Origin: Ignavibacteria bacterium
GTDB lineage: Bacteria > Bacteroidota > Ignavibacteria > UBA10030 > UBA6906
Assembly: GCA_027295705.1 (NCBI GenBank)
Contig: JAPUKJ010000040.1
Location: 1 to 41,129, forward strand
Direction: 5' to 3'
Length of the DNA stretch: 41,129 nt
A program made the translations under genes and the position numbers. The notes under the pieces were generated by a model. The model saw nothing but the letters and a program-made list of their open reading frames with translations. It searched no databases and was not told the DNA's origin. This document shows, in pieces, positions 1 to 41,129 of this stretch. Each line of letters begins with the position of its first letter. The stretch's first letter is position 1.

Positions 1-539
1 ATGACGGAGCCAACAAGTGCCGCAACGATGCCTATGAAATATTCCGTCGGCAGGTAGTCGACCTTCGGCGAGAATGCCACGACGATCGTCGCACTGACAA
101 AAAAGGCAGCTGTACCTTCGAGCGATTTCTTCATGAATTTATGCTTGCCGAACTTTATTCCGAAGAGAGCAGCTATGCTGTCCGAAATAATAAGTATGCT
201 AAACGCGGTAACGACGATGACCTTGGGAAAAATCAAGATACAAATAGAGGCAGAGAGAAGTACATACGTTGCTCCATTGAGTCGCAAAGTGCGATTGTCC
301 CGTTCGTGGGGCCGTAGCAGCCAACCGAAATACGTCTGGTAGATCTGCCAGGCGGCTGGATGCATGAAGCGTGCAACGTCGGCAAATGCAAAAGCCAGGG
401 TCAACGGGAGAAGAATCTTCAGGGCAGTCGATTTTTCAATGAAGTAATATATGATTGGGATGGAAAGCGAGCAGAGGTGGATAGCTTTGCGGATGAGTTC
501 TGCAGTATAACTCTGCTCACCATTCGCCGGCTCATTCAT
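1..539 (-). CDS. Dolichol/phytol/diacylglycerol kinase-like (CTP-dependent polyprenol kinase family) membrane protein, 3' end outside the window
   Basis: Not in the ORF track because it runs off the edge. Minus-strand reading from 539: [58 protein letters not shown]...[30 protein letters not shown]. The [29 protein letters not shown] pattern is typical of the family. ATGA overlap with the ftsH stop. Confidence 0.8.
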
Positions 540-2611
540 TTCTCACTTTTGGCGTCATCAGAATCTGATGCCACAATGGGTTGTTCCTTTTGGTTGGAAG
601 AGTTGTTCTGACCGTCTCCGCGTTTGTCCAATGGGGGGAGTTCTTCACCGCGAATAATTGTGTCTATCTCAATAGCATCGAGCATCTCTCTCTCGAGGAG
701 TGCATGTGAGAGTCGATGGAGTGTATCTATGTTGTCATTCAGAATCTTCTCTGCCCGGTTCATGCATGTGGTAACGATCTTTTTTGCTTCTTCATCGATC
801 GCAATTGCGGTATCTTCACTGTAATTTTTCTGACGTACGATCTGTTTGCCCAGGAAAATCTCCTCTTCTTTTTGCCCGTACGTAAGCGGTCCGAGTTTTT
901 CGCTCATACCCCATTCACATACCATCTTGCGGGCGATTTCAGTTGCACGTTCTATGTCATTGCTGGCTCCGGTGGTTAGTTCACCGAAGATAATTTTTTC
1001 CGCGGCGCGGCCACCGAAGGCATATGTAATCATTCCTTCCAGATAGGCTTTCGAATACGTGTGCTTCTCGTCGATGGGAAGATAGGTTGTCAATCCAAGT
1101 GCGCGTCCGCGTGGGATAATGGTAACCTTGTGCACTGGGTCAGCTTCAGGAACCATACGTGCGACGAGGACATGTCCAATTTCGTGATATGATGTCAACT
1201 TCTTTTCTCGATCTGATATGATCAGACTCTTGCGTTCCATCCCCATCATTACTTTGTCTTTGGATTCCTCGAAGTGCCGCATGCTCACAGCTTTATCATT
1301 CTGTCGGGCGGCGAGCAAGGCTGCTTCATTCACCAGATTTGCTAGGTCGGCACCTGCCAGGCCCGGTGTCCCCTTTGCGAGGATTTCCAGTTTGACGTCC
1401 TCGGCGAGCGGGATTTTCTTTGTATGGACCCGCAGTATCCCTTCGCGGCCTTTCACGTCGGGCCGATCAACGACGACCTGGCGGTCGAAGCGCCCAGGAC
1501 GCATGAGTGCTGGGTCAAGGACGTCTGGTCTATTTGTTGCAGCAATGATGATCACTCCACTGGTTTGGTCAAAGCCATCCATTTCCACAAGCAATTGGTT
1601 CAGAGTCTGCTCTCGCTCATCATGTCCGCCTCCCAAGCCTGCGCCGCGATGACGTCCCACAGCGTCCATTTCATCGATGAAAATAATACATGGGGCATTC
1701 TTTTTCCCTTGTTCAAACAAGTCCCGCACTCTGCTTGCCCCGACGCCAACGAACATTTCGACGAATTCAGCACCAGAGATGGAGAAGAATGGAACGCTAG
1801 CTTCTCCGGCCACTGCGCGCGCAAGAAGCGTCTTGCCAGTACCCGGAGGACCCAATAGCATTACTCCACGTGGGATCCTGCCGCCGAGCTTCTGAAATTT
1901 TGCAGGCTCCTTCAGGAACTCGATGATTTCGGCAAGCTCCATCTTTGCCTCATCTGCTCCAGCCACATCCAGAAATGTTACTTTGGGAGCTCCTTCGCTC
2001 AACACCTTGGCCCGGCTCTTGCCGAAGGAAAAAATCCCTTTTGGACCCCCGCCTTGCATTCGCCGCATGATAATGAGCCACACAACGAGTAACAGAACCC
2101 ACGGTAGTGCACCAATTAGGGCGCTCACCCATGCATTGTCTTCTTTTACAACGGTGAACTGCACTCCTCTTTCACTCCATTCTTTGATCACGTCGCTATC
2201 AAGGATGGGAAGTGTAAGTATGAACTTTCTCTGAATGAGAACCTCTCTTCCCTCACGAGTAACAGTCTCTGGGCTCCGAAGCTCCCCGTGAAAATCGTAA
2301 TTTGCAAACTCAGATTTCTTGATCGTTGCCTTTGCGATCCTATCGTTCTTGAGGAACTCTTGGTATTCCGTATAGGTTATCTCGACTTCGTTACCTTCCG
2401 TTCCTTTGAACAGCGTCATCACGAGGAATACAAGAAGGATGATAGCTGACCAACTGAGGACAACCTTTAATACTTTGTTCCAGTTGAAATCATCATCCGG
2501 TCGTCGTTGTTGTCCCGGTCGTCTGCTTCTTCCCGGGCGGGGGAAACGCCGCCTTTTTTCGGTGTCGGGGGGCCGTCTGTTCCCGCTATTAGATTTCTTC
2601 TGCTCTTCCAT
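536..2611 (-). CDS. ftsH: ATP-dependent zinc metalloprotease FtsH
   Basis: 691 aa. Two N-terminal TM segments, Walker [12 protein letters not shown] signature, SRH, and zinc motif HEIGH. Confidence 0.97.
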
Positions 2612-2631
2612 CGACCTGCGCTGCTCCTCTC

Positions 2632-3198
2632 TTATATATTAACACCAGCAGGATTTGTGTCCGATAACTTGTATATCCCTTTTAGGTTTCTCATCCTCTG
2701 GGCGTAGTCAAGACCATAGCCCAGTACAAAGTGTGAAGGGATGGTGAAGCCAACATAGTCTATGTGGACTGGTTTTTTGACAGCGTCCTTTTTATACAGC
2801 AAGGTTACAACCCTGAATGATTTCGGGTTCTGTCTGCAAATGATGTTCTTGATATAGTCCATAGAAAGTCCTGAGTCGATAATGTCTTCCACGATGATAA
2901 TATCGCGCCCTTCTATCTGGCAGTTGAGTTCTTTTAGCACTCTTACATCGCCAGAGCTGATCTTTGCATCACCATAGCTAGAAAGTTTGAGGAAGTCAAT
3001 CTCACATTCAATTGTCACCTCGCGAATCAAGTCGGCAAAAAAGATAAACGAGCCGTTAAGCACTCCAATGAATATCGGCACAGTTCCCTTATATGTTCTA
3101 CTGATTTCTTGTGCGAGTTGTTTCACCTTCGTCTTGATCTGACGCTCGCTGATCATAACGACGAAGTTATCCCCGTTAACCCTTATCTTTTTTTTCAT
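2632..3198 (-). CDS. hpt: Hypoxanthine phosphoribosyltransferase
   Basis: PRPP-binding motif [17 protein letters not shown]. Conserved tilS-hpt-ftsH order. The start may be the internal Met near 3156, which would remove the overlap with tilS. Confidence 0.93.
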
Positions 3199-4600
3199 TC
3201 GGCCTATTTGGAGAACCTGAAAATTCTAGCTTCATTACATGCCTTGTTTCATCGGTGACCTTAAAGCGGTCGTCGATGCGCTGTCCACACACCCAGACGA
3301 CCTCACCATTCTTTGTTTCAAGGATCGGAATGTTGTGCTTTTCGTAAATCGGAATCTTTGAGTCGATAAAGAAATCGCTGATCTTCTTCTTTGTTTTCAT
3401 TCCCAGCGGGACAAATGAATCGCCAGCACTCCATGTTCGCAGGATGAGCTCTCCGTTCTGAATCCTATCAGCATCGATAAATTCCGCATTTTTTTTGTTG
3501 TTTAATGAAATATTCTTCGCTTCAACAACTTGCGATGCAAAACGGAACTTGTCAAACTCATAGGTATGGTTCGGCCGAACTGTGATTTTGAACTCGGTTG
3601 CCGGTTCTGTTTTTCTCATGACCAGGTTTTCGCGATCGCGGAACACGACGTATTCCTTGGAGAGCGCGACCCATGAGCCGGTTAGTCCCTCCATCAATTC
3701 GAGAATTGCGTTGACTTGCTCGTACTCCAGCTTCCTCTGTGTAAACTGTTCCGCTGCTAGCATCACAATATATTGCTGCAGCAGGATCGGATTGCTTCGC
3801 AGTCGAGGAATGGCAAGCTGTAACTCCTCATCGGATTTCTTTGCGATCATCAAGTCAAAGCTTTGGCGGGCGGTGTACGTTAAAAAGCCCTCCAGTTCGC
3901 GGAACAACTCAGCGGAACGATGGAGCGTCTGCACAACGTTTGGGTTCACCTGCTCCTTTACAGGAGCGAGGATACGGTGACGGATGAAATTGCGTGTGTA
4001 ATAATCTTTCTCGTTCGACGAATCCGTGCGAAACGTCAGTTGGTCTTGGGCTGCATACTGTTCGATTTCGCTCCGTTGCGCGAAGAGTAGAGGTCTGACG
4101 ATTCTTCTGTCCACTCTATAGACAGGAATACCTGATAGGCCCTGTACGCCGGCTCCGCGAAAGAGGTTCAGCAGAATAGTCTCCGCATTGTCATCGGCGT
4201 TGTGAGCAGTTGCAATCTTGTCCGATCCGCTGGAAAGCAATAGCTTTTCCAGGAACTCGTACCGCAACTTGCGCGCTGCTTCCTGGACGCCCAGTTTGTT
4301 GTGCTGTGCGTACTCAGCTGTGTTTGCGCGCTCTACGTAGAAATCAAATCCGTGATGCTGTGCCAGTTGAGCAACGTGATGTTCATCCTCGTCGGCTTCG
4401 CTGCCTCGAAGCTCGTGGTTGAAATGAGCCACAATGATCGTCAGGCCGAATGCGTCCTGCTCTTTGGCGAGCAAGTCCAGCAATACGACGGAATCAACCC
4501 CTCCGCTGACGGCAGCAATAATCTTGTCTCTTTCCTCGATTAATTGCCGGCGGCGGCTGAACTCATGAAACCGTGTTAGAAACGCTCGTGACGAAAACAT
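3176..4600 (-). CDS. tilS: tRNA(Ile)-lysidine synthase
   Basis: SGGVDSVVLLDLL PP-loop, HFNHELRGSEADEDE, ATAHNADDNAETILLNLFRGAGVQGLSGI. Confidence 0.95.
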   Translation of the reverse strand: MFSSRAFLTRFHEFSRRRQLIEERDKIIAAVSGGVDSVVLLDLLAKEQDAFGLTIIVAHFNHELRGSEADEDEHHVAQLAQHHGFDFYVERANTAEYAQHNKLGVQEAARKLRYEFLEKLLLSSGSDKIATAHNADDNAETILLNLFRGAGVQGLSGIPVYRVDRRIVRPLLFAQRSEIEQYAAQDQLTFRTDSSNEKDYYTRNFIRHRILAPVKEQVNPNVVQTLHRSAELFRELEGFLTYTARQSFDLMIAKKSDEELQLAIPRLRSNPILLQQYIVMLAAEQFTQRKLEYEQVNAILELMEGLTGSWVALSKEYVVFRDRENLVMRKTEPATEFKITVRPNHTYEFDKFRFASQVVEAKNISLNNKKNAEFIDADRIQNGELILRTWSAGDSFVPLGMKTKKKISDFFIDSKIPIYEKHNIPILETKNGEVVWVCGQRIDDRFKVTDETRHVMKLEFSGSPNRPNEKKDKG

Positions 4601-4741
4601 AGCCTACTCTTGATTCATCTAAGAAAAATTCCCCTTCGCGTGGGGCAACTCCTGAGTGCATTTTACTCTTTGTGCGCCGATCGCCTGCGCGTGGAGACTT
4701 TTATCTTCGTTGCCTGCCGTCAAAGGGGAGTGGGACCGATG

Positions 4742-4815
4742 TAGCGGGAGAGGGATTCGAACCCCCGACACATGGATTATGATTCCATTGCTCTAACCAA
4801 CTGAGCTATCCCGCC
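4742..4815 (-). tRNA. tRNA with CAT anticodon (probably elongator tRNA-Met; tRNA-Ile2 not excluded)
   Basis: Minus strand folds as a cloverleaf: GGCGGGA TA GCTC AGTTGGTTA GAGC A ATGGA ATCATAA TCCAT GTGTC GGGGG TTCGAAT CCCTC TCCCGCT A. CCA is not encoded. Confidence 0.93.
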
Positions 4816-5231
4816 ACGTATGACAATTTTGCTGAGCCACGCCTCTCACGATATTGATGAGTCGTGAAGCAATTAGCATGTCAGAGTTACCTGTGCCCCG
4901 TGGGAGGCACCATCGTTGCAAACAGGTCAAAAACAGTGTGAATGCTTGAAAAATATAATACTTATTGGCCTAAAGAGCAAGGGTCCAAGATATGGTCATC
5001 CATCGGCGTCCGTTGAGAATTGAAGCTTTAATAGGTATATTTTCGTGAGTAGTCGATGAGCAGATATGTCACACACAGCAACGAATGAATGTGAGACCCA
5101 AATTCACACCTTCCGCAAGCAAAGGTACTATGTGATGTTATCAAATTTTGCGTTTGTATCTCATTTGAGGAGTGTGGTTGCGGAATTGAAGGAATCCATG
5201 GGGTCCGATGCGCCGCAGTCGTCACTATTGA

Positions 5232-6152
5232 TTGGCGCTAACGATGCAATCTATGCTTGCAAACAACGTTGATGCAGTCGTTGCGCCCGCCGTACAATCA
5301 ACAGAAGCTCAGATTGTTCAGGCCTACAAGTATTGCGAAGAACTCACCAGAAGTCATTATGAGAACTTCCCGGTTGCGTCACGGTTTATTCCCAAATTCT
5401 ACCGCCCCCACATCTGCAATATTTACGCCTTTGCTCGGATTGCGGATGATCTCGCTGATGAAGGTAAGCTGCAGCCGGATGAACGGCTCCGGAAACTTGA
5501 TGATTGGGGGGAAAAGCTCGATGGATGCTTTGATGGAAAACCGGAAGGCCCAGTTTTTCTGGCCCTTGCGGAAACCGTTGCCAAATTCGAGATTCCCAAG
5601 ACTCCATTTGTCCGTTTATTAAGAGCCTTCCGGATGGATGTAACTCAGAGAAGGTTTGAGACATTTAAGCAGCTACGGCACTATTGTGAGCACTCTGCGG
5701 ACCCAATTGGAGAACTGGTACTCTACGTTTTTGGGTGTGCCTCAGATCGAACTGTTTCCCTCTCCAACAAAATCTGCACTGGACTTCAGCTTGCAAACTT
5801 CTGGCAGGACGTATCTGTTGATTGGGCAAAAGATCGGATCTATATACCTCTTGAAGATTTTCGTCGTTTTGGCTATACTGAGGACGCTCTCATGCAGCAA
5901 ATCGCCGATGAGCGTTTCTCCCGACTGATGGAATTTGAAGTTAGCCGTACCAAAAGGTTCTTCGAAGAGGGAAGACCTTTGATTAATGAGGTGGCGAGTG
6001 ACCTTCGCTTTGAACTCACTCTTACTTGGTACGGCGGGATGGCCATTCTCAACAAAATTGAAGGTGACGGTTGCAACGTCTTGACAAAACGACCGGCTAT
6101 CTCTTCGATGGATAAACTCATACTCCTTTCAAAAGCGATGTTTCGTAGGTGA
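5232..6152 (+). CDS. hpnC: Squalene/phytoene synthase family protein HpnC
   Basis: ARIADDLADEG and NFWQDVSVDWAKDRIYIPLEDF motifs. Followed directly by hpnD and hpnE. Start is ambiguous (TTG 5232 or ATG 5244). Confidence 0.9.
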   Translation: MALTMQSMLANNVDAVVAPAVQSTEAQIVQAYKYCEELTRSHYENFPVASRFIPKFYRPHICNIYAFARIADDLADEGKLQPDERLRKLDDWGEKLDGCFDGKPEGPVFLALAETVAKFEIPKTPFVRLLRAFRMDVTQRRFETFKQLRHYCEHSADPIGELVLYVFGCASDRTVSLSNKICTGLQLANFWQDVSVDWAKDRIYIPLEDFRRFGYTEDALMQQIADERFSRLMEFEVSRTKRFFEEGRPLINEVASDLRFELTLTWYGGMAILNKIEGDGCNVLTKRPAISSMDKLILLSKAMFRR

Positions 6153-6991
6153 CTGCTTCTGCTGCCGCCATAGCGAAAAGCAGCAACACGAGTTTCTATT
6201 ACTCGTTTTCCGTGTTGCCCAAACACAAGCGTGAGGCGATCCACGCTGTCTATGCCTTTTGCCGGCACACAGATGATATTGTGGACGATGATGCGGACGA
6301 AGCGCGAAAAGTGATCCTTCTCCGTAAGTGGAGAACGGAGCTTGGGCATGCACTCAGAGGCACCTCGTCCTATCCCATTCTCAATCAGTTGAGCGCAACA
6401 GCACGTCAGTTTAACATTCCCGTCGACCATTTTTACGATCTCATTCGCGGAGTAGAGCTCGATCTTGTGAAAACCCGTTACCAAACGTTTGAGGAACTAC
6501 GCGAGTATTGCTATCTTGTCGCTTCATCTGCAGGATTGATGTGCCGCCAGATATTCGGCTATAGGAATGAATCCACGAGAGATTACGCCATCAATCTAGG
6601 CATCGCACTTCAACTCACTAACATTCTGCGCGACGTGAAGGATGATGCCAGAAGGGGAAGGATTTATCTTCCCCTCGAAGATTTTGAGAGGTTTAGCTAT
6701 AGTGAGGACGACTTGTTTAATTCTCGGTATACCCCTGAATTTGTTAACCTTATGCGGTTCGAGTGTGACCGGGCCAGTCGGTATTTCGACCGTGCGCGCG
6801 ATGCGCTGAAGGATGAGGACAAGCATTTCTTCTTTCCTGCTCGCATCATGTGGTCGATCTACGCGCATACACTGCGCCGAATCATGCATGCTGACTACAA
6901 TGTGTTTAAGGGACGCATTTCGATATCTAGATTCTTACAACTCCTAATCACCTTCCGTTACTGGCTCAGCCATCACCTGAAATATTCATAG
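6149..6991 (+). CDS. hpnD: Presqualene diphosphate synthase HpnD
   Basis: RHTDDIVDDDADE and NILRDVKDDARRGRIYLPLEDFERF motifs. GTG start overlaps the hpnC stop (GTGA). Confidence 0.9.
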   Translation: MTASAAAIAKSSNTSFYYSFSVLPKHKREAIHAVYAFCRHTDDIVDDDADEARKVILLRKWRTELGHALRGTSSYPILNQLSATARQFNIPVDHFYDLIRGVELDLVKTRYQTFEELREYCYLVASSAGLMCRQIFGYRNESTRDYAINLGIALQLTNILRDVKDDARRGRIYLPLEDFERFSYSEDDLFNSRYTPEFVNLMRFECDRASRYFDRARDALKDEDKHFFFPARIMWSIYAHTLRRIMHADYNVFKGRISISRFLQLLITFRYWLSHHLKYS

Positions 6992-7026
6992 GACTTCCCT
7001 CAAGACGGCTCACTCCCTTAAGTGTA

Positions 7027-8361
7027 ATGACATCTAAACAGGTTGTAATTGTTGGTGGTGGGGTGAGTGGGCTTTCTGCTGGCGTCTGCTTGAGTGAACG
7101 AGGTGTCCCCGTCACACTGCTGGAGCAGAAGCCAACTCTTGGTGGACGTGCATATTCTTTCAAGGATGCAGAAACCGGTGACATCATCGATAACGGTCAG
7201 CACGTGTTGATAGTCGGCTACGAACGGACCATGCAGTTTCTCAAGACCATTGGCACTCTCCATCTGCTTTCAATCCAGCCATTACCCGTCTTGATTTTTC
7301 ATCACCCACAAAAAGGTTTCTGCCGATTTCAGTTGCCCAAACTACCAACCCCGATGCATTTCATCGTTGGGATTCTCCAGAGCAATCTCTTTTCTTTTAT
7401 GGATCGGTGGAGAATGCTGCGAGCTGGTAAGGACATCCAAGCGGCTGATGTGGAGGATTCGCTAGCGACTATGACCGTCGAGCAATGGCTGGATTCTGTC
7501 GGACAGTCCGCCGAATGTAGGCGTTCGTTCTGGGAACCTATCGCAGTTTCCATGATGAATGAGAACCTTGCTACTGCGCCAGCCCTCCCTTTCGTACGAT
7601 CGCTACGGAAAGCTTTTCTCGGTAATTGGCGAAATGCATGTCTAGCCGTCCCCAACGTTGGCCTGAGTCAATTGTATGTCGAAGGTTCACAGAAATACAT
7701 TGACACCCACGGCGGCAAAATCAGTTGCGGTGCGGATGTCGTGGAAATTCTTTTCAAAGATTCTCTGGTAGAGCGTGTTAGACTGCGGAACAACGTGGAG
7801 GTAGAATGCACTGCACTGATCCTTGCGGTTCCCCCGTACAGGGTACAAGCGCTGTTGCCTGATGCAATGTTGAGGGGTCCCTCTCTTTCCGATATTCAGT
7901 CAATCAGATATTCACCGATCATTTCAGCCCATCTTTGGTTCGTAAAGGATTTTATGGATCACGAATTTTGCGGCCTCATTGGCAGGAGGACGCAATGGCT
8001 CTTCAACAGAAGAAAAATCATTAAAGAGTCCGGTAAAGGCGGGCACGTTTCTGCGGTGATTAGTGCAGCATATGACTTTGTAGAGTACTCAAATGAGGAG
8101 TTGATTCGTTTGACGCTCGAAGACATTCGTAGTGTTTATCCTGCTCTAGCGACTGAGCCTACACACGCGGTCGTGATAAGAGAAAAACGAGCAACTTTCT
8201 CGCTGACGCCAAAGACAGAGTATTTGCGACCTCCGCAGGAAACTTCCGTCCCGAACCTCTTTCTAGCTGGTGACTGGACCAATACCGGCTATCCTGCGAC
8301 CATTGAAGGAGCAATCGTAAGCGCCGAACGATGTGCTGATTTGGCGATGCGGGTGGTTTAA
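7027..8361 (+). CDS. hpnE: Hydroxysqualene dehydroxylase / squalene-associated FAD-dependent desaturase HpnE
   Basis: N-terminal Rossmann GGGVSGLSAGVCLSERGVPVTLLEQKPTLGGRAYSF; C-terminal LFLAGDWTNTGYPATIEGAIVSAERCADL. Confidence 0.92.
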   Translation: MTSKQVVIVGGGVSGLSAGVCLSERGVPVTLLEQKPTLGGRAYSFKDAETGDIIDNGQHVLIVGYERTMQFLKTIGTLHLLSIQPLPVLIFHHPQKGFCRFQLPKLPTPMHFIVGILQSNLFSFMDRWRMLRAGKDIQAADVEDSLATMTVEQWLDSVGQSAECRRSFWEPIAVSMMNENLATAPALPFVRSLRKAFLGNWRNACLAVPNVGLSQLYVEGSQKYIDTHGGKISCGADVVEILFKDSLVERVRLRNNVEVECTALILAVPPYRVQALLPDAMLRGPSLSDIQSIRYSPIISAHLWFVKDFMDHEFCGLIGRRTQWLFNRRKIIKESGKGGHVSAVISAAYDFVEYSNEELIRLTLEDIRSVYPALATEPTHAVVIREKRATFSLTPKTEYLRPPQETSVPNLFLAGDWTNTGYPATIEGAIVSAERCADLAMRVV

Positions 8362-8505
8362 TTGTAATTCCCTCACCGCATCAATTTGGTTGAAGTTGGG
8401 ACAGGTTTCCATCGCATACGCAGAGACTTACTCCCGTTGCTTTTCTTCCGCAAAATCCAGATATTTATCGCGGAACAACAGGTTAGCTCAGTATCATATT
8501 AGGTT

Positions 8506-8880
8506 ATGCAATCAGAAAAGTTCGTGTTGCTTGTGGATGACGAACCGGCAAGCTTAAACGCCACGAAGGTGGGGTTGGTCGATAGGGGATTCAATGTAAG
8601 GGCTGTTGAAGGAGCGGAAGCGGCATTAAAGGAGATTCGTTCTGAGAAGCCCAGCATTGTTGTTTCTGATCTCGTCATGCCGGGGACGAACGGGTTTGAG
8701 CTATTCCAGGAAGTCCAGAAAGGTCCCGAATACCGCTCGATCCCGTTTGTGTTCCTCACTGCCGTTGACGATTATTATGCGAAGAAATTTGGTAAAGAGA
8801 TCGGTGGAGCTGCCTATATAACTAAACCTGTCGACTTGGACGAACTGGAGAAGATCATTAAAGAAAAACTCGGCGAGTAG
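8506..8880 (+). CDS. Single-domain response regulator (CheY-like receiver)
   Basis: LLVDDEPASL, phospho-acceptor Asp in IVVSDLVMPGTNGFEL, FLTAVDD, YITKPVDLDEL. Confidence 0.9.
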   Translation: MQSEKFVLLVDDEPASLNATKVGLVDRGFNVRAVEGAEAALKEIRSEKPSIVVSDLVMPGTNGFELFQEVQKGPEYRSIPFVFLTAVDDYYAKKFGKEIGGAAYITKPVDLDELEKIIKEKLGE

Positions 8881-8916
8881 TGCATTGACTTGTGGAGGCT
8901 TGCGTTCATAGTTAGC

Positions 8917-8940
8917 ATCCCGCAATAAGCGGGATTTTTT
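8917..8940 (+). terminator. Intrinsic terminator
   Basis: ATCCCGC-AATAA-GCGGGAT followed by a T run, 37 nt after the receiver gene stop. Confidence 0.85.
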
Positions 8941-9172
8941 ATATTTGGTCACCATCTGTTCTGAAGATTTGCTCGGCTTGGCTCGTGAGCGTGTGCTCTC
9001 CTACTTTTCATGTATGGGATGTTCGTGCCTTCGGTTATCCTCGAAGTCGGCATTGGTTAGTTTGTGCTCGTAGGGGCCGGCATGCAGGTGGTTGAACTTC
9101 CCCCCAAAATTTGTTACTCTACACCGACCTATTACACACCTCTCCAATTATTCCTAATAACACAGACGTTCG

Positions 9173-9778
9173 ATGAACCCGGTAATCCTCCTACGCCACG
9201 GCGAATCGCAGTGGAATTTGGAGAACCGTTTCACAGGATGGGTTGATGTACCTCTTTCCCAGAAAGGCATCGAAGAAGCGCGGAACGCTGGTGAGAAACT
9301 GAAAAGCTTTAGGTTCGACAGGGCTTTTACGTCAGTTCTGAAGCGCGCAAAAGATACGCTTGACATCGTGCTCGATATCATCGGTCAAAAAGATATTCCG
9401 ATTGATTATCACCATGCGTTGAACGAACGTCACTACGGTGACTTGCAAGGTTTGAACAAGGCTGAGACTGCGCGGAAGTATGGCGATGCGCAGGTGAAAA
9501 TCTGGCGAAGAAGCTATGATGTTAGCCCACGAAACGGTGAAAGTCTTAAGGACACCGCTGAAAGAACCTTGCCCTATTGGAAAAAAAAGATCCTGCCTTG
9601 TGTAACGAAAGGTGAACGGATCATCATTTCTGCACATGGAAACAGTCTTCGTGCGTTGGTGATGCACCTTGACAACCTCTCAAAAGAAGAAGTGCTGGAA
9701 CTCAATATCCCAACGGGAGTTCCACTTTTGTATGAGTTCGACGCTTCCGGGAAACCGACCTCCCATAAATACCTCTGA
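9173..9778 (+). CDS. gpmA: 2,3-bisphosphoglycerate-dependent phosphoglycerate mutase
   Basis: [58 protein letters not shown]. Confidence 0.94.
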
Positions 9779-9791
9779 GAACGTCATCCTT

Positions 9792-10076
9792 ATGCTCCGA
9801 TTTTCCTTTTTATGGCTCGTCTGGATCACGCTGCCTCTGTCGCAAACGAGTAGACAAATTCCTCCTATGAAGATCTCCCTTGATGGCCAATGGTTGTTTA
9901 AAGCCGATCCCGAAAAAGCTGGTGTAGACGACAAGTGGTACGCTGAGGAGACTGACCGTTCTGAATGGCAAACGGTTCAAGTCCCGAATTTCTGGAAGGA
10001 ATACCCCGGTCTCGCTGCATACGCCCATACAAAGAGAATTGGTGGTAAGGATAGAAATCGTATAGTATTTGTATAA
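9792..10076 (+). pseudogene. Truncated glycoside hydrolase family 2-like protein (signal peptide plus the start of the sugar-binding domain)
   Basis: MLRFSFLWLVWITLPLSQTSRQIPPMKISLDGQWLFKADPEKAGVDDKWYAEETDRSEWQTVQVPNFWKEYPG resembles GH2 N-termini. Stops after about 94 aa with no GH2 continuation seen downstream. Confidence 0.6.
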
Positions 10077-10235
10077 TGAAGATTAGTATTCCATGTTTTG
10101 ATTGATCCTATTGAAAATCGCTTGGTACGTTAAGATACGAAAATTGTATAGGACAGTGCAGTGATATCGCTGATTTTCCACTGCTTGATTTCCCCCGACG
10201 ATTCTTGTAACTTTACCTGAAGGAACGAAATTGCT

Positions 10236-10640
10236 ATGGCATACTGGTTGTTGAAGACTGAGTCTTCGGTTTACTCGTACGGCGACCTTGAGCGGGACAA
10301 AAAGACGGTTTGGGATAGTGTGGCTAACAACACTGCGTTGAAGAACCTGAGAGCTATGAAAAAGGGGGACCGCGTGTTCATTTATCATTCCGGGGATGAG
10401 AAATGTATCGTCGGGATTGCCGAGATAGTGTCCGGAGCGTATCCGGATTCTCAGAAAACCGATTCAAGATTTGTCGTTGTTGACCTCAAACCAAGAAAGA
10501 GACTAAGGAACACCGTGCCGCTTGCTGACATAAAAGCAAGAAAAGGGTTCAGGGATTTTGCCTTAGTTCGCATCCCACGTCTTTCCGTCATGCCTGTTTC
10601 TGCTGGACAGTGGAAAACGCTACTGTCGATGTCTGACTGA
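10236..10640 (+). CDS. EVE domain-containing protein
   Basis: MAYWLLKTESSVYSYGDLERDKKTVWDSVANNTALKNLRAMKKGDRVFIYHSGDEKCIVGIAEI. Confidence 0.92.
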   Translation: MAYWLLKTESSVYSYGDLERDKKTVWDSVANNTALKNLRAMKKGDRVFIYHSGDEKCIVGIAEIVSGAYPDSQKTDSRFVVVDLKPRKRLRNTVPLADIKARKGFRDFALVRIPRLSVMPVSAGQWKTLLSMSD

Positions 10641-10651
10641 GCCTACCTCCG

Positions 10652-11971
10652 ATGGAATTCCTGTTGTTGTTAGGAAAAATTGCAACTGTCTTTGGACTAG
10701 TGTTCCTCAACGGCTTTTTCGTTGCAGCTGAATTTGCAATTGTCAAGGTTCGGGCAACCCAGATCGAGCCGTTAGTCAAAACTGGAAGCAAACGGGCCCG
10801 CAAAGCTGAGAATATCATCAATCATCTTGATACGTACCTCTCAGCAACTCAGCTAGGTATTACACTGGCGAGCCTTGGATTAGGCTGGATCGGCGAACCA
10901 TTTATAGCGCATCTATTGGAACCGCTGTTCATATGGGTGGGAATCACTCAGCCCGCAATTGTGACCTCCATCTCATTTGCAGTTGCGTTCTCAATAATTA
11001 CGTTTCTCCATATCGTGCTCGGAGAACTTGCTCCCAAATCGCTCGCCATCCAGCGCCCTCAGGGGACAACGCTAACTTTAGCATCGCCCCTCCATTTTTT
11101 TTTCGTCCTGTTTCGTCCGTTCATCTGGGTGCTCAACGGAACAGCGAACTTTTTTCTCAGACGTGTCGGCATCGCTCCTGTAGGTGAAAGCGACCTGGCA
11201 CATTCAGAGGAGGAACTGCGCCTGCTGCTGGGCAAAGGGAAGACCATCTCCAGCACCGGCAAAAGCATCTTGCTGAAGGCAATGGAGTTGCGCAAAAGGA
11301 TGGTACGGGAAGTAATGGTACCTAGAACCGATATCGCTTTCCTCTCAACAGAAAAGACGATTGAGGAGAGTATCGCGATCGCCTCGGAGAATCAATTTAC
11401 ACGGTATCCGTTATGCGAGAAAGATTTGGATAATGTAATAGGCATGATTCATCTCAAAGATCTGTTCAAGCTAAAGGGCACGCAGGGAGATGGGACAGAG
11501 TTGCGGAGAATCAAGCGTGAGATGATTTTCGTTCCGGAGACAACCTCGCTTGAAAGGATCCTCAATACCTTCTTGGCCAAGCACATTCTGATGGCAATTG
11601 CTGTTGATGAATATGGTGGTACTGCCGGTCTTGTGACTCTTGAGAATGTACTTGAGGAGCTGGTTGGTGAAATACGCGACGAATTTGATGTGGAGCCATT
11701 GATGGTGCAAAAGGTTTCCGACTCGGAATATTTGGTTGACGGAACGATGCCACTGCACGACTTTGCTCGCATGTTCGAGGTTGCCCCGAACTCAAAGGAT
11801 GTCGTCACTGTCAGCGGGTACGCAATCCAAATTCTCGGCGATGTTCCTGTGAAAGGCACAACGCTTCAGATTGGCAGCTGGCTTGGCACAGTAGAGGCAA
11901 CGGAAGGGAGCAAAGTGAAAACACTCCGCTTAAGGAAACTTCTGTTGCCAGATAAGGTTCCTGAAGCATAG
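10652..11971 (+). CDS. Hemolysin/CNNM-CorC family transporter (DUF21 + CBS pair + CorC_HlyC domain)
   Basis: N-terminal NGFFVAAEFAIVKVRATQIE; CBS region VMVPRTDIAFLSTEKTIEE; AVDEYGGTAGLVTLENVLEELVGEIRDEFD. Confidence 0.93.
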   Translation: MEFLLLLGKIATVFGLVFLNGFFVAAEFAIVKVRATQIEPLVKTGSKRARKAENIINHLDTYLSATQLGITLASLGLGWIGEPFIAHLLEPLFIWVGITQPAIVTSISFAVAFSIITFLHIVLGELAPKSLAIQRPQGTTLTLASPLHFFFVLFRPFIWVLNGTANFFLRRVGIAPVGESDLAHSEEELRLLLGKGKTISSTGKSILLKAMELRKRMVREVMVPRTDIAFLSTEKTIEESIAIASENQFTRYPLCEKDLDNVIGMIHLKDLFKLKGTQGDGTELRRIKREMIFVPETTSLERILNTFLAKHILMAIAVDEYGGTAGLVTLENVLEELVGEIRDEFDVEPLMVQKVSDSEYLVDGTMPLHDFARMFEVAPNSKDVVTVSGYAIQILGDVPVKGTTLQIGSWLGTVEATEGSKVKTLRLRKLLLPDKVPEA

Positions 11972-11983
11972 GCTTTTGAAGAA

Positions 11984-12736
11984 ATGCGGCCTCAATTGTT
12001 TTCTCTGATTGGCTTACAAAGTAGGAGAGGAATGAGTTACGCGATGCTTTTTCTTCTCGTTCTAGTCTTCTCTGGATCTTCTCTCCACGCACAATATTAT
12101 GACGACAGACCATACCAGCAATCACATGCTCGTTATCTAAGTGCAGGGTTCCTATACAGTGCGTTTAATCGAAGGAGTTCCAACCGAGTGGCTGACTCCC
12201 TGGCAATAGAATTCAACCGAATCATGCCAGTAGTTGCGTACCGGCAAGGGCTGCTTGAGATTGCGTTTGGTTATACCCGGTATACATTACAAGGGGAATC
12301 TCGTTCGGCCATTTTCTTTGGAGGAACTTATTCGAATGAGCTTCTGCTCACTGGGAGCCGGGGTAGCGCCCTCCTTTTGCCAGTTCTATTGTCCACCGAT
12401 TTTACAAAGGCTGAAGGAAACAGTACGGTGCGTGAGGACTTCAATATCGCAAGCGTTGGGATCGGTGGTGGTCTGAAGTATCGATATTTTCATGAGACTA
12501 TTGATCTGTCTTTGAGGGCGGTAGAAGTTATCCATTTCAGTTTCGAAGGACTTGGTGTGGGAAATGGGTTCTCTGCTGCGACTATTGCTGAAGTTGCGTT
12601 CCTTCTCAAGGATGCTCTTGTGTTGGATGGGATTGTGTTCGGCTACCGCTTTCGGCTGCAGACTTGGTCCATGGACAACACTGATTTCAATTATAGATCC
12701 ATCTCACATGGACCATTTGTTGGAGTGATGTTCTAG
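11984..12736 (+). CDS. Predicted outer-membrane beta-barrel protein, unknown function
   Basis: Signal peptide ending SSLHAQ, then alternating beta-type strands. No recognised motif. Confidence 0.6.
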   Translation: MRPQLFSLIGLQSRRGMSYAMLFLLVLVFSGSSLHAQYYDDRPYQQSHARYLSAGFLYSAFNRRSSNRVADSLAIEFNRIMPVVAYRQGLLEIAFGYTRYTLQGESRSAIFFGGTYSNELLLTGSRGSALLLPVLLSTDFTKAEGNSTVREDFNIASVGIGGGLKYRYFHETIDLSLRAVEVIHFSFEGLGVGNGFSAATIAEVAFLLKDALVLDGIVFGYRFRLQTWSMDNTDFNYRSISHGPFVGVMF

Positions 12737-12795
12737 ATTCATTTCATGTATCCATGCGGGGATAAGAGAAACAAAGAGGAAAATTGTCCTTGCTA

Positions 12796-13860
12796 ATGTA
12801 CTTGCAATACTTCATCGTTGTTCTTCTGCTGAGTGTGCCGTGGGTAAGTGTAATATCCATTGGTACAAAGCGGAGAAGACGAAACGATTGTGGTCGCTTG
12901 GTGGAATCTCGAAAACCTTTTTGATACAACAAATGATGTAGACCGGCTTCTGCAGTTCGGAAGTGATGACGAGTTTACTCCGCAGGGAACCAAAGAGCGG
13001 ACATTGAATCGCTATGAACAAAAACTTCGCAATGTGGCTTCGGTCATCAGTTTGATGAACGACGGTGAAGGGCCTGACATTCTGGGGGTGTGCGAAGTAG
13101 AGCATGAGCATGTCTTGCGTGAACTCGCTCGAAGGTACCTTGCAGACATGAACTACGAGGTCGTGTATCATGAATCACCTGATGCGCGGGGAATCGATGT
13201 TTCGTTCATTAGTATAAGGCCGACGTTCTTGAGCTTCTTTCGTGGGGCTACAGGAAGGTCCCCCTTCCAGCCGATGGACCACCGACGCGTGATATCGTCT
13301 TTGCCGAATTCCAGTGTGAATCAGGCCGACTTGTTTGCATTGGCAATCATTGGCCTTCTCGAAGAGGCGGCGCTGAAGAATCTGAACCGCGGCGGGTCCT
13401 CGCTGCAAAGATCTGTCGAGCTGTGGTGGATTCTATTCTTTACAGCTCACCATCAAAAAATATCGTTGTTACGGGTGACTTTAATGACTACCCAACGGAT
13501 ATCTCTATGACCAGCTTCCTGAGGGCCTCCCTAGATAGCCAGGCAGTGCGCGAGGAGCCTACGTCCCTGCTGTATAATTGTATGGCTGAATGGAATGCGG
13601 ATACGACTCGGGGGACGTATCTGTATCGGGGTCAGTGGAATGTTTTGGACCACTTTGTCTATCCTCGAGTTTACTGGGGGCAGGGGTAATGCGGTTTCAA
13701 GGTGTTGACATATACGACCGTGAATTTCTGAAGGAGAAAAGCGGCCCTCATGCTGGCGCACCGTGGCCCACGTATGGTGGCAGGGAGTATTTAGGTGGTT
13801 ATAGCGACCAATTTCCTGCTTCGCATCGGCGTCATGGACAATGATGGTGAGCGGGAGTGA
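12796..13860 (+). pseudogene. Endonuclease/exonuclease/phosphatase (EEP) family protein, multiply frameshifted
   Basis: EEP motifs are spread over several frames: signal peptide MYLQYFIVVLLLSVPWVSV (frame 1); AWWNLENLFDT...GVCEVEHEHVL...ARGIDVSFI (frame 2); YKADVLELLSWGYRKVPLPADGPPTRDIVFAEFQCESGRLVCIGNHWPSRRGG...VTGDFNDYP (frame 1); GVDIYDREFLKEKSGPHAGAPWPTYGGREYLGGYSDQFP (frame 3); LLRIGVMDNDGERE (frame 1). Confidence 0.88.
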
Positions 13861-14497
13861 TACACGGACTTGTTTTTCGGCTCGATGACTGATAAATTGT
13901 GATTAAGGATATTCGGTCACGTGTTGATGCGGGTATTCGTAGTATGAGATGATCACAAGTAAAGATAGTCTAGATGTTTTCTGTCCTTCGGGGGGACTAC
14001 AAAAGTGTGCTAGCTGTAGAGATATAGTGAAACACCATAAACGGCAGGATAATGGGTTGCTTGCAGCAAGTGAAGATGAGGAGACGACCCTTGGCGAGGT
14101 TGTTCAGCAGGGAAAAAATGGGCAAATTTCGGCTTGCATTTTGCAAGACCACTTAATATATTGACAGTTAACAAGTTGCCCGTCTTTCTCCCTGTTGTAT
14201 GAGTCTCATCGTGCACATTGCAAGAGTGTGACCGATTTCCGCCTTGGGAAAAACCAAAACTTCTAGATAACCTTGTCAGGATGGCGGAATTGTCAACACT
14301 TTACCATAGGAGTTGACCCCCACTTTGAGACGGCATAAGTCAAGTAAAACGTCACGTGCACTATCCCCACCATGGTTACCAGCATTCAGGGGACAACTAC
14401 ATCGTCGCAGATGCTATTCATGCGAGATCAGTTCCTTATCTTGCCCAGCATGGATCGTTAAATAACCAATAGTATCGGTCAGTTCTTCGGAGATACA

Positions 14498-14854
14498 ATG
14501 GCACATAAGATAACAACACTGCAGGGCGGCACAATCGGCGTGATTGAAGCGAAGGGCTCGTTGGTGGGAGGAGAGGAAACTGACGAGCTGCGCAATGCCG
14601 TGACAGATTTTAATGACCAAGGAAACAAAAAACTTATCATCGACCTCAGTAAAGTAACATACATGAACAGTACGGCTATCGGCGTGCTTGTTTCCGCACA
14701 CATGACGTACTCGAAGAACAAGGGGCAGGTGAAACTTTGTGGTATCAACAAGAACATCAACAACATATTTGTGATCACGAAACTCACTCTAGTTTTTGAT
14801 GTGTGTGAAACCCGTGACGCCGCGGTCAAGAGTTTTGAACAAGCTAAGGTTTGA
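14498..14854 (+). CDS. STAS domain protein (anti-sigma factor antagonist-like)
   Basis: KKLIIDLSKVTYMNSTAIGVLVSAHMTYSKNKGQVKLCGINKNINNIFVITKL. Confidence 0.9.
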   Translation: MAHKITTLQGGTIGVIEAKGSLVGGEETDELRNAVTDFNDQGNKKLIIDLSKVTYMNSTAIGVLVSAHMTYSKNKGQVKLCGINKNINNIFVITKLTLVFDVCETRDAAVKSFEQAKV

Positions 14855-14921
14855 CACACCCGGATTGGATAAATAGACATAATTAATAACTCACTTTAAA
14901 ACTTACCAAAGGAGTTCATCG

Positions 14922-15701
14922 ATGAAGCAATCTGTTTTTCTTAGTGCGGTCATCATTATTACGTTGGCCGTTGCGATTTCCATCTGGTGGTTCATTCTTG
15001 GAAATCCAGAAAATTTCAAGGATGGCACAACACGTCAGGTTCCTAACAACATAATGGGCACAGTTCACACCGGCGGATATGTTGTTCCGTTTCTGATCTG
15101 CCTCACGCTTATGAATCTTACGCTGATCTTCGAGCGCATGTTCTCGCTCAGAAAGGCAAACGGACGTGCAGCCCTCCCCCTGTTCCTAAAGTCTGTGCAG
15201 CGTAAGCTCATGGACGGTAAAGTTGATGAAGCCATACGGGCTTGTGACTCGCAGCGCGGGTCCGCCGCCGCCATCATCCGCACTGGGCTGGAACGATACA
15301 AAACGCTGGTAGCGGATAGGAAACTGGATGCAGAGAAAAGAATGTCTGAAACCCAGAGGTCGATTGAAGAGGCGACAAGTCTAGAAACGCCGTTACTGGA
15401 GCGCAATCTCGTTGTTTTGTCGACGATCGCGTCGATTGCGACGATGGCAGGACTCTTGGGGACAACCATCGGCATGATTCGTGCGTTTGAGGCTCTTGCT
15501 AGAGCAGGTGCGCCTGACGCAATCCAGCTTTCAATCGGAATCTCGGAGGCGTTGATCAATACCGCGTTGGGGCTGTTGGCTGCCATGATAGGGATTTTGG
15601 CGTACAATTATTTCACAACGAGGGTGGACAATTTCACATACATGATCGACGAAGCAAGTTACAACGTTGTTCAGATATTGAACACAAAGTCCACTGAGTA
15701 A
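14922..15701 (+). CDS. exbB: MotA/TolQ/ExbB proton channel family protein
   Basis: TIASIATMAGLLGTTIGMIRAFEALA and GISEALINTALGLLAAMIGILAYNYF. Followed by exbD genes and tonB. Confidence 0.93.
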   Translation: MKQSVFLSAVIIITLAVAISIWWFILGNPENFKDGTTRQVPNNIMGTVHTGGYVVPFLICLTLMNLTLIFERMFSLRKANGRAALPLFLKSVQRKLMDGKVDEAIRACDSQRGSAAAIIRTGLERYKTLVADRKLDAEKRMSETQRSIEEATSLETPLLERNLVVLSTIASIATMAGLLGTTIGMIRAFEALARAGAPDAIQLSIGISEALINTALGLLAAMIGILAYNYFTTRVDNFTYMIDEASYNVVQILNTKSTE

Positions 15702-15719
15702 TACCGGAGCGCGAACGAC

Positions 15720-16199
15720 ATGCCAAGAATTAAAGTACGCCGTGTCGGAATCAGGATCGACATGACACCACTAGTGGATATTGCGTTCCTGCTACTGACG
15801 TTCTTCATGATGACGACGCAATTCAAGCCCCTTGAAGAGGTGGAAATAATCTTGCCATCGTCACACTCGGAGTTCAAGCTGCCGGAATCCGATGTCATGA
15901 CGATAAACATCGGTGAGGACGGCAGGATATTCCTCGGTTTTGACTCACAGATATTGCGTGGGCGGCTTTTTGGTGAAGAGAATAAGTTGAAGCTGAGCAT
16001 AGAGGTTCCCAAGAATCAGCTTGCCAACCTCCTCATCAAGGCCCGGACAGCAAACCCGAAGCTGCGCACGGTGATCAAGGGGGATAGACGTGCTGAGTAT
16101 GGGATTGCGGAGGATGTCATGAATATCCTACAGAAAACAAAGATTACACGATTCAATCTTGTTACGAATCTGTCAACTAAAGATCGTACAAGCTTGTAG
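15720..16199 (+). CDS. exbD: ExbD/TolR family biopolymer transporter (copy 1)
   Basis: IRIDMTPLVDIAFLLLTFFMMTTQF. Confidence 0.93.
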   Translation: MPRIKVRRVGIRIDMTPLVDIAFLLLTFFMMTTQFKPLEEVEIILPSSHSEFKLPESDVMTINIGEDGRIFLGFDSQILRGRLFGEENKLKLSIEVPKNQLANLLIKARTANPKLRTVIKGDRRAEYGIAEDVMNILQKTKITRFNLVTNLSTKDRTSL

Positions 16200-16248
16200 C
16201 GGGTTTCTTAGTACGCGGAACAAAATTCTATTCAGGAGGATTTAATAT

Positions 16249-16749
16249 ATGGGCGCTGTAGGAGATCTTGCTCAAGAGCCAAGAAAACGCGGCAAAGGGA
16301 AAAAACGGAAAAAGTCTAGGAGGATCGGAATACGTATTGACATGACACCACTGGTGGACATCGCGTTTCTGCTCCTCACATTCTTTATGATGACAACAAC
16401 AATGGCTCGTCCGCAGACAATGGAGATCAATCTTCCGCCAGCAGATGTGGAAGTTGAGATTGCAGAATCCAATCTCCTCACGCTGCGGGTGAATGAAGAA
16501 GGGGAGATTTTCTGGAGTATTGGAATTGAAGCGCCGGAGAAACTTGAGTTCGAGAATCTCCGTAGATTCTTGAGAGATCGCTCTAGCACCAACCCTAATC
16601 TTGTCACGTTGGTGAAGATTGACCGGTCGGGGAAATACGAGATGATGGTGAACTTGATGGACGAGCTCAATCTCGCTGATATTCAGCGTTTCAGCCTTAC
16701 ACCTTTACTTGAGAGAGACAAGGAGCTCTTGGCTAAAGTGAAATCATAA
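16249..16749 (+). CDS. exbD: ExbD/TolR family biopolymer transporter (copy 2)
   Basis: IRIDMTPLVDIAFLLLTFFMMTTTMARPQTMEINLP. Confidence 0.93.
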   Translation: MGAVGDLAQEPRKRGKGKKRKKSRRIGIRIDMTPLVDIAFLLLTFFMMTTTMARPQTMEINLPPADVEVEIAESNLLTLRVNEEGEIFWSIGIEAPEKLEFENLRRFLRDRSSTNPNLVTLVKIDRSGKYEMMVNLMDELNLADIQRFSLTPLLERDKELLAKVKS

Positions 16750-16781
16750 GAAATGAAGTCACATCTGGAGGGAGAGTAACC

Positions 16782-17519
16782 ATGACCACAGCGTCTATAG
16801 CAACTAGTGTTCACGGTGTCGACTACGGTGCTGTTGAGTTAAAGCGGGTTCTTCAGAAGTACTGGGTGTTGGGACTTTCAATTTCCATTACGATTCACTT
16901 CATCGCAGTAGGTACGTATTATTTGGTGGGAATCCTTGGCCAGGAAGAGGAACCTGCGGTTATGGTCCGAATCATGAAGTACAGCGACCTTGGTCCACCA
17001 CCGTCCATAGCAAATGTGAATACACCTCCCCCAATTGCTGTTTCAGCTCCTGTTGCAAAGCCGACAGTGGGGGCGCCAGTTCCTGTGCCTGACGCCGAGG
17101 TGAGCCCAGAGCAGACCATTGCTACTCAGACTGAAATGAGTCAGCAAATAGCTCCGGTGATGGAAACAGGCGAAGGTGAGTTCGCAATTGTGCCGGACAT
17201 TTTTATTGAAGATGATACACCCCCGGCAGATTTCGTGCCGGTGGAGAAACAGCCCCAGATTGTAAAAAAGGTTAAGCCTGTATACCCGGACTTGGCGATG
17301 CGGGCTGGACTCGAGGGAAAAGTGTGGGTGAAGATCTGGGTTGACAAGGAAGGAAAAGTGAGAGAGGTTCGAATTCTCAAGAGCGACGCTGAGATATTTG
17401 ATGAACCAGCAATTGAGGCAGCAAAGCAGTTTATCTTCACGCCGGCCTATATGAACAAAGGCCCAGTGTCTGTTTGGGTCTCCGTTCCGTTCAAATTCCA
17501 GCTCGCTGACCGAAACTAA
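16782..17519 (+). CDS. tonB: Energy transducer TonB
   Basis: N-terminal TM, Pro-rich linker, C-terminal VKPVYPDLAMRAGLEGKVWVKIWVDKEGKVREVRILKSDAEIFDEPAIEAAKQFIFTPA. Confidence 0.92.
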   Translation: MTTASIATSVHGVDYGAVELKRVLQKYWVLGLSISITIHFIAVGTYYLVGILGQEEEPAVMVRIMKYSDLGPPPSIANVNTPPPIAVSAPVAKPTVGAPVPVPDAEVSPEQTIATQTEMSQQIAPVMETGEGEFAIVPDIFIEDDTPPADFVPVEKQPQIVKKVKPVYPDLAMRAGLEGKVWVKIWVDKEGKVREVRILKSDAEIFDEPAIEAAKQFIFTPAYMNKGPVSVWVSVPFKFQLADRN

Positions 17520-17574
17520 GACGCACTGCTGGCTCGATTGTTCCATTTCAATTTTCGTACGCTGAGAAGCAGAA

Positions 17575-17610
17575 GGGGAAGGACACCATCACTGCCTTCC
17601 CCTCTTTTTT
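17575..17610 (+). terminator. Intrinsic terminator
   Basis: GGGGAAGG (17575-17582) / CCTTCCCC (17595-17602) followed by TCTTTTTT. Confidence 0.82.
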
Positions 17611-17630
17611 GGTTTTGAGAGAGCAAGGCT

Positions 17631-17828
17631 TTGAGTCTTCCCGCTGTTTTTAGGTATACAATTTTTGGGCTATCGGTTGCTGTGATGGTATTGGGTGTGC
17701 TCTTCATGTTTGGAGTGATTGGTCCGGCTAACATACCGGAACAATTTCGTATGATAATGGGTGCAGTCATCTTTCTCTACGGCGCGTACCGATTTACGGT
17801 TGCCTATTTCAGAAGGTCACAACAATAG
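17631..17828 (+). CDS. Small two-TM membrane protein, unknown
   Basis: 65 aa, TTG start, two hydrophobic stretches, 7 nt before the pstS-like ORF. Confidence 0.55.
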   Translation: MSLPAVFRYTIFGLSVAVMVLGVLFMFGVIGPANIPEQFRMIMGAVIFLYGAYRFTVAYFRRSQQ

Positions 17829-17835
17829 TTACTAA

Positions 17836-18762
17836 ATGCAGCACTACATTCGAGTTGTCTTGTTGGGGACTTTATTTGTTGTCGCTGCTATAGGATGTGA
17901 GCAACGGCGGGATGTGTCTACAACCAGAGGATCGGTCACAATTGAGTGTGATGAGTCGCTCATGCCGGTAATGCAATTGCAGGCTGAGGATTTCGAACGC
18001 TCATACACAGAGGCCGCGGTGAGGCTTCGTTCTGTGCAGGCGCGGGAAGCAATTGCCGACTTTGTGGATGACAGTGTTAGAGTTATCGTAACTGCAAGAC
18101 CGTTTAATAAGGAGGAGCGGGATGTTATTGCTACTGCGAAGATTGAGTATAAGGAATTTAACGTCGCACTTGATGCTGTAGCAGTGATCATGCACAAGGA
18201 TAACCCGACAAAAGAACTCCGTATCAGTGAGCTTGACAGTATTTTTTCTGGTTTCAGCACGCGATGGTCATGGAAAACGCGAAACAATCTAATTGACGTA
18301 GCAATTTGTGGACTAAACTCCAGTACGAACGAAGTGTTTCGATCTGCAATATTGGAGGACAAGACGTTCACACTTACGGCTACGCGCTTCGATTCCAGTC
18401 AAATGCTTGTTGAATATGTTCTCACCAATCCTAATGCGATCGGGATTGTTGGTCTGAGTTGGTTAAGGGACTACGACGGACAACTACGTGTCGCTGGACT
18501 GGGTGACCCGAATGGACGGCCGGATTCAACTCAGCCCATGGGTCGGTACTATCCTCCGCTGCAAGCCCATGTATATCGTAAGTATTATCCTATTACCACG
18601 CCTGTCTATATATACACCCGGGAGATCCTTATGGATGTGGGCTTAGGATTCATCGCTTACGTCAGCAGCATTCAGGGACAAAAGATTTTCCAAGTGCATG
18701 GATTGGTGCCTGCAACCATGCCTGTTCGTTTGGTAGTAACTACCTCAGAGCCGGTCAAATAA
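17836..18762 (+). CDS. PstS-like phosphate/substrate-binding lipoprotein
   Basis: Lipobox-like VVAAIGC, ITIECDES-type N-terminus, ELRISELDSIFSGFSTRWS, NPNAIGIVGLSWL; PBP-like fold. Confidence 0.8.
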   Translation: MQHYIRVVLLGTLFVVAAIGCEQRRDVSTTRGSVTIECDESLMPVMQLQAEDFERSYTEAAVRLRSVQAREAIADFVDDSVRVIVTARPFNKEERDVIATAKIEYKEFNVALDAVAVIMHKDNPTKELRISELDSIFSGFSTRWSWKTRNNLIDVAICGLNSSTNEVFRSAILEDKTFTLTATRFDSSQMLVEYVLTNPNAIGIVGLSWLRDYDGQLRVAGLGDPNGRPDSTQPMGRYYPPLQAHVYRKYYPITTPVYIYTREILMDVGLGFIAYVSSIQGQKIFQVHGLVPATMPVRLVVTTSEPVK

Positions 18763-18763
18763 C

Positions 18764-20572
18764 ATGATGCGAACCATACTCTGGATTCTCCTCGTAGTTA
18801 CAGCCCATGCTGGCGTGGCACAAGATATCTACAACAAGGCGAGAGCCTCTCTGAGCGCTGGTGATACGGCTGCTGCTGTTGCGGGCTTCGAGGACGCGCT
18901 AAAGGCAAGGCAGAAGGTGGCAGAGTCGAACTATCACCTTGGTGCGATCGTGTATGCACGGGGCAAAGTTGACGATGCAATTCGTTATCTCAAGGCATCA
19001 TTGGAAGTTGATGATGAAAATGTCGACGCACTGAAGCTTCTTGGTGATGCATTCCTTGATAAAAATGATGTGTCGAATGCATTGGTCAACTACCAGAGCG
19101 CCGCTAATCTAGAGCCCAAAGATCCAGAAGTTGCTGCGGCGTTTGGAATTGCGTTATTGGCGGCGGATTCCATCGATGCTGCAATTGTTCATCTTAGTCG
19201 TGCAAAGGAGTCTGCTCCCGACAATCCTGCGCTCTACGTTGCACTCGGTGATGCCTATTTGAAGCAGAGGGTGACCGTTCTAGGCATCAGCAATTACCAA
19301 AAAGCGGTTGAACTCGATCCGAATAATTTTGAAACCCGCTTTAAACTTGCGCGGACATTTGAGAATGACAAGCAGTACAACGAAGCGGTGAAGGAGTACC
19401 GCGCAATCCAGGAAATCGACTCAACGTTTGCTGAAGCATATTTTCAAGAGGGAAGCATCTGGTACCGGGCAAAGCAATACCGAAACGCACTCGGCCCTCT
19501 AAAGAAGTATATTCATCTGAGGCCAGAATCCTTCGAGGGGACGCTCATGTATGCGCAAGCTCTCTCTGCTGCTAACGATCATGCAGAAACTGCAAAGATA
19601 GCCTTTCAGGCACTGGGACTTAATTCGACCGCGGTTGAAACTTGGAGGTTGTACTTCCACTCTCTGGTGGAGATCAAGGATTTTGACAAAGCGGAGAGTG
19701 CCCTGAAGAGCCTCCAGAAACGGGGAGCTCTGGAAGTTGATGACTATCTGAAATTGGGCAAAATGTACTTTGGCCTGAAAAAGGAAGAAGAAGCACTCGA
19801 TTGGTACCTCAAAGCTATCGAGGTCGATTCTGCAAATTGCGATCCCTATTTTAACCTCGGCTCCCTTTACATGAAAAAGCAAATGTACGCTGAGGCAGCA
19901 AAGATGTTTGAAAGGAAGATAGTATGCAATCCTCACTCCCTTAGTTCGTACTTGAACGCTGGCGCGAGCTACATGCAAATAAAAAACTATGGGAGGGCTC
20001 GCGAGCTCTTTCTGAAGAGCATTGAATTGAAATCGGACTACCTACAAGGTCGTCTCTGGCTTGCCAGGTACTATTCGCAAGTGGATTCGCTGGATAACGC
20101 AGTCGAACAGTATGACGAGGTGCTGAAGGAAGTGGGCGGTGATCCGTCCCAAAAGAAAATCGCTGGCGAAGCACATAGTCTAAAGGGGACGGCCTATTTC
20201 ATTAAGCAACAATATTCGAGGGCGATTGACTCGTACAGCAAAGCGCTTGCGAACGGTTACGAGAATGCCAGCGTGCATTTGTCTCTGGGGCAGGCTATTT
20301 TTCTTACCCTTGATCCGAAAGGGGACAGAGCGGAGAATCGGAAGAAAACTGAAGAAGCGGTGAAACACTTCAGGAGGTGCATTGTGTTGGAATCCGGTAA
20401 TCCCCAAGGTCACCTATGGCTTGGCCAAGGTCTGATTCAGTTGCGAATTGAGGGGGAAAACGAATTGAACAAGGATCTCACAGGGAAAGCATGCGCTGAA
20501 TTCAAGAAAACACTCAAGCTCGACCCCGGAAATGAGGACGCAAAGAAAGCTATTTCGCGCTATGGTTGCTGA
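18764..20572 (+). CDS. Secreted/periplasmic tetratricopeptide repeat protein
   Basis: Signal peptide followed by many TPR units, e.g. AESNYHLGAIVYARGKVDDAIRYLKASLEVD. Confidence 0.9.
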   Translation: MMRTILWILLVVTAHAGVAQDIYNKARASLSAGDTAAAVAGFEDALKARQKVAESNYHLGAIVYARGKVDDAIRYLKASLEVDDENVDALKLLGDAFLDKNDVSNALVNYQSAANLEPKDPEVAAAFGIALLAADSIDAAIVHLSRAKESAPDNPALYVALGDAYLKQRVTVLGISNYQKAVELDPNNFETRFKLARTFENDKQYNEAVKEYRAIQEIDSTFAEAYFQEGSIWYRAKQYRNALGPLKKYIHLRPESFEGTLMYAQALSAANDHAETAKIAFQALGLNSTAVETWRLYFHSLVEIKDFDKAESALKSLQKRGALEVDDYLKLGKMYFGLKKEEEALDWYLKAIEVDSANCDPYFNLGSLYMKKQMYAEAAKMFERKIVCNPHSLSSYLNAGASYMQIKNYGRARELFLKSIELKSDYLQGRLWLARYYSQVDSLDNAVEQYDEVLKEVGGDPSQKKIAGEAHSLKGTAYFIKQQYSRAIDSYSKALANGYENASVHLSLGQAIFLTLDPKGDRAENRKKTEEAVKHFRRCIVLESGNPQGHLWLGQGLIQLRIEGENELNKDLTGKACAEFKKTLKLDPGNEDAKKAISRYGC

Positions 20573-20982
20573 GTTCTGCTTGTGAGGATGCCACTGTTCA
20601 TAGCGTCGGTTGAAGAACAACCGATGGCGACGAACTCAGATTGGTCGTGGCGCCGCGCTATCCGGCGGGAATAAGATCATTACGCGTTGCACCGCTGCTT
20701 TTCTTTCTGAACTAACCTCCCTTTGTTAGTTATTCACTGGTTCCCTTCCACAACGCACTGGAAAATCTTGCTCATTTGATGTTTTTTCGATATACTTGTG
20801 TCCTCAAAATTCGGTGGCCGAGTAAGCATTCTTAGCTCACGTCTGCGATATGCTCAGGCTCCTGTAAGCTCGCAAGGCTGAGCGGCCACAAATGTCGTGC
20901 ACTATCAGCAGCAGACGCGACGTTCGGGTCACGGTGCCGTAGATATTTACCTAAGGATTCAATAGTTGGAGTAATTTGCTGT

Positions 20983-23034
20983 ATGGAAACATTGACTATG
21001 CTTTCACCGGTTCTTGGTTTGTTGGGTCTCGTCGTGGCATTAGCCATCTATTTTTCAATTAAACGGCAACCAGCAGGTAGTGAATTGATGCGTGATCTTG
21101 CTGACCAGATACATGTTGGTGCGATGACGTTTCTGAAGCGTGAATACCTTGTTCTTGTCTTTTTTGTCGCCATCGTTGCAGTACTACTTGGTGTGTTTTT
21201 GCAGTGGCAAACAGCATTGGCATTCTTAAGTGGAGCGACTTGCTCCGTGCTTGCAGGTTTTTTCGGGATGCAGGCGGCGACCAAGGCGAATGTTCGCACT
21301 GCGCAGGCAGCGAAGGAAAAGGGGCAGGGAAAAGCGTTGCTCATAGCATTTAGCGGCGGAGCCGTCATGGGTGTGAGTGTGGCGAGTCTCGGTCTAATTG
21401 GCGTTGGAGTATTCTTCATGTATTTCGGCCAGCCTGAGACGGCGAAGATAATCAACGGTTTTGCGATGGGCGCAAGCTCGATCGCTCTCTTCGCGAGGGT
21501 CGGCGGTGGCATCTTCACGAAGGCGGCGGATGTTGGTGCCGATCTTGTGGGAAAGATTGAAGCTGGAATTCCTGAGGATGACCCGCGCAATCCTGGTGTT
21601 ATTGCAGACAACGTGGGTGACAACGTGGGTGACGTGGCTGGAATGGGCGCGGATATTTTTGCGTCGTACGTAGGGTCTATCATTGCGACCATAGCAATTG
21701 GCGCAACGTTGCTTCCCGAAGGACTGTCACTGTTGCAGGCAAATCCTGAAGGAGGAAGTCAAAGCATCGACATGAAGGCAATTCTCATGTCGCTTCCGAT
21801 CATCCTTGCAGTCATCGGTCTTGTCTCTTCTTTTGTTGGTATTGGTTCCATGAGAATACTGAAGCAATACTCCCCCGCTGCTGCATTGCGATACTCGACC
21901 TTCATTGCCGCAGGTCTGTTTCTGGCCGGCGCGTATTGGTATGTTGCGACTCATGATGTTAGCAACAATGTTTTCTGGGCGATATTTTTTGGCGCGATCG
22001 CTGGCATTCTCATTGGACTAATAACTGAGTATTACACATCTTCCCGGCCTGTCAGGCGAATTGCTTTTGCCAGTAAGACAGGCCCTGCTACTAACATCAT
22101 CGATGGTCTCGCGGTCGGATTGGAGTCGACTGCGCTTCCTGTGCTTGCGATCTGCGTCGCAATCTTTGTTGCAAATTATGTCGCGGGGTTGTATGGAATC
22201 GGCATTGCGGCTGTTGGGATGCTTGCCACAGTTGGTATCACAATGTCGGTTGATGCATATGGACCAATTGCCGACAATGCTGGTGGCATTTCCGAAATGT
22301 CCGGCCTGGGCCCCGAGGTACGAAAGATCACGGATGGTCTTGATGCGTTAGGAAACACGACGGCTGCAATCGGAAAGGGATTTGCCATCGGCTCAGCTGC
22401 GCTGACTGCCCTCGCCCTGTTTGCCGCCTACTCACAAGCGGTCTCAGCATCGAGTGGGATTCCATTACAGATTGCTATCACGGATCCATTGGTTTTTGTC
22501 GGGCTCTTTATCGGCGGCATTCTTCCGTTTTTCATAGCATCGTTGACAATGACTGCTGTTGGCCGCGCGGCTGGAAAGATGGTAGCTGAAATCCGTCGGC
22601 AGTTCCGTGAAATTCCTGGGCTGCTCGAAGGGAAACCAGGTGTGAAGCCCGATGCAGCGCGCTGCGTTGACATCTCAACCACCGCTGCTTTACGTGAGAT
22701 GATCCTCCCCGGAATCACTGCAGTAATTGCACCAGTGGCAATTGGATTCCTTCTTGGACCTTCGGCCCTGGGCGGTATGCTTGCCGGTGCTACGGTGACG
22801 GGAGTTCTCCTTGCACTGATGATGGCAAATGCAGGTGGCGCGTGGGATAACGCCAAGAAGGCGATCGAAAGAGGAGAGATTGAAGGAGAAAGGAAGGGCT
22901 CAGATGCTCACAAAGCCTCAGTGGTGGGCGATACGGTTGGAGATCCATTCAAGGATACATCTGGCCCGTCAATGAACATCCTCATTAAACTGATGTCCGT
23001 GGTTTCACTTGTTATCGCGCCGCTACTTGTATAG
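20983..23034 (+). CDS. hppA: Membrane-bound ion-translocating pyrophosphatase
   Basis: [95 protein letters not shown]. Confidence 0.96.
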
Positions 23035-23057
23035 ACATGAAGAACCACAAAATGAAC

Positions 23058-23091
23058 GAAGCCGTCTGAAGAGAAGTTACAGAGCGGCTTC
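23058..23091. terminator. Possible (bidirectional) terminator hairpin between hppA and NUDIX
   Basis: GAAGCCG / CGGCTTC with a 20-nt loop, located between convergent genes. The T tract is poor. Confidence 0.4.
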
Positions 23092-23120
23092 TTAGTTATT
23101 GTGCCTTTTCAAGATTGAAG

Positions 23121-23714
23121 TCACCGCTGAGGTGGTGCAAGATCAATTTTCTCGAGAAGGGATCGAATGATCATCGCAGTTGCTCCCCATATCGTGTGCT
23201 TACCGCTCTCGTAATACCAGACCTCGCGTTTCCTTCCTTGGAATTCTCGCAGCTCCATCCTTCCGTTCGCAGGGTCAGCAAAGAACAGGAGTGGCAAGTG
23301 GAACACCTCCTCAACCTCGATATCGTTTACTCGTAGTTGTGGCAGGTTCTCTATTATCCCAACAACGGGCGTTATGACGAAGCCGGTCGGTGTTGGCAGG
23401 TCGTCCAGCAGGCCGACCGTCTCGACCGCAGCTACCGGAATTCCGACTTCTTCGTGTGCCTCTCGCAATGCTGCATGGACAACGTCAGGATCGTCATCAT
23501 CCACCATCCCTCCGGGAAACGATATCTGGCCTTTGTGTGTCTCTACTACTTCAGTCCTTTTTGTAAACAAGAGTTCGTACGTGTCGTTCGCCCGGACGAT
23601 TGGAACAAGTACGGCCGCCCTGTGAAACCCATCTATCATGACCTCTGTTCTTGTTCCAGTTGCAAGCCGTGACTGGAGAAGCTCTCGGATTTCTCTTACT
23701 GATAAGACCTTCAT
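23121..23714 (-). CDS. NUDIX hydrolase (CoA pyrophosphatase-like)
   Basis: GQISFPGGMVDDDDPDVVHAALREAHEEVGI. Confidence 0.92.
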   Translation of the reverse strand: MKVLSVREIRELLQSRLATGTRTEVMIDGFHRAAVLVPIVRANDTYELLFTKRTEVVETHKGQISFPGGMVDDDDPDVVHAALREAHEEVGIPVAAVETVGLLDDLPTPTGFVITPVVGIIENLPQLRVNDIEVEEVFHLPLLFFADPANGRMELREFQGRKREVWYYESGKHTIWGATAMIIRSLLEKIDLAPPQR

Positions 23715-23777
23715 GCAATTAAAATAGGGAACATTGTCCGAATTCGCAAAATTGGTTCAGTTCCATATGGTGATCCT

Positions 23778-24989
23778 TTGCATGTCGGGACTTTCATGTG
23801 TATCTTGATGAAGAATAGAAACACTTTGTGGAGCTTCATGTCGTCATCGCAAAAATATATTCTGATAGCAGTATCTATCGCGTTGTTTGTTGTTCTCTAC
23901 CACAGTGCATCCGGTTGGGGATGGGATTCGCACAGGTTCATAAATAGAAAGGCTGTCTATCATCTTCCAAATGAAATGATACTTTTTATTCAAGATAGCT
24001 CCTTCTTTGCGGCCCATTCCGTCGATGCAGACCAGCGACGGGATCCTGCCGACACTAGCCTGTATGGCGAGGCACCACGACATTACCTTGACATCGATGA
24101 TTATCCCGATTTTCACAGTCTAACCCGTGATTTGGATTCATTGATTGCTCGGTACGGATGGGATCGTGTGAAGGAGAATGGGACGAATCCATGGGCGACG
24201 GTCTGGAATCTGGACTCATTGGTGGATCAGCTTGCTCGCGGGGATTGGGCTGCCGCAAAACTTACAGCAAGTGACATTGGACATTATGTTGGCGATGCAC
24301 ACCAGCCGTTGCATTGCACAAGAAATTACAACGGACAGTACACGAACAACTATGGTATCCATTCCCGGTACGAGACTACAATGTTGAGTTCATCGTACTA
24401 CCTCTCGTCATTGCATATTGTTCCCGATACAGTTGTGTACATTGCAGATCCCGTGGAGTACGCTTTTGATTACATTATCCACTCCAATAGTCTGATTGAT
24501 ACCATCCTTCAGGGCGACGACTATGCAAAGGCCGTGTCCGGATGGAATGGCTCGGGAAATGCTCCGCCTGCTTATTATGCTGCCCTCTGGGACAGAACTC
24601 GTGCGATGACGCTTGATCAGATGCAGCGGGGCACCCAGGCTATTGCAAATTCGTGGTACTCCGCTTGGGTGGATGCCGGATTGATTGTCCCAACTAGTGT
24701 GGAACCTCCTCCTGAACCACGACCGAAAGATTTCAACCTCAGGCAAAACTATCCAAATCCGTTCAACCCTGGCACCACCATCTCATACCGCCTCGCTGTC
24801 GGAGGAACGGTGTCACTCAAAGTCTTCTCGATGACTGGGGAAGAAATAGCTACGTTGGTTCGCGAGGATCAATCCGCGGGCAATCATGCTTTGGCCTTTG
24901 ACGGTTCAGGACTCGCAAGCGGTGTCTATTTGTATGAGCTTAGGCTCGGCGGCTTTTCTCAAACAAAGAAGTTACTGCTTCTCAGGTAA
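23778..24989 (+). CDS. S1/P1 nuclease / zinc-dependent phospholipase C-like protein with T9SS type A sorting domain
   Basis: WGWDSHRFINRKAV, HYLDIDDYP, SDIGHYVGDAHQPLHCTRNYNG, GIHSRYE (candidate Zn ligands); C-terminal FNLRQNYPNPFNPGTTISY...SGVYLYELRLGGFSQTKKLLLLR. Start likely internal (near 23808 or 23838). Confidence 0.85.
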   Translation: MHVGTFMCILMKNRNTLWSFMSSSQKYILIAVSIALFVVLYHSASGWGWDSHRFINRKAVYHLPNEMILFIQDSSFFAAHSVDADQRRDPADTSLYGEAPRHYLDIDDYPDFHSLTRDLDSLIARYGWDRVKENGTNPWATVWNLDSLVDQLARGDWAAAKLTASDIGHYVGDAHQPLHCTRNYNGQYTNNYGIHSRYETTMLSSSYYLSSLHIVPDTVVYIADPVEYAFDYIIHSNSLIDTILQGDDYAKAVSGWNGSGNAPPAYYAALWDRTRAMTLDQMQRGTQAIANSWYSAWVDAGLIVPTSVEPPPEPRPKDFNLRQNYPNPFNPGTTISYRLAVGGTVSLKVFSMTGEEIATLVREDQSAGNHALAFDGSGLASGVYLYELRLGGFSQTKKLLLLR

Positions 24990-25169
24990 TCCAGGCATTC
25001 TCTGCCGGATTGTAATTAAGTAGTGTCGTCTCGCCCTGCGAAAGTCTACGCACTCAGTATAATGCCCTCCACGAGTTTCTGTTCAAACTAGTTCCGCTTT
25101 TAGGTATATTATTGCAGATCGCGGTTTTCCATGTGATTGATTTTGTAATCTGCCTCTTGGAGGAATAAA

Positions 25170-25373
25170 ATGACAAGAAAAGAAATCCGGATCGAAGGAA
25201 TGACGTGCGATCACTGCGTCATGGCCGTGAACAAGGAGCTTGCAAAGGTTCCTGATTTGCACATAATTAATGTAAGGATCGGCTCGACCTATCTAGAGTT
25301 CGATGAATCAAAGGTGAACATGTCTCACATCAATGCGGCTGTCGAAGAGGCCGGATACAAGATAACCATATGA
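25170..25373 (+). CDS. Heavy-metal-associated domain protein (copper chaperone-like)
   Basis: [17 protein letters not shown]; immediately upstream of a P1B ATPase. Confidence 0.88.
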
Positions 25374-25407
25374 TTACAGCATTAGCTGGAGACGGGCTGG
25401 TGAAGAT

Positions 25408-27645
25408 ATGGTAACGTCGAACAAGACATTTGACCATTTGCAGACCTTGACGCTTCCCGTTGAGGGAATGTCATGCGCGAGCTGCGTTCTTCGCGTTGAA
25501 AAGGCGCTGAAGAAAGTGAATGGTGTCTCCAGTGCCACCGTCAACCTTGCAAACGAGAAAGCCACGATTGAATTCGATACCGCAAAAGCGACGGTCGAAC
25601 AACTGCAGGGAGCTGTGGCGGAGTCAGGTTACACACTACGTATCCCGAAAAGCACTGAGGCCCCCGGTGAACAAGAGATGGAGCAGGCCAAAGGTGTAGC
25701 TGACAAACACCTCATGAGCGAGCTGATCTTAAGTGCAGCTTTTACACTTGCTATCATGGTCCTCAGCATACTGGGTATGGCTGATAGGTTGCCGTTCACG
25801 TTTGATACAATGAACAAGATTCTCTTGGTATTGGCGACGCCTGTGATGTTCATTGCGGGCCGGAGGTTCTTCATGGGTGCCTGGGCAACGGCGAAGCATT
25901 TTACTGCCGACATGAACACGTTAATTGCAGTTGGGACCGGTGCAGCATACGCGTACAGCGTGACAGCGGTACTCTTCCCGGTAGTAGTTGGGACTGCCGG
26001 TGCAACGCCTCATGTCTATTTTGACACGGCCGTTGTGATCATCACATTGATATTACTGGGCAGGTATCTGGAGGCGACTGCCAAAAGCAGAACCTCAGAT
26101 GCAATCAAGAAACTGCTAGGGTTGCAGCCTAAGACAGCGCGTGTGGTGCGCGACGGTAGTGACACAGATGTTTCAATCGATGACGTGCTCTTGGAGGATA
26201 TCGTTATTGTGAGACCGGGAGAAAAAATTCCCGTTGACGGTATCATTACAAAAGGCTTGACAAGTATTGATGAGTCAATGGTGACAGGGGAAAGTCTTCC
26301 TGTTGAAAAGAGTGTAGGTCACAAGGTTGTAGGCGGGACAATCAACAAGAACGGCAGTATCGAATTTCGTGCTACGGCAGTCGGTAAGAACACCGTGCTT
26401 GCTCAGATCGTGAAGCTTGTGGAAGAGGCACAAGGCTCGAAAGCGCCGATACAGAGGCTTGCGGACAGGATTGCTTCCGTGTTTGTGCCCATTGTTATCG
26501 GTATTGCGCTACTGACGTTTTCGCTTTGGTTTTTCGTTGGTCAAAGCAGCTTCACGTATGCGATGGTCAATTTTATTGCTGTGCTTATTATTGCGTGTCC
26601 TTGTGCTCTTGGACTTGCAACACCGACGGCAATTATGGTTGGAACCGGAGTCGGAGCCAGGCTTGGTGTCCTCATCAAGAACGCAGAGAGCCTGGAGCGG
26701 ACACACAAAATTCAGACAGTCATACTGGACAAGACCGGGACTATCACTGAGGGGAAGCCTTCAGTGACGGACGTGATGACATTCAGTGGTTTTGAGCAAA
26801 CGCGGGTTTTGCAAGCGGTGGCGTCGGTGGAGAAACAATCGGAACATCCTCTCGGCCAGGCAATAGTGGAATATGCTGTTAAGAAGAACATCCCCTTGGC
26901 TCCCACAGATGCTTTCCAGTTATCGACAGGTCTCGGAGTAACGGCTGTGGTTGATGGGAACACTGTGGCCGCAGGTAACATGTCTTTTATGAAGGAACAT
27001 GTTTCCTATCTTGATGAACATGGAGAAGTTGCCGACCGTTTCTCTAACGAAGGGAAGACTCCGATCTTTATCGCTATCAATGGGAAGGTTGCTGGTCTCA
27101 TTGCCATCGCAGACACGATTAAAGCTACTGCGCCGGAAGCGATCAAGAAATTGCAGGCAATGGGCCTTGAAGTCATAATGCTCACGGGGGACAACGAACG
27201 GACTGCAAAGGCCATTGCGGTGCAAGCAGGTCTTGACCGATTGATTTCGCAAGTGAAGCCTGACGAGAAGTTACACCATGTGAAAGTCATCCAGGGTGAA
27301 GGGAAGTTCGTTGCGATGGCAGGCGATGGAATCAATGACGCTCCCGCACTCGCTCAGGCTGATGTTGGCATTGCAATGGGGACCGGTACCGATATTGCCA
27401 TGGAGGCAGCAGATATCACACTCATGAAAGGTGATTTAAGGAGCATTGTGCACGCAATACAACTATCTTCACGGACTCTGGGCACGATAAGACAGAATCT
27501 CTTTTGGGCATTCATTTACAATGTTGTCGGAATACCGGTCGCAGCTCTGGGACTGCTCAACCCGATGATCGCGGCTGCTGCCATGGCATTTAGTTCAGTA
27601 AGCGTGGTAAGCAATTCGTTGAGGTTGAAAAGATTCAGGGGGTAA
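25408..27645 (+). CDS. copA: Copper-translocating P-type ATPase
   Basis: GMSCASC HMA domain, [31 protein letters not shown] motif [20 protein letters not shown]. Confidence 0.95.
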
Positions 27646-27980
27646 CTTATTCAGTGGGTAGACAGTCCAGATGGTTCCCGTCGGGCCGAGCTCGTAGTTA
27701 GACGAGACTGACGAAAGGCATCCAAAGAAGAACAGCTGGAGATCCAATTATTCGCAAGTTGAAATCTGGATTCTCTAGTCCTCATGTGAGGGCTGCGGTC
27801 AGGATTTCACGGGTAAAACCAATGCCACCTAGCTACAAGCGAACCGATAAGCCAATCCGTCCTGTGAAGATCACAAGCTGGATGGGCGGAGAGCATTGGT
27901 ACATAGGCGATGTGCAGTACCTACACCTTGAGGATGCCATCGCGTATTGCGAGAGAATCGGATCACACGTGGGAAGGGGA

Positions 27981-29162
27981 TTAGTTGTTAGTTGGCGGGG
28001 CAGATGACACTGATGTTATTTCTTTCGTTGCCTTTAAACCTCTGACCTCATAGTACAGTGCTTGGATTTTCTCGATCTGTCTCTTCTGGTCAAAAAATTC
28101 CTCAACGCGCTTTCTTCCAGCCTTTCCCATCTTTCCTCGGAGAGATTCATCATTTATAAGTTTTGCAAGCGCATCCGCCAATTCGCTCGGATTCCTTGGA
28201 TGAACATACAGTCCTGTCTCACCATCTACCACGATGTCTAGTACACCATCGCAATTTGTGGACACGACCGGTCGTTCCATGCCCATAGCTTCGATAAGCA
28301 CGATGCCGAAGGATTCCGCGTGCGATGGGAATGCAAAGATCTCAAACGCTGCCATTACCTCAGGCACATCTCTCCTGAATCCGGTGAATGTTACTATATC
28401 TTGCAGGCCAAGCATCGAGCACATCGTCTTGATCTTCTGCTCGTATTTTTGCTCACCATGGCTGGCCTCGCCGACGATCAGAAAATGGACGGCGGGATAA
28501 TTATTGCGCAGAATGGCAGCAGCTTCGAGTAATTCCTTATGTCCCTTTCCAGGTGAGAATCGTCCAACAAGTCCAACGACAACGATATCATCTGCAATGT
28601 TGAACTCCTTGCGAACGCGTCGTCTGTCGACCCGGTGTGGAGAAAATCTATCAGTATCGATCGCATCATGCACGGTCATGACACGATCAGGGGTTACCGG
28701 AGTTGTGTCAAGGATGTTCTTGTGAATGACCTCGGATACTGCGAGTACTCGGCTGACGTGTGCGTAGGTAAAGCGATGCAGGAGATCTTTTTTGCTGATA
28801 TATGAGCCCACGTGCTTGCTGAGCAAGATGGGGATGCGTTGTCCAGCCAATTTTATTGCGGGGACAATCGTTGCAATGTCTTTTGAAAGGTGGCAGTGAA
28901 TGATTTCGATGTTGTGTCGTTTGAGAAAGCGGCTCAACTTCCAAGCGAGACGAGGATGGAAATACCCGCTTACATTGAGCTGAAGTGTGTCAATGTTGTG
29001 TAGGTTTGCTCCCTGTGCAAGACGACTGCCGGTGCAGCATGCGAGCCATACCTGATGGCTGCGTTTCTGCATCTGCCTTGAAACTTCCATCGATTGCAAC
29101 TCAAGTCCACCCCACGAATGTGAGAAGCAGGTTTGCAGAATGTTGAGCGGGGGATGAGACAT
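27981..29162 (-). CDS. Glycosyltransferase family 4 protein
   Basis: SHSWGGLELQSMEVSRQM, GLVGRFSPGKGHKELLEAAAIL, FPSHAESFGIVLIEAMGMERPVV. Confidence 0.92.
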   Translation of the reverse strand: MSHPPLNILQTCFSHSWGGLELQSMEVSRQMQKRSHQVWLACCTGSRLAQGANLHNIDTLQLNVSGYFHPRLAWKLSRFLKRHNIEIIHCHLSKDIATIVPAIKLAGQRIPILLSKHVGSYISKKDLLHRFTYAHVSRVLAVSEVIHKNILDTTPVTPDRVMTVHDAIDTDRFSPHRVDRRRVRKEFNIADDIVVVGLVGRFSPGKGHKELLEAAAILRNNYPAVHFLIVGEASHGEQKYEQKIKTMCSMLGLQDIVTFTGFRRDVPEVMAAFEIFAFPSHAESFGIVLIEAMGMERPVVSTNCDGVLDIVVDGETGLYVHPRNPSELADALAKLINDESLRGKMGKAGRKRVEEFFDQKRQIEKIQALYYEVRGLKATKEITSVSSAPPTNN

Positions 29163-29384
29163 TACTGCGATTGGGTTTCTACTGCACTAACGCTGCATCA
29201 GTCCGCTCCAAGGTACAGAATTCCATGCCAGTGAACAACCGAAATTAACCCGTGATCTAAAATGACACCGACCATCACCGCTTCTCTTGAACCAACCTGT
29301 ACAACTTGTTGCTAAAGGTGGTCGTGAAGGTGAAGAAACTAGCATAGTTCAGTTGCAGCGAAGACTGGAGTTTCGCGTCGTAAC

Positions 29385-29413
29385 AAAAAAATCGGCAGTG
29401 TTGGACTGCCGAT
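29385..29413 (-). terminator. Intrinsic terminator (minus strand)
   Basis: Minus strand ATCGGCAGT-CCAAC-ACTGCCGATTTTTTT, downstream of the 89-aa minus-strand gene. Confidence 0.85.
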
Positions 29414-29469
29414 AAAGAACTTGAAGCCTGTAGCTTATGAGCTATTTGAACATTTGAGAACTTACTGGG

Positions 29470-29739
29470 TCATAGAGCATTGAGCGCACTAGCGACCGCG
29501 GTAGATTTCTCTGCATTGAAAGGTCCAGCATAAATTAGCGTGTATTTATCTGGAGTCTTGTTAGTGACAACCGGGGTAGAATCTTCAATGGGCGTCAAGG
29601 AGACAATTGAGTGCCCTTCTTTGGCTCTAAGGAACAGCATGTTCTCACGAACGACCCACGAACCTTCGGGGGCGCTGGCAATGTCTGTTACGGTAAGCTT
29701 AGTGCCGACTTGATAGGGGCTGAGATCACCTGTTTGCAT
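29470..29739 (-). CDS. Hypothetical 89-aa protein
   Basis: Strong SD on the minus strand (AAAGGAGGG before ATG) and a downstream terminator. No recognisable family. Confidence 0.7.
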   Translation of the reverse strand: MQTGDLSPYQVGTKLTVTDIASAPEGSWVVRENMLFLRAKEGHSIVSLTPIEDSTPVVTNKTPDKYTLIYAGPFNAEKSTAVASALNAL

Positions 29740-30386
29740 GGTTTTTTCCCTCCTTTCTGCTCATAAGATTAGGCTACAGGCCTCTTTTTGTTGTGGGAAT
29801 CCAACTTAGCTGAATACTCTCACCCTGAGGAAGAGGAGTAGCATCAGGTTGTAGAGAAATTCGAAGGATAATATAATCGAGCTAAAGGGTAATGTCAAGA
29901 GTTTTTGGTAATTCGCTTATCTTTTTGAAGAACCCCATCGCCTGCAGAAACACATCTTCCTTGTGAGGCATCCGCAAAAGCGTTGAATTCTTAAAGCCGC
30001 TCATGATCCGTTTGAGGAGCTCTGGAATTGTATCCCAGCTAGGGAACGTAAGTTGTCTGAGTGATTCTAGATGGAAAGAAGGTGAATCAAAGCGGCTTCT
30101 TTGCTTCGATGATGAGCGCAAGCAGTTAACCCGTCAAGAGCACAAATCCCCTCGAAGTGATCGGCTTCTACAGGAAGGCTACATGAAAACACAATACCGA
30201 CCTAGCAGGCCAAAGGCCTACGCTGCAAAGAACGTAAAGAAAGAAAATTTTTCGCTTGACAGTTTCTTGTAAATGTTTATATTGATGGTATCGATTTTCC
30301 TGTTTTCCCCATATTGCGTGATAGCTGAAAAAAGTAGGAATTTCGACGAGTTCTAAGAGAATAGGGAGTGTGGCAACCACAAAAGG

Positions 30387-30998
30387 GTGACTCCGGTAAT
30401 GGTGCGCTCGCATATGTGTCGGTTGGTCCCCCTTATGTTAGTCCCCCTTGCAATGGCTATTGCACAAGAACGATCTTCAGTTTCCCCCGCCTTTTCAATA
30501 GCTCCATGTGCCTCCTACAACATTTACAGCGAAAGCGTTTCTATGCATTCCGCCATGAGCTATGGCGCGGCGATTACAATGCACCTGACCTCCAGAATTG
30601 GTCTGGAATTCAATGCCCAATTTAGCAAATCGCAGGGGGATTTCGACGTTATCGGAGGCACTGCATTTCTGGGAATCAACACTGCGGCTTACCAGCTACA
30701 ATTCCAGTATTTGGTTTTCAGTCTTGATGAATCCTTTGATGTAGTTGGGACAGCAGGAATCGGAATGGTCAGGTTTACGACAGATGCCCACACAGTTTCC
30801 CTTGGGGCGCTCGGAAAAGTCCTCGTTCCTGAACGCAAGGAGACCCGAAACCAATATACTGTTGGCCTCATTCTTTTTAGGCAACTGGCTTCTAGGATTT
30901 CGCTGCGGCTTGGGCTTGAGGCGAGGTTCATTACACCTTTGTCATCGTTGAAAGCTAGTTACACTATTTCCGGAGGGGTTGCAATTGGGGTGTTTTAG
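30387..30998 (+). CDS. Predicted outer-membrane protein, unknown
   Basis: Signal-peptide-like N-terminus (LVPLAMAIAQ), beta-rich composition, last residue Phe. Confidence 0.6.
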   Translation: MTPVMVRSHMCRLVPLMLVPLAMAIAQERSSVSPAFSIAPCASYNIYSESVSMHSAMSYGAAITMHLTSRIGLEFNAQFSKSQGDFDVIGGTAFLGINTAAYQLQFQYLVFSLDESFDVVGTAGIGMVRFTTDAHTVSLGALGKVLVPERKETRNQYTVGLILFRQLASRISLRLGLEARFITPLSSLKASYTISGGVAIGVF

Positions 30999-31560
30999 CA
31001 AATTTCAAATTGCTCTTTTGATCTTGGTTGGCTTCGGACTGACTACCTCAACGCTGTCGGCTCAGGAAAAAACCAGTTCAACCGATGTTCCTGTTCAGCG
31101 GGGCCCGCTGATCGATCTCAATAAGGGAGTTTCGTTTGAGATTTCCCCCCACACAGGTCTTATGGGACGAAGCGGCACGTTCGGTCTGCGACTTTCGATG
31201 AACTACAGTTCGTTCAATCTCGAACTTGCCGGGGAGCAGGTGATCGGTAAGACCGCCAATCTTTACCCAATATCGGTGAATGCAATTCTGAACCTTGCGA
31301 CAAGAGGACGACTTATTCCCTACGGCGCTGTAGGAGGTGGTCTCTTCATGACCATTCCAGTTAACACCATAGGTGACGAAACCGTCTCCACGCTCGGCAT
31401 TAATTTCGGCGGTGGGGCTAGGTACTATCTAACAAAGCATTTCGGGTTTCGAGTTGAGGCAAAGCAATACATCACAAGCGTGAGCAGCGAAAGGGAGTTG
31501 AAAGATGAGCTTCTGTTTTTTCAGGAAATCAGTCTCGGTGTCACATTCATGTTTCGCTAA
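30979..31560 (+). CDS. Predicted outer-membrane beta-barrel protein, unknown
   Basis: TTG start overlapping the previous ORF by 20 nt; signal peptide LSAQ; C-terminus LGVTFMFR. Confidence 0.62.
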   Translation: MQLGCFSKFQIALLILVGFGLTTSTLSAQEKTSSTDVPVQRGPLIDLNKGVSFEISPHTGLMGRSGTFGLRLSMNYSSFNLELAGEQVIGKTANLYPISVNAILNLATRGRLIPYGAVGGGLFMTIPVNTIGDETVSTLGINFGGGARYYLTKHFGFRVEAKQYITSVSSERELKDELLFFQEISLGVTFMFR

Positions 31561-31582
31561 CATCATCTAATGGGATTTACAA

Positions 31583-32146
31583 ATGACGAATCGTTGGAGA
31601 TACGCTTCGATTTTGGTCTTTGTTGCTTTGGTGATGAGTGCACGATTACCAGCACAGGGCCAATTACGCTATCAAAGCAGCATAAGCTTGTCGGCTGGTG
31701 CCTACGCAGCGAGCGGCTTCGGTACTAACCACTATTTAGGAGCGCGATATAACTATTTCTTTTTGAAAGGTAGATATTTTGTTGAAGCTGCAATTGGTTT
31801 CAGCAGTCTCAAATCGGAAGTACTGGAGAGTATCTCCAGGTCGCAGATCTTCGAATCAGAGCGATTGTACTCGTACGAATTTGTCTTTGCGTATGATCCG
31901 AGTCCCTCTGGGAATTTTCCATACGTGGTAGGTGGAGTTGCTGGGATTAATCAGGGTGGTCAGACTAGCTTCGCAGGGGTCATCGGACTTGGCAAAAGAA
32001 TACCGCTCGGTGGTTTTCTAGGTACCGATCAGCTTGGTCTTCGCTACGACGTGCGGGACCAGATATTCTCCCAGAAGATTAATAACGCTGACGAATTCAC
32101 TGCGCATAACATAGTTTTCTCCCTTGGAATGCAGTTTTATTTCTGA
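31583..32146 (+). CDS. Predicted outer-membrane beta-barrel protein, unknown
   Basis: Signal peptide ...RLPAQG; glycine/aromatic-rich strands; C-terminus SLGMQFYF. Confidence 0.62.
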   Translation: MTNRWRYASILVFVALVMSARLPAQGQLRYQSSISLSAGAYAASGFGTNHYLGARYNYFFLKGRYFVEAAIGFSSLKSEVLESISRSQIFESERLYSYEFVFAYDPSPSGNFPYVVGGVAGINQGGQTSFAGVIGLGKRIPLGGFLGTDQLGLRYDVRDQIFSQKINNADEFTAHNIVFSLGMQFYF

Positions 32147-32200
32147 TGAGCATCGTACGCTGATGAGGTTAAGAATTATTCATTTGAGAGGTGAGGTCCT

Positions 32201-34438
32201 ATGAACGCATTGTGGATTGTTGTGCAACGCGTCCCATACGTATTGCCATTTGTGCTGATTGGTTTAGTGCTTGCTTCATGTGGTCCTTCTCCCCCCGATG
32301 ACATACTCCAGAAGTCAGGCCAGGCAGCCGTAGTATTTGTGAAAGAGAATAGCCGCCACAATAATCGCAGCCGGGTATCGAGAAGTAACAGGGATGAATA
32401 CTATCCAGGGAGTGATCTGCTCTTCCTCAGCCCGATTTCCTCGCAAGGCGAGCTAACGAACCTTACGGCGCAGTACACTACGCGTAATCAAGCGGATCCG
32501 GAAGACTACGGTGCTGCTGCAGATCCAGAAGTCTCGTACGACGGCAAGAAAATCCTATTTGCCATGAAGGAAAACCGGAGCCGTCTGTGGCACATTTATG
32601 AAATGAATATCGATGGGAGTGGATTGGTTCAATTGACCGATCAAGCAAGTGGCGACGACATGGATCCGACGTATCTGCCCAATGGACAGATAATGTTTAC
32701 GTCGACGCGATCGGGGATCGTTGATGAGTACAATCGGCGACATTCGCCGCTGCTGCACGTTGGCGACAGGGGTTCGGATGGACGACTTATCAATATCAGG
32801 CAGATTTCCTTCAATCAAAGCCACGATACGAATCCCATGGTTCACTCCAGCGGGAAAGTATTTTACAGTCGCTGGGAACACTTGGGCAGTCCGAACAAGT
32901 TTCCGCTCTTTGTTATCAACCCTGATGGAACACGTCCGTTCGTCCTGTATGGGAATCATTCTCCTCGGGAGAGCGGGAGCCGCGCGTTCCTTGAGGCCCG
33001 TGAGCTTTCAGACGGAGGGATAGTATGCTCAATCATGGAGCGAGAATCTGAGTTTGAAGGGGGTGCAATTGCCATTATTGACATTTCCAAATCGGATGAT
33101 AACCTAGCATTCATAACTCCTTCTACAGTTCCATTTAACAATAGAAATCAATTTTCCAGTGCCCTGTTCAAGTCACCTCATCCGATTATCGACAAAAATG
33201 CTTCTGCTGACCGTCGGGAGAAAATCCTCGTTGCAATGTCACCAATACCGATCAATACGGGTGCAGGGGATGACGAAGTTGACTATGGCCTGTATGTGAT
33301 GGACAAGGATGGCAGTAATCTGCGCTTGATCTATAACGACCCGGAATACAATGAGTATGATCCAGTGCCAGTTATGGCGAGAGAGAAACTGCCGGGCGGC
33401 GTACCTCAGGTGATTCCCATGGATCCAAACGTCGCTTCTGCAATGGCGTCTGGTGTAACGACTGGGATGTTCTTCGACGGTAATGTATATGACCGTGCCA
33501 CGAACGATGGTCAAACCCGTCCCGCCGCGACCTTTGTCAATGCTGACGGTTCTGTTGGCCAGGCAAAGTACCTTAGGGTTTTGGAGGCGATTCCACTTCC
33601 TCAAGATCGTAACAAAAGGGGAGGCCCAATTGGCGATACAAATTTTGAAAAGCAGCGAGTTGTGGGTTATGCACCTATCCGCCCAGATGGATCATTCACT
33701 GTGGAGGTACCAGCGAACCGGTCGCTTCACATGCAAACACTGGATGAGAACGGAATGATGCTCGTGAACCAGTTAACATGGGTACAGGTGATGCCGGGGG
33801 AGAAAAGACTCTGTACTGGATGTCACGATTCGCACGATCGAGATAGGATTATTAATGATCTCGAAATTCTGGCTACCCAGCAGGTCCGTAATAAAGCTAC
33901 AGGGTCGACCTACGATGCCGGATTTCACAATGCCGATAATGTAATGAGCCATCCAGCAGCAAGAACAGACACAGTGGATTTCTTTGACAGATACCGCCCA
34001 AACCGGACAAACACAGTACAAGCGATCTTTGATGCACGCTGCATTACGTGTCATGGCACGTCGTTGCCTGCAGGAGGATTGCGATTAGAAAATGTTGCCT
34101 TTGATAAGGTTCCGCCGGGCTCTGGCATGAGCGACGAAAGTTCGGTATATGATTCCTTAACTCGGGACGCCCGCTATCGAACGGCGAATGGAAGTTCGTT
34201 GGACTACGTGACTCGAAATGGTGCGCGTCGCAGCCCATTGATGTGGGTAATGTACAACCGGCAGCTTAATGATCCTGAAAATACTGATTATCGGCCATTG
34301 AGCTACGACCATACGCAATTATGGACAAAGGATCAGTACAACCGGCTCGATCCATTTCTTCCTGGGAATCGAGATCTGTTAACGATTATTGAATGGCTTG
34401 ATGCAGGTACTCAATATTCAAATACCACTGATGAGTAG
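32201..34438 (+). CDS. TolB/PD40-type beta-propeller lipoprotein, hydrazine synthase alpha subunit-like, with two CxxCH heme motifs
   Basis: Lipobox VLASC; WHIYEMNIDGSGLVQLT and DPTYLPNGQIMFTSTRSG propeller repeats; RLCTGCHDSHDR and ARCITCHGTSLPAGGLRL. Confidence 0.85.
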   Translation: MNALWIVVQRVPYVLPFVLIGLVLASCGPSPPDDILQKSGQAAVVFVKENSRHNNRSRVSRSNRDEYYPGSDLLFLSPISSQGELTNLTAQYTTRNQADPEDYGAAADPEVSYDGKKILFAMKENRSRLWHIYEMNIDGSGLVQLTDQASGDDMDPTYLPNGQIMFTSTRSGIVDEYNRRHSPLLHVGDRGSDGRLINIRQISFNQSHDTNPMVHSSGKVFYSRWEHLGSPNKFPLFVINPDGTRPFVLYGNHSPRESGSRAFLEARELSDGGIVCSIMERESEFEGGAIAIIDISKSDDNLAFITPSTVPFNNRNQFSSALFKSPHPIIDKNASADRREKILVAMSPIPINTGAGDDEVDYGLYVMDKDGSNLRLIYNDPEYNEYDPVPVMAREKLPGGVPQVIPMDPNVASAMASGVTTGMFFDGNVYDRATNDGQTRPAATFVNADGSVGQAKYLRVLEAIPLPQDRNKRGGPIGDTNFEKQRVVGYAPIRPDGSFTVEVPANRSLHMQTLDENGMMLVNQLTWVQVMPGEKRLCTGCHDSHDRDRIINDLEILATQQVRNKATGSTYDAGFHNADNVMSHPAARTDTVDFFDRYRPNRTNTVQAIFDARCITCHGTSLPAGGLRLENVAFDKVPPGSGMSDESSVYDSLTRDARYRTANGSSLDYVTRNGARRSPLMWVMYNRQLNDPENTDYRPLSYDHTQLWTKDQYNRLDPFLPGNRDLLTIIEWLDAGTQYSNTTDE

Positions 34439-34548
34439 CTAGCCTAGCACGTTATCTCGTGATGGTAGATATGTTCTGTGTGGGGTTATTTGATAAGGTG
34501 AACAACCAGATTCTTAGCTTCCATCAACAGTTAAGAACGGAGGTAGCT

Positions 34549-34599
34549 ATGACTTCAACAAAATCAGTTAGATCTGTGAGGCTAACGTGGGCGCCATAG
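34549..34599 (+). other. Candidate 16-codon leader-type small ORF (MTSTKSVRSVRLTWAP)
   Basis: GGAGGT Shine-Dalgarno 4 nt before the ATG, in the long intergenic region before the lipoprotein gene. Confidence 0.3.
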
Positions 34600-34802
34600 T
34601 TTTCTGGCTCCAGGCGTTGCTGAAAAGTGGAACTGAAAAACAACGATTTACCTATCACATAGGATTGGTTTTCAGAGTTAGAAAAAATTTAATCGAACCT
34701 GGTGCACGCAGAACGCGAAGGGCATAGAAGTGCAAAAAATTATTTTGCTCACATTTTACATCAAGCACCAGATTCATTAACCTCACCAAAGGAGGTCTTG
34801 AG

Positions 34803-35561
34803 ATGAAAAATTTACATCACCTTATGTATATTGCCTTATTTTTTTCCGGGCTCATTCTGATTACTGGGTGTAACGAGATGGAGGCTCCAATTCCAGCAGA
34901 TGCTGGCCAACAGTCACTTCTGAAGTCAGGCGACGACGATGACGGCGATGATGACGGCGGGGCTCAGATCCCCTTCGACGAGGTGGAGGTGTTCTTCGAG
35001 TTTAACACCACGGATAACGATCTGGGCTTTCAGTTATTCCTCGATGCAGAAGGCTGGAAGCAGGTCAATGTTTTCGGCCCTGACGGCAAGATCATCAACT
35101 TCAAGGCTAAAAGAGCTTTGAAGGAGCTTGGCATTACCGAGCTGCGCTTCGAGAGCTCCGAGCCGTCGCCAGCTGAGGTCCTGGCCTTGTTCCCACCCGG
35201 GGACTATAAATTCAGGGGCAGGACGGTCGAGGGAGACAAGCTGGTGGGCACGGGGGAGCTGTCGCACGCCTTTCTGGCCGCGCCCTCCATCTTCGTCAAC
35301 GGCGACCCGATCAACGGCGATCCGGTGGACCCTGACAGCACTGTCATTGGATGGGACGCCCCAGGAGCTGAGCGCGTCCAGGTCATCGTCGGGAACGAAG
35401 ACCTCGGCCATTTCTTCGACGTCATTGTCTCGCCTGAGACCACGAGCCTGAATGTTCCGCCGCAGTTCCTCCAGCCAGCCACGGAGTACAAGGCCGAGGT
35501 CCTGGCGATATCGGCAAACGGAAACAGGACCATCACGGAGGGCACTTTCGTCACGGAGTAG
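34803..35561 (+). CDS. Lipoprotein with Asp-rich linker and C-terminal FN3-like domain
   Basis: Lipobox LILITGC; linker SGDDDDGDDDGG; C-terminal IGWDAPGAERVQVIV...LQPATEYKAEVLAISANGNRTITEGTFVTE. Strong SD (AAAGGAGGT). Confidence 0.75.
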   Translation: MKNLHHLMYIALFFSGLILITGCNEMEAPIPADAGQQSLLKSGDDDDGDDDGGAQIPFDEVEVFFEFNTTDNDLGFQLFLDAEGWKQVNVFGPDGKIINFKAKRALKELGITELRFESSEPSPAEVLALFPPGDYKFRGRTVEGDKLVGTGELSHAFLAAPSIFVNGDPINGDPVDPDSTVIGWDAPGAERVQVIVGNEDLGHFFDVIVSPETTSLNVPPQFLQPATEYKAEVLAISANGNRTITEGTFVTE

Positions 35562-35571
35562 TGCTTGACTG

Positions 35572-35748
35572 ATGACGATGATGAGGGTAATAATGGTGGG
35601 AAGCAACTGGCAGAAACAGAAGCACAGCGTTCGCTGGGATGGAAAGAACAACCAAGGAAATACCGTATCAAGTGGGTTTTATGTGTACAAGTTGCAGGCG
35701 AAAGGCCTCGTGGCAACAAAGAAGTTGGTATTTACGAAGCGAGTATGA
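35572..35748 (+). pseudogene. Orphan FlgD-like / T9SS C-terminal domain fragment
   Basis: 58-aa frame below the ORF-track cutoff: ...GSNWQKQKHSVRWDGKNNQGNTVSSGFYVYKLQAKGLVATKKLVFTKRV*, a typical C-terminal tail of a T9SS cargo protein with no N-terminal cargo domain. Confidence 0.7.
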
Positions 35749-35849
35749 AAGAACTTGGGGATCTCTAGGATCCACGGATATGATGTGTACTAGAATAATT
35801 TGCGCGTTAGGTGCACATTCATCTTTTGTCGGTGAGGGCACAAGAAGTT

Positions 35850-36362
35850 ATGAGTAAAGTCCGGCTGCGATACATCATTTGCCTCCTTCTTTTGCCCGGC
35901 TGGTCGGTTGCGTCGGCCCTTGGGCCTGAGTGGTTCGGGGGGAAAGCGCCTGACTTTACGCTTGAGACGATTGACGGCCGTGCTAAGCTCTCCCTGAGTG
36001 ACCTGCGCGGACAGGTTGTTGTAGTCGATTTCTGGGCAACTTGGTGTGCGCCGTGCAAACGTTACCTGCCTCGGCTCGCGGAACTCGAGATAGCCCACGA
36101 CGGCGTGAGAGTTTTGGCAGTGAATATTGACGACGAGAGGCGAAACGCTGTTGAATTCCTGAAACGCAACCGCATACACCTCACAGCATTGTTTGATGAA
36201 AAGAAAGAAGTTGTCGAAGAATACGGTGTTTCTGCAATGCCTTCAGCTTTTGTCATCGATAAGCGTGGAGTTGTTCGTTTTGTACACACCGGTTATACAG
36301 ACAACGAAGTGGAGCAAATAAAAAATGAAGTCGAAGATCTGCTACAGGAGGCTACAATATGA
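35850..36362 (+). CDS. TlpA-family thioredoxin-like disulfide reductase (exported)
   Basis: Signal peptide; APDFTLETIDG; VVVDFWATWCAPCKRYLPRL; SAMPSAFVIDKRGVVRFVHTGY. The ORF track opens at 35811 but the likely start is 35850. Confidence 0.92.
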   Translation: MSKVRLRYIICLLLLPGWSVASALGPEWFGGKAPDFTLETIDGRAKLSLSDLRGQVVVVDFWATWCAPCKRYLPRLAELEIAHDGVRVLAVNIDDERRNAVEFLKRNRIHLTALFDEKKEVVEEYGVSAMPSAFVIDKRGVVRFVHTGYTDNEVEQIKNEVEDLLQEATI

Positions 36363-36583
36363 GATCAGTTCTTAGCGTATGCGTTGCTGTAGTCGCTGTT
36401 GGCTTAGCAGTGCAGGGCTGTGCAACAGTGAAACCCTATGAACGCGAGAAACTAGCCGATCCGATTATGGAGCGCCAAAATCAATTTTCGAAGCAGACGC
36501 TTGAACAGAAATTCTTCTCGACACGCGAGGGGAGCATCGGAGGTGCAAGTGGAATTGGCGGTGGATGCGGCTGTGCCAAGTAG
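36359..36583 (+). CDS. DUF4266-type small lipoprotein
   Basis: Signal peptide with Cys (AVQGC), TVKPYEREKLADPIM core, C-terminal FSTREGSIGGASGIGGGCGCAK. ATGA overlap with the thioredoxin gene. Confidence 0.82.
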   Translation: MRSVLSVCVAVVAVGLAVQGCATVKPYEREKLADPIMERQNQFSKQTLEQKFFSTREGSIGGASGIGGGCGCAK

Positions 36584-36624
36584 TTCAACGTCGGTTAGTC
36601 TGGTTGGTTCCTAGGCGAGAATCT

Positions 36625-37764
36625 ATGCGCCGAAATCTAAGATGGATTTCAATAATGCTCCTGCCTATGATGCTATTTTGGTCAACCATGCCAGCGATTG
36701 CAGGGGGCGACCAAATGGGATTTACAACCTATTTTTTCTCTGACAGCGGGGAGAATAGTGTCATTACGAGTTCGTTCAACCTTGCTAAGAAGCTCCTGCA
36801 GCAAACGGTATTCTTGATTGACATTGAGCTTGATAATGTGACCGTGCCGCCGGTTACCGCAGTCACCGGTGCTACAAGGCCACAGCGTAGGAAAAGCGAG
36901 CCTTTTGAAAAGAGCCGAGGACAAGTAATTGTTGGGATCGAACAAGGCATCGGCCCGAACACGACAATAGCAGGAAACTTCTATCGCAGTCAGGAAGTCG
37001 ACTACACGTCAAGCGCTGTCGTCGGCACTTTCAGTCAGGATCTTTTCCAGAAGAACACGACAATCACACTTCGCGGACAGTATAGTGCCGATCGGGTCGG
37101 GAAGATCACGGAGGTCGGAGACATTCTCAACAAAAAAAAGAAAGTGTACACAGGTGCACTCAACATCAGCCAACTCCTCTCGCCGACAACGGTACTGGAT
37201 ATGAGCTATGATTTCGTGTACCTCAAGGGGTTCTTGAGTGATCCGTACCGTTTGGTGAAGGTGCATGATCTGAATGGGGCAGTCACGACGACGGATGAAA
37301 TGCATCCGCGCAAGCGCACACGTCATGCAGGTACAGGAAAGATCAGCCAGTTAATTCCTACGATCAAGGCGTCACTTATTGGGAGCTACAGATACTATTT
37401 CGACACGTGGAGGGTGCGCTCGCACACTGCTGAGGTCAAGCTGAACAAGTACATCGTGAAGGATCTCATTCTTGGGATTAATTACCGTTACTATACCCAG
37501 ACTGCGGCAAAGTTCTACCAAGACAAATATGTGGGTCAGGAATTCCTCAATCACGGATTAAGAACCGCGGATTATAAGCTGCAAAAGTTCAGCTCTAACA
37601 ATTTTGGCTTCAGTTTGACGTATTTGCTTCGCGGGCTAGGCAAGGCCTACCCTGACCTTGAATTTCTGCAGAACTCGTCTATCGAGGTCATGTACTTCAG
37701 GTATTTCAATGATTTAGATTTCACGGCGGATATTATTCAAATGGGTATCAAGTTTTCCATATAG
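36625..37764 (+). CDS. DUF3570-type outer-membrane protein
   Basis: Signal peptide ...MPAIAGGDQMGFTTYFFSDSGENSVITSSFNLAKKL; beta-rich with aromatic-rich C-terminal strands; directly follows the DUF4266 gene. The ORF track opens at 36565 but ATG 36625 fits the signal peptide. Confidence 0.82.
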   Translation: MRRNLRWISIMLLPMMLFWSTMPAIAGGDQMGFTTYFFSDSGENSVITSSFNLAKKLLQQTVFLIDIELDNVTVPPVTAVTGATRPQRRKSEPFEKSRGQVIVGIEQGIGPNTTIAGNFYRSQEVDYTSSAVVGTFSQDLFQKNTTITLRGQYSADRVGKITEVGDILNKKKKVYTGALNISQLLSPTTVLDMSYDFVYLKGFLSDPYRLVKVHDLNGAVTTTDEMHPRKRTRHAGTGKISQLIPTIKASLIGSYRYYFDTWRVRSHTAEVKLNKYIVKDLILGINYRYYTQTAAKFYQDKYVGQEFLNHGLRTADYKLQKFSSNNFGFSLTYLLRGLGKAYPDLEFLQNSSIEVMYFRYFNDLDFTADIIQMGIKFSI

Positions 37765-37806
37765 GCATGTTTATTTTTAACCCTTTGTACATGTGGGAGA
37801 GAGACA

Positions 37807-40236
37807 ATGAAACAATTACTGAAATTAGCCTTGGTGTTCCCCGTGCTCGTTGGGTCGCTTAGTTATAGTGGTGGATCTCAAAGACCGGAATATCTGGGTG
37901 CAAACTGGGCGCGTGTTTCAGACAAGGTGCAGATTGAGCTCATCGTAGATGAGTTACGTGCTGTTGCTGAGGGACGATTAAGTGGGAGGATAGTGCGGAA
38001 TCACGTTGCCCCGGATTTGGACCTTTCATCAATATTTAAGGTTAGCAGTACCTTACCTGCTGCGACCCGATCGGCCCATATTTATGCAGGCGCATCTGAA
38101 GTGCTGGTAAACGGGAAAACTGCATCGATAGAAACAGGCGCTGGTGAACGATTATTGTTTGAGAAGATCAACAACACCTGGAGAGTAACTGGCGGATCGA
38201 TGAGGGTACAGCAAGCCTTGGTCAGTCCGGAAAATGTAACATCGCTTACTATGGGCGACGGCACCTCCAAGGGGAAAACGTTCGTTCAAACTCCTATGAG
38301 TCGTGAGCATGGCATTGGCCGTTTGTCGCGCAGCGTTACGCGTGCAAGGATCGATCGCGCGCTCTTCAGCACACCTGAGAAGACCGCATCGTATTACTAT
38401 GCGCACTACATGGAATCGGCCCCCTATGTTTCGGCGACGTACATTCAATTCGTCACTGATCCGGACTGGAATCGGATCGTGTACGGCAATATGAATCACT
38501 GGATCAAGTCCTACGATAACGTGCTCGGTCCTTCGGCGATTGTGACTGATGCTGAAGGCAGAGTATTTGTTGGAGAAACCGGCAACAAGCGAGTTACTGT
38601 CCTTCGTATCGTTGGTGATGGGAGTGATGCTCAGCTTCAACCGCTGTATTACATTCCTAACATCACTAACCCGAGTGACATCGCTTTGAACGACAATGGC
38701 ACCCCGCTTGACGTCAGCGATGACCTCCTGTATGTTGCGGACGCTTCGCAAAACAAGATCCTTAAATACCTCCTAGGACCCTCTGCCGCAACACTTGTCA
38801 AAACGTTTGATGGTTTTGATACACCAACCTGTGTTCTCGTTGGGAAATGGAATGGGGCTAGCAGCGGCCTCCTCTATGTTGTGGACCAAGTTGCCAAACG
38901 TATCCGATTGTTCAACGACACTGGATCAGAGCTTTCTCTCATCAAAGAAGTGAGAGGCGATTACAGTCAGTACTTCAAATCGATCAAGGCTGATCACTTT
39001 GGGAATATCTATGTCGTTGACAACGTTAACTCACAGGTTTTCAAATTCACGGCAGCTTTTGAATTGCTTGACTCCGAGGGTGGTGATGATGTGTTCGCAG
39101 CTCTTGGTAATGTCGATATTCCATTCGGCAAGATAGTGATCGATGGCCAGGGTACATATTGGGCCGGGTTTGACCAGATGTTTGCGGTGGAGCGTTGGGC
39201 GGAGGCCAGCGGTGCGCAGCGTCGGACGCTCGGTCTTAGCCTGAAGAACATCGAGTTTCGTTCTGACCGCGATGTCAGCACCGTAGACAATCAGTTTATC
39301 TTGACCGACTTCGGAGACGTCAAAGTGCGGGTGTATGATAGTAGAAACAGTTTAGTCCGAACGTTGAATTCAGCGTGGATGATCTCTGGCTGGAAGAATA
39401 TTACGTGGGATCGGCGCAACGATGCAGGTGTGCAGGTTCCTGCCGATACGTATCGTTACGAAATTGCAGCAACTTCCGCGTACAGAGAAGAACCGACTGT
39501 GTCGCTCACCCAGTTCTATCTGCCGATGTATTATTGGGAAAACAGTGGGAGCAGTAAGCAATCGGATGATGCGCACCTTGTCCAGGGTAGCGCCCTTGCA
39601 TGGGGGACAGAGCCATCGCAGTTGGCGAACGAACATGCGACATCGGTGCAGTACAGATTCAAAGGATTGAATCCTGAGAGTGAGTATGAAGTGTCCGCAG
39701 AATACGTTGCGAATGATGGCGTTCGTCGTATGCAAGACATGACGGTGAGTGGTCAGCAGCTTCACGAAGCGATGATGGTTTCCAACACGCCGACGCAGAC
39801 AGGATTCATCGCGTTGCCGAAGGAGACATTCGCAACTGGAGAAGTGGTCATTAGCATCAACGCACGTGCAGAGGGATCAGCAATTGTTTCCCAGTTGTGG
39901 TTCAAGGAGACCGGTGTAGGGTTTAGTCTGCAACAGGTGAACGAGTCTGTTCCTACTTCATACGCGCTGGAACAGAACTATCCGAATCCATTCAATCCCT
40001 CTACCGTGATCCGGTATTCAATACCAATAGATGGCCCGGTGGCTCTAAAGGTGTATGACATTACAGGACGCGAGGTTGTAACGCTGGTGGATGAGCATAA
40101 ATCTGCCGGAACGTATAAAGCGCGTTTTGATATTGGGATAGCAACAGGCGGCAGAAACCTTGCATCAGGTGTTTACTTCTACCGACTAACAGCAGGAGAC
40201 TTTTCGGAGACGAAGAAGCTACTATTGCTCAAGTAA
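37807..40236 (+). CDS. Secreted NHL/six-bladed beta-propeller protein with FlgD-like Ig region and T9SS type A sorting domain
   Basis: AIVTDAEGRVFVGETGNKRVTVL and LLYVADASQNKILKYL repeats; ITWDRRNDAGVQVPADTYRYEI; C-terminal ALEQNYPNPFNPSTVIRYSI...SGVYFYRLTAGDFSETKKLLLLK. Confidence 0.87.
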   Translation: MKQLLKLALVFPVLVGSLSYSGGSQRPEYLGANWARVSDKVQIELIVDELRAVAEGRLSGRIVRNHVAPDLDLSSIFKVSSTLPAATRSAHIYAGASEVLVNGKTASIETGAGERLLFEKINNTWRVTGGSMRVQQALVSPENVTSLTMGDGTSKGKTFVQTPMSREHGIGRLSRSVTRARIDRALFSTPEKTASYYYAHYMESAPYVSATYIQFVTDPDWNRIVYGNMNHWIKSYDNVLGPSAIVTDAEGRVFVGETGNKRVTVLRIVGDGSDAQLQPLYYIPNITNPSDIALNDNGTPLDVSDDLLYVADASQNKILKYLLGPSAATLVKTFDGFDTPTCVLVGKWNGASSGLLYVVDQVAKRIRLFNDTGSELSLIKEVRGDYSQYFKSIKADHFGNIYVVDNVNSQVFKFTAAFELLDSEGGDDVFAALGNVDIPFGKIVIDGQGTYWAGFDQMFAVERWAEASGAQRRTLGLSLKNIEFRSDRDVSTVDNQFILTDFGDVKVRVYDSRNSLVRTLNSAWMISGWKNITWDRRNDAGVQVPADTYRYEIAATSAYREEPTVSLTQFYLPMYYWENSGSSKQSDDAHLVQGSALAWGTEPSQLANEHATSVQYRFKGLNPESEYEVSAEYVANDGVRRMQDMTVSGQQLHEAMMVSNTPTQTGFIALPKETFATGEVVISINARAEGSAIVSQLWFKETGVGFSLQQVNESVPTSYALEQNYPNPFNPSTVIRYSIPIDGPVALKVYDITGREVVTLVDEHKSAGTYKARFDIGIATGGRNLASGVYFYRLTAGDFSETKKLLLLK

Positions 40237-40270
40237 AGAACCCTAGGACATATAAGAAAGGAGGTATACC

Positions 40271-40297
40271 ATGATTGTGTCTGAGAAATTCTATTGA
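40271..40297 (+). other. Candidate 8-codon leader peptide (MIVSEKFY)
   Basis: Near-ideal SD AAAGGAGGT 5 nt before the ATG, upstream of two hairpins and the next T9SS gene. Confidence 0.3.
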
Positions 40298-40350
40298 TCG
40301 CTGCCAATTGCATCTAGTAGGCAATCATAATTCAAGCCCGACAGCGATTT

Positions 40351-40395
40351 GAGTGCAAAAGCACTCTACTTAATAGTATTGTCTCATTATTAAGT
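40351..40395 (+). promoter_or_regulatory. Two consecutive inverted repeats in the 5' leader of the 40407 gene
   Basis: GAGTGC-AAAA-GCACTC (40351-40366) and ACTTAATA...TATTAAGT (40368-40375/40388-40395), ending just before the SD. Confidence 0.45.
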
Positions 40396-40406
40396 TGGAG
40401 GACGTG

Positions 40407-41129
40407 ATGAAAAAATTGTTATTCTTTCTGCCATTTGTCTCAGCATTTACTTTCGCTGAACCTCCCCCACCGCCGCCACCGGGAGGTTTTTCACTGAACA
40501 TCGACAATGAATTTCTACCATTTGCCGTCGGTATGGTTAACGTGCTTCAGGATCCCGTGATAGAAGTCCGTGTTAGCGTGCTAGACCAGACCGAGCTTGT
40601 TGACGGCGTGACCACTCGGGTAGTTGAGGAATATGAGTTGGAAAACGGCCAGCTGGTGGAGATCTCCCGTAACTGGTTCGCCCAGCATGCTGACGGTACG
40701 GTCTACTATTTCGGAGAGGATGTAGATATATACCAAAACGGCCAAATCGTGGGACACGGTGGCGCTTGGAGGGCTGGCGAGGGCCAGAACTTGGCCGGTA
40801 TCATGATGCCAGCCAATCCGTATGTGGGCCAGACCTACACGATGGAGTATGCACCGGGCATCACGATAGAGACCGCGGAGATTATGTCTATGGGGGAAAC
40901 GTTTGTAACACCAGCCGGTACATTTACTAACGTTGTGACTGTGCTGGAGAATGGAGTGTCTATAAAGAAATATGCGCCAGGTGTGGGTATGGTTTTTGAT
41001 GATGGAATTGTGCTCGTAAGTCATGCAGGAGTGTCTGATGTCGAAGAGGGGGATAACACACCGGCGGATTTCGCCCTAGCGCAGAACTATCCCAATCCGT
41101 TCAACCCCTCAACGACAATTGAATACAGT
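40407..41129 (+). CDS. Secreted protein with T9SS type A sorting domain, 3' end outside the window
   Basis: Missing from the ORF track because it runs off the edge: MKKLLFFLPFVSAFTFAEPPPPPPPGGFSLNIDNEFLPFAVG...YYFGEDVDIYQNGQIVGHGGAWRAGEGQNLAGIMMPANPYVGQTY...FALAQNYPNPFNPSTTIEYS. 241 open codons to the window end. Confidence 0.87.
   Translation, partial: MKKLLFFLPFVSAFTFAEPPPPPPPGGFSLNIDNEFLPFAVGMVNVLQDPVIEVRVSVLDQTELVDGVTTRVVEEYELENGQLVEISRNWFAQHADGTVYYFGEDVDIYQNGQIVGHGGAWRAGEGQNLAGIMMPANPYVGQTYTMEYAPGITIETAEIMSMGETFVTPAGTFTNVVTVLENGVSIKKYAPGVGMVFDDGIVLVSHAGVSDVEEGDNTPADFALAQNYPNPFNPSTTIEYS

Follow-up and report, generated by a model that had tools for sequence, protein, structure and literature searches.

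A DUF4266/DUF3570 module with a predicted flavinylated barrel lies in a conserved operon with a hydrazine synthase alpha-like dihaem lipoprotein

Introduction

The closest described relative of the system reported here was characterised by Meheust et al. (2021, eLife; PMC8238504), who found gene clusters encoding ApbE, a DUF3570 protein, a thioredoxin-like protein and a DUF4266 protein, with or without DsbD. On co-expression, ApbE flavinylated the DUF3570 protein of Chlorobium luteolum at two [ST]GA[ST] sites, and it is for this organism only that covalent FMN on DUF3570 was shown. The same study suggested redox cycling of the DUF4266 CXC motif and pointed out that the direction of electron flow could be reversed; the words 'barrel' and 'porin' are both absent from its main text. 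It is the one paper in the open-licence literature searched that mentions DUF3570 or DUF4266. A second point of reference is hydrazine synthase alpha (HZS-alpha; Kuenenia, structure 5c2v), for which other homologues outside anammox bacteria have been reported to lack Tyr591 and have been described with no proven function (PMC12758564).

Here, we analyse a stretch of 41,129 nucleotides from an Ignavibacteria bacterium (contig JAPUKJ010000040.1 of assembly GCA_027295705.1), referred to as the window. It carries a conserved operon that joins two groups of proteins without an assigned function, the flavinylated DUF3570 proteins, known since 2021, and the non-anammox HZS-alpha homologues. Since this operon also occurs in cultivable Rubrivivax and Methylibium strains, both questions are open to genetics. 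The core system is known; what is new is the single flavin site, the remote ApbE and the conserved operon with an HZS-alpha-like dihaem lipoprotein. A search of the open-licence literature retrieved no paper describing a flavinylated barrel module in combination with an HZS-alpha homologue.

Results

The three-gene core

A sequence-only reading of the window had proposed a compact module of three forward-strand genes between 35850 and 37764, and both the open reading frames and the sequence bear out the adjacent genes and their ATGA junction:

35850..36362, + strand, exported TlpA/ResA-like thioredoxin with a CAPC motif (Pfam AhpC-TSA 1.9e-27, Redoxin 2.3e-24)
36359..36583, + strand, DUF4266 lipoprotein of 74 aa (PF14086, E 6.7e-17, 62.6 bits; cut-off 27)
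36625..37764, + strand, DUF3570 16-stranded outer-membrane barrel, predicted to be flavinylated (PF12094, E 1.2e-37, 130 bits; cut-off 25)
36865..36876, + strand, predicted flavinylation motif T81-G-A-T84 (TGAT) in the loop between strands 3 and 4, with FMN expected on T84 (motif class from PMC8238504)

The TlpA-like frame starts with the ATG at 35850, contains the active-site stretch WATWCAPCK and has ResA as its best NCBIfam match (3.8e-29, below the cut-off). It is joined to the DUF4266 gene by an overlap of the ATG at 36359-36361 with the TGA at 36360-36362, preceded by AGGAGG. In the Pfam searches, all three genes scored far above the cut-offs, and the second and third fell in the families that had been proposed for them. 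A PDB sequence search found no solved structure for DUF3570 or DUF4266, and promoter and terminator scans, whose hits were about as numerous as in shuffled sequence, were left unused.

Like the system of Meheust et al. (PMC8238504), the window has a DUF3570 protein with a flavin motif, a DUF4266 protein with a C-terminal CXC and an adjacent gene for a thioredoxin-like protein, and its genome contains ApbE and DsbD. In contrast to that system, it has one flavinylation site instead of two, its apbE and dsbD lie outside the cluster, and the module is part of a larger set of genes that includes a dihaem HZS-alpha-like lipoprotein and small barrels. The proposal of an outer-membrane redox system with a recurring association of DUF4266, DUF3570 and ApbE was right, and all of it save the outer-membrane placement had already been published (PMC8238504). 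The window thioredoxin is of the TlpA/ResA type (WASWC/WATWC), unlike those of most Bacteroidota loci, which have GSDWC. Across the loci compared, the GSDWC type was seen in most Bacteroidota modules (L043-L055), and the WASWC/WATWC type in the window clade and in Proteobacteria (L058-L079).

The DUF3570 barrel and its flavin site

An AlphaFold model of the DUF3570 protein, built with 39 sequences, shows 16 strands forming a closed barrel with a mean pLDDT of 88.8. A fold search with Foldseek gave 368 PDB matches at E<=0.001, and the matches listed are outer-membrane barrels, with modest TM-scores. With closed strands in the model and a signal peptide, judged by eye to be present, the protein is predicted to be an outer-membrane beta-barrel. 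The flavin motif lies within a 19-residue loop (75-93), where model confidence is low (pLDDT <50 at 78-84). Of the 27 conserved positions that could be assigned to a side, 26 are on the side of the flavin loop (expected share 0.59, simple binomial p 1.5e-5). In barrels with an even number of strands, the N-terminus is usually periplasmic; if this applies to DUF3570, the flavin-loop side is extracellular, and the loop and the conserved residues are thus probably at the extracellular end of the modelled barrel.

In an alignment of DUF3570 proteins from 42 loci, two [ST]xA[ST] sites, separated by about 8-24 residues, are present in most sequences. In the window protein, the first is gone (LDNVTVPPV) and only the second remains (TGAT, residues 81-84). 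All 10 single-site DUF3570 proteins analysed form one clade of Ignavibacteria/Chlorobi, Calditrichota and Fibrobacteria (support 100/99), in which the first site is lost in 10 of 10 members, namely the window, L036, L037, L065, four Calditrichota and two Fibrobacteria. Flavinylation of the window protein is a prediction from its motif and from the flavinylated homologue. In many DUF3570 proteins encoded next to apbE (L039-L055, L067-L079), SSAS, TSAS, SNAS or TTAS replace [ST]GA[ST], hinting that ApbE may tolerate a residue other than Gly at the second position.

The DUF4266 lipoprotein

The DUF4266 protein has a lipobox Cys at C21, and M37, E57 and the C-terminal GGCGC are invariant, the latter being identical in 41 of 41 homologues. 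Its earlier description as Cys-rich is accurate in a narrow sense, as the cysteines are limited to that of the lipobox, one within the signal peptide and those of the GGCGC tail. The suggestion that this lipoprotein is itself the modified substrate is not supported: the demonstrated modification sits on DUF3570 (PMC8238504), which led us to reject DUF4266 as the modified protein, and the corresponding motif is present in the window barrel. The DUF4266 tail is an invariant CXC that contains no flavinylation motif, and a role as a redox shuttle is the better reading; with about 54 mature residues, a lipid anchor and an invariant GGCGC end, the protein would suit a flexible shuttle arm.

ApbE and DsbD in the window genome

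The window genome has one DUF4266 and one DUF3570 gene. As the sequence-only reading had noted, no apbE is visible beside the module; this is true of the whole window region and of each of the 10 single-site loci. The proposed search of the remaining genome was positive and located a single ApbE on contig C186, next to genes that were judged by eye to be NusG_II-like and Gx-transporter-like; the single DsbD is encoded on C93, outside the cluster. Three ApbE-substrate families, FMN_bind, NqrB/RnfD and DUF2271, were not found in the genome, whose assembly is 92.6% complete, so that such absences are not absolute; DUF3570 is consequently the only recognised type of ApbE substrate there. Among clade genomes without an adjacent apbE, 10 of 11 encode ApbE, compared with 9 of 20 relatives without the module (one-sided Fisher p 0.014). 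In the genome G304, a MAG in which the module lies on a 3.5-kb contig, ApbE was not seen.

A larger conserved operon

Neighbourhoods were compared by clustering and tblastn. DUF4266 and DUF3570 are adjacent in every locus with enough sequence, the exception being L064, at a contig edge, which confirms the recurring association that had been predicted. The boundaries originally given to the module were too narrow: the conserved unit extends from about 30387 to 40236, and a cytochrome-like gene (32201-34438) and small barrel genes, all upstream of the thioredoxin gene and part of this unit, had been overlooked:

30387..30998, + strand, small outer-membrane-barrel-like protein of about 200 aa (g11), recurring upstream of the module in Calditrichota (L060-L063)
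30979..31560, + strand, small beta-barrel (g5; OMP_b-brl 6.2e-09; OMP_myx_plus 1.3e-07, below the cut-off)
31583..32146, + strand, small beta-barrel, TIGR04565 OMP_myx_plus-like (g4; 2.4e-11, below the cut-off)
32201..34438, + strand, dihaem lipoprotein of 745 residues, homologue of hydrazine synthase alpha (HZS_alpha 7.3e-22)
34803..35561, + strand, fn3-like lipoprotein frame, an apparent insertion, missing between the HZS-alpha-like gene and TlpA/DUF4266 in relatives
37807..40236, + strand, secreted NHL-propeller and FlgD-Ig protein with a T9SS sorting tail (g6; domain matches)

The g11 protein has no Pfam family above the cut-off, and the g4 homologue in L079 reaches OMP_myx_plus above the cut-off (7.8e-34). 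The fn3-like frame is probably outside the conserved unit. It is followed by a FlgD-type tail (35572-35748) that is out of frame with it, which suggests that a surface-protein gene, now frameshifted or decayed, was inserted at 34803-35748, between the HZS-alpha-like gene and TlpA. The g6 gene is also found downstream of DUF3570 in L036, L037, L060-L063 and L072, and SprA is present in the window genome.

Of 24 non-Bacteroidota loci, 22 contain the trio of HZS-alpha-like, g5 and g4 genes, compared with 0 of 18 in Bacteroidota; the non-Bacteroidota loci were mostly fetched by similarity to the window DUF4266 and are therefore not a random sample. All 13 proteobacterial loci have the trio, as do 9 of the 11 in the window clade; it is missing from L059, and L072 is a truncated contig. 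The conserved operon spans Pseudomonadota, Ignavibacteria/Chlorobi, Calditrichota and Fibrobacteria. Where there is enough sequence, the usual proteobacterial order is ApbE, HZS-alpha-like, g5, g4, TlpA, DUF4266 and DUF3570, with apbE on the other side of DUF3570 in L077 and L078. TlpA is not beside DUF4266 in the close relatives L036, L037 and L065, nor in L038 and L044; the first three nevertheless retain the genes for the HZS-alpha-like protein, DUF4266 and DUF3570.

Proteobacteria have further genes after the module, namely two TPR genes, one for TolQ/ExbB, a pair for ExbD/TolR and a TonB-like gene (L079 9308-16168, L099; L067, L068, L069, L074, L076; L101). In 6 of 8 genomes, an ExbD pair is found immediately beyond the locus of the module, and in L101 the motor cluster is elsewhere on the same contig. 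This motor cluster resembles the Agl-Glt 'core complex of unknown function' (Luciano et al. 2011, PMC3169522).

The HZS-alpha-like dihaem lipoprotein

As in hydrazine synthase alpha (5c2v) and its non-anammox homologues (PMC12758564), the protein encoded at 32201..34438 consists of a beta-propeller, an HZS_alpha middle domain and a C-terminal haem domain, and it has both CXXCH sites of hydrazine synthase alpha. It matches 5c2v_A in sequence (E 2.6e-25), and 5c2v_A is also the top fold match of its model (E 3.8e-30, TM 0.61), which is of moderate confidence (pLDDT 66). Lipobox C27 and the two CXXCH motifs are invariant in 16 homologues. Unlike hydrazine synthase alpha, it is a predicted lipoprotein, shares an operon with a predicted flavinylated barrel and has no Tyr at the counterpart of Tyr591, the haem alpha-I ligand four residues beyond CXXCH: the window reads CTGCHDSHD, and none of the 18 homologues listed has Tyr there. 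The position corresponding to the zinc ligand Cys303 was not confidently aligned. Among the neighbours scanned, no gene for a beta or gamma subunit or a cytochrome c peroxidase-like protein was recognised. The missing catalytic Tyr591, together with the lack of recognised beta/gamma genes, rules out an identity as hydrazine synthase, and we do not use this name for the protein. The NHL protein at 37807-40236 was rejected as an equivalent of HZS-beta, its PDB sequence matches being generic NHL propellers and FlgD only. Strong HZS_alpha matches were found in 3 of 297 sampled genomes of the phylum, and in all three the gene sits in this locus.

Discussion

On balance, we consider it probable, with considerable reservation, that the module acts as an electron relay at the outer membrane, and we propose the following hypothetical sequence in which (i) the single DsbD of the genome recharges the periplasmic TlpA-like thiol reductase; (ii) TlpA reduces the Cys-Gly-Cys at the C-terminus of DUF4266, a lipid-anchored protein; (iii) DUF4266 extends its flexible tail to the FMN bound covalently to the DUF3570 barrel, a flavin that an ApbE encoded elsewhere would have attached at T84 in the periplasm prior to insertion of the barrel; (iv) the FMN would be held at a barrel mouth with long loops and conserved residues, probably on the extracellular side; and (v) the dihaem HZS-alpha-like lipoprotein, located at the outer membrane with the two small barrels, would be the next carrier or the terminal oxidoreductase in this lineage. 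We infer the order of the carriers, the extracellular FMN and the role of the dihaem protein, and electron transfer as such is a prediction. The thiol arm is assigned to DUF4266 rather than to the cytochrome because most Bacteroidota loci have thioredoxin, DUF4266, DUF3570 and ApbE without an HZS-alpha-like gene. The five loci without TlpA beside DUF4266 imply that the thiol donor may come from elsewhere or be dispensable.

If the FMN is truly extracellular, periplasmic thiol transfer would need the DUF4266 tail to thread the barrel, which is speculation. A stronger form of the relay, a flavin-based conduit across the outer membrane with FMN at the extracellular mouth, the Cys-Gly-Cys tail threading the barrel and the HZS-alpha-like dihaem protein as a dedicated redox partner, is put forward tentatively, as a possibility we regard as doubtful. 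It invites comparison with porin-cytochrome conduits such as MtrCAB, with which the window module shares the joint encoding of redox cofactors and an outer-membrane barrel. In contrast to MtrCAB, the module has no decahaem cytochrome; it is predicted to use FMN bound covalently to the barrel itself, with thiols as the likely electron donor. Should the conduit reading be true, it would for the first time place hydrazine synthase alpha homologues from outside anammox bacteria in a functional context; should the flavin lie at the outer face, the barrel would be a flavin-based counterpart of the haem conduits across the outer membrane.

The relay may also run in the opposite direction, as raised in PMC8238504 itself: the dihaem protein or the barrel flavin would oxidise an extracellular or periplasmic substrate and pass electrons inward via FMN and DUF4266 to the thiol system or the cytochrome pool. 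The HZS-alpha fold, being that of an oxidoreductase, is consistent with this, whereas the presence of dsbD inside the operon in the Bacteroidota loci L041 and L042 argues against it. As a rule, DsbD and proteins of the TlpA type send reducing equivalents outward, and we regard inward flow as unlikely.

The neighbouring gene with its two CXXCH motifs and the ResA match of TlpA would also fit a dedicated apocytochrome reductase (ResA/CcmG-like) serving haem attachment to the HZS-alpha-like protein, with DUF4266/DUF3570 as a separate unit. This is improbable, given that a thioredoxin accompanies DUF4266, DUF3570 and ApbE without an HZS-alpha-like gene in 16 of 18 Bacteroidota loci and that the dihaem gene persists in the absence of an adjacent TlpA in L036, L037 and L065. 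We give equally little credence to a surface-structure machine, related to secretion, polymers or motility, in which the redox parts would be regulatory. The TPR, TolQ/ExbB, two ExbD and TonB-like genes directly after the module in Proteobacteria (e.g. L079), together a TolQ-TolR-TolR-TonB and TPR cluster reminiscent of the Agl-Glt core complex, and the OMP_myx_plus-like g4 and g5 speak for it; no such motor genes were seen around the module in the loci of the window, Calditrichota or Fibrobacteria, and Bacteroidota clusters are without any of these features. Least credible is a cofactor or maturation system acting on the DUF4266 lipoprotein, as first suggested by the thiol reductase adjoining a tiny Cys-rich lipoprotein, since the modification demonstrated for the family is on DUF3570 (PMC8238504) and the DUF4266 tail offers CXC in place of a flavinylation motif.

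Beyond the module, the window encodes a membrane H+-pyrophosphatase (20983-23034) and a heavy-metal P-type ATPase with an HMA domain (25408-27645), both upstream of the operon, and an S1/P1-nuclease-like protein with a T9SS sorting tail (23778-24989).
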